The notes beneath the pieces were generated by a model. It had not been told where the DNA came from. It was given only the letters and a program-made list of their open reading frames with translations, and did no database searches. A stretch of DNA of 64,000 bases from Phytophthora sp. 'mugwort' (lineage: Eukaryota; Oomycota; Peronosporomycetes; Peronosporales; Peronosporaceae), in the NCBI GenBank assembly GCA_033558025.1, contig JAUCEF010000009.1, forward strand, positions 62,001 to 126,000, in the 5' to 3' direction. Made by a program: the position numbers and the translations under genes. How positions within the stretch are numbered: the stretch's first letter is position 1; every line of letters begins with the position of its first letter. This document shows positions 1 to 64,000 of the stretch, in pieces.

Positions 1-252
1 GGACAGCTCGGGTGCGCACCACACGGGACTTGGCCACCTGCACGACCCCTCCTTACCTCCATACGAGCCACGCACCCGCCGGCATCGACCTCGGAATAGA
101 TCCATCTTTGAGCCGCGCCACGGCCAGCTCGCCCAAAACGGCGCATCTATTCAACTCTCGAGCCTTTGCCCAGACTGCCTACATACCGCTGCGGGTACCA
201 CAAGGCCCGAAACGTCCAAAGCTAGATGCCAGCAGAACAGGCATAAAGGGAT

Positions 253-333
253 CGACAGCTGTGAGACTTGAACTCACGCGGGTTACCCCAATAGATTTCG
301 AGTCTATCGCCTTAACCGCTCGGCCAAGCTGTC
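253..333 (-). tRNA. tRNA-Ser(CGA), array copy 1 (reference copy)
   Basis: Reading the minus strand gives a full cloverleaf. The acceptor stem GACAGCT pairs perfectly with AGCTGTC, and G follows as discriminator base 73, the serine identity base. The D arm is GCC/GGC around a loop with AGCGGTTAA. The anticodon stem ATAGA/TCTAT encloses the loop CTCGAAA, so the anticodon is CGA, which reads UCG codons. A long variable arm (GGG-TAA-CCC) marks a class II tRNA, and the T arm is GTGAG/CTCAC. Internal Pol III promoters are visible: A box TGGCCGAGCGG and a B box related to GGTTCGANTCC. There is no intron and CCA is not encoded. The 3' flank has only a TTT run within 15 bases, a weak Pol III terminator. 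Confidence 0.96.
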
Positions 334-664
334 CTAGCATCCATCACAACACCCGAACCGCCCTACAAAGTTGCATGCCAATTACACACCAACCAAGCCT
401 CAACACAGGCTGGGACAGCTCGGGTGCGCACCACACGGGACTTGGCCACCTGCACGACCCCTCCTTACCTCCATACGAGCCACGCACCCGCCGGCATCGA
501 CCTCGGAATAGATCCATCTTTGAGCCGCGCCACGGCCAGCTCGCCCAAAACGGCGCATCTATTCAACTCTCGAGCCTTTGCCCAGACTGCCTACATACCG
601 CTGCGGGTACCACAAGGCCCGAAACGTCCAAAGCTAGATGCCAGCAGAACAGGCATAAAGGGAT

Positions 665-745
665 CGACAGCTGTGAGACTTGAACTCACGCGGGTTACCC
701 CAATAGATTTCGAGTCTATCGCCTTAACCGCTCGGCCAAGCTGTC
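665..745 (-). tRNA. tRNA-Ser(CGA), array copy 2
   Basis: Reads the same as copy 1. Confidence 0.95.
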
Positions 746-1076
746 CTAGCATCCATCACAACACCCGAACCGCCCTACAAAGTTGCATGCCAATTACACA
801 CCAACCAAGCCTCAACACAGGCTGGGACAGCTCGGGTGCGCACCACACGGGACTTGGCCACCTGCACGACCCCTCCTTACCTCCATACGAGCCACGCACC
901 CGCCGGCATCGACCTCGGAATAGATCCATCTTTGAGCCGCGCCACGGCCAGCTCGCCCAAAACGGCGCATCTATTCAACTCTCGAGCCTTTGCCCAGACT
1001 GCCTACATACCGCTGCGGGTACCACAAGGCCCGAAACGTCCAAAGCTAGATGCCAGCAGAACAGGCATAAAGGGAT

Positions 1077-1157
1077 CGACAGCTGTGAGACTTGAACTCA
1101 CGCGGGTTACCCCAATAGATTTCGAGTCTATCGCCTTAACCGCTCGGCCAAGCTGTC
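1077..1157 (-). tRNA. tRNA-Ser(CGA), array copy 3
   Basis: Reads the same as copy 1. Confidence 0.95.
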
Positions 1158-1293
1158 CTAGCATCCATCACAACACCCGAACCGCCCTACAAAGTTGCAT
1201 GCCAATTACACACCAACCAAGCCTCAACACAGGCTGGGACAGCTCGGGTGCGCACCACACGGGACTTGGCCACCTGCACGACCATAAAGGGAT

Positions 1294-1374
1294 CGACAGC
1301 TGTGAGACTTGAACTCACGCGGGTTACCCCAATAGATTTCGAGTCTATCGCCTTAACCGCTCGGCCAAGCTGTC
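1294..1374 (-). tRNA. tRNA-Ser(CGA), array copy 4, in the shortened unit
   Basis: The tRNA is unchanged. The 195-bp spacer deletion ends about 12 bp from its 3' end, so the downstream flank up to CATAAAGGGAT is kept. Confidence 0.95.
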
Positions 1375-1705
1375 CTAGCATCCATCACAACACCCGAACC
1401 GCCCTACAAAGTTGCATGCCAATTACACACCAACCAAGCCTCAACACAGGCTGGGACAGCTCGGGTGCGCACCACACGGGACTTGGCCACCTGCACGACC
1501 CCTCCTTACCTCCATACGAGCCACGCACCCGCCGGCATCGACCTCGGAATAGATCCATCTTTGAGCCGCGCCACGGCCAGCTCGCCCAAAACGGCGCATC
1601 TATTCAACTCTCGAGCCTTTGCCCAGACTGCCTACATACCGCTGCGGGTACCACAAGGCCCGAAACGTCCAAAGCTAGATGCCAGCAGAACAGGCATAAA
1701 GGGAT

Positions 1706-1786
1706 CGACAGCTGTGAGACTTGAACTCACGCGGGTTACCCCAATAGATTTCGAGTCTATCGCCTTAACCGCTCGGCCAAGCTGTC
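1706..1786 (-). tRNA. tRNA-Ser(CGA), array copy 5
   Basis: Reads the same as copy 1. Confidence 0.95.
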
Positions 1787-2117
1787 CTAGCATCCATCAC
1801 AACACCCGAACCGCCCTACAAAGTTGCATGCCAATTACACACCAACCAAGCCTCAACACAGGCTGGGACAGCTCGGGTGCGCACCACACGGGACTTGGCC
1901 ACCTGCACGACCCCTCCTTACCTCCATACGAGCCACGCACCCGCCGGCATCGACCTCGGAATAGATCCATCTTTGAGCCGCGCCACGGCCAGCTCGCCCA
2001 AAACGGCGCATCTATTCAACTCTCGAGCCTTTGCCCAGACTGCCTACATACCGCTGCGGGTACCACAAGGCCCGAAACGTCCAAAGCTAGATGCCAGCAG
2101 AACAGGCATAAAGGGAT

Positions 2118-2198
2118 CGACAGCTGTGAGACTTGAACTCACGCGGGTTACCCCAATAGATTTCGAGTCTATCGCCTTAACCGCTCGGCCAAGCTGTC
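2118..2198 (-). tRNA. tRNA-Ser(CGA), array copy 6
   Basis: Reads the same as copy 1. Confidence 0.95.
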
Positions 2199-2529
2199 CT
2201 AGCATCCATCACAACACCCGAACCGCCCTACAAAGTTGCATGCCAATTACACACCAACCAAGCCTCAACACAGGCTGGGACAGCTCGGGTGCGCACCACA
2301 CGGGACTTGGCCACCTGCACGACCCCTCCTTACCTCCATACGAGCCACGCACCCGCCGGCATCGACCTCGGAATAGATCCATCTTTGAGCCGCGCCACGG
2401 CCAGCTCGCCCAAAACGGCGCATCTATTCAACTCTCGAGTCTTTGCCCAGACTGCCTACATACCGCTGCGGGTACCACAAGGCCCGAAACGTCCAAAGCT
2501 AGATGCCAGCAGAACAGGCATAAAGGGAT

Positions 2530-2610
2530 CGACAGCTGTGAGACTTGAACTCACGCGGGTTACCCCAATAGATTTCGAGTCTATCGCCTTAACCGCTCGG
2601 CCAAGCTGTC
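2530..2610 (-). tRNA. tRNA-Ser(CGA), array copy 7
   Basis: tRNA as copy 1. The spacer carries the GAGTC variant (GAGCC elsewhere). Confidence 0.95.
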
Positions 2611-2941
2611 CTAGCATCCATCACAACACCCGAACCGCCCTACAAAGTTGCATGCCAATTACACACCAACCAAGCCTCAACACAGGCTGGGACAGCTCGG
2701 GTGCGCACCACACGGGACTTGGCCACCTGCACGACCCCTCCTTACCTCCATACGAGCCACGCACCCGCCGGCATCGACCTCGGAATAGATCCATCTTTGA
2801 GCCGCGCCACGGCCAGCTCGCCCAAAACGGCGCATCTATTCAACTCTCGAGTCTTTGCCCAGACTGCCTACATACCGCTGCGGGTACCACAAGGCCCGAA
2901 ACGTCCAAAGCTAGATGCCAGCAGAACAGGCATAAAGGGAT

Positions 2942-3022
2942 CGACAGCTGTGAGACTTGAACTCACGCGGTTTACCCCAATAGATTTCGAGTCTATCGCC
3001 TTAACCGCTCGGCCAAGCTGTC
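2942..3022 (-). tRNA. tRNA-Ser(CGA), array copy 8, variable-arm variant
   Basis: A single change in the variable arm (TAACCC becomes TAAACC on the tRNA strand) shortens the variable-arm stem. Everything else matches copy 1. Shared with copies 9 and 10. Confidence 0.93.
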
Positions 3023-3353
3023 CTAGCATCCATCACAACACCCGAACCGCCCTACAAAGTTGCATGCCAATTACACACCAACCAAGCCTCAACACAGGCT
3101 GGGACAGCTCGGGTGCGCACCACACGGGACTTGGCCACCTGCACGACCCCTCCTTACCTCCATACGAGCCACGCACCCGCCGGCATCGACCTCGGAATAG
3201 ATCCATCTTTGAGCCGCGCCACGGCCAGCTCGCCCAAAACGGCGCATCTATTCAACTCTCGAGTCTTTGCCCAGACTGCCTACATACCGCTGCGGGTACC
3301 ACAAGGCCCGAAACGTCCAAAGCTAGATGCCAGCAGAACAGGCATAAAGGGAT

Positions 3354-3434
3354 CGACAGCTGTGAGACTTGAACTCACGCGGTTTACCCCAATAGATTTC
3401 GAGTCTATCGCCTTAACCGCTCGGCCAAGCTGTC
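3354..3434 (-). tRNA. tRNA-Ser(CGA), array copy 9, variable-arm variant
   Basis: Same variable-arm change as copy 8. Confidence 0.93.
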
Positions 3435-3765
3435 CTAGCATCCATCACAACACCCGAACCGCCCTACAAAGTTGCATGCCAATTACACACCAACCAAGCC
3501 TCAACACAGGCTGGGACAGCTCGGGTGCGCACCACACGGGACTTGGCCACCTGCACGACCCCTCCTTACCTCCATACGAGCCACGCACCCGCCGGCATCG
3601 ACCTCGGAATAGATCCATCTTTGAGCCGCGCCACGGCCAGCTCGCCCAAAACGGCGCATCTATTCAACTCTCGAGCCTTTGCCCAGACTGCCTACATACC
3701 GCTGCGGGTACCACAAGGCCCGAAACGTCCAAAGCTAGATGCCAGCAGAACAGGCATAAAGGGAT

Positions 3766-3846
3766 CGACAGCTGTGAGACTTGAACTCACGCGGTTTACC
3801 CCAATAGATTTCGAGTCTATCGCCTTAACCGCTCGGCCAAGCTGTC
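3766..3846 (-). tRNA. tRNA-Ser(CGA), array copy 10, variable-arm variant
   Basis: Same variable-arm change as copy 8, but the spacer lacks the GAGTC variant, so the two variants are separated here. Confidence 0.93.
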
Positions 3847-4177
3847 CTAGCATCCATCACAACACCCGAACCGCCCTACAAAGTTGCATGCCAATTACAC
3901 ACCAACCAAGCCTCAACACAGGCTGGGACAGCTCGGGTGCGCACCACACGGGACTTGGCCACCTGCACGACCCCTCCTTACCTCCATACGAGCCACGCAC
4001 CCGCCGGCATCGACCTCGGAATAGATCCATCTTTGAGCCGCGCCACGGCCAGCTCGCCCAAAACGGCGCATCTATTCAACTCTCGAGCCTTTGCCCAGAC
4101 TGCCTACATACCGCTGCGGGTACCACAAGGCCCGAAACGTCCAAAGCTAGATGCCAGCAGAACAGGCATAAAGGGAT

Positions 4178-4258
4178 CGACAGCTGTGAGACTTGAACTC
4201 ACGCGGGTTACCCCAATAGATTTCGAGTCTATCGCCTTAACCGCTCGGCCAAGCTGTC
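4178..4258 (-). tRNA. tRNA-Ser(CGA), array copy 11
   Basis: Reads the same as copy 1. Confidence 0.95.
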
Positions 4259-4589
4259 CTAGCATCCATCACAACACCCGAACCGCCCTACAAAGTTGCA
4301 TGCCAATTACACACCAACCAAGCCTCAACACAGGCTGGGACAGCTCGGGTGCGCACCACACGGGACTTGGCCACCTGCACGACCCCTCCTTACCTCCATA
4401 CGAGCCACGCACCCGCCGGCATCGACCTCGGAATAGATCCATCTTTGAGCCGCGCCACGGCCAGCTCGCCCAAAACGGCGCATCTATTCAACTCTCGAGC
4501 CTTTGCCCAGACTGCCTACATACCGCTGCGGGTACCACAAGGCCCGAAACGTCCAAAGCTAGATGCCAGCAGAACAGGCATAAAGGGAT

Positions 4590-4670
4590 CGACAGCTGTG
4601 AGACTTGAACTCACGCGGGTTACCCCAATAGATTTCGAGTCTATCGCCTTAACCGCTCGGCCAAGCTGTC
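4590..4670 (-). tRNA. tRNA-Ser(CGA), array copy 12
   Basis: Reads the same as copy 1. Confidence 0.95.
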
Positions 4671-5001
4671 CTAGCATCCATCACAACACCCGAACCGCCC
4701 TACAAAGTTGCATGCCAATTACACACCAACCAAGCCTCAACACAGGCTGGGACAGCTCGGGTGCGCACCACACGGGACTTGGCCACCTGCACGACCCCTC
4801 CTTACCTCCATACGAGCCACGCACCCGCCGGCATCGACCTCGGAATAGATCCATCTTTGAGCCGCGCCACGGCCAGCTCGCCCAAAACGGCGCATCTATT
4901 CAACTCTCGAGCCTTTGCCCAGACTGCCTACATACCGCTGCGGGTACCACAAGGCCCGAAACGTCCAAAGCTAGATGCCAGCAGAACAGGCATAAAGGGA
5001 T

Positions 5002-5082
5002 CGACAGCTGTGAGACTTGAACTCACGCGGGTTACCCCAATAGATTTCGAGTCTATCGCCTTAACCGCTCGGCCAAGCTGTC
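5002..5082 (-). tRNA. tRNA-Ser(CGA), array copy 13
   Basis: Reads the same as copy 1. Confidence 0.95.
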
Positions 5083-5413
5083 CTAGCATCCATCACAACA
5101 CCCGAACCGCCCTACAAAGTTGCATGCCAATTACACACCAACCAAGCCTCAACACAGGCTGGGACAGCTCGGGTGCGCACCACACGGGACTTGGCCACCT
5201 GCACGACCCCTCCTTACCTCCATACGAGCCACGCACCCGCCGGCATCGACCTCGGAATAGATCCATCTTTGAGCCGCGCCACGGCCAGCTCGCCCAAAAC
5301 GGCGCATCTATTCAACTCTCGAGCCTTTGCCCAGACTGCCTACATACCGCTGCGGGTACCACAAGGCCCGAAACGTCCAAAGCTAGATGCCAGCAGAACA
5401 GGCATAAAGGGAT

Positions 5414-5494
5414 CGACAGCTGTGAGACTTGAACTCACGCGGGTTACCCCAATAGATTTCGAGTCTATCGCCTTAACCGCTCGGCCAAGCTGTC
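5414..5494 (-). tRNA. tRNA-Ser(CGA), array copy 14
   Basis: Reads the same as copy 1. Confidence 0.95.
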
Positions 5495-5825
5495 CTAGCA
5501 TCCATCACAACACCCGAACCGCCCTACAAAGTTGCATGCCAATTACACACCAACCAAGCCTCAACACAGGCTGGGACAGCTCGGGTGCGCACCACACGGG
5601 ACTTGGCCACCTGCACGACCCCTCCTTACCTCCATACGAGCCACGCACCCGCCGGCATCGACCTCGGAATAGATCCATCTTTGAGCCGCGCCACGGCCAG
5701 CTCGCCCAAAACGGCGCATCTATTCAACTCTCGAGTCTTTGCCCAGACTGCCTACATACCGCTGCGGGTACCACAAGGCCCGAAACGTCCAAAGCTAGAT
5801 GCCAGCAGAACAGGCATAAAGGGAT

Positions 5826-5906
5826 CGACAGCTGTGAGACTTGAACTCACGCGGGTTACCCCAATAGATTTCGAGTCTATCGCCTTAACCGCTCGGCCAA
5901 GCTGTC
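5826..5906 (-). tRNA. tRNA-Ser(CGA), array copy 15
   Basis: tRNA as copy 1; spacer has the GAGTC variant. Confidence 0.95.
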
Positions 5907-6237
5907 CTAGCATCCATCACAACACCCGAACCGCCCTACAAAGTTGCATGCCAATTACACACCAACCAAGCCTCAACACAGGCTGGGACAGCTCGGGTGC
6001 GCACCACACGGGACTTGGCCACCTGCACGACCCCTCCTTACCTCCATACGAGCCACGCACCCGCCGGCATCGACCTCGGAATAGATCCATCTTTGAGCCG
6101 CGCCACGGCCAGCTCGCCCAAAACGGCGCATCTATTCAACTCTCGAGCCTTTGCCCAGACTGCCTACATACCGCTGCGGGTACCACAAGGCCCGAAACGT
6201 CCAAAGCTAGATGCCAGCAGAACAGGCATAAAGGGAT

Positions 6238-6318
6238 CGACAGCTGTGAGACTTGAACTCACGCGGGTTACCCCAATAGATTTCGAGTCTATCGCCTTAA
6301 CCGCTCGGCCAAGCTGTC
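6238..6318 (-). tRNA. tRNA-Ser(CGA), array copy 16
   Basis: Reads the same as copy 1. Confidence 0.95.
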
Positions 6319-6649
6319 CTAGCATCCATCACAACACCCGAACCGCCCTACAAAGTTGCATGCCAATTACACACCAACCAAGCCTCAACACAGGCTGGGA
6401 CAGCTCGGGTGCGCACCACACGGGACTTGGCCACCTGCACGACCCCTCCTTACCTCCATACGAGCCACGCACCCGCCGGCATCGACCTCGGAATAGATCC
6501 ATCTTTGAGCCGCGCCACGGCCAGCTCGCCCAAAACGGCGCATCTATTCAACTCTCGAGCCTTTGCCCAGACTGCCTACATACCGCTGCGGGTACCACAA
6601 GGCCCGAAACGTCCAAAGCTAGATGCCAGCAGAACAGGCATAAAGGGAT

Positions 6650-6730
6650 CGACAGCTGTGAGACTTGAACTCACGCGGGTTACCCCAATAGATTTCGAGT
6701 CTATCGCCTTAACCGCTCGGCCAAGCTGTC
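6650..6730 (-). tRNA. tRNA-Ser(CGA), array copy 17
   Basis: Reads the same as copy 1. Confidence 0.95.
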
Positions 6731-7061
6731 CTAGCATCCATCACAACACCCGAACCGCCCTACAAAGTTGCATGCCAATTACACACCAACCAAGCCTCAA
6801 CACAGGCTGGGACAGCTCGGGTGCGCACCACACGGGACTTGGCCACCTGCACGACCCCTCCTTACCTCCATACGAGCCACGCACCCGCCGGCATCGACCT
6901 CGGAATAGATCCATCTTTGAGCCGCGCCACGGCCAGCTCGCCCAAAACGGCGCATCTATTCAACTCTCGAGCCTTTGCCCAGACTGCCTACATACCGCTG
7001 CGGGTACCACAAGGCCCGAAACGTCCAAAGCTAGATGCCAGCAGAACAGGCATAAAGGGAT

Positions 7062-7142
7062 CGACAGCTGTGAGACTTGAACTCACGCGGGTTACCCCAA
7101 TAGATTTCGAGTCTATCGCCTTAACCGCTCGGCCAAGCTGTC
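7062..7142 (-). tRNA. tRNA-Ser(CGA), array copy 18
   Basis: Reads the same as copy 1. Confidence 0.95.
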
Positions 7143-7473
7143 CTAGCATCCATCACAACACCCGAACCGCCCTACAAAGTTGCATGCCAATTACACACCA
7201 ACCAAGCCTCAACACAGGCTGGGACAGCTCGGGTGCGCACCACACGGGACTTGGCCACCTGCACGACCCCTCCTTACCTCCATACGAGCCACGCACCCGC
7301 CGGCATCGACCTCGGAATAGATCCATCTTTGAGCCGCGCCACGGCCAGCTCGCCCAAAACGGCGCATCTATTCAACTCTCGAGTCTTTGCCCAGACTGCC
7401 TACATACCGCTGCGGGTACCACAAGGCCCGAAACGTCCAAAGCTAGATGCCAGCAGAACAGGCATAAAGGGAT

Positions 7474-7554
7474 CGACAGCTGTGAGACTTGAACTCACGC
7501 GGGTTACCCCAATAGATTTCGAGTCTATCGCCTTAACCGCTCGGCCAAGCTGTC
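7474..7554 (-). tRNA. tRNA-Ser(CGA), array copy 19
   Basis: tRNA as copy 1; spacer has the GAGTC variant. Confidence 0.95.
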
Positions 7555-7885
7555 CTAGCATCCATCACAACACCCGAACCGCCCTACAAAGTTGCATGCC
7601 AATTACACACCAACCAAGCCTCAACACAGGCTGGGACAGCTCGGGTGCGCACCACACGGGACTTGGCCACCTGCACGACCCCTCCTTACCTCCATACGAG
7701 CCACGCACCCGCCGGCATCGACCTCGGAATAGATCCATCTTTGAGCCGCGCCACGGCCAGCTCGCCCAAAACGGCGCATCTATTCAACTCTCGAGCCTTT
7801 GCCCAGACTGCCTACATACCGCTGCGGGTACCACAAGGCCCGAAACGTCCAAAGCTAGATGCCAGCAGAACAGGCATAAAGGGAT

Positions 7886-7966
7886 CGACAGCTGTGAGAC
7901 TTGAACTCACGCGGGTTACCCCAATAGATTTCGAGTCTATCGCCTTAACCGCTCGGCCAAGCTGTC
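7886..7966 (-). tRNA. tRNA-Ser(CGA), array copy 20
   Basis: Reads the same as copy 1. Confidence 0.95.
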
Positions 7967-8297
7967 CTAGCATCCATCACAACACCCGAACCGCCCTACA
8001 AAGTTGCATGCCAATTACACACCAACCAAGCCTCAACACAGGCTGGGACAGCTCGGGTGCGCACCACACGGGACTTGGCCACCTGCACGACCCCTCCTTA
8101 CCTCCATACGAGCCACGCACCCGCCGGCATCGACCTCGGAATAGATCCATCTTTGAGCCGCGCCACGGCCAGCTCGCCCAAAACGGCGCATCTATTCAAC
8201 TCTCGAGCCTTTGCCCAGACTGCCTACATACCGCTGCGGGTACCACAAGGCCCGAAACGTCCAAAGCTAGATGCCAGCAGAACAGGCATAAAGGGAT

Positions 8298-8378
8298 CGA
8301 CAGCTGTGAGACTTGAACTCACGCGGGTTACCCCAATAGATTTCGAGTCTATCGCCTTAACCGCTCGGCCAAGCTGTC
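8298..8378 (-). tRNA. tRNA-Ser(CGA), array copy 21
   Basis: Reads the same as copy 1. Confidence 0.95.
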
Positions 8379-8709
8379 CTAGCATCCATCACAACACCCG
8401 AACCGCCCTACAAAGTTGCATGCCAATTACACACCAACCAAGCCTCAACACAGGCTGGGACAGCTCGGGTGCGCACCACACGGGACTTGGCCACCTGCAC
8501 GACCCCTCCTTACCTCCATACGAGCCACGCACCCGCCGGCATCGACCTCGGAATAGATCCATCTTTGAGCCGCGCCACGGCCAGCTCGCCCAAAACGGCG
8601 CATCTATTCAACTCTCGAGTCTTTGCCCAGACTGCCTACATACCGCTGCGGGTACCACAAGGCCCGAAACGTCCAAAGCTAGATGCCAGCAGAACAGGCA
8701 TAAAGGGAT

Positions 8710-8790
8710 CGACAGCTGTGAGACTTGAACTCACGCGGGTTACCCCAATAGATTTCGAGTCTATCGCCTTAACCGCTCGGCCAAGCTGTC
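8710..8790 (-). tRNA. tRNA-Ser(CGA), array copy 22
   Basis: tRNA as copy 1; spacer has the GAGTC variant. Confidence 0.95.
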
Positions 8791-9121
8791 CTAGCATCCA
8801 TCACAACACCCGAACCGCCCTACAAAGTTGCATGCCAATTACACACCAACCAAGCCTCAACACAGGCTGGGACAGCTCGGGTGCGCACCACACGGGACTT
8901 GGCCACCTGCACGACCCCTCCTTACCTCCATACGAGCCACGCACCCGCCGGCATCGACCTCGGAATAGATCCATCTTTGAGCCGCGCCACGGCCAGCTCG
9001 CCCAAAACGGCGCATCTATTCAACTCTCGAGCCTTTGCCCAGACTGCCTACATACCGCTGCGGGTACCACAAGGCCCGAAACGTCCAAAGCTAGATGCCA
9101 GCAGAACAGGCATAAAGGGAT

Positions 9122-9202
9122 CGACAGCTGTGAGACTTGAACTCACGCGGGTTACCCCAATAGATTTCGAGTCTATCGCCTTAACCGCTCGGCCAAGCTG
9201 TC
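9122..9202 (-). tRNA. tRNA-Ser(CGA), array copy 23
   Basis: Reads the same as copy 1. Confidence 0.95.
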
Positions 9203-9533
9203 CTAGCATCCATCACAACACCCGAACCGCCCTACAAAGTTGCATGCCAATTACACACCAACCAAGCCTCAACACAGGCTGGGACAGCTCGGGTGCGCAC
9301 CACACGGGACTTGGCCACCTGCACGACCCCTCCTTACCTCCATACGAGCCACGCACCCGCCGGCATCGACCTCGGAATAGATCCATCTTTGAGCCGCGCC
9401 ACGGCCAGCTCGCCCAAAACGGCGCATCTATTCAACTCTCGAGCCTTTGCCCAGACTGCCTACATACCGCTGCGGGTACCACAAGGCCCGAAACGTCCAA
9501 AGCTAGATGCCAGCAGAACAGGCATAAAGGGAT

Positions 9534-9614
9534 CGACAGCTGTGAGACTTGAACTCACGCGGGTTACCCCAATAGATTTCGAGTCTATCGCCTTAACCGC
9601 TCGGCCAAGCTGTC
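9534..9614 (-). tRNA. tRNA-Ser(CGA), array copy 24
   Basis: Reads the same as copy 1. Confidence 0.95.
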
Positions 9615-9945
9615 CTAGCATCCATCACAACACCCGAACCGCCCTACAAAGTTGCATGCCAATTACACACCAACCAAGCCTCAACACAGGCTGGGACAGC
9701 TCGGGTGCGCACCACACGGGACTTGGCCACCTGCACGACCCCTCCTTACCTCCATACGAGCCACGCACCCGCCGGCATCGACCTCGGAATAGATCCATCT
9801 TTGAGCCGCGCCACGGCCAGCTCGCCCAAAACGGCGCATCTATTCAACTCTCAAGTCTTTGCCCAGACTGCCTACATACCGCTGCGGGTACCACAAGGCC
9901 CGAAACGTCCAAAGCTAGATGCCAGCAGAACAGGCATAAAGGGAT

Positions 9946-10026
9946 CGACAGCTGTGAGACTTGAACTCACGCGGGTTACCCCAATAGATTTCGAGTCTAT
10001 CGCCTTAACCGCTCGGCCAAGCTGTC
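9946..10026 (-). tRNA. tRNA-Ser(CGA), array copy 25
   Basis: tRNA as copy 1. The spacer has GAGTC plus a private change that gives CTCAAGTC. Confidence 0.95.
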
Positions 10027-10357
10027 CTAGCATCCATCACAACACCCGAACCGCCCTACAAAGTTGCATGCCAATTACACACCAACCAAGCCTCAACACA
10101 GGCTGGGACAGCTCGGGTGCGCACCACACGGGACTTGGCCACCTGCACGACCCCTCCTTACCTCCATACGAGCCACGCACCCGCCGGCATCGACCTCGGA
10201 ATAGATCCATCTTTGAGCCGCGCCACGGCCAGCTCGCCCAAAACGGCGCATCTATTCAACTCTCGAGTCTTTGCCCAGACTGCCTACATACCGCTGCGGG
10301 TACCACAAGGCCCGAAACGTCCAAAGCTAGATGCCAGCAGAACAGGCATAAAGGGAT

Positions 10358-10438
10358 CGACAGCTGTGAGACTTGAACTCACGCGGGTTACCCCAATAGA
10401 TTTCGAGTCTATCGCCTTAACCGCTCGGCCAAGCTGTC
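10358..10438 (-). tRNA. tRNA-Ser(CGA), array copy 26
   Basis: tRNA as copy 1; spacer has the GAGTC variant. Confidence 0.95.
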
Positions 10439-10769
10439 CTAGCATCCATCACAACACCCGAACCGCCCTACAAAGTTGCATGCCAATTACACACCAACCA
10501 AGCCTCAACACAGGCTGGGACAGCTCGGGTGCGCACCACACGGGACTTGGCCACCTGCACGACCCCTCCTTACCTCCATACGAGCCACGCACCCGCCGGC
10601 ATCGACCTCGGAATAGATCCATCTTTGAGCCGCGCCACGGCCAGCTCGCCCAAAACGGCGCATCTATTCAACTCTCGAGCCTTTGCCCAGACTGCCTACA
10701 TACCGCTGCGGGTACCACAAGGCCCGAAACGTCCAAAGCTAGATGCCAGCAGAACAGGCATAAAGGGAT

Positions 10770-10850
10770 CGACAGCTGTGAGACTTGAACTCACGCGGGT
10801 TACCCCAATAGATTTCGAGTCTATCGCCTTAACCGCTCGGCCAAGCTGTC
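10770..10850 (-). tRNA. tRNA-Ser(CGA), array copy 27
   Basis: tRNA as copy 1. The 5' flank on the tRNA strand carries the GCGTGCC variant (GCATGCC elsewhere). Confidence 0.95.
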
Positions 10851-11181
10851 CTAGCATCCATCACAACACCCGAACCGCCCTACAAAGTTGCGTGCCAATT
10901 ACACACCAACCAAGCCTCAACACAGGCTGGGACAGCTCGGGTGCGCACCACACGGGACTTGGCCACCTGCACGACCCCTCCTTACCTCCATACGAGCCAC
11001 GCACCCGCCGGCATCGACCTCGGAATAGATCCATCTTTGAGCCGCGCCACGGCCAGCTCGCCCAAAACGGCGCATCTATTCAACTCTCGAGCCTTTGCCC
11101 AGACTGCCTACATACCGCTGCGGGTACCACAAGGCCCGAAACGTCCAAAGCTAGATGCCAGCAGAACAGGCATAAAGGGAT

Positions 11182-11262
11182 CGACAGCTGTGAGACTTGA
11201 ACTCACGCGGGTTACCCCAATAGATTTCGAGTCTATCGCCTTAACCGCTCGGCCAAGCTGTC
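11182..11262 (-). tRNA. tRNA-Ser(CGA), array copy 28
   Basis: Reads the same as copy 1. Confidence 0.95.
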
Positions 11263-11593
11263 CTAGCATCCATCACAACACCCGAACCGCCCTACAAAGT
11301 TGCATGCCAATTACACACCAACCAAGCCTCAACACAGGCTGGGACAGCTCGGGTGCGCACCACACGGGACTTGGCCACCTGCACGACCCCTCCTTACCTC
11401 CATACGAGCCACGCACCCGCCGGCATCGACCTCGGAATAGATCCATCTTTGAGCCGCGCCACGGCCAGCTCGCCCAAAACGGCGCATCTATTCAACTCTC
11501 GAGCCTTTGCCCAGACTGCCTACATACCGCTGCGGGTACCACAAGGCCCGAAACGTCCAAAGCTAGATGCCAGCAGAACAGGCATAAAGGGAT

Positions 11594-11674
11594 CGACAGC
11601 TGTGAGACTTGAACTCACGCGGGTTACCCCAATAGATTTCGAGTCTATCGCCTTAACCGCTCGGCCAAGCTGTC
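11594..11674 (-). tRNA. tRNA-Ser(CGA), array copy 29
   Basis: Reads the same as copy 1. Confidence 0.95.
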
Positions 11675-12005
11675 CTAGCATCCATCACAACACCCGAACC
11701 GCCCTACAAAGTTGCATGCCAATTACACACCAACCAAGCCTCAACACAGGCTGGGACAGCTCGGGTGCGCACCACACGGGACTTGGCCACCTGCACGACC
11801 CCTCCTTACCTCCATACGAGCCACGCACCCGCCGGCATCGACCTCGGAATAGATCCATCTTTGAGCCGCGCCACGGCCAGCTCGCCCAAAACGGCGCATC
11901 TATTCAACTCTCGAGCCTTTGCCCAGACTGCCTACATACCGCTGCGGGTACCACAAGGCCCGAAACGTCCAAAGCTAGATGCCAGCAGAACAGGCATAAA
12001 GGGAT

Positions 12006-12086
12006 CGACAGCTGTGAGACTTGAACTCACGCGGGTTACCCCAATAGATTTCGAGTCTATCGCCTTAACCGCTCGGCCAAGCTGTC
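12006..12086 (-). tRNA. tRNA-Ser(CGA), array copy 30
   Basis: Reads the same as copy 1. Confidence 0.95.
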
Positions 12087-12417
12087 CTAGCATCCATCAC
12101 AACACCCGAACCGCCCTACAAAGTTGCATGCCAATTACACACCAACCAAGCCTCAACACAGGCTGGGACAGCTCGGGTGCGCACCACACGGGACTTGGCC
12201 ACCTGCACGACCCCTCCTTACCTCCATACGAGCCACGCACCCGCCGGCATCGACCTCGGAATAGATCCATCTTTGAGCCGCGCCACGGCCAGCTCGCCCA
12301 AAACGGCGCATCTATTCAACTCTCGAGCCTTTGCCCAGACTGCCTACATACCGCTGCGGGTACCACAAGGCCCGAAACGTCCAAAGCTAGATGCCAGCAG
12401 AACAGGCATAAAGGGAT

Positions 12418-12498
12418 CGACAGCTGTGAGACTTGAACTCACGCGGGTTACCCCAATAGATTTCGAGTCTATCGCCTTAACCGCTCGGCCAAGCTGTC
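12418..12498 (-). tRNA. tRNA-Ser(CGA), array copy 31
   Basis: Reads the same as copy 1. Confidence 0.95.
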
Positions 12499-12829
12499 CT
12501 AGCATCCATCACAACACCCGAACCGCCCTACAAAGTTGCATGCCAATTACACACCAACCAAGCCTCAACACAGGCTGGGACAGCTCGGGTGCGCACCACA
12601 CGGGACTTGGCCACCTGCACGACCCCTCCTTACCTCCATACGAGCCACGCACCCGCCGGCATCGACCTCGGAATAGATCCATCTTTGAGCCGCGCCACGG
12701 CCAGCTCGCCCAAAACGGCGCATCTATTCAACTCTCGAGCCTTTGCCCAGACTGCCTACATACCGCTGCGGGTACCACAAGGCCCGAAACGTCCAAAGCT
12801 AGATGCCAGCAGAACAGGCATAAAGGGAT

Positions 12830-12910
12830 CGACAGCTGTGAGACTTGAACTCACGCGGGTTACCCCAATAGATTTCGAGTCTATCGCCTTAACCGCTCGG
12901 CCAAGCTGTC
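12830..12910 (-). tRNA. tRNA-Ser(CGA), array copy 32
   Basis: tRNA as copy 1; flank has the GCGTGCC variant seen at copy 27. Confidence 0.95.
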
Positions 12911-13241
12911 CTAGCATCCATCACAACACCCGAACCGCCCTACAAAGTTGCGTGCCAATTACACACCAACCAAGCCTCAACACAGGCTGGGACAGCTCGG
13001 GTGCGCACCACACGGGACTTGGCCACCTGCACGACCCCTCCTTACCTCCATACGAGCCACGCACCCGCCGGCATCGACCTCGGAATAGATCCATCTTTGA
13101 GCCGCGCCACGGCCAGCTCGCCCAAAACGGCGCATCTATTCAACTCTCGAGCCTTTGCCCAGACTGCCTACATACCGCTGCGGGTACCACAAGGCCCGAA
13201 ACGTCCAAAGCTAGATGCCAGCAGAACAGGCATAAAGGGAT

Positions 13242-13322
13242 CGACAGCTGTGAGACTTGAACTCACGCGGGTTACCCCAATAGATTTCGAGTCTATCGCC
13301 TTAACCGCTCGGCCAAGCTGTC
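13242..13322 (-). tRNA. tRNA-Ser(CGA), array copy 33
   Basis: Reads the same as copy 1. Confidence 0.95.
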
Positions 13323-13653
13323 CTAGCATCCATCACAACACCCGAACCGCCCTACAAAGTTGCATGCCAATTACACACCAACCAAGCCTCAACACAGGCT
13401 GGGACAGCTCGGGTGCGCACCACACGGGACTTGGCCACCTGCACGACCCCTCCTTACCTCCATACGAGCCACGCACCCGCCGGCATCGACCTCGGAATAG
13501 ATCCATCTTTGAGCCGCGCCACGGCCAGCTCGCCCAAAACGGCGCATCTATTCAACTCTCGAGCCTTTGCCCAGACTGCCTACATACCGCTGCGGGTACC
13601 ACAAGGCCCGAAACGTCCAAAGCTAGATGCCAGCAGAACAGGCATAAAGGGAT

Positions 13654-13734
13654 CGACAGCTGTGAGACTTGAACTCACGCGGGTTACCCCAATAGATTTC
13701 GAGTCTATCGCCTTAACCGCTCGGCCAAGCTGTC
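13654..13734 (-). tRNA. tRNA-Ser(CGA), array copy 34
   Basis: Reads the same as copy 1. Confidence 0.95.
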
Positions 13735-14065
13735 CTAGCATCCATCACAACACCCGAACCGCCCTACAAAGTTGCATGCCAATTACACACCAACCAAGCC
13801 TCAACACAGGCTGGGACAGCTCGGGTGCGCATCACACGGGACTTGGCCACCTGCACGACCCCTCCTTACCTCCATACGAGCCACGCACCCGCCGGCATCG
13901 ACCTCGGAATAGATCCATCTTTGAGCCGCGCCACGGCCAGCTCGCCCAAAACGGCGCATCTATTCAACTCTCGAGCCTTTGCCCAGACTGCCTACATACC
14001 GCTGCGGGTACCACAAGGCCCGAAACGTCCAAAGCTAGATGCCAGCAGAACAGGCATAAAGGGAT

Positions 14066-14146
14066 CGACAGCTGTGAGACTTGAACTCACGCGGGTTACC
14101 CCAATAGATTTCGAGTCTATCGCCTTAACCGCTCGGCCAAGCTGTC
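14066..14146 (-). tRNA. tRNA-Ser(CGA), array copy 35
   Basis: tRNA as copy 1; spacer has the GCGCATC variant (GCGCACC elsewhere). Confidence 0.95.
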
Positions 14147-14477
14147 CTAGCATCCATCACAACACCCGAACCGCCCTACAAAGTTGCATGCCAATTACAC
14201 ACCAACCAAGCCTCAACACAGGCTGGGACAGCTCGGGTGCGCACCACACGGGACTTGGCCACCTGCACGACCCCTCCTTACCTCCATACGAGCCACGCAC
14301 CCGCCGGCATCGACCTCGGAATAGATCCATCTTTGAGCCGCGCCACGGCCAGCTCGCCCAAAACGGCGCATCTATTCAACTCTCGAGCCTTTGCCCAGAC
14401 TGCCTACATACCGCTGCGGGTACCACAAGGCCCGAAACGTCCAAAGCTAGATGCCAGCAGAACAGGCATAAAGGGAT

Positions 14478-14558
14478 CGACAGCTGTGAGACTTGAACTC
14501 ACGCGGGTTACCCCAATAGATTTCGAGTCTATCGCCTTAACCGCTCGGCCAAGCTGTC
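14478..14558 (-). tRNA. tRNA-Ser(CGA), array copy 36
   Basis: Reads the same as copy 1. Confidence 0.95.
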
Positions 14559-14889
14559 CTAGCATCCATCACAACACCCGAACCGCCCTACAAAGTTGCA
14601 TGCCAATTACACACCAACCAAGCCTCAACACAGGCTGGGACAGCTCGGGTGCGCACCACACGGGACTTGGCCACCTGCACGACCCCTCCTTACCTCCATA
14701 CGAGCCACGCACCCGCCGGCATCGACCTCGGAATAGATCCATCTTTGAGCCGCGCCACGGCCAGCTCGCCCAAAACGGCGCATCTATTCAACTCTCGAGC
14801 CTTTGCCCAGACTGCCTACATACCGCTGCGGGTACCACAAGGCCCGAAACGTCCAAAGCTAGATGCCAGCAGAACAGGCATAAAGGGAT

Positions 14890-14970
14890 CGACAGCTGTG
14901 AGACTTGAACTCACGCGGGTTACCCCAATAGATTTCGAGTCTATCGCCTTAACCGCTCGGCCAAGCTGTC
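14890..14970 (-). tRNA. tRNA-Ser(CGA), array copy 37
   Basis: Reads the same as copy 1. Confidence 0.95.
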
Positions 14971-15301
14971 CTAGCATCCATCACAACACCCGAACCGCCC
15001 TACAAAGTTGCATGCCAATTACACACCAACCAAGCCTCAACACAGGCTGGGACAGCTCGGGTGCGCACCACACGGGACTTGGCCACCTGCACGACCCCTC
15101 CTTACCTCCATACGAGCCACGCACCCGCCGGCATCGACCTCGGAATAGATCCATCTTTGAGCCGCGCCACGGCCAGCTCGCCCAAAACGGCGCATCTATT
15201 CAACTCTCGAGCCTTTGCCCAGACTGCCTACATACCGCTGCGGGTACCACAAGGCCCGAAACGTCCAAAGCTAGATGCCAGCAGAACAGGCATAAAGGGA
15301 T

Positions 15302-15382
15302 CGACAGCTGTGAGACTTGAACTCACGCGGGTTACCCCAATAGATTTCGAGTCTATCGCCTTAACCGCTCGGCCAAGCTGTC
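15302..15382 (-). tRNA. tRNA-Ser(CGA), array copy 38
   Basis: Reads the same as copy 1. Confidence 0.95.
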
Positions 15383-15713
15383 CTAGCATCCATCACAACA
15401 CCCGAACCGCCCTACAAAGTTGCATGCCAATTACACACCAACCAAGCCTCAACACAGGCTGGGACAGCTCGGGTGCGCATCACACGGGACTTGGCCACCT
15501 GCACGACCCCTCCTTACCTCCATACGAGCCACGCACCCGCCGGCATCGACCTCGGAATAGATCCATCTTTGAGCCGCGCCACGGCCAGCTCGCCCAAAAC
15601 GGCGCATCTATTCAACTCTCGAGCCTTTGCCCAGACTGCCTACATACCGCTGCGGGTACCACAAGGCCCGAAACGTCCAAAGCTAGATGCCAGCAGAACA
15701 GGCATAAAGGGAT

Positions 15714-15794
15714 CGACAGCTGTGAGACTTGAACTCACGCGGGTTACCCCAATAGATTTCGAGTCTATCGCCTTAACCGCTCGGCCAAGCTGTC
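15714..15794 (-). tRNA. tRNA-Ser(CGA), array copy 39
   Basis: tRNA as copy 1; spacer has the GCGCATC variant seen at copy 35. Confidence 0.95.
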
Positions 15795-16125
15795 CTAGCA
15801 TCCATCACAACACCCGAACCGCCCTACAAAGTTGCATGCCAATTACACACCAACCAAGCCTCAACACAGGCTGGGACAGCTCGGGTGCGCACCACACGGG
15901 ACTTGGCCACCTGCACGACCCCTCCTTACCTCCATACGAGCCACGCACCCGCCGGCATCGACCTCGGAATAGATCCATCTTTGAGCCGCGCCACGGCCAG
16001 CTCGCCCAAAACGGCGCATCTATTCAACTCTCGAGCCTTTGCCCAGACTGCCTACATACCGCTGCGGGTACCACAAGGCCCGAAACGTCCAAAGCTAGAT
16101 GCCAGCAGAACAGGCATAAAGGGAT

Positions 16126-16206
16126 CGACAGCTGTGAGACTTGAACTCACGCGGGTTACCCCAATAGATTTCGAGTCTATCGCCTTAACCGCTCGGCCAA
16201 GCTGTC
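16126..16206 (-). tRNA. tRNA-Ser(CGA), array copy 40
   Basis: Reads the same as copy 1. Confidence 0.95.
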
Positions 16207-16537
16207 CTAGCATCCATCACAACACCCGAACCGCCCTACAAAGTTGCATGCCAATTACACACCAACCAAGCCTCAACACAGGCTGGGACAGCTCGGGTGC
16301 GCACCACACGGGACTTGGCCACCTGCACGACCCCTCCTTACCTCCATACGAGCCACGCACCCGCCGGCATCGACCTCGGAATAGATCCATCTTTGAGCCG
16401 CGCCACGGCCAGCTCGCCCAAAACGGCGCATCTATTCAACTCTCGAGCCTTTGCCCAGACTGCCTACATACCGCTGCGGGTACCACAAGGCCCGAAACGT
16501 CCAAAGCTAGATGCCAGCAGAGAAGGCATAAAGGGAT

Positions 16538-16618
16538 CGACAGCTGTGAGACTTGAACTCACGCGGGTTACCCCAATAGATTTCGAGTCTATCGCCTTAA
16601 CCGCTATGCCAAGCTGTC
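16538..16618 (-). tRNA. tRNA-Ser(CGA), array copy 41, D-arm variant at the array edge
   Basis: The last copy differs from all others in the D arm: GGCCGAGCGG becomes GGCATAGCGG. This breaks the third D-stem pair but still fits an A-box pattern. Acceptor, anticodon, variable and T arms are unchanged. The 5' flank on the tRNA strand diverges within about 35 bp, where gypsy sequence begins. It may be a decaying edge copy or a functional isodecoder. Confidence 0.85.
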
Positions 16619-16655
16619 CTAGCATCCATCACATACCCGAACCGCTCTGTAAAGG

Positions 16656-17255
16656 TGAGCGTCAGATTAGTGTGAGCTTCACTAAATGTGTCTTAGGTCA
16701 GTTGCGCGGAGATTTTTGGGCACATGAAGTATCGCCTGAAGGTATCGATGCTGACCTTATGAGAAGTGTCGGAGATGCTGTTCTCGACGACAAGAAATGA
16801 ATGCAGGATTTTCTCGGGCACTCAACTACTACAGCGGATTAACTCAGGATTTTGCTCTATAGGAAGCCGCTGTATACCAGTTGGATGGCGCGGACTTCCG
16901 ACAACGCGGTGACCTCGAGACAGCCAAATGAAGCTTCATGGCCATGCAACAGAAAGACGCAGACCCACCGATCATACGGCACTTTTTGATCACGACGAAG
17001 AGGTGCAGGTAACGCTATTTTCGAATGAGGAGCGCTGGGTTCCGCCCTGATGCAAGGTTACGATGAAACATTGCATTCTCTACAGTTTGTGGACGAGTTC
17101 GGAGGGACGCCGATGTTGAATTACCATCCAGTGGAGAAGGAGAATCTGGCATTTCCGATTTCGAAGTTGGTGGTGTTCCCAGTGATCTGCCTCCTGAAAA
17201 CCACGACAACGAAGCCGACAAGGCTGAAAACGCAGCTGCCGATGAAGAGTAGGCA
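16656..17255 (+). pseudogene. Ty3/gypsy pol remnant (end of RT to RNase H)
   Basis: Immediately right of the tRNA array the plus strand encodes broken retroelement protein. Around 16,680-16,800 the translation contains a cysteine-led stretch followed by AHEVSPEGIDAD, the conserved block at the end of the gypsy RT palm and thumb. After several stops, 17,041-17,150 gives ALMQGYDETLHSLQF and LNYHPVEKE, the RNase H region where gypsy enzymes have SALMQ and NYHPxEKE. A short acidic tail ends at a stop near 17,255. At least three frames are needed, so it is dead. Neither LTRs nor the catalytic YxDD were found here. Confidence 0.7.
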
Positions 17256-18162
17256 GCTGTACTAGGCAGACGTTCCGTTTCCTTCTGTTTTTGCTTTCAC
17301 TCGTTCACGCGCCCATAACCCTCAATAACAGTCTACCAGCTTTCTAAGCTCGCGTCATCTTTTCGTTGCCCTCCATGCGTTCCCATTGTTGGCCATCCCC
17401 TGCAGCATGATTCCGTGCTGACTTAGGATCCCACTTCAATAAATGCATAATATGAATCTCATATGAGCTTTGGGGTGTTTTGAAGCCGTCCACAATTCCT
17501 CCTCTCCCTTTCCATTGTAGTCTGACTTGGGGACGACGACCACTAGAACAGGCGTTCCTCCTCGCCCGCCATCGCGTTGACGTCCACCACTCGGCACTGT
17601 GCCACAATTCCGGCAAACCCTTTTGCTTCCTTTTGTCGTTCTCAAATGGAACGTCTTACGCAGAGAAGTGCCGCAAGAGGCAACAAGAACGTCTCGTACG
17701 TCGCCGCCAGGAATATATACTTTGCCAGCCTAATATCGATCACGGGAGAGCTCGCATTTGCGAAAAACTGTCTTCTGTCCTCCTATGACGACGGGTACCA
17801 CGTAGATCGTTTCGGTAGCCCCCCCCCCCCCTCTCGTCCGATGGCCGGCCCGTTGACATCTAGTTCGTTTCGATTCCTTAAGTAGTCACCAGCACACGGC
17901 CGACCCCAACACCCCTTAAACGGCTTCAGCCTGCTCACATTGACTATCACGACCTTGTCGGATGGCTCGGGATATCAATTCGGCAAGCATTCTCCCCGGC
18001 TTGGCCAAGAACGTCGTAAGGCCTGTGCCAGCAACGCCGGTTTCTGATTTCATGGCGCCTAGCTCTGAAGAAATGGTAGACCCACACCGAATCACCAAAT
18101 TCCTACCAAACGTGTTCCTGCTTATCAAACCGCTTTTTGCTCGTGGAGGACCTGTGCCTTGG

Positions 18163-18791
18163 TCAACTGTTTCTTATCACCAGTGAAGATTCCTGTAGCG
18201 ACCTTGTATACAACTGCCTCCCGAACTCGAAGACCTCGTTTGACTTCCAGTCTGCCCCCGTGTTCAAAAATGCCACATCGAGCGTGAATACTGGGTCTCT
18301 CCTGTAGTAACTAAAGAACGGGAGTCCCCTAACGTTTCGTGATACGAAGACAAACAGCACCCGAGTCATGTAGACGTCCCAGTCCGGTTGCGTCTCGTGC
18401 GCATACACTAATAACATAGTATTATGCCCTTGAAGTCCTTCGTCTGCGGATGTTACGCGGACCCAACCAACTTCTGTATCTCTAGCGGACTTTGTCAGTC
18501 CCGCCGTAAAGTTCGTTCCTCGGTCACTCAGCAACCGTCCCGCATACAAACACGGTGTCCACCATTCCTCCAAGAGTCCAGCGCCACCACTGCGAACTCC
18601 CTCACCCATCTCGCGAAATAAACCAGGAAAATCACTGTGTACTTGTTTTCCCGCTCGGTTATCGGGAAAGGACCACTGTATCCGCCACCACGAGTGAAAA
18701 CGAAATCAATAACGTCTTTGTCGGCAACATTGCATCCGTCATACCCGCCACGGTCGAGACCTCTTTCCATTCTCGACAGATCGGACAGCAT
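18163..18791 (-). pseudogene. Integrase core fragment (rve-like) of the minus-strand gypsy element
   Basis: Two overlapping frames (18,528-18,791 and 18,163-18,609) together give GPFPITERENKYTVIFLVYF, RLLSDRGTNFTAG and YAHETQPDWDVYMTRVLF. These match the retroviral integrase order: strand with the first Asp region, the SDRGxNF block with the second Asp, then the TxxDWDxxLPxVLFAYR block typical of gypsy integrases. The block around the catalytic Glu reads poorly because of a frame change near 18,550. The gene is inactive. Confidence 0.75.
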
Positions 18792-18851
18792 CGTACATAC
18801 TCCGTCTTATCTTTCTTTCAACCAGGACAGTAGGCGTGCCGTCTGACCTTA

Positions 18852-19292
18852 TCAGTTGTCTTGGTCTTGCTCGAGCGGCTGAGAAAATACATTCACACGG
18901 CAAAGTGGTCTCAACGAACAGCAACGGGATGGCCGGCAGTGCCGGTCCGGCACTGCGATCGTTCTCGATGGTCCCGCCCTAACGTCGAGGTAGACCCGTT
19001 TTATCAGCGTTCCATTCTCCATCACGAAACGGGGAAACATCCGCGAAATCAAAATTCTCGATTGGAAGTCCATAGGCGAAGCTCGCCCTCCAAATAGGCT
19101 TTTGTTGCCAACATTCAGGGCGTCCCGGTCTGCTCGACTAAGCGCGTCCCGCTGTTCAAGCCGACCGCGTCGACGACAGACGTGCGTCCCGCATCCCTTC
19201 TGCCGTCCGAATTTTCCTTGTGCTCCGTCTGGATGAGAGACCGTCTCTCGATGTCGATCGCCACTCCTACTTCGCCTGACCTCTCTGGTCAC
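18852..19292 (-). pseudogene. Connector between RNase H and integrase, same element
   Basis: A 146-codon open frame contains LSRADRDALNVG and KRVYLDVRAGPSRTIAVP, which fits the linker and zinc-binding neighbourhood upstream of gypsy integrase. Position and strand agree with the integrase fragment just downstream. The assignment rests mainly on context. Confidence 0.5.
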
Positions 19293-19499
19293 GTCCTCAC
19301 CAGCGTTCTCCCGAATTCGACAAAATCGAAACTACGGTACTACTACAAATCTTCGTCTAATCTTGTTTTGATTATGTTATCCGCGTATAGCATAGCCAAG
19401 TCATATTTATGTTTCTAATAAGAGAGCGCAAACGGGGCCTTCTTGAAATGGGTTCACACTCGTACTTAACAAAAGGTGGAAATGGGCGCATTCTGAGTC

Positions 19500-20130
19500 C
19501 TTTCACCGTGAAATGACTAGACCGATTCCTAAAGTGTGTGCGTCCCCTCAGAGGAACGCCGCCACTATGGCCGACGTGGCATCAGACTCGCGCGATCGCG
19601 ATCGAAAACCTGAACGCTGGACATCGGGTCCATTGCTTGATTGGCTAGGGCGTCAACCAACTTCTTGTATTGGCGTAGGTGACGAGTCCACGTGGCTACA
19701 CTGATTCTGTCGGCTACTAATCTGCCTGAGTGTAAAGGCCTTGTAAGTGCCTTGTTCTAGACACTATGCGCTTCTACAGCCGCGTGAGAATGAGTTGACA
19801 AATCGCTAACCACGTTAATGGCCTTAATCTTGTGTCTCGTCGCATAGCGAGGCTGTTGGGTACGGTACTCCACTACACTGTTCGCGCCTATGTAGGTAAG
19901 AGATGCTGGACATCCAGGCGATAGATTGGCATGTTTCCCGCGACCTCGACTTGAATTAATGCGGCGCCAGCACCGACCGGCTTCAGGTTACCCATGGAGC
20001 AACAGTCAAACCATAACAGGATCTTGCAGTTCTCGTTGTTGATAGTCCATACTAGCCAACCCAGTCCATGCTGGACCGGATTAACACAACGTAGCAGGGC
20101 TTGGAAGCTTCGTAGCGGGCATTGTTGCGT
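19500..20130 (-). pseudogene. RNase H type I domain remnant, minus strand
   Basis: Minus-strand translations near 19,960-20,050 give a CSMGNLKPVGAGAAL stretch, a degraded form of the DGGSxGNPGxGGAGA start of RNase HI domains. Further on come YIGANSVVEYRTQ (the conserved E-Y-R block), KAINVVSD (the D of the third conserved block) and LRQYKKLVDALANQAMD (the final helix with the ADxLAN-type block). The order and spacing fit one RNase HI fold spread over two or three frames with several stops, so it is a fossil. The neighbouring integrase suggests it belongs to the same element. Confidence 0.6.
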
Positions 20131-20305
20131 GAACTTGAGTATTTGACTTCTGAAGGTAAGGTTGACATTGCGCAGTCATGCTTGAGCAGCGCGACATCCC
20201 CGTCTCAATAGAGTCTTTTAAAGGGTCACGGTATAAGCACCGTCGTTTTTAAACTACCTGGAGCGTCGACATGACTCCGACGAGCCAAAAACACTTGTAG
20301 CGCAT

Positions 20306-20689
20306 TGTGATGATGATCAGTCAGCCTCCGCCACTATGACTGTCTTTTGCATTTCGGCCGGGCCGCTGCCGCCGTCGCGGGCGCGGCTGTGAGAGTGTTG
20401 GTTGGCCCTGGTGACCGTGAGTGCTGGTGAGCCGAATCTACCGTGGACAAGCTCGGGTGGTTGGCTCTCGCGATGATGCACGCCTATGCGGCGTTCTAGT
20501 CACGTGCATCTCGGCGTGGACGTCGCTGTATCTACCGGTCAGGAGTCGAAGGCTTGAAGATTCGCGGCGTAGGCGCTGCTGCACCTGTTCAGGTGATGCA
20601 GAGCGGCACCCACGGCGAACAGGTAGGGGCCTGACAGCTGAGAGAACTAGTGGGTGAATGACACTTCGCAATTTGCATTAACGCGCGCA
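20306..20689 (+). repeat. 5' LTR
   Basis: About 384 bp. It matches 24,548-25,060 from TGTGATGAT through GCATTAACGCGCG, with one large length difference: it lacks the 53-bp tandem copies present in the other LTR. The internal region begins at about 20,690. Confidence 0.85.
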
Positions 20690-20729
20690 ATCGTCATAAA
20701 GTATACTTTGACGGGCAAGATGGATCAAG

Positions 20730-21670
20730 ATGCCGACGATGGGATTCGACGCTGACGGGGACGTGGAGAAGGCGGACGCCGTGCCAAAACCGATCTTCAA
20801 ATTCATCAAAGCCCCTCGGCTGTACGGGTGGAGTCAGACAGCGATCGTCAAGTACCTTCGTGAACGGAAGCGCTACGAGGAGAAGATAGCGGAGCGCTGT
20901 GCGGTCACTGGCGAAGCCCAATAGAACGTGACCCTCAGCATCAAGTCTTCGTTAGCCCCGCGTGTGCATGACCATGTGACACGATACATTCTGAAGAAAG
21001 CAGATTTCAGCGACGCCGATCTCATGAGGGAGATGAAGCTGAAGGTTGACTCGGTCATGAACGAGCACGTACCTGACGTGGACAAGTTGTTCGCCCGTGA
21101 GCTCAAGATGGACCTCAGGAAGCCGACATTGCGGCGCGCGTGGCGAACTATCTCATGAAGTTCAATCAGCTCGTCGAGGAGAACGGGTTGAGAGCCATAC
21201 TGGGGTGGACCCAGTGGTGGGCGAGCATGCCGAAGCCGCCCGCCAACCTATGAAGTTGCGATGTAAATTCCTGTTGAAACACATCTCACCCGAGGCGTTG
21301 AAGGTTGATCTGCACCGCCTGGTTGAGCTCACTCACCACCAGGCGAAGACCGATGACATCGCCCTGCATGGCCTAATCGTGCAGCGCGGGATGCGACAAG
21401 AGCAGTTTCATCAGCTACAATTGGAGACAAAGCCGACCAAAAGTCCGAACCCTGGCGGACACAACGAAGGCGGAAACAGTGGACACGTCGGCAATGGAAG
21501 GCGCGGTCCCAGTGAGACATCCAAGAAAAAAGAAGACCGGCGAAGACACCAAGCAAAGGGACACGACCAAGAAGGAGGCCCCGAGGACGGTATGTTGGAT
21601 CTGCAAGGGCTCTCATTGGGCAAAGGACTGTCCGACTGCCACTCCCGCGCAGAAGGAAGAGGGTGACCGT
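20730..21670 (+). pseudogene. gag (capsid/nucleocapsid) pseudogene of the 20.3-25.1 kb element
   Basis: The N-terminal part runs from ATG at 20,730 (starting MPTMGFDADGDVEK), is stopped by TAG at 20,922, and continues in the same frame to 21,158. A frameshift then moves the reading to another frame. The C-terminal part (from 21,479) is Lys/Arg-rich and contains a zinc knuckle CWICKGSHWAKDC at 21,593-21,631, a C-X2-C-X3-H-X4-C arrangement. Gag would package element RNA. It is clearly disabled. Confidence 0.75.
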
Positions 21671-21786
21671 CGTATGCAGGAGCGTCGAGCCCAATGGGAC
21701 GAACGGAAGGTCGAGCGCGCCAAGCGAGTGACGGAAGCGACACGTGCGCCGAGGCGTACGGCTGTGGTGAATTGCGTACTTGAGCC

Positions 21787-22090
21787 GACACGGGCGCTGA
21801 AAGCAACGTCATCAGTCGAGCTATCATTACCGAGATGGAGGACATGGTGGATCACGTTAGGACGGTGGAGTTAAACCTGCCTGTGACGGTGCGGACGGCT
21901 TGTGGAGATGGGATGCAGTGCCGTGAGAAGGTGACGTTGGATGTTCGCATTCAAACGGCAGCTGGCCCGGTGAATTTGGACGCGCTTGAGTTCCTCGTGC
22001 TGGACGCACCTGAGCAATAATTGCTACTTGGGAACGCGACCCTGAGCGCCTTCGGCGACCTCGGGCTCGATGTTGATCGACTCTTCGAAC
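21787..22090 (+). pseudogene. Retropepsin (aspartic protease) of the same element
   Basis: The catalytic motif DTGAESN is intact at 21,787. It is followed by the flap region and a second half with FLVLDAPEQ. A TAA at 22,018 interrupts just before LLGNATLSAFGDLGLDVDRL, which replaces the LLGxDxLxxLG block of gypsy proteases. With the single stop the frame is otherwise continuous into the RT leader. The protease would cleave the polyprotein. Confidence 0.75.
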
Positions 22091-22299
22091 AATTGGCTGG
22101 GCAGTCAGTTGGTATGGGCGAAGCCGATGCGGATGGCATTCCAGATGATGGAGTCGACGTGCTCGACAAGGAGGGCGACGAGCTCGAGGAGGCTCTCGAT
22201 TCGATGGTGGCTCAAGCAATATTGAACGGTTTTGACACGGACTTGGCAGGGAAGCTGTCGGAGCTGGTACATGAGTTTCGTGACGTGTTTCGGACACGC

Positions 22300-23045
22300 C
22301 TTCAGGCCGATGAGCCGGCACGGGTGGAACCATTGGAGGTCCATTTCGTTGATGGCGCGCAGCCGTATCGAGCAAGTTCAAGACGCTATCCTAACAACAG
22401 CGGGACTTTCTGCGTACGTATGTCTGCGAGTGAAGGCCAATGGATTGGTGGAGCGAAACAATCAAAGCCGTTGGGCTTCGCCAGGGTATCCTGTGGCCAA
22501 GTCTGGGCGTGGCGAGTTTCGGATGACCATCGACTACCGACCTGTCAACCTGATGGTGGTGCCTTTGGTAGGTGTTGCACCCGACTTGAAGACAGAGACG
22601 CAGAAGGCAAAATGCTCCATTGGCTTCGGGGTGTTTGATTTTCACAAGGGCTTCTGGTAAATGCCTCTTCACCCGAACAGCCAAGAGCAGTTCAGCTTTG
22701 TGACGGTAGACGGAGTGTTTACGCCAAAGCGAGTGCCGCAGGGCAACTGACTCCGCGGTGCACTTCCAGGCGCAAATGAACAGCGTACCACGGGACATGC
22801 TCAATGACGGAGTGGTCATCTACCTCGACGACATCTGCTTTGTACATCCATGTTCGACGAGTACCTGGCGCGCCTTCGCAAGTCCTGACGATATTGGCGG
22901 AGCGACGTCTAAAGCGCAATGCTCGGAAGTGCACGCTCTTCGCTCGCACAGTAACCTGGTGCGGGAAACAGATTGATGGCGATGGCGTGGCGCATGACCC
23001 AGAACCCCTCAGTGCTCTCACTGAGATGCCTCAGCTCATGACCTG
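22300..23045 (+). pseudogene. Reverse transcriptase domain of the same element
   Basis: Recognisable blocks come in order but in three frames. First is QPYRASSRRYP, the N-terminal clasp (about 22,360), then MTIDYRPVNLM (finger/palm start, about 22,525) and FDFHKGFW ended by TAA at 22,658. FTPKRVPQG (about 22,720) precedes the catalytic IYLDDICF with YLDD at 22,821-22,832, and then WCGKQIDGDGVAHDPEP (thumb). The catalytic Asp pair is kept, but stops and frameshifts kill the gene. RNase H, expected next, is missing. Confidence 0.8.
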
Positions 23046-23055
23046 ATTCAGCGGC

Positions 23056-23905
23056 TCATGATTGTGGCGCATTGTGGATTAGCGGGTCATCGCGGGATGG
23101 CTCCAATGCTTGAGACTTTTGAGTCGGCACTTTGTCATCGACAGCCTCCGTAGCTTGGTGACCCAGTTTGTCGGTGCCCGCCTCCACTGCAGCACGTCAA
23201 GGGAGGCAAGCTATTCAACGTGAATGGACCACGTATTGAGCAGTGCCCGAGCGCAATGGGTCCCTCCATGCCGACTACTTGCACTTTGGCGAGAGCTATG
23301 GTACTACGAAGGAAGTGATGGTCCTAAAGGACGAGTTTACCCATTATGTGGAGCTCGTGGCGACTGAAAGTGCCGATAGCGCGACAGTGGTGGCCGCGAT
23401 TCTGGACTGGGCCAAGCGTTTTAGAAAGCCTCGTATGTGGGTCTCCGATAACGGCAGGCACTTTAAGAGCAACGTAATGCAGGAGATCGCTGACCGCTTT
23501 GGGGTCCTGCACACATTCGTGCCTGTGTACACCCGGTGGCTGAATGGGACGATCGAGCAGGTGAACCGCGACGTTTTACAAGTGATGCGAGTCATGTTGT
23601 TCGAGGCCCAGGTCTACACACGCAATTGGGTGTTGGCTACTACCCATCGTGCAGGCCAACCTCAATCACATCCCGATGGAGTCCCTGGGCAGAAGGCGCC
23701 GATCGAGCTGTTCACCGGACTACCCCCGATGTCACCATTGAGCACTGGGTTCCTGGAGGCCGACAGTCCCCCTCTCCGTGAGATTGCTCTGGAGACCGCA
23801 GCCTACCAGCAGGCCTTTACCCGTCTCGGCGAGAGTCTCCGAGACATGCATCGGGTCGCGGTCGATCGCCGCGAGGAGCAACGCCGTGCAGCAATGGAGA
23901 GCTGA
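23056..23905 (+). pseudogene. Integrase of the same element, core reading frame open
   Basis: The zinc-binding N-terminus (AHCGLAGHRG, about 23,065) has a stop and frame change before the core. The core itself is open from 23,243 to 23,905. Catalytic residues are in HADYLHFG (Asp codon 23,273), WVSDNGRHF (Asp 23,447) and NGTIEQVNRD (Glu 23,555), giving D-57-D-35-E, the standard retroviral/gypsy spacing. PIELFTGLPP follows near the end. The core looks capable of folding, but the element as a whole cannot make the polyprotein. Confidence 0.85.
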
Positions 23906-24356
23906 GGGCTCGGCGTGCAATTTTGAGGTAGGTGATTTTGTGCTCTGGCCACGGATTGACAAGCGTCTCCGCGGGGACAAGCTCGTCGTCCGTTGGGTCG
24001 GGCCGTTTCGGGTCATTGGGGCCTCTCGGCATTCCTTCCAGGTCAAGCCCCTGCTGACTGGGACCAAGTATGACGTCCATGGTTCTCGGCTGAAGTACTA
24101 CCATCATTCTGAGCTCGACGTCATCGAAGAGATCAGGCAGCATGTCGCCTTGCAAGGCCTCGTCCTCGAAGTCCGCGAGATGGTCAACCATCGCTACAAC
24201 TCGACCGCTCGTGAATGGGAGCTGTTCGTGGCCTGGCGTGGCCTGGAGGACATCGAGAGCTCATGGGAGCCGTTCCAGACGCTGCTTCATGATGTTCCTG
24301 CGCTGGTGGCTCCTATGTGCACGCCAACAATGTCGCAATTTGATGGAGCTCTCTAA
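23906..24356 (+). pseudogene. Integrase C-terminus and chromodomain
   Basis: After a frameshift near 23,890 the frame is open to the stop at 24,354. It encodes FEVGDFVLWPRIDKRL and LVVRWVGPFRVIGASRH (the SH3-like GPF/Y module of chromoviral integrases), then a chromodomain with REMVNHRYN and WELFVAWRGLEDIESSWEPF. Chromodomains direct new insertions to marked chromatin, which fits accumulation in this repeat-rich block. Confidence 0.8.
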
Positions 24357-24547
24357 GTCTCATCGGCCTTCTGGACCCCGAGATATCCGTGTGTCAAAGC
24401 TTCATAGTTAAACTATACCTGGTTGCAGTCAGCGGATGGGTTCAGTTGCACGTGAATGGGATGCACTTCAGCATTGGGACGGTTGCGCGAAGGTGAACAG
24501 TGAAGGTTACTTGAAGGTTATTTGGTCTGGACCACGTGGCGTCGGCT

Positions 24548-25060
24548 TGTGATGATATCCAGTCAGCCTCCGCCACTGTGGCTGTCTTTTGCATTTCGGC
24601 CAGGCCGCCACCGCCGCTGCCGTCGCGGGCGCGGCTGTGAGAGTGTTGGTGGGCCCTGGTGACCGTGAGTGCTGGTGAGCCGAATCTACCGTGGACAAGC
24701 TCGGGTGGTTGACTCTCGCGATGATGCACGCCTATGCGGCGTTCTAGTCACGTGCATCTCGGCGTGCACGAGGTTCTCGAGCAACAGCACGGTCGCTGTG
24801 GCGCAAGGGTGCTGGCGGCTTGAAGATTCGCGGCGTGGACGTCGCTGTATCTATCGGTCAGGAGTCGAAGGCTTGAAGATTCGCGGCGTGGACGTCGCTG
24901 TATCTACCGGTCAGGAGTCGAAGGCTTGAAGATTCGCGGCGTAGGCGCCGCTGCACCTGTTCAGGTGATGCCGAGCTGCGCCCACGGCGAACAGGTAGGG
25001 TCCTACGGCTGCGAGAGAACTAATGGATGAATGACACCTCGCAATTTGCATTAACGCGCG
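24548..25060 (+). repeat. 3' LTR, with internal 53-bp tandem duplication
   Basis: About 513 bp, starting TGTGATGAT and aligning along its length with 20,306-20,689. It is longer by about 129 bp because of an extra segment near 24,765-24,817 and two 53-bp tandem copies. Confidence 0.85.
24818..24945 (+). repeat. 53-bp tandem repeat inside the 3' LTR
   Basis: Copies start with GCTTGAAGATTCGCGGCG at 24,818 and 24,871, with a partial third at 24,924. Copies 1 and 2 differ at one base. The 5' LTR has a single version. Confidence 0.9.
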
Positions 25061-25297
25061 TAGATTGTTATACGCTCAGAATTCTGGGTGCGCACTTTAT
25101 TTATTTTTTGTGTGTTTTTGACATGTTCGCATGCTGCACGTCTAGCTGGTCCGGATGGGTTAGGTACTTGTGGAACTTCAGACTGAAAAATGGCGTGCAT
25201 CGAGTATATGATGTTGAGCTCCCTAGCTGTCCAGGAAGCTTGGAAAACTGTCCTTGTCGACGAGCAGGTGAACTGATCCAAAATATGTGGGCCGGCG

Positions 25298-25387
25298 ACG
25301 AGAGCTCGCTGCCCCTGTCGCTGATAGGGCACCTGGGTGCCCTATCACCTGGGTGCCCTATCAGCGAGAGGGGCAGCGAGCTCTCGT
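25298..25387. repeat. Long hairpin (36-bp arms) with internal direct repeat
   Basis: Left arm 25,298-25,333 and right arm 25,352-25,387 are inverted copies with one mismatch. The centre also contains CCTGGGTGCCCTATCA twice in tandem. The hairpin lies just right of the gypsy 3' LTR. Confidence 0.9.
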
Positions 25388-25448
25388 TTGCAAGAACGTA
25401 CTACGCGCCAAACGCGCGGTGCTTGAGTCTAAATAGTACCTGTTCACA

Positions 25449-26220
25449 TCAGGCAGAAGCTCCTGAAATCCAGGGTATGGCCCTATAATTTATAGGGCCA
25501 ATCAAGAGGGTCAATTGGTGACTTCCGCACCAGCGCACAGCGACAACGTGGCCACCGACCCTTTCGCAAGCACGTCGCATGCGAATTGCGAAGCCCTGTC
25601 TACAGCCGAGCATTTTAGCAACTCCACCACTAGTAATGCCAATGAGTTTGCGCAACAAGGCGTCCCCACCCACGTTGGAGAGAATGTCAAGCACGAGGTC
25701 GGCATAGTTCGACGCCGTGTGGCTGAGCGTGCATTGGTATGGCCAGCAGATCCATGTTTTCAAGATGCTACAGAGCTCGAAAATGACTCGAACGTCGAGA
25801 TAGCCGATGGAGCGATGCGTCGCACCGTCGGTCAGAATTGAGAAGGCCCACACCTCAGTAAGCACTCGCTACAATGCAGATAGGTTGATAGGGACGATAT
25901 ATCGAATGTAGCGGCCGATCGTTTCCTCACTTGGCCGTCCCCAGCTTCATGGTATACCGATAGCTTCGCCAAATATCACAAACAGGCGCCGAATTGCGCG
26001 AAAGCTGGGCGACGTGTTGATGCAGTGAATCATCGTCTCGAATTGAAGCTTGTCCTGGATTGTAAGAACGAAGTCGCCGTCTTCGAGCTCTACAAAGTCG
26101 TCGGACAGGCGAGGCGAACGGAGCCGACAGCATCATCTCGGCGCACAAAGTCACTATCCGAACTGGTGACGACGACATCGAGATCCACCTTCATGGCCGC
26201 CAAATAACCACCGGGTATGA
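25449..26220 (-). pseudogene. hAT-like transposase fragment
   Basis: Minus-strand frames read from 26,220 to 25,449. The upstream part has a degraded stretch with SDFVRRDDAVGSVRLACP. The downstream frame (25,449-25,865) gives WAFSILTDGATHRSIGYLDV, KLIGITSGGVAKMLG and VRWCGSHQLTL. These fit the hAT-like order: first catalytic Asp in a DxATH context, a GITSDGAxNM block (here the Asp reads Gly), and the C-H helix block. The lost Asp and frame changes indicate an inactive copy. The oomycete family identity is from recognition and was not searched. Confidence 0.6.
25478..25500. repeat. Short perfect palindrome
   Basis: TGGCCCTATA and TATAGGGCCA are separated by three bases at the 3' end of the hAT-like fragment. 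It could be a mutated terminal repeat junction. Confidence 0.7.
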
Positions 26221-26380
26221 ACTATGCACTTTCGTAGCGTGGCTCCAAAGTATTTTTTACACATGCGACGCTTTAAGCATTTGTAACGGTGCACAAAAGC
26301 TATTTTGGCGCGAGGAAACTGCTGCGCGATCCATGTTGCAACCAATCTTGACCCTGTTGAAGCTCCTTTCTGGTGGGCAG

Positions 26381-26446
26381 AAACCGTTGTACATATTCCT
26401 GGGTTTTCAGCTTGAAAACCCAGGAATAGGAATAGGTACAACGGTT
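26381..26446. repeat. Inverted repeat (29-bp arms)
   Basis: The left arm begins AAACCGTTGTAC and includes CCTGGGTTTTCA. The right arm is its inverse with a 6-base GGAATA duplication. The spacer is only three bases. Confidence 0.85.
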
Positions 26447-27820
26447 TTTCTTTTGACACCATACCTACTTTTGAGAGTACTGCCTATAAAGACAATGCTT
26501 CAAGGGCGCAGTCAGCATTCTTTCTTAAGTATCAGGCAGGGTACTACCTGACTTCGTCGCTAATTGGTTTAGACTTATTTTTGAGTGTACAACAAGCTGA
26601 ACTATTATATGCGATGATCGAATAAATTAGCAGTACAGTTTCAACTCAATAATTTACCCCGGAAGGTACAGTCGGAAGTAGCTCGTGAGCCCCATAAACG
26701 CACGCAAGGTGTGCAAAAGCGTGTGTCTTCGCGATGTTTATCACGCCCTACATTTTCTCCCGACTCGGCAGAATATTTCTAGACCTCCTAATCAAAGCTG
26801 CCCACTGTGCAGGGTAGGACCTATTTGCTTAAATAGGATGGGACTTCCATAATCGGTATGCGTTTAGTCGAGTATCTTATGTACACAACACGATCCCGGA
26901 TATTTACCTTATGCCACTATAGCTAGCACAAATAACATGATTCTTTGTTGGTCTGTCTACTTTTGATTAAATGACCTGATTTTAGTTTTCAAGCGTAGAA
27001 TCTGACTAATAAAAAGTTAATGCCCAGTGGATGTCGGTGTAGTCGCTTCCCAACGTCGCCGTTCTGTCTCGAGTCGCACCTGTCGCGTCCGAGTACGGGA
27101 AGTAGCGCAATCAGCGATTTTCAGTTGGGAGATGACATTCTGCGGAATAACAAGGGAGGTCTTAGTGAAAAGCCGAGAGTATTCGTGCGATTCGTGCACG
27201 CGCACTCAGGGGATGAGTAATTAATCAATTGGACGGAATTTTTCAGCTGCCAGGTATCCGATCATTTGCACTGCTCTCGCTCATAGGACCAGTACCTCAA
27301 CATGTCACACTGCTGTGCTCCTTAGTTGCATATATTTCAACGTAGTGGTCAAATTCTAATTTGGAGGTCTATTATGTGCTTCAGGAACGCGATATGGCTT
27401 CGGCTTCTTCATTTCAACCGGAACCCAGCCGCTCGGAACAGTTTCAGTACTCGCCAAGTAACTGGCGAAGTCATCACTAAATACCACACTGCCGCCTAGG
27501 TAGACCAAATACGTTCTCCACTTGCAATCAACGAGGAAAATCTCGACGGATGCTCAAACGCAGGACCGCGTTGCACAATCCAAAAGGGATTACTAACCAT
27601 TCGCATTGGCCGATCTTGCTGGCGAACGCCGTCTTCTCGATAGAGCTGAGAACGTTTTGCGCTAAACTGTCGTAAACTGAACTGAAACTGAAACGTTGTC
27701 AGTTTCAGTCTGCGCAAGCCTAACTGCTCTAAACTGCCTCTAAACTATTTCAATAGTTTATGCCATATATTACAAAAAATGAGCGATGCGCGATGCTGAG
27801 AGCATTCGGGCCCGTTTTAT
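26447..27820. other. AT-richer stretch with no recognisable gene
   Basis: Only short shadow frames are present. Near 27,683-27,710 CTGAAACTGA and TCAGTTTCAG form a small hairpin amid repeated AAACTG words. I see nothing else. Confidence 0.6.
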
Positions 27821-28300
27821 TTGTCCAACGAACCCTCTTTGCTATGTTGGGATCGCTTCGCAAATTCAACACTTAAAATGACCCAAGCATCTTCAGGTGG
27901 CGCCCCAACGTTCTCGCCACCCAAAAACCCATTAGCGTGCTTCAAGATGGAGGTTATGCGAGGAATTGAAGCTGCCTCTGCGATGACACATCTTCGCAAC
28001 CAGATCAGGAACAAGGCCAGTAACAACAATTCACGCCCCAACAAGTGGGGCAATACGCTGTCTGGGCTTCATCGACCCAACAAGGGGCCCCGAACGACTT
28101 GCCGCCCTAGCACCAAGAGCGATTCCAGAGCCCGCGTTCGATGAGCAGCAGCCTATGCTCCAAGGGCAATTTCAGATCCCCGAGCTCGCTCGACAGCACC
28201 CGGCCCCGCATTTGCTCGATAGCAGATCCTATGCCAGGCTGAAGCGCAGCTTCAGAGCTTTGGTTTCTCTCAGCACGAACACCGTCAGCAGAGCGCCGCA
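27821..28300 (+). other. Unassigned stretch leading into the hAT element
   Basis: Reading frames here are rich in Gln, Ser and Pro and change frame twice before reaching the hAT transposase at about 28,500. They may be its N-terminal leader or an unrelated broken exon. No domain is visible. Confidence 0.4.
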
Positions 28301-31060
28301 TTGGTTCAACTACCTCGGTCCCCTGAATGTCGAATGGGGTCTGCACAAGGCCAATTTACGATTCTGCTACTGGTATCGTACAGCAGTGCAATGCTCACGC
28401 ACATCCGCCATGTAACTGAGTACGATACTCACTCGCAACGACAACTTGACAGTAGTGGTTTCGAGGAATCGGAACGCAAGTTGACGCGTGAGACGCCTCC
28501 GACGCTTCCGAACATTTTCAGAATGAAGAAGCAGCATCGGCGAGATGTATGGAACTTCGTAAGGCTAGTTACCAAGGAATGTTTCTCTGACATACCGCTT
28601 AATCAACGCACCTCGGACCACGTTGACAGTGCGTATTCCAAATTATGTGGCATTATTGTTCCATTCAACAAAGGAAATTCAGCTCGGATGAAGAAGCACA
28701 TGGTAGGGGAGCATTCTAAGGAGCTCGAGGCGTTCAATAAGACGCGATCGGCTGCAAAAAGAAACTCAAGTGGAGTAAGTTTGTCCACTGGCTATGCGTG
28801 CAAGACAACGGCTTCCTCTGAATCGCCCGTTGCAACTGAAATCACTCCGGAGCAACAAAGAATATGCTGACATTTTACTGGCCGTGTGAATCGCGACAAG
28901 CCTTCGACTGTTCTGCACTGTGGAGGACGCCGGGTTCGTCGCCTATGTAAGGTTCGTAACAGAGATATTGTGTGGTGAAGGTTATGATTCCCAGCCGCTT
29001 TAGGCTACGTGATGATATTGCACAAGTTGCAATCCGATTTCGAGCGTCTTTACAAGATTTAATTAAGCGAGAATGCCGCTACTTCTGCGTGACGGCCGAC
29101 ATTTGGACTGGCAGGAACACGGACAGTTACATGGCTTTGACATTACATTATGTGACCCCCGATTTTCGCTTTCGCAACTGGACACTGGAGGTTGAGGCAT
29201 TCCCAGGGCGTCATACAGGCGACGCTATTGCCACCGCGCTATTAAACTGTTTCGACCGGTGGGGTCTAGACCGGCAATTCTGCGTGAAGCTGATCAGGGA
29301 TGGTGCTTCAAATGGTGTGGTTGTAGGCGAGCGCCTCGGTCTAGAGCATATGTCGTGCGTTGCTCACTCCCTTCATCTCGTGCTTAGTGGAGTGTTGATG
29401 AAGCAAAGACCAACTAGAAGCAAATCGGTTCGTAGAGCTGCAACCATGTTGGGAGAAGCTAATCATCGAAATCTCAGTCCTCTACCGTTGATGTATACCA
29501 GCAGCTCGACGGAACATATGAGACTCATGGGGTTCGATGATCTACTAGTACATGATAATGATGGTCAGAACGTAGCAGCTGGTCTAGCAGAGGCGACAGA
29601 CACGACTGGTGCTGAAGATTAACAAGTGGGGTGGTTGAAATTCTCCCGAAGCTTACAGTTGTGGATGGAAAAGATTTAGATGTTGTCAATTACGGTTCGC
29701 TCGACCCGGAGAGTGCTGTTGAAGCTGATTTGTGGCTCCAAGAGCGGGCATGGGATGAACTGGCAGCATTTCTCCAAACCTGGATGGGCTTGGAAGAAAT
29801 ATTAGCCGCTTTGGGCAGTGTGCGTAAGATTGTTCAAAAGTTTCGCGACATTGCTGCCTAGGTGCACAAATCCGCGAAAGCGAAGAATGGCTTTATACCA
29901 CTCAAAGAGGTCGCCAAGTGGCCCGACCACTAAGCGTGGGTATTGATTGCCCGACAAGGTGGAATAGTGCACATGATATGGTGGCTCAGATGCTTGAACT
30001 CAAAGAGCCCTTGTTGCTTTTTCCTACATACATGAAGAGCCGCAAGGGCTGATTGAATTTAAGGACGTGAAGCTCATCTCGCCGGAATCATCGGACTGGT
30101 TTGCGATTAAGTGTCTTGTTGCTCTTTTGGATCCTTTTGCTGCAGTAACAGAGGAGCTAAGTAGAGGATACCCAACCCTTGCTGTTACCCTTCCATTCAT
30201 GCGCTACATTAAAGGGTGACTCAAGAGAAGTAATATCTTTGATGAAGCTAAAGCACAAGAAGGACAACACAGCTGTGTGGATGGCACCATGCATCTTGGA
30301 TGGCACCATGCATCTGCACTATCGAATTTGTTCGATAAGCGGTTTGAACGGTTGCCACCTGACGTATTGTGGATCTCATTACTAGACCCGCACTTGATAA
30401 GAATGGATGCGCTGGATGAAAACGAGAAGTGTTTAGTCAAAGCGCATTTACTTAAAGCTGCCGTCGTTATGGCGACACAACTTTACCCAGCACCATTCGT
30501 CTCTGATTTGTGCCCGTCAAGCTCTCCAATTGTAGAACGATCAGGTCAAGCGAGTTCAGTTTACGGGAAGGTGATTTCGGCAAACGCGCAGCTACAGGAG
30601 GGCATCAACATGTGGATCCTGATGCTCACGCGCTCCGTTTGAAGTTGAAGTGCCAAGCGGAGCTAGATGAATATTATGCATGAGCCACACTTATATACGA
30701 CGTCGCACTTAATGACGCAGACGAAGACGACGAACCGTCTTCGTTGTTTTAAGATGGGTCGTCGTCTTCGTCTGTGTCATTAAATGCGACGTCGTATATA
30801 AGTGCGGCTCCTGCAAAATATTCGATTTTTCGTAACTTACGAAGACGACGACCCGTCTAGATCGATTCATTCCCTATTTTCGCGCAAATTGCTAGAAGCA
30901 ACTTCGGTACCGTCAGAGCGGGCCTTTTCTACTGCTGGAAACATTGTGGTGGCGAAACGCAGCGCTCTAGACCCAATAATATGCGCGATTCGATTTTCAT
31001 TCACGAGAATTATTCGGAATACGACGAAACTAACATCTAAGGTTAATACAAATGGTTTGC
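28301..31060 (+). mobile_element. hAT-family DNA transposon remnant (transposase pseudogene)
   Basis: The plus strand encodes most of a hAT transposase in about seven broken pieces. 28,500-28,750 holds a BED-like N-terminus with C and H residues (YSKLCGIIVPF, MKKHMVGEH). 28,972-29,622 gives VTADIWTGRNTDSYMALTLH (first catalytic Asp), RDGASNGVV (second Asp region) and CVAHSLHLVLSG. 29,631-29,861 ends VRKIVQKFRDIAA, and 30,050-30,200 gives KCLVALLDPFAAVTEELS. 30,880-31,000 ends with EATSVPSERAFSTAGNIVV, the hAT C-terminal dimerisation block. Stops and frameshifts lie between pieces. A large hairpin sits inside the acidic linker at 30,683-30,809. I could not define terminal inverted repeats. Confidence 0.8.
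30683..30809. repeat. 51-bp-arm inverted repeat inside the hAT pseudogene
   Basis: Arms 30,683-30,733 and 30,759-30,809 match as inverse complements at 48 of 51 positions, around a 25-base loop. All three differences are transitions. A partial third copy of the GACGAAGACGACGA word follows at about 30,840. Confidence 0.95.
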
Positions 31061-31099
31061 TTACTACTTTGCTCCAAACGGCAACTTCTCAACTCTAAG

Positions 31100-31840
31100 C
31101 TCGTTTTGACGGCGCTGTTATGGTTGATGAATCCAGTACCAGCGACCCACGGAACACACCCGAAAAAACGACTCTGGCGCCTACACCTGCGCTGCAGACG
31201 ACCTCCATTCCCCGTTGTTGCGGGATGCCCACCACGCTACCGCTGCCAATAACATTTCTGAGTATGACACTAAGCCGCTCATCCAGGCGTCCGCGTTGAC
31301 TTCCCGGTATACGACTGCCTCGTCGTCTGTGTTCTTCGTCTCGTCCCGATGCAGCATTGTCCAAAGAAACTCGGTTATACACATAGCAAACATTATCTGA
31401 TTTAGGGTTAATGTAAAACTTCTGGAAACAGATACGTGAGTCTTAACTGGTTTGCGCGGGGCCATAATAGTTTTGCGAAAGTTAAGAAGAGTTTGGAGCA
31501 CTGCGGGAAACGTGTCCCGACAGTTGCCAGTTTGGCAAAAGGTTATCAGGCCTACTTATCGACGCTAACCCTGTCTATAGGAGCATTCCATATTCCGGGC
31601 GCGATGTCCATGAGAAAAGCTTGTCATTGCCCAAAACGTCTAGATGCCGTCGATTGAGGGTATCGGGTAACAACCTTTCATGTTAAGAGCGAGGTCGACG
31701 GCGACAATACTTTTAGTCAGCAGAGATATACTCGAATCGGATTGGTCCGATCTCTTTTGTTTCTATTTTTATTAATGAGATCGTCGTGCACCTAACCGAG
31801 GCTCACCAGGGAATATAGATAAAAAAAGACGGTCGAGCAA
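31100..31840. other. Gap between hAT and Harbinger remnants; one small unassigned ORF
   Basis: The only frame worth noting is on the minus strand, 31,181-31,465 (94 codons, ATG start, beginning MAPRKPVKTHVSV). It has no domain I recognise, and the opposite strand is also partly open. It could be chance. Confidence 0.3.
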
Positions 31841-31841
31841 A

Positions 31842-32985
31842 ATGCAGCGAAAATCAAGATGGCCCATGGAGATCGTTGTTCCCGCTGTAGCCGCTGCTAA
31901 TGTAGCCATTTTCAGGGCCGGCGACGGCCGTTTCAACCCCAGACCGACCTTGCATTGCTACGCGCTGCGGACGGATGCATGGAAGGCGGCGTTGCGAGGC
32001 CCCTCGTGCAACGAGGGGTGGTTCCAGACAAACATGCGCTGCTCGGGCATGATATCCGACGCGATTGTGACCCGCATTGAACAGAGTTGGGCACATCTGT
32101 TTGTTTATTCCTTTCCAATTGCGCCCTTCGGCGTCCGCTACAGAGTCGCTGTAAAGTATCATCCCTCACACATGGATGCTCTGCATACACCGCTGCGCAG
32201 AAACAAGGTGCTGGAAAGTCAGGCTTTGACGTACATCAGAGAAGTGATGATCGTATTGAACGCCTTCAGAAGCGCTATCATCCATTTGCCAATAACACCA
32301 GCACATTGACGTGAAGTTGAGTGCGGCTTCGAGCAGATGTGAGGTTTCCCGGCAGTCGTCTGTGCTCTGGGCGGCACGCTTATTCGCATTCAGCCCTCGC
32401 TGACTTCGATGGATTCTATCACCGAAACGCAATTCCTGCTTTCAATATGCAGGCGATTGTGGATCACTAACGACGGATTATGTCATACTCGATACGCAAT
32501 GGTGCGCAAAATGACCAGTCACTATTGAGCCGATCCATCTTTGGGCAGCCGATTTCCTCGTGTCTTCCGCAGAACAGTAGTGCCTTAGCGACACCGGCTA
32601 TTGTCTCTCATCACGTGTTCTGACACCGTATGGATTCGGATTCATATGAACGCTAGAGACGCAAGTACAAATACTTTCAGAGATGCATGCGCATCACAGT
32701 GGAGAAAGCATTCGGGCATATCAGAGTTATATATTTCGCATTTACGGGCAGCCGCTTCAGCAGATGCCAGAATACATGGCTGTCGTTATTGTCGCGACGA
32801 ACGTATTGCACAGCGGGTTGGCTGGCTTAAAGCATACAGCGAGCAAGAAAAAAGAGAGCATTGACAAGGGAGGCGCGGCGCGGTCATGAAAGGCGATTCC
32901 ATTCATGAATACGATGATGAATCACACGCTCTTTTACTTCGGGACAAGTTACGATATAGACTGTACCGCCTTCACTAAGCCACAT
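31842..32985 (+). pseudogene. PIF/Harbinger-type transposase (DDE_Tnp_4-like) pseudogene
   Basis: From ATG at 31,842 the frame gives WFQTNMRCSGMISDAIVTR and a helix-rich N-terminal part up to 32,309. After the stop come GFPAVVCALGGTLIRIQP (the position of GAIDGTxxxI, with the catalytic Asp lost), TQFLLSICRRLWIT in a shifted frame, and a run to 32,889 with YIFRIYGQPLQQMPEYMAVV and TNVLHSGLAGL, matching the last block before the C-terminus. A tail EYDDESHALLLRDKLRYRLY ends near 32,980. The order fits HARBI1-like nucleases. Stops, frameshifts and the Asp loss make it inactive. Confidence 0.7.
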
Positions 32986-33990
32986 CAAGCTAGTAGATGC
33001 ATCACTTACCAGATACTTGACTCTTCTAAAACGCCAAGAGCAGATTGATCGACTACTTGTCGAAGCTGATCCAACGAGGTCATAATGTTCACTTGTATTT
33101 TCTTTACACTGACACGTTGCTCCATCACCCCGTTGGAGTCTTGTATCTCCGCTACGCCGATGCCAACGAATTACCAAACCCAACAAGAGCGCCAGGCAGA
33201 ACCAGCTTCTGCCGCTTCCGGAACCCATGGTGATATCTTGAGCGATCGCTTCGTCGAGCATATTGCGCATGCCAGCGTTTCTGTCAGAGTCTTCGCTATC
33301 GGAGCTGCTACCAACAGCACTGAATCTCAGTCCACTTCGTCCCAGTTGACGTTGCCATACGCTTTGAAGATATGGTGGATATTTGAGTCAGGAGCCGCCT
33401 GCTTCCCTTCTTCCCTGCGTAGCGACGAATCCATCTCTTGTCTCGATAGCCCTTCCCTGTGCTGGCTGGCACACAGCGGCACCTCCTCGACCTGACTGGC
33501 CCGTAGCGTTCTCTCCTTGTGTTACTGACCGACTGTATCTCCTTTTGCTGCTCGGGCGGAGGCGGCACCGCTACCGAGTTGCGTGATGGAGACGGCTCTA
33601 GTTGTCCGGAGTCCTGGTTGCGCAGACCTTTCCTGTCACCGAAGTAATTGACAAGCAGAGACCAGTAGGAAGCGTACATGATTGCCTTCGCTTCGTTTCC
33701 GGTAGCCACCTCGTCCGCGCGGATCTCCGCAAACTGCGCCTTCAAGGACTGATACTTGTTTTTTATTTGGCTGCCTGAGGCTTTAAGGTGGTGTTTCTTG
33801 TTGATCTTGCGACGGACCTTTTTTTCCCACGGCTGTGCCAGCTGGGCTCGAGCGTTGTTCTTGCGAAAACCAGCCCCATACGTTCGCAGATCTTGTGGAA
33901 ATCACCACGTTGAAGCGACCGATTACCTGCCAGACTGTCTATGCCCACGATTTTGGCAAACGTTCTGCTGTGATGCACGTCCTGGTGCAT
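32900..33990 (-). pseudogene. Myb/SANT-like partner protein of the Harbinger element (putative), broken
   Basis: Convergent to the transposase, the minus strand holds frames 33,763-33,990, 33,308-33,745 and 32,884-33,270 that read as one decayed protein. The best part has KAQFAEIRADEVATGNEAKA and YWSLLVNYFGDRKGL, the W-x-x-L-x-x-Y-F-G pattern found after Myb/SANT-like domains in Harbinger companion proteins, then a Pro/Gln/Ser-rich region (VAVPPPPEQQKEIQ). PIF/Harbinger elements typically carry a transposase gene and a separate Myb-like gene, which supports the pairing. The domain call is by resemblance only. Confidence 0.5.
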
Positions 33991-35162
33991 GCGGCGGCTG
34001 GAACGGTAAGGCCAGTCAAACCGTATGAAGTGCTAGTGATTGATGGAGAAGAGGACGAGTTCATATTGGGCGAAGCCATCTGCCCGATTTAGGCACCATC
34101 ATCGATCGACAGTTAGAGCAATTGGCACTACACCCAAGCAGACGTCGACGACTGTAATTCATTTGATTACTCTGAGTTGGCAGTGTACCGGAAGAAAAAG
34201 TCGGCAAGCTGTTATGAAAATGATAGCCAAGGCCCTGGAGAATGGATTCCACCGGAGAAGGCGGAATGGGTTCGTACAATCGTGTACACGTATGACACCG
34301 GATGTTACGGCTTGGACCCTATCCATCCGCTTAAGTTCCAACACAGGAGTTGGGGCTGAAAAAAATGTACGACGCCATTTCTTTGAAATCTAGACAATAC
34401 CCCCATCACCTACGGAGTTCGGGAAGGATTCAATGTGGGGCTGGTCCGATCGGGCTGGGTATACGAGATCACTATCATCGGTGGGCCTGCCTAGCTCATC
34501 GAATTCAGAAACCTGGAAAGTCGAGTACAGACAGACGAAGACGAATGACTACCGTCCCGTCAATTCGGAGACGGAAGTAATTGCAGCTGTAATGCCCATT
34601 TTGATTGTGATAACGGACTTCATCCGAGGGATGGCGTTCTTTGGTCTCTTTGATTTCATTAAGGCTTCTCGCGACTGCCTTTAACTGAGGCAAGTCAGGC
34701 GCTTCTGAGTTACATGACTGATGTCCAGGCGCTCACTCCGACGTGTGTACCACAAGGATGCAGCGACGCAGCCCTATATGTTAAGTCACAATAGAGAAGT
34801 GCTCTGAGAGGCTACTGTACAAGCACCTATTGATTTGGATAGATTACCTGTTGCTATATGCGAAAGACGCGGACACATACTTGCTTACATTGGAGCAGCT
34901 GTTCTCGCTGATGAATGTCGTTGGGCTCAAGTTGAGCCCTGCCAAGTCAAACCTGTTTCAAACATCGGCGAATTGGTGCGGTAAAATCTTTGACAGCCAA
35001 AGTGTACGTCATGATCCGATGCGCATTAACGCACTGCCCGAGATGCCTTTGCCCACGACAGCTACGGACTTGCAGCAATTTCTGTGCGCGTACACCGGAT
35101 GCGCGACAGCCTCATCGGATATGCAAGGCATGCAAAGGATTTGCAGAAACGCCTTGATATGA
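33835..35162 (+). pseudogene. Protease end plus reverse transcriptase, gypsy element at 33.8-36.1 kb
   Basis: 33,835-34,092 ends YEVLVIDGEEDEFILGEAI, the flap-to-end part of a gypsy protease where the family has LVIDxxxDExLLG. RT blocks follow in shifting frames. They include TNDYRPVNSETEVIAAVMP and FFGLFDFIK (about 34,550-34,670), LLIWIDYLLLYAKD at 34,830 (the YxDD position reads WIDY, so the second Asp is lost), WCGKIFDSQSVRHDPMRI, and a thumb ending FLCAYTGC. It is inactive by the active-site loss and many stops. Confidence 0.75.
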
Positions 35163-35199
35163 TGTCGGGCAGTGGAAGCGAACGACGCGAGCAGCCGCA

Positions 35200-35760
35200 C
35201 AATCACTAGTTACCTTCACGGAGAAAGAGCGTGTGGTTTCAAAACCATGAAGGAAGGAATGCTCCGCTAATGCAGCAATGCTAGCGCACCCCAGCCCCGA
35301 TGGCGTGCTATATGTGTTCACGGATGCATCAGCAGAAGCATGGACTGATAGTGACAGATGTGGAGACATGGCAAAGCGACGTACCAATTGCGGACGTACG
35401 CTATCGACTGCTACAGTGCCTCAGTGTTACATTTACGCGTTCGCAGGAAAATCAGCTGCCGCACCTCCTTCTCCGCCCAACAGGCTTCCCCCTATCCTGC
35501 GATCACCGGAATCACTTTCACGTTTTCACCCCAATTGTACATTCAAGAAGCGCATGCGTTCAGAAGGAACAGGCTGACGATAAAGGCAAAGTAGAAGTGT
35601 TCATTGTTGGTGACCTTTTATTAAACGCTAAGAACCTACCTACACATGCAGTTTCGGCGGTCTTCAAGACCGAGCTGCGACCGCGCTTCATCCAACCGTT
35701 CAAGGTCGTGGCCAAAAAGGGGCCTTGCGTATACGCCTAACGTTCCTAAGAAGATGCGTA
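35200..35760 (+). pseudogene. RNase H fragment fused by deletion to integrase C-terminus
   Basis: 35,281-35,340 gives HPSPDGVLYVFTDASAEAW, the first RNase H strand with its catalytic Asp (FTDAS), and 35,430-35,530 gives HLLLRPTGFPLSCDHRNHFH. The frame then runs straight into SRSACVQKEQADDKGKVEVF and PRFIQPFKVVAKKG, the C-terminal GPF/Y-like region of integrase. The whole zinc finger and DDE core are therefore gone at a join near 35,530-35,545. Confidence 0.7.
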
Positions 35761-36091
35761 CAAGCCCTGTTTTTACGTAAGGCTTACTTAAGCCATATCG
35801 CAACCCAGATCAGGTGAGCATGGAGGAATAGGTGCCTCGGTACCCGATGGGACCCGGACGACATCACAGGCGGTAACTGCTGGCAGAGAGGGCACAGGTC
35901 CGTGGTGAGGTGAGTGAGCTCGGTCGAAGGACCAGTAAGCAGTAGGCATGTGAATGCCGTTGAAAAAATAAGCGCTTCGGAGCGGAGTGTCCTTTTGTCA
36001 AGCCACTTAATATGACAAGACCTCGAAAAACGATTGATGTAATTGGACTTTCGTGGATACAGGGTGGCGAAAATTTAGAGGTGGGTGGGGG

Positions 36092-36359
36092 TGTAACTAG
36101 GTTACACGATGGTCGCACGAAGTGTAGCTACAGTATGTATCGCCTTTGCAGCAAATGGTACGTGGTACCACTTGGAATAACATGATTTCAGTAGTCTGAA
36201 GGCCACCCATAACGCATTTGACTAGCCATAAATATGGTAGTTAGCTAGAGTTATACATTTACACCACCGGCGGCTTTGCCGTAGATAAGAAGAGATTATA
36301 TATTTCACATTTTGCACTAAAGAGTGTATTGTTTTGTTCTTGACTTAGGGAGACTGACA
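36092..36359 (+). repeat. LTR-like sequence (tentative)
   Basis: Starts TGTAACTAGGTTACA directly after a purine-rich tract at the end of a gypsy pol, contains AGATTATATATTTC, and may end at GACTGACA. A second copy was not found, so both the end and the LTR status are uncertain. It could be the 3' LTR of the element to the left or the 5' LTR of the gag to the right. Confidence 0.4.
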
Positions 36360-36559
36360 CTTTGAGCATCCAGTTAAGTCTAGCGGGAGCTAAGCATCTG
36401 CGGAGACTTAGGGGTTCGGAGAATCAAAATCAATACTCGGTGAGCCTAACGTCTTTCTCTAATGCATTACGTTACGCAGCCACTCGTGCGACTTCACTTC
36501 AGACGTTGCGGGGTGTGTCTATGGCACCAATCACCTCGCTCGGTGGCGTGCGATCGGAC

Positions 36560-37950
36560 CAACGCCAATAGAGTTGCGGCGGAAGGGGGGGGGGGGCACT
36601 CCGTCAAGCACCTTCTTCCCACCGTTCAAGCCATCGACGATGGATACGCGGCCAGTCGGTATCTGATACGTCCGCTGGTCCGACGATTCCAGCGCCGGCT
36701 ATTATGAGGATGCAGCCGTTTCCACAGCAGCAGTCCGTACTGACCGGCCCGTCGGGGATGAAGGTATCGAGGACGCGGTATGTGTTTGGGGACACATACT
36801 CATCGGGCGACCCTTCCTCAAGACCAAGCCCAAGGCTGGCCCACTGAACCCGCTTCCGGCTGGGGTGGACATCCAGCGGAAGCAGGCCAAGCTACGCCGG
36901 GAGGGTGGACGTACGGGGGCATTCTGACGGAGTTATCAAAATAATCGTGCCATTCTGCTCGGACAGGACGACGAGTAAACGCGGCATCATTTTGGAGGTC
37001 GTACGAAAAATGTAGGTAGGGCGTGAGCGGCTCTCTGATGTTGCCGACGTTCGGGTAGTGCTTGAAGTGTAACATGGGTGGTACAACTCGCGCATCCAGC
37101 GCTCCGATTCGTTGCCAGCGCGTATCCACAACCTCTTATATGCCAGATGCCGGCACAAATATGGAACAGTCTGCATGCCGCTAAACAGAACCGTGTGGAA
37201 TCCGTGGAGGAGTGCGGCGATCGCGTCGAACGAAAGTGCGAAGCACTGCACTATCACGGGCCTCAGATACTATACGAGCTCTTCCTGGACAGAATTCGCA
37301 CCAAGAAGCTCCGTTGCGTATTGAATTCGAGTATGGTCACGTCGGTCCCGATGAGTGGTATTGCTCGTGTACAAGGCCTTGCACCTTCCGGTTGAGAAGG
37401 CGGACGAGTTCGAGAACGCAACGTCGGTTTCTGTCCGCGAGCAGTATACGCAGCTGGAGATGCTCCAGCAAGTACAGTAGACGGTCATAAAGCAGGTGCA
37501 GCAGAAACATGACTAATGGCAAACACCTGCCGCGACGACACCGCGTTCTCCTAGATAACGTGGCGGGTTTGGGGATATGCTTGACGCCGCGACATCCATC
37601 AGCGGGGTGCCTGCGCCTAGGCAGCTCGACATGAAGATGGGGCCTAACACGTGTACGCAACAGGGCGAAACGGTGCGTGGACACTGCGAACCACGGAATT
37701 CGTCGATCGACGTGTCCCAGGATCAAGGAAACGTGCAACCACTGTGGCGCGTTCGAGCATTACTCGATAGATCGTTATCTCGCGAGGTCGTCGGCGAACG
37801 GGGATGCCGGGCCGGAGGCGGTCGCGCGTCAAGGCGTGCTAACCTGCTATGCGCCTTGTGTGCTTCGAAAGATCACAGCCTTGCGAGGAGGCTGTTAAAA
37901 GTGGACTTGAAAGGGTTGTCAAATCCGCGACTAAAGCGACGGTGACCACC
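36560..37950 (+). pseudogene. Gypsy gag pseudogene
   Basis: The plus strand encodes a Retrotrans_gag-like protein in several frames. Pieces are IRPLVRRFQRRLL (36,670), ICQMPAQIWNSLHAAKQNRV with ECGDRVERKCEALHYHG and YELFLDRIRTKKLRCVL (37,140-37,325, capsid core), then ADEFENATSVSAREQYTQL and EMLQQVQ (37,405-37,480, a coiled coil). 37,570-37,880 has a nucleocapsid area where CNHCGAFEHYSID keeps part of a zinc knuckle and the next knuckle (CYAPCVLR) is damaged. A 12-G run at 36,585-36,596 lies at the start. At least five frame changes make it dead. Confidence 0.7.
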
Positions 37951-39850
37951 CTGTCAAAATAATGAAGAGAGTAGGAGGCAAGGGGAGAGAGTGTTGCTCC
38001 TTCTTCTTGGTTATCGGGCGACATAACGGAACACGATATGGCGCCGGTAGTATAGGCCGGTGAAAAATGCGGGGCTCCGAAAGACCAAGGTTGTTCAGTG
38101 TGCGACGGAATGGACGACGGTATGATGCGATAAATACGGAAGAGAATTGACACAGTCGGGTGAGATGGTCAACCAAGGAGATGAGGAAGGTGAGGGCACC
38201 ACGAATGGACTTGCCATGCAGATGGTAAGTGTAATCGGCGTAGTGAAGGACGCCGAGTCTCAGGTGCGAGCAAAGCTCCCGGGTGCAAGATAGTGTTCGA
38301 CGACGCCTAGATTAAGGATGGAGGAAGTGTTCAAGGGTCCACGGAAAATAACCTCGTTAAATTGGTCGGTGAAACGGACCGTCCGCGAATAACGACGATG
38401 ACACGAATGGTGCGAAGAAGAGCCCCGCCATAGTCGGGTGAGGAAGCAGCCTCGAGTTTGGACGCGAACGAGTTGGTAAATAAGGTACGAACGTGCTGCG
38501 ATATGACGTAGAAGATGCTGCGTGCGCACGGTTGGGCAGGTATTCCGCCGTGTGGTAGCGGGCGAGACAGACACTCGTGGCCACGACAGGAGGAGGCAAC
38601 GCCTTGGATTGAGGGTACTAAGGGCGGAGCATCAATAGACCGCTACGAACGCTTGTTCACCGACCAGGACTGCAAATGCTCGGTCAGGGCGGGTATAAGC
38701 TGGCGAGGGACGAGCCCGAGGCGTACACAAGGAGTTAGAAGACAAGGAAATCCCTAGAGATGAGGCCGAGGTACGACATCGCACGGAGGCGAATGCCGCT
38801 AGACAGAAGAATACGAGCCTAAATAATTGAGCAAGGTGTTTGGCCGAAACGCTGAGTGAAGGGCAAAGAAGGAGTAGCTTGGCGTTCTCTCCACGGCTGC
38901 GTATTGTGAGTTCGAGTTCCCGAGTGGGCAGGACTTTCGGCCGGAGTAGAGCAGGGTCAATAGTGTAATGGACCGACCCCACCGCACGCGCTTGACATGG
39001 CTTACACCCCAATAGTGGAGGTTCCAAATTGTTCCACGGCTGCGTACTGGTCGGGACGGTGCGGGGAGATGTGGATAGTGTCTAGAGAGCCTAAGCGTGC
39101 TAATCGAGATTTTAAGATGAAAGAGCCACCAGATAAGGCAATGATAGCGTCGAAATGGCCAGTGGCGGCACACGCTGGCCGACCTGGGATCAGCCGCGAA
39201 TGGTTTTCGAGCTATGAAGCTAATAATTTAGGAGGACACGAGGGCAACACAGAGGTTGAAAGGATCACGGGTGTTCGGCTAGGAAGACAACGCTGCAGTG
39301 AAGCAGGAAGCAGAGAGGAATGTGGGAGTAAGCCTTGCTGGAGACAGCGACTGGCCGAGTCTTGCGCCCACGAAACAGACGGCTGGTGCACGAGCGGCTG
39401 CATGACTGGCTGTGCGAGGGAAGAGAGAACGAAGTTAATGAAGACCCCCGTTTCGTGGCAAAGCGGACGAGTTCGGGAATGGTAAGTCGTTGCTAAGGGG
39501 CCGCTCTCTGATGTTTTGTGAACGGGAAATGACGTGAAGCGGCTGAAAGGGCGAGTTGGCCAGCAGTTACTACCCTCGAGAAGCCCCCACGATTTGTTAG
39601 AAGCTTCGGTCTCGAAATGATCGAGGACGGGTTCGGGTTGTCCACGCTGGGTAGTGGCCGGCCAGCGAAGAAACTGACTTACGGTGTAATGGCCGTGGGA
39701 CGTGCAGCCGGAACGTGACAAGGCCGAAGAAGAGGAACTGGCTGGCTACGCCGGCTGGGGAGAACCCCTAAGCGGACTAGAAACTAGGACGGCAGGTCCT
39801 GCGGCCCTACCACGGCGCTGAACAAGACCCATACCACGCCGTTCCGGACA
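37951..39850. other. 1.9-kb stretch between gag and protease, unassigned
   Basis: This is longer than expected between gag and protease, so it may hold an insertion. Both strands have medium-length frames, but I recognise no domain. The words CCACGGCTGCGTA recur about 140 bp apart (38,894 and 39,036). Confidence 0.4.
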
Positions 39851-39858
39851 TTAAACGA

Positions 39859-40055
39859 GTGATCGGCAGCGTCGGAGGTGTTGAGGAGTTGGCAGGAGGT
39901 TTCATCGACGGCCTACCGACAAGGATGCTCGTTGACACGAGGGCGATGACGAGTTTGTGGACAATAGATTCTGCGGGAAATCACAGGGCTTCGGATTCTC
40001 TATATCTCTACCGTGAAGGGTTGGATAGCACGTGCTGGGTGATCGACTTGTCGGG
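39859..40055 (+). pseudogene. Retropepsin, left part, interrupted by a copia insertion
   Basis: GGFIDGLPTRMLVDTRAMTS contains the protease motif with DTR where DTG is normal, so the active site is already mutated. The frame proceeds to CWVIDLSG and is then cut at 40,055/40,056 by the copia LTR. The matching right part resumes at 44,291. Confidence 0.7.
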
Positions 40056-40209
40056 TGTTAGTTCGAAGGTAAGAAACCCAATGAATTGAAGAAGTTAGTT
40101 GCTATGGATTGGCAGAAGGCCAGGACCGCTGAGACTAATCAAATGAAACGCAGGTGCGGGCATACCTACGGAGCAGAGGCAGAGGGATTGTTCCCTCTGG
40201 GGATGGGCA
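40056..40209 (-). repeat. copia LTR (3' in element orientation)
   Basis: Bounded by TGTTAG and GGGCA on the plus strand; 154 bp; aligns over its full length with 44,138-44,290. Confidence 0.85.
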
Positions 40210-40373
40210 CCTCGCAACACCTCCCGCAACGTGGTGTGTCCCGTCGCGTGGGTGACGACGAATGCTGGCCGATTCCAAGACGTGGTCAAAGGTCGATGGA
40301 CTGTGTCGATCCGAGGGCCTTGGTCAGGCTGTCTGCCAGCATGTGCTCGGTGGGGCAGTACCACAACTGGACC

Positions 40374-40866
40374 TCACCGCGTCGGCACGCATCCTTGACG
40401 TCGTGGTACATGCTCTCGACCGTCTTCTGGTCTTCCGAGCTTTTGCCGTTCATGATACGCGTGATGATTGACTGGTTGTCGATGTATGCCGGTATTGGTG
40501 CGTGAAGTTGTTTGGTGAGTGAGCGTAGTGGTAAGCATACTCACCCATAGGCTTTCCTCGAACCCGTGGGAGGCGGCGATATACTCGGCTACGGTCGAGG
40601 ACCTGGCGGCGATGCTTTGGCGCGTGCATCCACGCGACTGGGTTGCCATGGACGAAGACGACAACACCGCTGATCGACTTACGGGTTGTCGGTCCGTGGC
40701 TCAGTTGGCGTCCGTGAACAGCGTCACATTGGCAACGTGTGAGTTCTTTCGGTAGGTGAGCGCGAAGTCTACTGTGCCCTTGAGGTACCGCAGAAATTGA
40801 CTGGATCGCCAACCAGTGCGCCACGGTGGGCCGTGCGCAGTGCACCGCCGCTTGGTGAAGGCACAA
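40374..40866 (-). pseudogene. copia RNase H domain
   Basis: Minus-strand frames give RKSISGVVVFVHGNPVAWMH and AARSSTVAEYIAASHGFEES, the paired copia RNase H blocks (SxSGxxxxxxGxxxxW and SSTEAEYxA). They are split between two frames by a frameshift near 40,650. Confidence 0.8.
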
Positions 40867-41676
40867 CTGATATCGGGTCGAGACGTCCGGCTGATGTAGA
40901 CCAGAGCGCCGACGGCCTGCCTACGGCACGTGCTCCGCAAACGCACCTGCCTCCCTCCTTCGAGCAAGACGGTGACCTTGGGGAGTGGCACCGGTGTCGA
41001 CTTGCACTTGTCCATCTTGAATCGGTGAAGCACTTCCGCCGTGTACTGCTCCTGGTCGATCTGCAATACGCCAGCGCTCACGTCATTTCGAATCCGCATA
41101 TCGAGGAACCAAGCGGCGTCACCTCGGGCCTTGACGCCGTGCTTTCGCTCCATATGTGCAACGAGGGACACCGCGTCCTCCGGCGTGTGGTACCCGATGT
41201 GGATCGTCTACGGAGAGAATGACGATAACCGACTTAGTTGCGTGGATGTACACGCAGCGGTATGAGGAAGCGTATCGAACCCAACTTGCCAAAAGAACGT
41301 GTCGATTACACTCATTGCTCGCCTGTTTCAGGCCGTTCAATGCGCGTTTGAGCTTCCAGACATGGCTTGGTCCACCGTCCTCGAAGCCACGGGGCTGTCG
41401 CACGTACACGTAAAAGTCAGCTTCGCTTTGACGTACGCGGCGAGGACGTCGCACTGGTGCATGTGCATGCCGAGGTGCACCACCTGAGCGAAGAAGTCGC
41501 GAACCGACGTCATGCAGGCGACAGGCGCATACGTTCCACCGAAGTGGACAAAGTGGCATTGCGAAAAACCTTAGGCGCACACGGGCGCTTTCATTCGCTC
41601 GACGCCGCCATTGTCGGCAAGCTTCACGCGGAACACAATTGTGGAGCCGATGATCTGTGCTGCGCGCGGAGGTCAC
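40701..41676 (-). pseudogene. copia reverse transcriptase (RVT_2)
   Basis: The frame 41,119-41,676 gives YVRQPRGFEDGGPSHVWKLK and RALNGLKQASNECN, the hallmark copia RT blocks. VIVILSVDD is at the catalytic YVDD position, with Tyr changed to Ser but both Asp kept. The frame 40,701-41,171 continues with WFLDMRIRND, QIDQEQYTAEVLHRFKMDKC, the block VGALVYISRTSRPDISCAF and FLRYLKGTVDFALTY. A frameshift near 41,150 divides the two. A strong copia call, inactive. Confidence 0.88.
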
Positions 41677-42232
41677 ACGACCTCAAACCTGTCGCTCGCT
41701 CGTAGTGCCTCGATCTCTTCGGTGATGGCGAGTTTCTACTGTTCCCAGTGAGTCGACGCTTCCGCCTATTTAAGAGTCACCGGTTCGTTGATGCTGTCGC
41801 ACAGCGCGAGGAAACCCAGTGAGGCGCTAGACAGTCTCTCAGAGCGGCGATGCCAGGCGAGGAGAGTGGATCCATTGAGACACTCGACGTCCGACCTTTA
41901 TTTCCTCCGTCTTATGGAGGTCAGTGGCCACCGACCCGTCAAGGTGGTGGTCCGACTGCCACGCTGCTCCGGAAGGCGCATACCCGCGCGGACTGCGAGT
42001 CCGAGGCGAGCTCGAAGTTGTTTCGACCTCAGAGCCTACAGGCCCATCTGGCCGGTGAGTCTGAGCAACGAGACTGCTCTCGGGAGCCACAGGCCCATCA
42101 GGGCGGCGGGCCGAGGCGAGATCTGATGGTGATGATGATCGGCGCCAGGAGGCAGTCGTGCAGGGTCATCGTGTAGTTCGGGACCGCCGCGCAATATCTC
42201 AGCGGGTGCTCCGATGGGCGTGCTAAGGAAAA

Positions 42233-42969
42233 TCACATCACATGAGTTGCGGACGCGAGCTCCACCTTTGCGCACGTATATAAAATAGACCTTCCGCTCG
42301 CTTCATGCCCCACGAAGATGCCCTTCTCGCATCGTGCACGAAACTTGAATCGTGCGCCCCGTTTGAATGGGTCAAGTCGGATGACCATTGCAACCCCGAA
42401 GGTACGGAGCTCGCTCACATTGGACGGTCTGCCATGGAAGCGCTCGTACGGAGTAACTCCTGGTAGGAGCGCGGCACCGTCTGAGTTCGCGCGTACGCCG
42501 CCCACATATGGCATATTCCCATATATTGTCCGACAGCTTCGTGTCAACGAGCTAGCCGTGTGTTGCCTCGGTTAACGTGCGGTTTGTCCGCTCGATGACT
42601 CCGTTCTGGTAGTGAGCGTGAGGGGACAAGAACTCTCGCTGGAGACCCCGATCCGTGCAGATGCGCTCGAACGCGAATCCCCCCCCCCCCTTCGTAGTCC
42701 GACCTGTTGATACAGATACGGAGTACTTCGGAGGAGCGCCGGTTCACCATGACTAGGTACTGGCGCAACGCGTTCGTGGCGTCGGCCTTGGCTTTGAGGA
42801 AGAACACATGGGTGTAGCCAAGCCACTGGAAGGCCAGCAACCATTGATTTGCGTGGATGCTCAGTTTATACTTGCCGGCGAGGTCCGCGTGACGCACCTT
42901 GTCCTTTTCTTCTTGTGGACGCAAACTCAACGGGGATCTGGTCGTGCCGTCATCTTTGCCAGGGCGCAC
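42233..42969 (-). pseudogene. copia integrase
   Basis: 42,544-42,969 gives HADLAGKYKLSIHANQWLLA (the usual first-Asp position is altered), then TNALRQYLVMVNRR and a shifted SDYEGGGG at the second-Asp block, containing the 12-C run at 42,679-42,690. 42,233-42,547 gives GVTPYERFHGRPSNVSELRT and GCEKGIFVG-like text, the conserved C-terminal copia block with PYExxxGxxP. Confidence 0.75.
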
Positions 42970-43355
42970 TTTGAAATGGACGTACTCGGTCCCACGATGC
43001 GCACCCCTTTCGCGGCGCCGGAGCTCTCGGGTTCGACTACTCCCTTGTGGTGAAGATGCTCGAGGCGCCGGCGCCAGCCCTCAAGACTGCTCTTCGTCGC
43101 GTTCCCGTCATTGCTCATTATCGACTGGGCGTGGCGTTCTTCTTCGTCGTCGCCGAGGTGTTCCGTCTCTCACTTGATTACCCGGTCGGCGAAACGCACG
43201 CTTCCGCGCGACCGCATGGCTTTTTCACGAGCGACCCACTGCGAGTAGTAGGAGGTCTCGTTTCCTTGAACGCCGCACCCGTTGCAGATCTCCTTGGTGA
43301 AAATCACGCCGTTGTTGCTTGTTCGGCCGGGTTCTCTAATAGGGTGGTCAATCAC
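42927..43355 (-). pseudogene. copia protease/gag-pre-integrase region
   Basis: 42,927-43,118 has LEGWRRRLEHLHHKGVVE, a degraded form of the GAG_pre-integrs WHRRLGHxxxxxl block. 43,170-43,355 has ICNGCGVQGNETSYYSQW, a CX2C half knuckle. The protease motif is not clear. Confidence 0.6.
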
Positions 43356-43564
43356 GTTTGCCGTCGTGCGCGCGCTTTTGGGCTTGCTTTTGTTGGGCTT
43401 GTACTCGTTTTGGGCCGTCTTGCGCCTCCGACCGTCGTTTCCCGCGGCGCGAGTAAACCACTCAATGGCGTTGTTTATTTGCGTGAGAGGATCACCGGAA
43501 TTGCGTCTCGTTTGGCCGATAAGGGAATGGCGTTGATGGGGCCATGTGTTTTGTATAAACGCTG

Positions 43565-44137
43565 TCAGCGCCGCCTCGACTGTCGCTCGGCTATCGTTAC
43601 CGTTCTACTGGCTATTGCCATGAAGTGAAGTCGGTAGATGAACTCTTCGTACGTCCCGCGAGCGCGCTTCGACGTTTTAATCAACTCGAATCCGATCTCG
43701 ATGGCCGAGAGTTTACAATTGAACTCTTCCAGGAGGGACTTCCTCAGTTCGTCAAACTGCAGCTGGTCGAGGGCGGTGAAGTTTTGAACGAACCACCGGA
43801 CAGCTTTGCCGTCGAGCTTCATCCCGACCACGCTCTTCTTCACTTTGTCCGGTCATGGCATCGAATTTGCAGCTCCGCCGTCCGGATGGCGATAAAGAGA
43901 CGGTTCCACCAGTCGCCGGCACCCGCGTCCGGAAGTCCATCGGGAACATCTCCAGTGAACTTTTCGATCTGGACCAGATCGATCTTGTACGTCCGCTTCG
44001 GCGCGGACATGGCTTCCTCGGAACTCTCGGGCTCTGGACTGGGTTATAGGTCAACTTTGCTTGGTATGGGTCCGCCCCTCGTGCTAACCATGCGTGAGAA
44101 GGAAGATACTGTCTCGAGTGGATTGCGGCTGCTAACC
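43565..44137 (-). pseudogene. copia gag
   Basis: 43,565-43,843 gives GKAVRWFVQNFTALDQLQFD and ELRKSLLEEFNCKL, an alpha-helical gag core resembling retrotransposon capsid. The upstream frame (43,752-44,210) supplies the Ser/Arg-rich N-terminus and overlaps the LTR. A frameshift lies near 43,840. Confidence 0.6.
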
Positions 44138-44290
44138 TGTTAGTTTGAAGGTGAGAAACCGAGTGAATTGAAGAAGTTAGTTGCTCTGGGTTGGCAGAGG
44201 CCAAGACCACTGAGATTAATCAAATGAAACGAAGGCGCTGGAATACCTACGGAGCGGTGCCAAAGGGGTCGTTCCCTATGGAGATGGGCA
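44138..44290 (-). repeat. copia LTR (5' in element orientation)
   Basis: 153 bp, TG...CA bounded, pairs with 40,056-40,209. Confidence 0.85.
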
Positions 44291-44460
44291 TTCCGTACAT
44301 CGATGATGCTCAGTCGAAGGAGAAGATACCGTTTGTGGCGACCAACAAGCTGCATGTGGACTCGAACCAAACGCAGATACGCCCCGAGCGTTCCGAGCCG
44401 TTATCGCCATGGATGGCCATGACTCTCAAGGTGACGGAATAAGCGATCCCGTTCGGAGTG
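44291..44460 (+). pseudogene. Retropepsin, right part after the copia insertion
   Basis: The plus strand resumes the interrupted protease. IPFVATNKLHVD is the strand that follows the flap, and further on RAVIAMDGHD precedes the end of the domain. It carries on from 40,055 in sense and family, which is how the nesting was recognised. Confidence 0.6.
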
Positions 44461-44699
44461 ACGAGGATTCGTTTTCAACTCGGATTGCATCTACCGTTCG
44501 TCTCGGACCCGGATTAGTTCGATCGACGGTGCGGGGAGGAATCAAACTGTGCTGATCGAAGGCATCACAGGAGGGGGCTCTCGCAACGCATTCCAATGAA
44601 AATGTGCGCAGTGCGAGATGGATAAATAATTGTCAAGGTCTATAAGGCGTCAATTTAAGAGATGATGATTAAGAGAAGCCATTGCGGTCGCGACAACCT

Positions 44700-45215
44700 T
44701 TCCAGAGCGCAACATTCAGGTACGAAGCCGACGAGTCGAGCGAACACGAGGAAGTGAGTGCAGGCCTTGGAGCGGTGGTGGACGAACGTCACCAACACCT
44801 GGCGGTGATGTGGCTAAGATGAACGCCCAGCTGACCGAGAACAGAGAAACGACCTGGACATGGACATTGGTGAGTCTGCCTCGGATTTGGAGCAGTGTAA
44901 GCTCTTAGCAGCCATGGTAGGCGACTTCAATGATATGTTCGTTGAGACGTCGAAGCGTCCTTGCCAGACGAACTTAGCGAATTTCAGTATCGACACCGGA
45001 ATCACGCGCCGATATAGCAGCGACCGTATCGAGTGAGAAGAAGAAGGCTGAGGGTGCCGTCATGGAGGGTGACCCCTGCAGCAGCAGGTGGGCTGGGTTT
45101 GAGAAGGCTTTCCCCGGGCGAGGTTGCCCGTGTTAATGGTTTAAGACCGGACGGAGGCATGCGCTTCTGCATTGACTACAGGGAGGTGAATGCTGTTAGA
45201 GTGAGGTCGGTGTAG
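44700..45215 (+). pseudogene. N-terminal RT fragment of the host gypsy element
   Basis: After a non-matching stretch, NHAPI-stop-QRPYRV (about 45,005-45,030) and DGGMRFCIDYREVNAV (45,150-45,195) are the entry blocks of gypsy RT (PIxxRPYR and GxxRFCIDYRxLN). Sequence after 45,215 belongs to another element on the opposite strand, so the rest of this RT is gone. Confidence 0.7.
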
Positions 45216-46491
45216 CAAACAGCGATCCTCTAACAGAAATAAACAGGAGAAAGGGTCGAATTGGCCATACCGCGTTTTTTTCGATCACTACCGCTTTCTG
45301 CCTGAGAGTCGGTTTCCCTTTGGCGATGACAGACGCGCAGAAATCCTCGTGAGCGCCTCTTCCCGTTTGGTCAAAAGTTCGCGAACAGACACTGCTGCAA
45401 GCGAGGGCGAGATTCTTCAGGTTCTGAGCACTAACAAAGCCCATATCTGCCCCAGTATCAGCCCAAAAGGGAACAGACAGTTTCTTTCAAGGTAACAACA
45501 GTCTTATCGTGTTTCATAATACACTCCTTTGTGCGCTTCAACCGTCACGCATCGCGACTAGGCCGACTCGATACCTTCTCTGGTCGCGGCGTTCATGGTC
45601 TTCCTTAGGAGCGCTTTTCGTCTGCAATCGCGATAGCCAGCCAGATCGCTTTGATTTTTATTTGAGGCAACCAGCTTAGCGCTTTCAAGCTGGCCAAACT
45701 TATCGAATCCTTGTTTCCCCTCGCGTTGGCCGCTTGTCATCACCTTCAGCCTTGAGTTATTTCGGCCTAGACAGATCGGCCTCGGATCCGCCATCGTGCA
45801 GGTTGTTCTTCCATTAACGCCAACTTAGTCCTTAGCGCGTATGCACTTGCGGCACTGCAACTCAGGTCTTATGCGCCAGAAATGAGCTCGAACAGTTTTT
45901 TTTACCATTTCCTTGGCCGCCCTGGACTGGTACTTGACGGTTATTGCAATTTCCTCACGCAAGCTGCGTCGCTCCAACGCTCGACCAATAGCTTGTACTT
46001 GAGATGCATCCTTCTTTGCTCGTGAAAAACGCCTGCCAGCCCCAATGAACCCCCGGGCTTATGGCGAATAATTGTACCACGCGTTTCTTAACGTCACCCG
46101 CGTTGATGCCGTCAAGCCTCGAACAGAGCCGCAACGTCTGGAAGGGAGTTGTTTTTGACCGACAAGATTTTCATTGAGAATGAACTCGTCACTGAGCCCA
46201 TATCCCAGTCAAATTCACACCAGACTTCCAGTCGTCGCTTGTTGAACGACGTTTTGACGCTGACAAGCGTCTCCGTCACTTTCGTGGCATCGTTCTTGCA
46301 CACACCGCTACTTCGTCCTCATATTCATGTCGAAGCTTGCACCATTGCACCGGAGCAGCATGAGCTGTGCTCTTCAGCTGGGGGGGCGCGGCGTGGGACA
46401 TGAACGTGACAATCGAACTTTCAATAGCATCTGCAGTTGATGACGCCGGTATCATCGGCTTATTCCGCGCCGTTCTTGTCATCTTGACCAT
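45196..46491 (-). mobile_element. Gypsy gag-protease fragment, minus strand
   Basis: Reading leftwards from 46,491, the gag part gives WCKLRHEYEDEVAVCARTM, TETLVSVKTSFNKRRLEVWC and FSMKILSVKNNSLPDVAALF (capsid-like helices). A region of basic residues follows, and then a protease with DTGAD at about 45,445-45,459 followed by GFVSAQNLKNLALACSSV. The catalytic Asp motif is intact, but gag is broken in three frames. The fragment stops where the plus-strand RT fragment begins. Confidence 0.65.
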
Positions 46492-47400
46492 AGCACTACC
46501 AAATATTTTATTCTTTGTAATAGGCCACGCTAAGAAACAAAAACACAGTCGGGGGAAGCTTGCACTTCCGTCAGTTATTCGTCGAGTATATTGCCGTTGC
46601 TGGCCCCGTAGTAACGCTAACGTGAGAATTTAAACATGCAGGCCAGCTAGCCGTTCTACTTGACATCACCAGTGTCCCAGTGATGCCTTCTGGCTCTCAG
46701 CCAGGATTAGTACCAGCTTGAATTAGCAAATTCACGGCATTTCTGTCCCAAGACCCGCCGGTCCACTGCATAATGGCTAAGATCAACCAACTGCACGCTT
46801 TCGCCAACCGAATGTAAGTATGTGGTCATGGTTGTGCTTTCATGCAACCACTCACTACATCATCTCAGTGAAAATCTTCAGGAAGGAAAATTTCCTGAAG
46901 ATTATGTTTGGCGGTTATCGCAAATACAATCGAGGACAAGGGGGAGTATGTGTTTAGTTTTAGCAGCAGTTTTCATCTTACCTCCAAACCAGGAAATCAT
47001 AGCAATGATGGCCCGCCGTCGTTATAGGGGCTCACAAACGCAGAAACATCGATTTGTTCGAAAAGCATTTATCGCCGAGCTATTTAGCTGAAGTTCGCAT
47101 TTTCTGGGAAACTTATATTCATAGCCTTCACCTACCCTGTTATCAGCCAAAGAGCATCAGATAAAATCTTTATCAGCAAAATATGTTTCGATCTCGAAAC
47201 AGTTCCTGGCCTACTTACAGACAACGACGCATAAATCCGGCACCACAAAAATCCGGCACTGAACGGTGTCATTTTTGAAATCCCATACTAAAGCCATTAT
47301 TCGTTTTGACCAATCAAATCATGTCGATTAGAAATTTTAAACCCAATTACGAACAGGTAATAATGAATGGCTCTAAGTAAAACTGCATTAGAGATCGACT
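46492..47400. other. No recognisable gene
   Basis: Mixed, AT-rich sequence with a small hairpin at 46,873-46,903. Possibly 5' leader or LTR of the gag fragment to the left and terminal sequence of the pogo element to the right; no repeat partner was found. Confidence 0.5.
46873..46903. repeat. Short hairpin (12-bp arms)
   Basis: AATCTTCAGGAA pairs with TTCCTGAAGATT across seven bases. Confidence 0.8.
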
Positions 47401-47610
47401 AAATTTTATTCATTTCGCAATGCCGCGCGCCAAGTGCAGCTTCAGCATTAAGAAGAAGCGAGGCCTTATTTAAATTTTACTCATTTCGCAATGCCGCGCG
47501 CCAAGTGCAGCTTCAGCATTAAGAAGAAGCGAGGCCTTATTTAAATTTTACTCATTTCGCAATGCCGCGCGCCAAGTGCAGCTTCAGCATTAAGAAGAAG
47601 CGAGGCCTTA
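47401..47610 (+). repeat. 71-bp direct triplication containing the transposase start
   Basis: Copies begin at 47,401, 47,472 and 47,543. Each contains the ATG and the first 16 codons of the transposase (MPRAKCSFSIKKKRGL). The first two run into an in-frame TAA. The third passes into the downstream gene but with a 1-base shift at the join. Confidence 0.95.
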
Positions 47611-48237
47611 GCGCTCATCGACCAAGTCGGCATTGAGGAGGTGGCACAGACGCTTAGCGTTGCCCGTGGAACAGTACACGGGTGGACCAAGCAAGCCAGT
47701 GCCATCCGCGAATTCAAGGGCAATGCATCGTCGAAGCTTTGAAAGACCAGGGACAAAAGGAACTTTTTCCTGAAGTTCCTGCCGTTGTAACCTACATGAA
47801 AGACGTTCGACGGGACGAAGCCGTAAGCTTATATATTATTACTATTGACCTAATAAACGGAAATTGTGACTAACTTATTAATAATTTCTTTTGTATTGTT
47901 TTTAACTGTACACGTTAGGTTCTTTCAACCTCTAGAATGATTGAATTCATGTGGAGGATTCTCTCGGGTCGGGCTGGATGACTCTATCTTGATGGCTAAG
48001 AGAACGGTGAGGTCTCACTTGAGCGCATGGTGCAGCGTATAGCAAACCGGTACGTACATATTGATTAAATCAATTTAATGCTAATTAACCATGATTACGT
48101 TTTTACTTTATCTTATTGTATTGAAGTTATGGATTTCTGCGCAGAAGCCGCAGGCTGCGAAAAAGTCACTTGGGAGCTCGAAGAAGTCCGGGCGGCTTTT
48201 TCTCTAGACGTTTGGCTAAGTAGGAACTTACAAAGGT

Positions 48238-48286
48238 GGCGGCATATTGAACGTTGACGAACCGCCATTTTGTTCGATATGCCGCC
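48238..48286. repeat. Inverted repeat over the first catalytic block of the pogo pseudogene
   Basis: 15-bp arms (48,238-48,252 and 48,272-48,286) with one mismatch, spanning LNVDE. Confidence 0.8.
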
Positions 48287-48869
48287 GACCAAGAGCTGGC
48301 ACTGAAGGGGCGCAGAGACTCAGCACGCATTTTGGGAATGAACAAACACGCGGGTCAATTGACTGCTGTTCTGACTGTTCGAGATGATGGTAATTTTATT
48401 TTATTTGCTAATTTTGTTTTTTTTTATTTATTAATATTCTGTGATATATTATTATGACTGTTAGGGAAAAATTTATCGATTTCTATTTGTTACAGGCGGC
48501 GTTCCTGGTAGGAATATTGAGGAGGACGAGCTAGAAACATACCCGGATGGACATTTTTACGTAGTTCAAGAAAACGCATGGATGACAAGGAAGTTGGGAA
48601 GCTATATGTAGAAAAGTTGTTAAAATATGCAATAGATGGCCCCGCTGTTCTTCTCCTTGACAACTTTGAGTGCCATGTTCGGAGGAAGGACAGCGGGTTG
48701 TAGCAGAGGAAGCTAACGCAACTATGGTCCCATTACCACCGAACAGTACGTCGATTTGTCAACCTCTTGACGTCGGTGTAATGGGACCACATAAAGCGAA
48801 GCTAAGAATAGTGCTAGACGCAGCGGAGGCACCGCAAAAGAAAACACCTCCGTGCAATTAAGTTTACAA

Positions 48870-49390
48870 TTATTGCCATCACCCCGCATGCAATAATTCG
48901 TAGCTTTGAAAAGGCAATCACCATCCTGAGGTTTCAGTCTTAATCAAAGCACTTTTTTATCCGACCGCATGATCCTTTTTTTTTTTTCTACTCTAATGAA
49001 GCTATATTCTACCAATCACGCCTTTATATTTGTTCGTGCCGTATTTTTTTGTCGGGTGCAGTGAATCTTCCGTTACCATGGGGGATGGCATTCAGCGATG
49101 CCGATTTATGCGTCGTTGTCTGTACTACCCAACCGTACCTGATATATTCGATCATAAATGCCCCAGATCTCGACCTCGCAACACAAAGCCAGCGGGACCA
49201 AATTCAAGACAGGAGAAGCGCAAGCCCCGCTGTCCCAAGAAGAAGAAAACCACGTTGAAATCTAACCAGCCCTCGTACTGCAGTCTTACAAAAGTCGAGC
49301 TAAGCATTTGATTTCATTTTACCTTTCATAATATTCATACCGACAAAGCTACTACAGTAGTAGTTTTCCCAGCTGGCGGAGCACGATGGA
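48870..49390. other. Intergenic, no assigned gene
   Basis: Contains poly-T and AT-rich runs and one 93-codon plus-strand frame at 49,030-49,311 (Lys/Arg/Pro-rich) that I cannot assign. It may be the decayed C-terminus of the pogo gene. Confidence 0.4.
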
Positions 49391-49391
49391 G

Positions 49392-50021
49392 CTACTCACT
49401 CAGTGTTTCATGCTTACTTGCATAAAGCTGAACGCCAAACGAGAGGCAAACAAACATGATTGCAGCTAGAAACATTAGTATTTCGAGGCGCGAGCTCCCA
49501 ACAACCAGCAATACGTTAGCCTCCTCCTCTTTTTCTTCCTGATCTAACTTGCGCAATCGATTCCTCTGGACCGAGCGGGAATTCTTCATCTCACGTACGA
49601 TGCCCGGAATATAAAACTCGTCGATACTGCGTCCTGTTCGAGACGTCCACACTCGCTGGGCTTTGATATATTTCCTCACCCAGCGGACCTCGTGCTCGTC
49701 CATGCGGCCACGCTGGCGCCGCATTTCGTGCAAATACAGACCTTCTCGGGGCTCTGTCGCGTGTAGTCGCCATTCCTCCACTTCTGGTTCGCTTTCGCCA
49801 AGATCGTCGTGGCTGTCTGCATCGTCTTCACATTGGTAATCGCTATCGCTGTCTATGTCGTCAGTGTCGAAAGTTCGCTGGCTTTTCACGTTCGCTCTAT
49901 CGGTATTCTTGGTGATGGCGTCATGTTTGCTTGACACCCTGAGCGGCTCCTCGAGAGTGGCATGCAGGTGCTCATGGTGGTGAGATACAAAGTACGTGGT
50001 GCTTCCTCCAGCGGCATTCAT
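49392..50021 (-). CDS. Putative tail-anchored membrane protein, 209 aa, unknown function
   Basis: A single open frame from ATG at 50,021 encodes 209 residues. Residues 1-50 are polar with a His-rich patch (HHHEHLH, 15-20). Residues 51-83 are very acidic (DTDDIDSDSDYQCEDD). Residues 95-165 are highly charged and probably helical, with WTSRTGRSIDEFYIPG near 125-140. A hydrophobic segment at about 181-201 (ILMFLAAIMFVCLSFGVQLY) is followed by only eight residues. That layout (cytosolic body, single C-terminal membrane anchor, short tail, no signal peptide) fits a tail-anchored protein of the ER or another organelle. I recognise no family. The absence of stops and the position in the host-gene island argue that it is real. 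Transcription runs the same way as the next two genes. Confidence 0.7.
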   Translation of the reverse strand: MNAAGGSTTYFVSHHHEHLHATLEEPLRVSSKHDAITKNTDRANVKSQRTFDTDDIDSDSDYQCEDDADSHDDLGESEPEVEEWRLHATEPREGLYLHEMRRQRGRMDEHEVRWVRKYIKAQRVWTSRTGRSIDEFYIPGIVREMKNSRSVQRNRLRKLDQEEKEEEANVLLVVGSSRLEILMFLAAIMFVCLSFGVQLYASKHETLSE

Positions 50022-50193
50022 TTCGTGATTTCTTTACGGGAATTAGTTCAAACGTTGGTTTCTGCCGCCCCCTCACCAGTCGAAAAGCGTGATATGTATG
50101 TCTCTTCAGCACGTTGCCCCATTAAAACGTTTTAGAACTAGGTATAAACTCCTTGCTGGCAAGTACAGTATGTGAGTTTGTACATTAACGAGC

Positions 50194-51215
50194 TTAAACG
50201 ATCGTAGGCGAAGACCCTGGCGCGCGCTTGTAGCACTGCGGTGAAGGCTCGCCAGTTGCTTTAGGACTGAGTGACGAGTTGGCACCGCCGGATGCAGCCG
50301 TGCGACCACCATTGGACACCGAGTCGTCCACGATCGGGCCTCGCGTGGGCGACAGCGGAGGCGTTCCTCTCCCATTCCGTCTGCCGTCCATAGATGATTC
50401 CGAGACAGACGGCATCATTAGTCCGCCAGAGCCACTGCCAACAACGTACGGCTTCTTTCCTAACTTGTGCAGGGCCACGACCTCGCCGCGGATGATGAGG
50501 AAGATCCGGTAGAGCACAGACGCGAGCACGACGGAGCCCAGCAGCAGCGTGTAGAAAATCGTTGGTAGCACCACGCTCGGACGGAGCACGTCACCTTTGA
50601 GGTCTTCATTGGCCACGTTAAGGATGGCGCCGTGCTCTGTGCCCGTCGTGGCAGTCGCCGCAGCCTCCGCCGCTTGAACGTGCTGTCGTTCGAGCTCCGT
50701 CTCCAGCAAATGAATGGTCTCCAGGCGGCTCTCAGCGATGCGCGTCATGTTCTCCACCTAGCAACAGAAAATCATCAGCAGACTTATCAGTCACAGCACC
50801 TAATCAGTACACAACTACAGCGTCGACTCTCCACCTGCAGTCGTAGCGCCATCACGTCGTCCTTGAGCCTTTCACGCTGCTGCGTGAGCGCCTCGATCTC
50901 TGGACTCATCATTTGGTGCAGTGCGAAGGTGCCAACGATCCCCACCATTAGCAGCGCCACGATCACCATCAGGCCCCTGGCTGCTCTGCTCGTGGGCGGG
51001 CCCATCGACACGCGGGCGAGGCAGCGCCGGACATGCGGGAAGCGCCGCTGAATCGCACGCGAGCAGCCGCCGGACGTTGCGGTTGAGGCTGACGGGAGAC
51101 CGCCAGAGCTGGAGCTGGCGCCGGAATCTGGGAGGAACGGCCTGCCGTCATCTGGGATGCTGATGCTTGTGCTCGCCGCGGAGGTGGCAGGCGTAGCGGT
51201 AGATGAAGAAGACAT
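50194..51215 (-). CDS. Two-TM coiled-coil protein, 314 aa, one intron, unknown function
   Basis: Two frames join across a 77-bp intron: exon 1 is 51,215-50,835 and exon 2 is 50,757-50,194. The intron has GT at 50,834-50,833, AG at 50,759-50,758 and a branch-like ACTGAT, and it is phase 0. The start is the ATG at 51,215 (MSSSSTATPATS); an ATG 25 codons upstream is less likely. Residues 1-55 are Ser/Thr/Ala-rich. A membrane segment lies at 81-100 (GLMVIVALLMVGIVGTFALH). A coiled coil at about 105-150 (IEALTQQRERLKDD to LETELERQ) spans the splice site. A second membrane segment is at about 188-215, and the tail is Ser/Gly/Pro-rich. The continuous heptads across the join support the intron. No known family is recognised. 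Confidence 0.72.
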
Positions 51216-51472
51216 GGGCGACGCGTTCTCGAGTGCGTTGAGAAACGCCGATACCACTATAACTTGTATGCAATAATACAAATATAACATCTATAGGAAC
51301 GGGAATGTGGAGTAAACTTCAGGGTACCAGGGTACCATCTGGATTAGCCCATGCATTTATCGTCGACGAGCGCGCTTTGCTGTTCGTTGTAACAAATTAA
51401 AAGGCCGTCGGCCATGCACAAATCTTCCAAGCAGGATAGCCCAGTTGACGCGATCCCGAGGCTACGCGCATC

Positions 51473-53230
51473 TTAGCGGCGACGGCTTCGAGGACTGCTG
51501 CGGTCGCGGCTGCGGCTGTGACTGCGACGGCGTTTACGAGGGCTGCTACACCGGCGGGAACGCGACTCATAACGGGAACGCGAGCAGGAGCGCGACGAAT
51601 CCGACGAGGCGGATCGCGAACGCGAACGAGATCTGTCCGAGGATACCGAACGAGACCGCGAATGGGAGCGCGAGTGCACACGCCTGCGGCGCGGGCTGCG
51701 CGATGAGGCACTGCTCGTACTTCTCCTGCGACGACGTCGGTCCTCCGGAGACGCACTGCGCAGCTTGCGCTCGCGCAGCTGAGTGCGCGAGTGTGCAGCA
51801 GGGGACCGTGGGGTTTCGGCCTTCTCGACTTGCTTTACTTGGACGGGTAATGCGGCTAGGAGACTCTCCTGCTTTTCAGCCTTCTTTTCAGATAATGTCT
51901 CGCGTTTCACCTCCTGGTTCTCACTAGCAGGGCTAGGATTCTTTTCCTCCTTCTCCTCCGCTGCTGACGGAACGCTGCATTCTGGTTCCTCCTTCCCATC
52001 CAATATGGGTGGCGACTCATCGTTAGCCACTGCGCTAACAGACGCAGAGCGGCCTGACAGGTTCAATACCTTGTGCTCGCCTTTAAGAACAGCGGAGCGC
52101 ACGGGCGATACACTCACAGACAATCTCTCATCTTTGACCTCTCCTTTCGTGGTCTTGGACTTCTTCCCACGAGACCGATCACGACCGCGGGCGGGACTGC
52201 GACTGCGATCCGCCTCCGAGCTATAGCTAGCCCCAGAGTCTGACTCTGAGCTACTGGAAAGACGCGAGCGCGACCGTAAGCGCTTGACCTTCTTCTGCTT
52301 GGCTATATCGTTCTCGCGGCATTTCTCCTTCGATGCCTTCGGGCTACGCGAACGAGAGCGTGAGGCACTGGCGCGATTCCTGCTGCGCGACGATCCCGAG
52401 CTGGATGAGGATACCGAGCGACGCTTCCGCCCAATAGCCGAAGGCGACCGACCTGAGCGTCGTCCTGTTACTAAAGAGCGCGAGTGGGACTTAGATTCTC
52501 GGCACAACCTGGCATCATCACGGTCCCGGCTGCGTTGATCGCGGCTGCGACGATCTGAAGGAGATCTCGACCGACGCGAATGTAATGCCGATCTCGACCT
52601 GGACCTGGAGTGAGGAGATCTAAAACGCTCACGTCTCGCCTTCATTTTCTCGTCCCTCTCCTCTCTCTCTTTCAGTCTATGCTGTCGCGCCTCCTCCCTT
52701 TCCTTCCACTCCTGCTCTCTCCTCTCCTTCCTCTCGTGACGACGTCGCTCCTGCATTTCTGGATCAAAACTCTCACCGGCCACGTAGTCCGTCGCAATGC
52801 CGAACGCGTCCTTAATCCGCTTGTTCTCCTCCTCCTTGCGCTTCTGACAAGCGTGTGAGCTCTTAGAGTCTTTGTTCATCTCTCGCCCTCTGTCTCCCGC
52901 GTCATTCATGCGCGTCACCAGCCGCTCTCGCTCTCGCATAACCTTGTCCTGGATCTCCTCGGGATCACATCCACTGTCCTCCATCTCCAGCGACATTTCC
53001 AGCAGCTGCAGCTCCACCTTCCGCTTCTGTTCATGCAGCAGGATGTCCGGGTTCGGAGGCGGGCAGTTCCTGTCGCCTCCGCGCGCGCCAAAGCCCCCCA
53101 ACGACCCCCCACGCTGGTTGCGCGCCAGCGTCTGCCGTGTGCGTGAAGCATTCACATAGCTCAAGTTGCGCTGCGTGTAGCCATTCGTGCCGGATCCGCG
53201 CACCGTGCGCAGACCAATGCCGTTGTACAT
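51473..53230 (-). CDS. CWC21: Cwf21-domain SR protein, spliceosome component (CWC21/SRRM2-like), 585 aa
   Basis: One uninterrupted frame from ATG at 53,230. The start MYNGIGLRTVRGSGTNGYTQ is the hallmark N-terminus of Cwc21/SRm300 (SRRM2) proteins: MYNGIGL, RGSGTNGYVQ and RN. Residues about 60-105 (DILLHEQKRKVELQLLEMSL to EIQDKVMRERERL) form the cwf21 helical hairpin that binds Prp8 and Snu114 in the catalytic spliceosome. Residues about 115-195 are a Lys/Glu/Arg helical region, and from about 195 to the end the protein is RS-rich, as in human SRRM2 and unlike the short yeast Cwc21. The length is intermediate. Strand-biased Ser/Arg codons give long false frames on the opposite strand. It is divergent to delta-tubulin with 147 bp between start codons. 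Function is by family: splicing, 5' splice-site and catalytic-core stabilisation. Confidence 0.92.
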   Translation of the reverse strand: MYNGIGLRTVRGSGTNGYTQRNLSYVNASRTRQTLARNQRGGSLGGFGARGGDRNCPPPNPDILLHEQKRKVELQLLEMSLEMEDSGCDPEEIQDKVMRERERLVTRMNDAGDRGREMNKDSKSSHACQKRKEEENKRIKDAFGIATDYVAGESFDPEMQERRRHERKERREQEWKEREEARQHRLKEREERDEKMKARRERFRSPHSRSRSRSALHSRRSRSPSDRRSRDQRSRDRDDARLCRESKSHSRSLVTGRRSGRSPSAIGRKRRSVSSSSSGSSRSRNRASASRSRSRSPKASKEKCRENDIAKQKKVKRLRSRSRLSSSSESDSGASYSSEADRSRSPARGRDRSRGKKSKTTKGEVKDERLSVSVSPVRSAVLKGEHKVLNLSGRSASVSAVANDESPPILDGKEEPECSVPSAAEEKEEKNPSPASENQEVKRETLSEKKAEKQESLLAALPVQVKQVEKAETPRSPAAHSRTQLRERKLRSASPEDRRRRRRSTSSASSRSPRRRRVHSRSHSRSRSVSSDRSRSRSRSASSDSSRSCSRSRYESRSRRCSSPRKRRRSHSRSRDRSSPRSRRR

Positions 53231-53377
53231 GATGTCGGTCCTGGGTGGATCAGCGGCAGGTGGCGAATCGTTCAGTTGCCCCCCTTTTGCCCGGATTTTT
53301 AAGTTCGTACTTAGAATTGTTGATTAAGTGCGACTTAAGAATCCACTTCGCGTTGGGTTGCAGTATTCTGCAAAAGT
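53231..53377. promoter_or_regulatory. 147-bp shared intergenic region between divergent genes
   Basis: The start codons of the Cwf21-domain gene (minus) and delta-tubulin (plus) are only 147 bp apart, so both promoters must lie here or within the coding ends. I see a CTTAAG-type word (GACTTAAGAATCC) and no clear initiator consensus. Confidence 0.6.
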
Positions 53378-54986
53378 ATGCTGACGCTACAAGTTGGGCA
53401 GTGCGGGAACCAGCTCGGGCGCGCGCTGTTCGACAAGCTTGCGGCGGAGGAGGATGTGGCCAGTTCCAGGGAATCGGCCTTCTTCCGCAGGGTAGACGAC
53501 TTCTGCCCCGACCGCTCCGTGGTGCGCGTTGATAGCGGGCTAAGAGCGCGGGCGGTACTCGTCGATATGGAGCCAAAGGTCATTCAGCAGTGCTACAAGC
53601 TGGCGAAGAGCGGGAAGACGGTTGCTGCGTGGGAGTATGAGCCCAAGAACGCCTTCACAAGGCAGAGCGGATCGGGCAACAACTGGGCCAGCGGATACCG
53701 GACACAGGGAACAGAGGTGGAGAGTGAGCTGTTGGATCTGCTACAGTCGGTTCGTGTTGCGCTGCTGGACTACCCTGTCACTAGACCGACCGATTGACCA
53801 TGCTATTTGATGTGCTCTACGACAAGGAAGCGGAGCGCTGTGACCTGCTGAAGGGATTTCTTACGCTGCAAAGCGCAGCAGGAGGTACAGGCTCTGGACT
53901 GGGCTCGTTCCTCACCGAAAAGCTGGCAGACTTCTACCCGTCGACTTCATTGTTGAACGCTGTAGTATGGCCATATCAATCCGGAGAGGTGATTGTGCAG
54001 AATTATAATGCGATGCTAACCATGGCGAGCCTCGCCGACGTTGCACACGGCATTTTTATGCTCCAGAACGACGCAGCGAGTTTAATTTGCCAGAAGCTAC
54101 TGCGTATCCCAAGCCCTACATTCGACTCAATGAACGAAGTCCTAGCTGCTCACCTGGCCTCTTCATTTCTGGTGGTGGACGGCTACTCATCGTTTCGATC
54201 GCGCAGGACGCTTGACCCACTTAGTGAAATCTGCGAGCGGCTATGTCAGCACCCAGTACGAATCCCATGAACCTGCTCTGGAATGCTCGATGAGTTGTTG
54301 TGTGCTAATGTTTATGCTGTGATACATGCATTAGGCATTCAAGCTACTGGACATTAAGATGATGCCGTTAATGCCTCATCGGTCGAAAAAGTTTAGCACA
54401 CACACCTGGACGGGCATCGTGAAGCATCTGCACCAGGTTGCAACCTTGCTGTCTGCTGTTCAGCCAAAATTGTCCGAACTAATTAGCTTTCTTCTGCTTC
54501 TGTTGCCAGATGCAAATTGCCAACGCAACATTCGAAGAAGGTATCGATTGGGATGTATCTCTAGAAACTGACCAAGGCAAAGTTCTTAACCGGTCAGTCG
54601 GTAGCATACTCATTCTACGGGGCAAGCATTCGATGCAGACGGATCCAACAGCTTTTTCGGACTCACGGATGTATGCTCCATGGAATGCGGATCCGTTCCG
54701 ATGCTTTTCATCAAGCTCGAACTTCAACGATTACGACAAAACGGGGACTTTGATCAGGTACGTTATGCAGCATAGGGGATTGCTGCCGAAATGCATCTAA
54801 TCCTTTCCATGTAGCAATTCGAAAGCCATGGTGCATACTCTAGCGACCACGACGGACAAGGCCTACGATATGTTCGCTCACGGTGCGTATCTGCACCAGT
54901 ATGAACGGTTTGGCATTGAACGCGATTTCTTCCAAGAAGCTTTTCTTCGAGTAGACCAAATTACGCAGAACTACTCTTCGCTGTGA
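53378..54986 (+). CDS. TUBD1: Delta-tubulin, 440 aa, five exons
   Basis: Exons 53,378-53,749, 53,827-54,255, 54,335-54,436, 54,510-54,757 and 54,815-54,986 join to 1,323 nt. All four introns (77, 79, 73 and 57 bp) have GT-AG ends, and branch-like TTGAC or CTAAT words are visible in at least three. The N-terminus MLTLQVGQCGNQLG is the tubulin nucleotide-loop start. GSGNNWASGY (residues 98-107) is the delta-type version of the loop, and AGGTGSGLGSF (about 142-151) is the tubulin GTP signature. Later, FEEGIDWDV, SILILRGK and GAYLHQYERFGIE match the C-terminal half of delta-tubulins. Length is close to the usual 450. Delta-tubulin is needed for triplet microtubules of basal bodies, so the gene implies flagellated stages (zoospores). 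Expression in sporulation is expected but not shown here. Confidence 0.93.
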
Positions 54987-55002
54987 ATGCCATCGAGAGA
55001 GA

Positions 55003-55019
55003 CCCCCCCCCCCCCCCCC
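55003..55019. repeat. 17-base C run
   Basis: Lies 16 bp after the delta-tubulin stop codon. The length is probably unstable or uncertain in sequencing. Confidence 0.8.
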
Positions 55020-55321
55020 ACGAGCACATTAAACTGTACGATAGTTCAATATCTTTTACTAACGTGTACAAACCCAACTGTTGTATTGACCGAAGCGCTT
55101 ATTGAATCAGAGTATGACTGCCGCGATCAACGAGCAATAGGGCGACCACAATGTAAGGATAACATCCTCCTGATAATTCTTCATTCTTACGTAGACGCAT
55201 CTCATTTGTACGTGCCTTCGCAGGTATGCATTTGCTGCAACGGACTATCAACACTTGACTGACCACAACATCCTGGGTCGCTTTCTCAGACCTCTTGGAC
55301 AACACAAACATTTTGCGGGGA
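55020..55321. other. Gap between delta-tubulin and the Myb gene
   Basis: No gene is visible. It holds the convergent 3' ends of the two flanking genes and their presumed terminators. Confidence 0.6.
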
Positions 55322-55885
55322 TCACGGGTCTGACGTGGACATCATTTCAAGCGGCTCAAACGTCTCCAGAAGTGCGATGACGCTATCGTCCAGTTCCAGC
55401 TCGCTTTCTTGCGCGACGAACTGACCGTGGCTATCCATAAACTCCCCTTCGAGCTTCACAGCCTGGGTGACGTCGGGCATGTCGGGTAAATGTGATAGAA
55501 CCGCCATCGACGGGTTGTAGACCTGCGGCGGTTGATATATGGGGCGTGTGTTTTCGCTTAAGGCTAGGACTTCGCTCTCGGACTTGGTCATTGGACTGGC
55601 CGCGGCCTCAGCTTTCCGCCTTCGCGCGATCTTCTCGCGGTATTTTTGCGCGTGCGTCATGGTCTGGCGCGTGGTTCGAGTTCCAATGTGTGCGGCGATG
55701 GTTTTCCACGGACCCGACGGATAGCACTCGAGGGCCTCTAAGAAAAGCTCATGCTCGTCGAGGGTCCAGGGCGTGCCGGCACGTTTCGTGGGCAGCGAGC
55801 GGGCCTGGTCCAAGTTGGGTGCCAGGCGGATGAGCTCCTGGTCTTTCTGAAAGTACTGGCTCTGGACGCGCGGCGTGATGGTCAT
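55322..55885 (-). CDS. SHAQKYF-like single-repeat Myb transcription factor, 187 aa
   Basis: The frame is open from 55,963, but the first codon there is GTG. The first ATG is at 55,885 and gives 187 residues starting MTITPRVQSQYF. A Myb/SANT repeat spans about residues 37-87: GTPWTLDEHELFLEALECYP, GPWKTIAAHIGTRTTRQ and THAQKYREKI. W40 and W60 are the first two Trp of the repeat. THAQKY replaces the SHAQKYF/Y signature of plant and protist MYB-related proteins. It is followed by basic RRRK and an acidic C-terminus with a helix-like SELELDDSVIALLETFEPLE that could activate transcription. No signal peptide is seen. Related oomycete Myb proteins regulate sporulation. It is likely a nuclear DNA-binding regulator; the target is unknown. 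Confidence 0.82.
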   Translation of the reverse strand: MTITPRVQSQYFQKDQELIRLAPNLDQARSLPTKRAGTPWTLDEHELFLEALECYPSGPWKTIAAHIGTRTTRQTMTHAQKYREKIARRRKAEAAASPMTKSESEVLALSENTRPIYQPPQVYNPSMAVLSHLPDMPDVTQAVKLEGEFMDSHGQFVAQESELELDDSVIALLETFEPLEMMSTSDP

Positions 55886-55971
55886 GTCGGTACGGTGGAG
55901 TGCAATAGGAAAGCAGAGCCGTGGGGTGGACTGAGATAGTGTGGGTGCAGTAGGTGATGCCACTTCAATGA

Positions 55972-55988
55972 CAAATGCAAGAATGAGC
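55972..55988 (-). promoter_or_regulatory. Oomycete-type initiator (Inr) of the Myb gene
   Basis: The minus strand reads GCTCATTCTTGCATTTG. This closely matches the oomycete core promoter GCTCATTYYNCAWTTT (Inr plus flanking element), apart from one extra base. It lies about 90-100 bp upstream of the ATG at 55,885, a normal short 5' UTR, and it supports that ATG over the upstream GTG. Confidence 0.7.
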
Positions 55989-58090
55989 TAAGTACAGCGA
56001 CGATTTCGCCGATGGGCTTTTGTGTTGCTGATTGCAATTGGGACATGGAGTACAGAGACGGTCTCGGCGTGGTGACTTGCCAGCGTTTTCGTCATAGAGC
56101 GGACGGCGCGGGGCTCTCACAATCGGCCGCCGGGTAATTTCCAGACGAAAATCCACGGGCTGATTGGATATTATTTGCTCCAGGATCTTCGATTGGTGAG
56201 ACTAGCGGTCGTCGATTTGAGTGAGCCCCTAATACAGTACATGTAGTACGTGTAGCCTTGGCAACGCAAGTCCTGATCCTCAGACAATCATCTCCACAAG
56301 CGTTTGCAACATAATCGCCCGGTACAAGCCCACCAAACTATTTTCGCAGAGCATGGTAGCAACCAATTCTAATGCTCACAGACGCTAGAGGGGCCCATGC
56401 CAGCGGCCAGTAATCAAGCGGGAACGGTGCTTGGAGATCCATCAAACCCGTTTTTTTGCTGAGTAATACCCGCTTGCAGATCATTCGGCGTTTTCAACCG
56501 ACGCTTCAATGGCACAGTGCACAAGTTTACACAGCGCAGTATTCATTTAAGATGTTAAGCGACAGCCGGCAGCAACTGAACGTGTTCAACAATCGCCTTC
56601 GTCCAGTTCAACACTCACATGCACCTGTAAACTACAGGTGCATGTGAGTGTCGGGGTTTGATACGGCCGCAGGGCAAAATGGAGAATGGCTTCGTGCACT
56701 GTTTATGCTGGCTTTTGCTGGAGATACTCTAATTAAATACAACACACATGTCGAAAACATATTCTGATGCTCTTACAAATGACCCCTCAAATCTTGAACT
56801 TTGAAGGGAATCGGCGCTGGAATGTACGCCAAAAAAATAACATAATTGGTCGCATCGAAAAGCGATGGACATGGAAGCAAGGGCATACAAAAGGCAGTTT
56901 TGAGCGGAATCAAATTCCCAGACCCCCAAAAATTTGCACATTACCAGATTTTTGCGGAATTGATATATGGGGCATCTACAAATCGCGTGTTGCGCGTTTG
57001 ACTGCTCGCAGACTCGCTTGTTACCGAACCTTCAGCCCACTGCGGCTCGCGAGCTCCCCATCGCTACCAAAGTTCGTGTGGCCGTGCTCAGATTAGCTTA
57101 GAGCCGAGCTCGCTCTGGATTGGTTAATATGCTAATTTAAAATGTAAGACCATCACTCACAAATATCATTTTAAGCTTGCTATTTGCTGATATCTGCTTG
57201 CGACGACTTTCGGCGTGTCGCAATCCGACTGGAGGGTGCGCCCGTATCACCAAAGCTGGATCGCCGCGGCGGCAGCGCTCCCCTCCATTGCGCCTCGGTG
57301 GCCACTGCGGCCACGGCATGGATAGGTTCGATAATGCCCGTGCCGGATCGCGCTTTGGCTACGTAATGTCCCCAACTCATCGGCAACCTGAGACGGTTTG
57401 AAGATAAACAGCACATTAATACATGTTTTTGTGTGTGTTTTACTGTACTAAAATCAAGTTAGCCGATGCATTGCGTAATGTATCTCAAGATGCGTTTTCC
57501 CGCACGAACAATGCCATCCCTGGAGTTTTGCTTTGCTCCGCTCAGCTATGCAAGGGCAACGCGAGAAACAGTTATGTCACCGGCCCAGTGCTGTACAAGG
57601 CTCGACTGGCTGATCCCCCCACGAAATTTCCACGCGCACCGTTATCACATTAATCATTCTTTTAGCAAAACGCTCTCGAGATAATAATATGGAAAGCTGT
57701 AGGCTCTTGAGTGACAATCTGGAATCTTAGGCTATTTATTTAGGTGGGTAAATCATACAATATTGAATATATTTGTATTAGCCCCTGTTTCATTCGAGAG
57801 TACCGAGAATGTGAATAGCGGAAGTTATTTTAACCTACCCTTTCCTTAAAATGAAGGCATTCTATTAGATGAAAATATATTCTTTGAATATATTATTTTA
57901 ATTTTTGAAATCAGAATGCAGTAAATTTTGAAGGGCACCCCTGCACAAAGTGATATACAGCGGTAGGCCACAAACCACACAACTTGCCGTTTGACTTTGA
58001 GCTATAGACAGCTAGCTAGCTTTGCAGTCGTCTATGTCCTGCATTTGGGATTCTGCTTAATGTAGATGGTAGACGCATGCGTGCTGATAA
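55989..58090. other. About 2.1 kb without a convincing gene
   Basis: Only short frames occur. A GC-rich patch at about 57,195-57,385 is open on both strands (minus frame 57,180-57,416, 78 codons) but has no recognisable domain. AT-rich runs fill 57,660-58,000. Confidence 0.5.
56611..56651. repeat. Perfect hairpin, 19-bp arms and 3-base loop
   Basis: ACACTCACATGCACCTGTA is followed after AAC by its exact inverse complement. No T-run follows, so it is not a classical terminator. Confidence 0.95.
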
Positions 58091-58370
58091 TGTAGCGGGG
58101 TTACATGAAGAGTGCTAAGTCACTCTTCAGGGTTGTATACCAAACACCACTAGTGATGTAGTCAACATCACTAAGACGTACGTCACGGATGGGTACCACA
58201 CATATGGTACAAATCCCTCAGAGCCACGCAATCGGTCTAGGAAACTTTATAGGTAACTAATAGTTAGTATGTAGGCGCATTCAAAAGGGGTCACTTATAA
58301 ATATATTCAGTCTTAAATCCACCTAACTTGGTAACAGTCCAACAGGCCAGGGACAAGTGAACTGCCGTTC
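58091..58370 (+). repeat. 5' LTR-like sequence (end uncertain)
   Basis: Starts with the partial palindrome TGTAGCGGGGTTACA. A TATA-like ATAAATATATTC lies at about 58,297. No second copy in the window fixes the 3' end. Confidence 0.5.
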
Positions 58371-58559
58371 ACTGAGAGTTTGTATAATCTGTGGAAGTCA
58401 TAAATCCTGTGCGCAAGGTGTCGTGTGCCCCATCACACTTGGTAGCACTTGTAGCCAATCCACGCCTAAGCGGGATACTACCTGAAACCTCTGGGTCATA
58501 GCAGCATGGGCCGGAATGAGTTTCTTCATCTGAACCACTCATAGTTTGAGTCGGTTCGT

Positions 58560-59490
58560 AAGATGCTGACATCTTTGGCATGAACTTGCGCAACTTGGCG
58601 TCGTCAACGCAACCTGAGCAGGTCGAACGCATGACCGGGTTCGACATGTACAAGCAGGGGGCTCATCGAACACGTTCAGAGCAACCTACAGATTCCGACT
58701 GCAGACCCGAAACTGGTCAACCCAACCCGTTTGAGGCCGAAGTTAAATCCATACGAAGGGAAGGATGGTGAAAAACTTTACATTCTGGGTGCGAAGAGCT
58801 GAGCTCCCAATGGATCTCTTCCGAAGCACCGCCGAGTTGCTTTCACCCTCTCCAACCTTAACGGTCGCGCTAAGAGTTGGGCGAATACGCGAGAAGCGAC
58901 AACGCTCGGATGCTTCGCATCCTGAGCTCAGGTGTGTGAGCAGCTTAGAGCCGCGTTCCTCTCGGCGAACTACGAGTACCGCCTGCGGTCACGCTTCCTG
59001 TCACGCAAACAGGGAAGACGTGAGCTGCACGACTACATCCAGGAGATGCGGAAGTTCACCGCATCCCTCATGAGAAACCCAATCCATGAACACATCAAGG
59101 CGACGGTGTTCATGGACGGCCTAAGAGTAGGCCCAGCCCGCTCCCAGCTATTTCGGGTGCAGGCCAGTACTCTGAAGGAGTCGATCTAAGTCGCCCTCCA
59201 AGAGGTGTACGGTCACCGAAAAGCGCGAACTTTGGTGTCGATGTGGCCAGGGGCAGCGACATTACGAAGCGGGGCCCCCAGCGGGCCAGTCCCCATGGAA
59301 TTTGGTCTCGCCGACAGCATGATATTCGCTGTTATAGCTATGGCGCATGGCACGTGTCTGTACTGCGGGGGGACAACGAAAACGTTACCTTCCCAAGCCC
59401 ATCGCGCTCAAGGGTCGCTGGCAAAGGCCGCGACCTCACGGGCAGTGGAACGCACGACACTAGTAGGGGCGGGGCGCCCTACTGGGTAAG
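58560..59490 (+). pseudogene. Gag pseudogene of the right-edge gypsy element
   Basis: The best frame, 58,932-59,189, gives CEQLRAAFLSANYEYRLRSR, GRRELHDYIQEMRKFTASLM and IHEHIKATVFMDGLRVGPAR, a Retrotrans_gag domain. The N-terminal part is in other frames (58,580-58,930). The nucleocapsid region near 59,330-59,370 gives CYSYGAWHVSVL, a damaged zinc knuckle. Stops at 58,769 and 59,187 and frame changes inactivate it. Confidence 0.75.
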
Positions 59491-59629
59491 ATCTAAGTCT
59501 TCATGGGTGGTGCGCGGGCGGCGCGCACCATGGATGCTTAGAGAGAGGCTTTGCACTCCCGAATCGAAGAAGAGCGTCGTTGGGCTGCTAGTAGTGCACA
59601 CAAGTGTACGGGGATATACCCATCCCTTT

Positions 59630-60050
59630 CGAATCGTAATAGACTCCGGGGCGTCGAAGAACTTCGCACGCCGTCAGACTGTTGCGGAGAATAGCAAGTA
59701 TGCGATACTTTACGAGAAGCAAAGGCAACGAGACAGTATCAGTATAACTGGCCGATGGAACGAAGATTACCGTTCTCATGATCCATGTGGATCTAGTTGT
59801 GAAGTTCAAGGACTTCGACAGCGTGGAGCCGTTTTACTGTCCTGGAGATGGGTAAGCATGACTTGATCCTGGACATGCCCTGGCTCGAGAAACATGAGCC
59901 ATGGATCGATTGGCGAAACAAAGCCATCGGGTCCAGCCGGCCCGCAGTTACCGGCAGAGCATCATGTTCCCATCTCTGCCAGGAACTGGGGCGTCCGAAA
60001 GGGGCGCCGGAATGCAGGAGCATCCAGTGATTTTGTTGTGAGCCGCCGAA
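59630..60050 (+). pseudogene. Retropepsin of the right-edge gypsy element
   Basis: IVIDSGASKNF has the catalytic DSG at 59,642-59,650. In other frames LADGTKITVLMIHVDLVVKF and KHDLILDMPWLEKHEPWIDW give the flap and the LIlGMpWL block that ends many gypsy proteases. Three frames are required. Confidence 0.75.
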
Positions 60051-60189
60051 TTGAGCGACTCCCTGGAAGGGGTGGCAGCAGAAGCTGCACCTGATTGAGC
60101 GCGGCAGTCCTTACAGGATAAGTCTCGACCCCGTCGGAATCTAGACCGGCGGCCAAAGCTTCAAGAGTGGCAGTCCCAGGTGGCACCGA

Positions 60190-61770
60190 TCAGGTGGGTA
60201 GCCAAGGTCCACACCAGGTCACCCAGACCGAAACTGGCGAAGAAGATGTGGTGGAGTGGATCTGGTGAAATTCAGTAGAATCCCAACTCACACGCACTGC
60301 GCCCAGACACCGACTAACGGAGGGGGTACTCCGACTGTGACGGGGGTCACACGCACCCTGGCTTGAGGAAGCGTAGCTTCTAACCGAGATCGACGCCCTG
60401 CGCCTCTGTCTTCTTATCGTACGAGGAAAGCCTGGCTTTCCTATAGTCCCTGGGACAGGGTTCCTTCTAGGTTAGATTTTAACTGAGTTCTTAACATGCT
60501 CCTATGTTCCTATTACTGTAAGCTACCTAATTAATGCATCCTCTAAGTGACCGGTTTCTCAATGGGTGGTTCTCAAGCTATGTATCCTTCCTAAGTGCGA
60601 TTCGTACCTAAAGGTGTCTCTCACCTAGGTACGATTCGTACCTAACTGTGCCTCTCGTCTAAGTACGACCGTCCTTAGTTGTCTCCTAGATACGATCCGT
60701 ACCTAGTGAGTGGGCGCCCCATAGTGTGTGGTAACACCAACTGGTTATGGGTCATTTAACAGGAACACGCCCCATTACACCGACGGCCGTGTGTTGCTGA
60801 GTGTGTACCCGTCGGCGGGCCGGTACTGTTCTCTCGTTGACACGAGATGCGCACTTGGTGGGCCTTGAATGTTCTTATGGGGACTTGGGAGGGGTGGATC
60901 TGCGCGGGTATTCCTGCGCACGAGATCCGGTGTTGGTTTGGTCTTGAGCTTTTTGCGTAGACCTTGTGGATCCGTAATAGAAATACGGGATCCGGAGTTG
61001 TTCCTTCTTCATGGTGTCCTTGCTCCTTATCGGAGTTGTCCTTGTTCCTTTACGATGCTTGCCGCTTCCAATAGCGTGATCTTGAGGGGGGTTGAGAAGC
61101 CAAAGGGCGAGCGCGACCTGGCCAAGCTATCCAGGGAAGCTACCACGTGTTCAGGAAGATCGCCAAAGTTAAACTTGATCTATATATAAGGCTAATAGAA
61201 ATCCCCTATACAATAGTCGAGTCTGCCTTCCAGTGCAAATTCGGTTCCGATTTTATACCTTAGCCTATCTACCTTTGGATCCCATCCCAAAACCTACCCT
61301 ACGGACTACTTATAACCCAGGATCCCATCTCTGACCTATTCCTGGCCACCCGTCTCCACTCTACCTCCCACTAGCTACGGATCTTCAACCCGGTGTGCAC
61401 TAAACTGATCGGATCTAGTACTTAGGACCTCACCCAACGGGACGGATCCAGGATCCGCACCATATATACACCAGGCGTGTCGCATGGTCTGGATCCATCA
61501 CCTTAACGCTGTTATGGCTGCCGCTGGCGACGTGGATCTTGCAGCTGCCGGTCAACTTCCACCTTATCCGGATCTGAAATACCACAAAGACACACGAGAG
61601 CGCAGTGTTGTGTGGGTACCCATGTTCCACACCTGGTCACCCAAACGGAAATCGGCGACGAAGACGCACCAGGCGTTCCTGTGTGGGTAACAATGCTCCA
61701 CACCAGTTCACATAGACCCTAACTGAAGAGACGCGCTACTTGTGTGGGTAACCAAGCTCCACACGAATCC
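60190..61770 (+). repeat. Linker mini-repeats flanking and following the LTR-like segment
   Basis: A roughly 50-bp unit of the type GTGTGGGTAACCAAGCTCCA occurs at about 60,195, 61,610, 61,680 and 61,740. In the coding sense it reads V-T/G-x-x-x-P-H-x-V-T-Q-T. The first copy is separated from the others by the LTR-like segment. Confidence 0.6.
60336..61490 (+). repeat. LTR-like insertion, possibly a solo LTR plus leader
   Basis: Starts TGTGACGGGGGTCACA after a G-rich tract (GGAGGGGG). It contains repeated GTACGATTCGTACCTA-type words (60,596-60,710), a TATA-like CTATATATAAGG at about 61,183, and no coding frame. Near 61,500 a gag-like start, VMAAAGDVDLAAAGQLPPYP, appears, so the segment may include an LTR plus the first part of a second element. 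Confidence 0.5.
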
Positions 61771-62329
61771 CTTGAGGCTTTGTACGTCGTCAACGAGACG
61801 CCCACAGACGTAGATAACGAATTACCATATCGCGGCCGCCGTCGACGCCATAGTCGACACCGCAAGTCGAGTCTGAAGTCACTTCGGACTGGAGTCGCTT
61901 TAAGCGACTCGGGATTCAGGATCCTTCGCGACCAGTTGGAGGGCGTTATCACATCCTCGACGGCGAGACCGGTCATCGGGTCAAGACAGGCGGCATTCAG
62001 CTAGAACCACTGCCCGAGGCGCCAGGGCTCCTGAACCTCGAAGAATTGACACCGACAGATTTCCTGGCCAACCTGAAGGCTCGGGAGAATCACGGAGGTG
62101 GTACTCCTGAAACAAGCGTACTCCTGATGAACTGAATTCCTCCTCGGTTATGGACGAGGTCATCTTGAAGGCTTTCTACTCCCAGCGTGCTTCACGCTTG
62201 GGTTCTGAGATTCTCAAGAACCCGAAGGGTCCGGTGTATCTTTGATGAAGAAGTTTGAGGACGTGGAGTCCAAGGATCCACCGTCCTAACCCCCACCGGA
62301 TCGTGGGATCAGGCACAAGATCGATCTTT

Positions 62330-63160
62330 TGCCAGGCACAAAGTACTGTGTCACTAGACAATGTCCTCTGCCTCGATAGCAGTGCGAGGTCATTGATGCT
62401 TTCTTCGCCGCTAAGGCCAAGGCAGGCATGGCGTGGGAATCGCAGTCCCCGCACTCGGCGCTAACCTTCTGCGTTCGGAAGCCGAACGGTTAGCGTCGTC
62501 TGGTTAATGCTTTCAACAAGACGAACTGCGCGACGGTGCCGGACCAGGCATCCATCCCGCGGAAGGATGTGTTGTTAAGCAACATAGCCGGTTGCGGGTT
62601 GTACAGCGCCCTGGATCTGGTAGGCGGATACTACCAGACCCTGATGCGCGAGAGCAACATCCCGCTCACCGCAGTGACGACTCCGAGCGGTATGCTCTGG
62701 GAGTGGCTTACCACAGGGCCTGTCTATTATCCCGGCGATGTTCAATCGCCTGGTTACGCAGTTGTTTAGACCGCGTGCGTACGCACAGTCGTAATTTGAC
62801 GCCATCTTCGTCTACAGCCGTGGCGAGGGAGGCACGACGGCTATGGAGGTGCCTTTGGAGCACCCTCGTCGAGTGTTAAAGGTCATGAGAGCGAAAAAGC
62901 TTTATGCCAACATCGACAAGTTCGTCTTCGCGGCGCAAGAGATCAAAGTTATCGGTTGCCTCGTCATCAACGTCGGCGTTCGAACCGACCCGGAGAAGGC
63001 CAAGCCCATTTCGGCTTGGCTAACGCCTAGGTACCAGAAGGACCTGACGAAGTGGCTGGGCTGGGCCAACTACCTCTACAAGTACAGCGAGGGGTACGCG
63101 GGTCTGGCTAGACCCTTGTCTGATCATCTGAAGAAAGATACCGACGGGACCTAGGGGCGT
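62330..63160 (+). pseudogene. Reverse transcriptase of the right-edge gypsy element
   Basis: Blocks in order are CEVIDAFFAAKAKAGMAWES, TFCVRKPNG-stop-RRLVNAFN, SIPRKDVLLSNIAGCGLYSA with LDLVGGYYQTLM (62,550-62,650), LTAVTTPSGMLWEWL, and the active-site strand at about 62,792. There the family motif Y/F-F-D-D reads stop-F-D-A, so the second catalytic Asp is lost. ANIDKFVFAAQEIKVIGCLV and GWANYLYKYSEGYAGLARPL (thumb and tether) end at 63,154. Inactive. Confidence 0.8.
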
Positions 63161-63166
63161 GAACGA

Positions 63167-63430
63167 GTGATCTCATTTCAGTCCAGGCAGCTTAAGGCTG
63201 CCGAACGGAACTACCCCGCCCATGACAAGGAGCTGCTTGGTGTGAAGTACCCCCCTGTCGAGTTCCGGGTGCACATCCCAGGGCCCCCATCATTTGTGGT
63301 CTACACTGATCATGCATCCTTGCGGACGGTGGCGAACTCTCCTAATTTGTCCCAATGGATGGCGAGGTGGCTGTCCTTCTTCAACATGCTGCCGATGCAT
63401 TGTCACCCAGGCCGAACTACAAGCTGGCGC
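63167..63430 (+). pseudogene. RNase H, C-terminal two-thirds
   Basis: VISFQSRQLKAAERNYPAHD and KELLGVKYPPVEFRVHIPG, then VVYTDHASLRTVANSPNLSQ and MARWLSFF, match gypsy RNase H. The segment with the first Asp is missing because sequence between the tether and VISFQSR has been deleted. It ends by joining to the integrase leader. Confidence 0.8.
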
Positions 63431-63589
63431 ACATAAGTCGCGCCACGACCGATCTATATGATCAGATACTCATGGCGTATCGGGTCGACGAAGCCCTGGC
63501 ACCTCTGATACGGTTCCGCTGGCAAAGAAGCCAGGACCGAGAGGCTCACGCCTCGTCAGAGAGCCCGGATTCATCGATACGAGTCGGTG

Positions 63590-64000
63590 GCCTGCTTTAC
63601 TGTCCACATGAACCCCCACGGGTAGTCGTACCAAACGACGAGGATCATCAGTTTGATATCATTCAGGAGGCGCACGATCCGCCGTCCAGCGGCCACTTGG
63701 GCCGCGAGGAGACCTTCCAATCGGTCTTTCAGTACTTTTGGTGGATCCATATGTACAAGTGGGTCGTACCGTACATGAAGACATGAGAAAACATGTTAGC
63801 CGGCGAAACCGCCGAGCACGCCACGGCTCCTTTGCAGAGCCTGACCGTTCGAGCGGACTGCTGGAAGTCTGTACTTCATCTTTGGACTTCCAGCCGAGGG
63901 TCACGGAAACACTGGCGTCTTGGTGTTCGTGTGCCGTCTGAACAAGATGGTGCCTGTTGCGCCGGCCAAAGTCACCGTGACCGGGGAACAGGCTGCGAAG
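63590..64000 (+). pseudogene. Integrase N-terminal part, cut by the window edge
   Basis: HDPPSSGHLGREETFQSVFQ and YFWWIHMYKWVVPYMKT form the H-H half of the zinc-binding domain. A stop at 63,783 and frame changes precede LYFIFGLPAEGHGNTGVLVF (about 63,872 onward), the start of the DDE core. The position where the family has the first catalytic Asp appears to be Tyr. The frame is open to the right edge. Confidence 0.7.

Follow-up and report, generated by a model that had tools for sequence, protein, structure and literature searches.

A long tandem array of tRNA-Ser(CGA) genes near a chromosome end of a Phytophthora species

Analysis of the window (the whole stretch of 64,000 nucleotides under study) with ARAGORN identified 41 tRNA-Ser(CGA) genes between positions 253 and 16618, all located on the minus strand. 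The same 41 of 41 places were found above the cut-off with the Rfam tRNA model, 40 of them at 60.3 bits and the last one at 53.4 bits, and TRF gave 99-100% matches for the array in the window. This confirms the initial annotation, in which a homogeneous array of 41 copies of a single isoacceptor on one strand had been described. The tandem array is real, and chance is not an issue. The array had also been proposed to run past the window, and indeed 188 tRNA-Ser(CGA) genes were found on one strand of contig C9 (C9:11369-78618), with the array sequence itself starting before the first gene, at C9:11074. The window holds the inner copies, and the remainder is located outside it. The array lies ~11 kb from the telomere end of C9, in agreement with the subtelomeric position considered before, and its genes are oriented toward this telomere. 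The features in the window are listed in Table 1.

Table 1. Positions of the array and of selected copies in the window.
Feature	Position	Strand	Basis and remarks
Inner portion of the tRNA-Ser(CGA) array, toward the centromere, with 41 of its 188 copies	1..16655	-	ARAGORN, TRF, Rfam; extends beyond the window to C9:11074
First tRNA-Ser(CGA) gene of the window, with an ARAGORN length of 81 bp; belongs to the 177 identical copies among 188	253..333	-	
Two genes 217 bp apart, short unit type without the 195-bp spacer segment	1077..1374	-	ARAGORN, TRF
Copies 8-10 (global 155-157) with a common substitution at gene position 52	2942..3846	-	
Innermost and last copy (global 188), carrying two differences (gene positions 12-13) and scored at 53.4 bits by Rfam	16538..16618	-	
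Degraded rest of the last unit, inner array edge	16619..16655	-	Edge placed by eye

The repeat unit consists of the 81-bp gene and a spacer and occurs mainly in two lengths, 412 and 217 bp. The exact spacing of 412 bp that had been reported applies to 128 of the 187 intervals of the whole array and does not apply to 49 intervals of 217 bp (among them that between window copies 3 and 4) and to 10 of 411, 413, 372 or 216 bp. The gene sequence is identical in 177 of the 188 copies. Both variants pointed out before were recovered: the single substitution at gene position 52 in window copies 8-10, which is also present in global copy 143, and the two changes in window copy 41, at gene positions that we take to belong to the D arm. 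The discriminator position of the gene is a G and its variable arm is long, both typical of eukaryotic serine tRNAs, and its internal A and B boxes fit the consensus. As a point against the tRNA-gene reading, no T4 terminator lies close to the gene: the first was found at +114/115 in 138 of the 188 copies and none within 300 nt in 50, and 50 of the 187 gaps contain no T4 before the next tRNA-Ser(CGA) gene. The tRNA-Val genes on contig C4 likewise have no T4 within 300 nt (82 of 82). For tRNA-Gly(CCC) the first T4 was located at +95/96 in seven of eight genes, and for tRNA-Ser(AGA) and tRNA-Gly(TCC) at +1 to +19.

Among the 187 units, 26 distinct ones could be distinguished. Rare unit types were clustered, with a mean gap of 16.7 units compared to 38.2 ± 3.9 after shuffling (0 of 2000 shuffles as low), and a block of eight units recurs in the array order (longest recurrence in 300 shuffles: six). 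Such clustering of variant units is predicted by unequal exchange. Near-identical repeats can be wrongly assembled, and the available text of a study on Phytophthora infestans (Matson et al., 2022, PMC9584435) cautions that tRNA counts differ between assemblies, so that copy number or the telomere junction could be an assembly artefact. However, simple repeat inflation would not be expected to give this many unit types in a clustered, non-random order, the cap and telomere next to the array resemble those at most other large-contig ends, and read depth agrees with the assembly for representative P. infestans tRNA families in the same text. An artefact is thus highly improbable. Several unit types seem confined to near one array end in the unit-order string.

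Genome-wide, a degenerate tRNA-Ser(CGA) pattern matched 188 sites, 187 on one strand and one on the other. In a recount, exactly 187 of these were placed in the C9 array and one in a stretch of contig C18, where no gene was identified by ARAGORN. At the sensitivity of this pattern, no tRNA-Ser(CGA) gene was found in the assembly besides those of the C9 array. The upstream spacer, searched with up to three mismatches, gave 188 matches, all 188 in the C9 array. Its sole other relative seen is the C18 relic (82% identity over query positions 14-277); more diverged spacer copies could escape this search, and the DNA search skips very common words. The C18 relic comprises the gene together with DNA upstream of it and is in this respect unlike an internally promoted Pol III transcript, which would not contain upstream DNA.

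A pattern for the serine anticodon arm (up to three mismatches) matched 271 sites on one strand, compared to 61 on the opposite one. On recounting, the C9 array accounted for 188 and C4:140001-280000 for 81 (80 and 1 on the two strands), one more fits the C18 relic, and about 60 were left unplaced. The latter may represent an inverted continuation of the C4 array, which is suspected because the last two genes read there lie on the plus strand. Patterns for tRNA-Cys and tRNA-Ser(GCT), which are possibly too strict, gave no matches. A genome search with the Rfam tRNA model returned 63 matches, of which 62 share the top score; they lie on C15 or on contigs numbered 19 and higher. C15, C19, C20 and C21 have lengths of 30-66 kb; we take the matching contigs to be mitochondrial, as an assumption, and the search is not to be read as a survey of nuclear tRNA arrays.

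In the related oomycete Peronospora effusa, near-identical tRNA units form clusters with 10 to 970 members, each kind being confined to a single site, with recent expansion and a size that varies between isolates; they were reinterpreted as SINE-like according to the available part of PMC11540230. The C9 array has the same architecture, with near-identical tRNA and spacer at a single location, and a similar homogeneity, and its units could therefore be SINE-like retroelements merely resembling tRNA genes. Moreover, variable sites are not significantly rarer in the gene than in the spacer (2 of 81 versus 16 of 331 sites, Fisher p = 0.55), so that a stronger conservation of the gene was not supported. 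In contrast, dispersed copies of the upstream spacer were not found at up to three mismatches, the C18 relic does not begin at the Pol III start, and the P. effusa authors themselves call each element region-exclusive and probably unable to mobilise (PMC11540230, same part). The SINE-like reading is therefore very unlikely for the C9 array. As judged from sequence, the evidence favours tRNA genes, since nearly all copies are intact, no other source of tRNA-Ser(CGA) was found by pattern search, the upstream spacer occurs at no other place within three mismatches and the relic carries upstream DNA. Published readings of oomycete tRNA arrays conflict, being either true tRNA genes or SINE-like repeats, and the question can be tested directly on an array of one isoacceptor for whose tRNA no other source was found.

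The source genome is that of a Phytophthora, since the best full-length matches for Myb are to several Phytophthora proteins, at 79-84% identity. For P. infestans, monomeric tRNA arrays with hundreds of copies are described in the accessible text of PMC9584435. The C9 array resembles these in belonging to the same genus and in being a long single-isoacceptor array of near-identical copies on one chromosome; as in other oomycete tandem arrays, gene and spacer are repeated head to tail, and rare unit types are grouped, as are the variants in P. infestans, often near an edge. The array was therefore not an undescribed system, as had been suggested, and adds a case to a kind already reported in oomycetes from P. 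infestans and P. effusa. It differs in that tRNA-Ser(CGA) is not among the array examples given in the accessible text. A dimeric tRNA-Val(AAC)/tRNA-Ser(AGA) array is also reported there, and the same pairing was found here in the C4 array, with a unit of about 1164 bp versus 850 nt in P. infestans.

The assembly has at least three arrays, on C9, C4 and C1. A general B-box pattern matched 1994 sites (134 for the reversed control), of which the first 100 were placed. The C4 array begins at 184.6 kb, and a tRNA-Gly array on C1 is located ~1 Mb from the nearer contig end. The idea that tRNA arrays generally lie in subtelomeric regions was therefore rejected, with the C9 array terminal and the other two internal.

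The distal edge of the C9 array, outside the window, is broken mid-unit and joined with a 3-base overlap (GTT) to a cap, which consists of a reverse-transcriptase element followed by telomere repeats. The junction falls within the first reading frame of this element, which is truncated there. This capped mid-unit edge, which is not mentioned in the available text of PMC9584435, is possibly a new detail. Relatives of the reverse transcriptase were found at 27 of 34 large-contig ends, and 51 of 54 matches lie within 15 kb of such an end (0.6% of the length of those contigs), 50 of these 51 having their 5' end on the telomere side. The exceptions are two interior matches on C2, one on the small contig C25 and one reversed at the C18 end. 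Of the 17 large contigs, 15 begin with CCCTAAA repeats, C9 among them. The only profile match was RVT_1 at 25.5 bits, below the cut-off of 29.6; in the two scanned frames no endonuclease family, GIY-YIG included, was detected at a limit of E = 0.01, and no solved structure matched the reverse transcriptase. Confinement to chromosome ends in near-fixed orientation, next to telomere repeats, resembles endonuclease-deficient Penelope-like elements (PMC3846280, available part), which differ from the cap in being joined by their 3' end; the lack of an endonuclease domain may be a further common feature. The Penelope-like label is putative, rests on general features of such elements together with that source, and was given by no tool.

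The location of the array directly under the cap, with its genes facing the telomere, could point to a mainly structural role, as a TFIIIC-bound boundary, fork barrier or chromosome-end organiser, and the available text of PMC9584435 raises the possibility that tRNA arrays help to organise the nucleus or chromatin. Yet such a position is not general, given the internal C1 and C4 arrays, and in 7-kb stretches sampled at four other chromosome-contig ends no tRNA gene was identified by ARAGORN. In Entamoeba, nearly all tRNA genes are arranged in tandem arrays for which a chromosome-end role, replacing telomere repeats, was proposed (PMC2652664, available part); here, telomere repeats are present and only one of the three arrays seen is terminal. 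The array may have a structural or protective role, although a mainly structural one is very improbable.

The locus is probably a tandem array in which nuclear tRNA-Ser(CGA) genes of a Phytophthora species undergo concerted evolution. Pol III would transcribe at least some of the copies, which would provide the tRNA reading UCG, and unequal exchange and conversion would keep them alike and alter their number. A break inside the array was presumably joined to the retroelement-and-telomere cap, which would have left the array as the outermost sequence beneath it. The broken edge marks the place at which a chromosome end seems to have been rebuilt within a tRNA array, and it lends itself to studies of how telomeric retroelements repair ends. 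That the array serves as a fragile, expendable chromosome-end buffer is unlikely. In this reading, breaks inside the array, perhaps at forks stalled at Pol III genes, would consume no more than surplus tRNA copies, after which the end of a telomere-specific retroelement would be attached and unequal exchange would rebuild the array; if true, tRNA dosage and chromosome-end repair would be linked.

Among the roles proposed in the initial annotation, bulk supply of UCG-reading tRNA by the array copies fits best. That the array is nothing but subtelomeric filler is unlikely, given that the pattern search gave no further tRNA-Ser(CGA) gene. In a small sample of nine ORFs, UCG was the commonest serine codon (122 of 4421 codons). 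A tRNA-Ser(TGA) pattern fits three sites in the assembly, and this tRNA could read UCG by wobble, so that the array need not be essential.

ARAGORN identified 41 tRNA-Ser(CGA) genes in the window, and the Rfam tRNA model (cut-off 29 bits) matched all 41, with 60.3 bits for 40 copies and 53.4 bits for the innermost one. The 41-copy array of the initial annotation was thus recovered, but not its spacing of exactly 412 bp: with ARAGORN and TRF, one step of 217 bp was observed, from copy 3 to copy 4. As had also been proposed, the array extends past the window, which corresponds to C9:62001-126000. When the DNA was read outward from there, the whole array comprised 188 genes on contig C9, all on the minus strand and therefore pointing toward the telomere. 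C9 has a length of 3,689,044 bases and starts with CCCTAAA telomere repeats. The assembly consists of 86.26 Mb in 154 contigs; the large contigs, 17 among the first 21, sum to 80.6 Mb. Elsewhere in the window, a Myb-like protein showed full-length matches at 79-84% identity in several Phytophthora species, which identifies the genome as that of a Phytophthora, and the stop codon between two tubulin-family ORFs could reflect an intron, an error or a broken gene.

Positions of the arrays and other features (C numbers are contigs of the assembly)
Feature	Position	Strand or orientation	Remark
tRNA-Ser(CGA) array, part in window	window 253-16618	minus	41 genes
tRNA-Ser(CGA) array, whole	C9:11369-78618	minus	188 genes
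Start of array sequence	C9:11074		mid-unit
Cap element copies, full and truncated	C9:1-10000		CCCTAAA blocks between
Gly(TCC)/Gly(CCC) array	~C1:3.739-3.759 Mb		nearer end ~1 Mb away
Val(AAC)/Ser(AGA) array	C4:184598 to 279 kb or beyond
Strand change in Val(AAC)/Ser(AGA) array	near C4:278958 (in C4:270001-280000)	last two genes read plus
Interior cap element matches	C2:2653661-2656190	opposite	two matches
Tubulin-family ORFs	window 53378-54270		two, adjoining

The gene is 81 bp long as called by ARAGORN and identical in 177 of the 188 copies. Single changes at gene positions 52 and 77 are common to four and three copies, respectively. In three copies the gene call is two bases longer, and two changes distinguish the innermost copy (188). 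In its acceptor stem, discriminator G and long variable arm, the gene presumably resembles a functional serine tRNA, and we take the A and B boxes to agree with the consensus. The predicted fold was more stable than that of most shuffled sequences (z = -2.4), with 6/200 shuffles as stable. Units have mainly two lengths, 412 bp (128/187) and 217 bp (49/187), the shorter one being without a 195-bp spacer piece of the longer one. Since the match to a single diverged relic on C18 does not stop with the 217-bp part but reaches query position 277, the long unit is suggested to be the older one.

In a genome-wide search, a degenerate tRNA-Ser(CGA) pattern gave 187 sites on one strand and one on the other. 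On recounting, all 187 were located in the C9 array, whose copy 188 carries a change inside the pattern, and the lone opposite-strand site lay in the C18 stretch, where ARAGORN did not find a tRNA gene. At the sensitivity of this pattern, which a more diverged gene could escape, no tRNA-Ser(CGA) gene was found beyond the array. The tRNA-Ser(TGA) pattern gave three sites, on C1 and C5, and tRNAs from these could read UCG by wobble. UCG was the top serine codon (122 of 4421 codons) in a small sample, nine ORFs from outside the arrays that each exceed 250 codons and of which some are perhaps transposon-derived or spurious. This frequency is consistent with the array supplying a much-used tRNA, but leaves the 188 copies unexplained. 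In P. infestans, gene number and codon use were reported to correlate only modestly (R = 0.41; PMC9584435).

The first T4 run downstream of the gene was located at +114/115 in 138/188 tRNA-Ser(CGA) copies, and the other 50 had none within 300 nt. Within this distance, such runs were absent in 82/82 tRNA-Val genes on C4, and the first one started at +95/96 in 7/8 tRNA-Gly(CCC) genes on C1; for tRNA-Ser(AGA) and tRNA-Gly(TCC) they were found at +1 to +19. A remote or absent T4 run would argue against easy transcription of the array genes, though shorter T runs may terminate transcription, or adjacent genes may be co-transcribed.

Among the 187 units, 26 were distinct. Copies of rare types were clustered, with a mean gap of 16.7 units compared to 38.2 ± 3.9 after shuffling (as low in 0/2000), and identical neighbours were mildly enriched (41 compared to 30.2 ± 4.5; as high in 29/2000). 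A block of eight units at 36-43 was repeated at 85-92, the longest in 300 shuffles being six. This order is consistent with unequal exchange and conversion. Variability of the gene was not significantly lower than that of the spacer (2/81 and 16/331 sites, p = 0.55), so that the unit data do not demonstrate selection on the gene.

Similar clusters in Peronospora effusa were proposed to be SINE-like in the portion of PMC11540230 consulted. The same reading of the array units failed two tests. Allowing up to three mismatches, the upstream spacer had 188 matches genome-wide, every one inside the array. In addition, the C18 relic, the only relative seen outside the array, includes DNA upstream of the gene, which counts against a SINE because a Pol III transcript would exclude such DNA. 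Moreover, tRNA-Val(AAC) and tRNA-Ser(AGA) are paired on C4 as in the dimeric array described for P. infestans in the consulted part of PMC9584435, which favours gene arrays maintained over time. On its sequence, the C9 array is a real, large and functional-looking tRNA gene array. It had initially been regarded as a candidate for an undescribed system; judged by the parts of PMC9584435 and PMC11540230 consulted, it belongs to a kind already known in oomycetes. Terminal position as a general trait of such arrays was rejected, as only one of the three arrays seen lies at a chromosome end. The Val/Ser array on C4 changes strand and may continue inverted beyond this point.

The only detail that is possibly new is the broken, capped outer edge. 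Here the array and the terminus of a retroelement fragment have three bases (GTT) in common, the fragment being cut within its first reading frame. From this edge to the telomere, more copies of this cap element are interspersed with short and long CCCTAAA blocks. Its larger frame matched the reverse transcriptase family RVT_1 with 25.5 bits, short of the curated threshold of 29.6; an endonuclease was not detected in the two frames scanned. In the assembly, 51 of 54 matches to the cap element were located within 15 kb of the ends of the 17 large contigs, marking 27/34 of these ends, and 50 of these 51 had their 5' end telomere-ward. These features agree with telomere-associated, endonuclease-deficient Penelope-like elements as described in the part of PMC3846280 consulted, and the cap element may be Penelope-like. 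Presumably, the chromosome end of C9 was rebuilt through a break within the tRNA array, after which the broken array end would have been joined to a retroelement-capped chromosome end. Among open-licence PubMed Central papers, no report was found of a telomeric retroelement capping a tRNA array that is interrupted within a unit; in the main text of the P. sojae telomere-to-telomere genome paper, as far as consulted, no word starts with 'tRNA' (PMC11139960).

At four other contig ends, cap-like sequence reaches 1.8 to 4.6 kb into the contig from its start; in the 7-kb stretches read there, ARAGORN detected no tRNA genes. C13 starts with what we take to be 18S rRNA gene sequence (C13:1-300) in place of telomere repeats, and the opening bases of C10 are N. 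The remaining three of the 54 cap element matches comprise one on contig C25 and two on C2, the only deep-interior ones in a large contig; this C2 pair may be a trace of an ancient fusion between chromosomes or of what was once an end.
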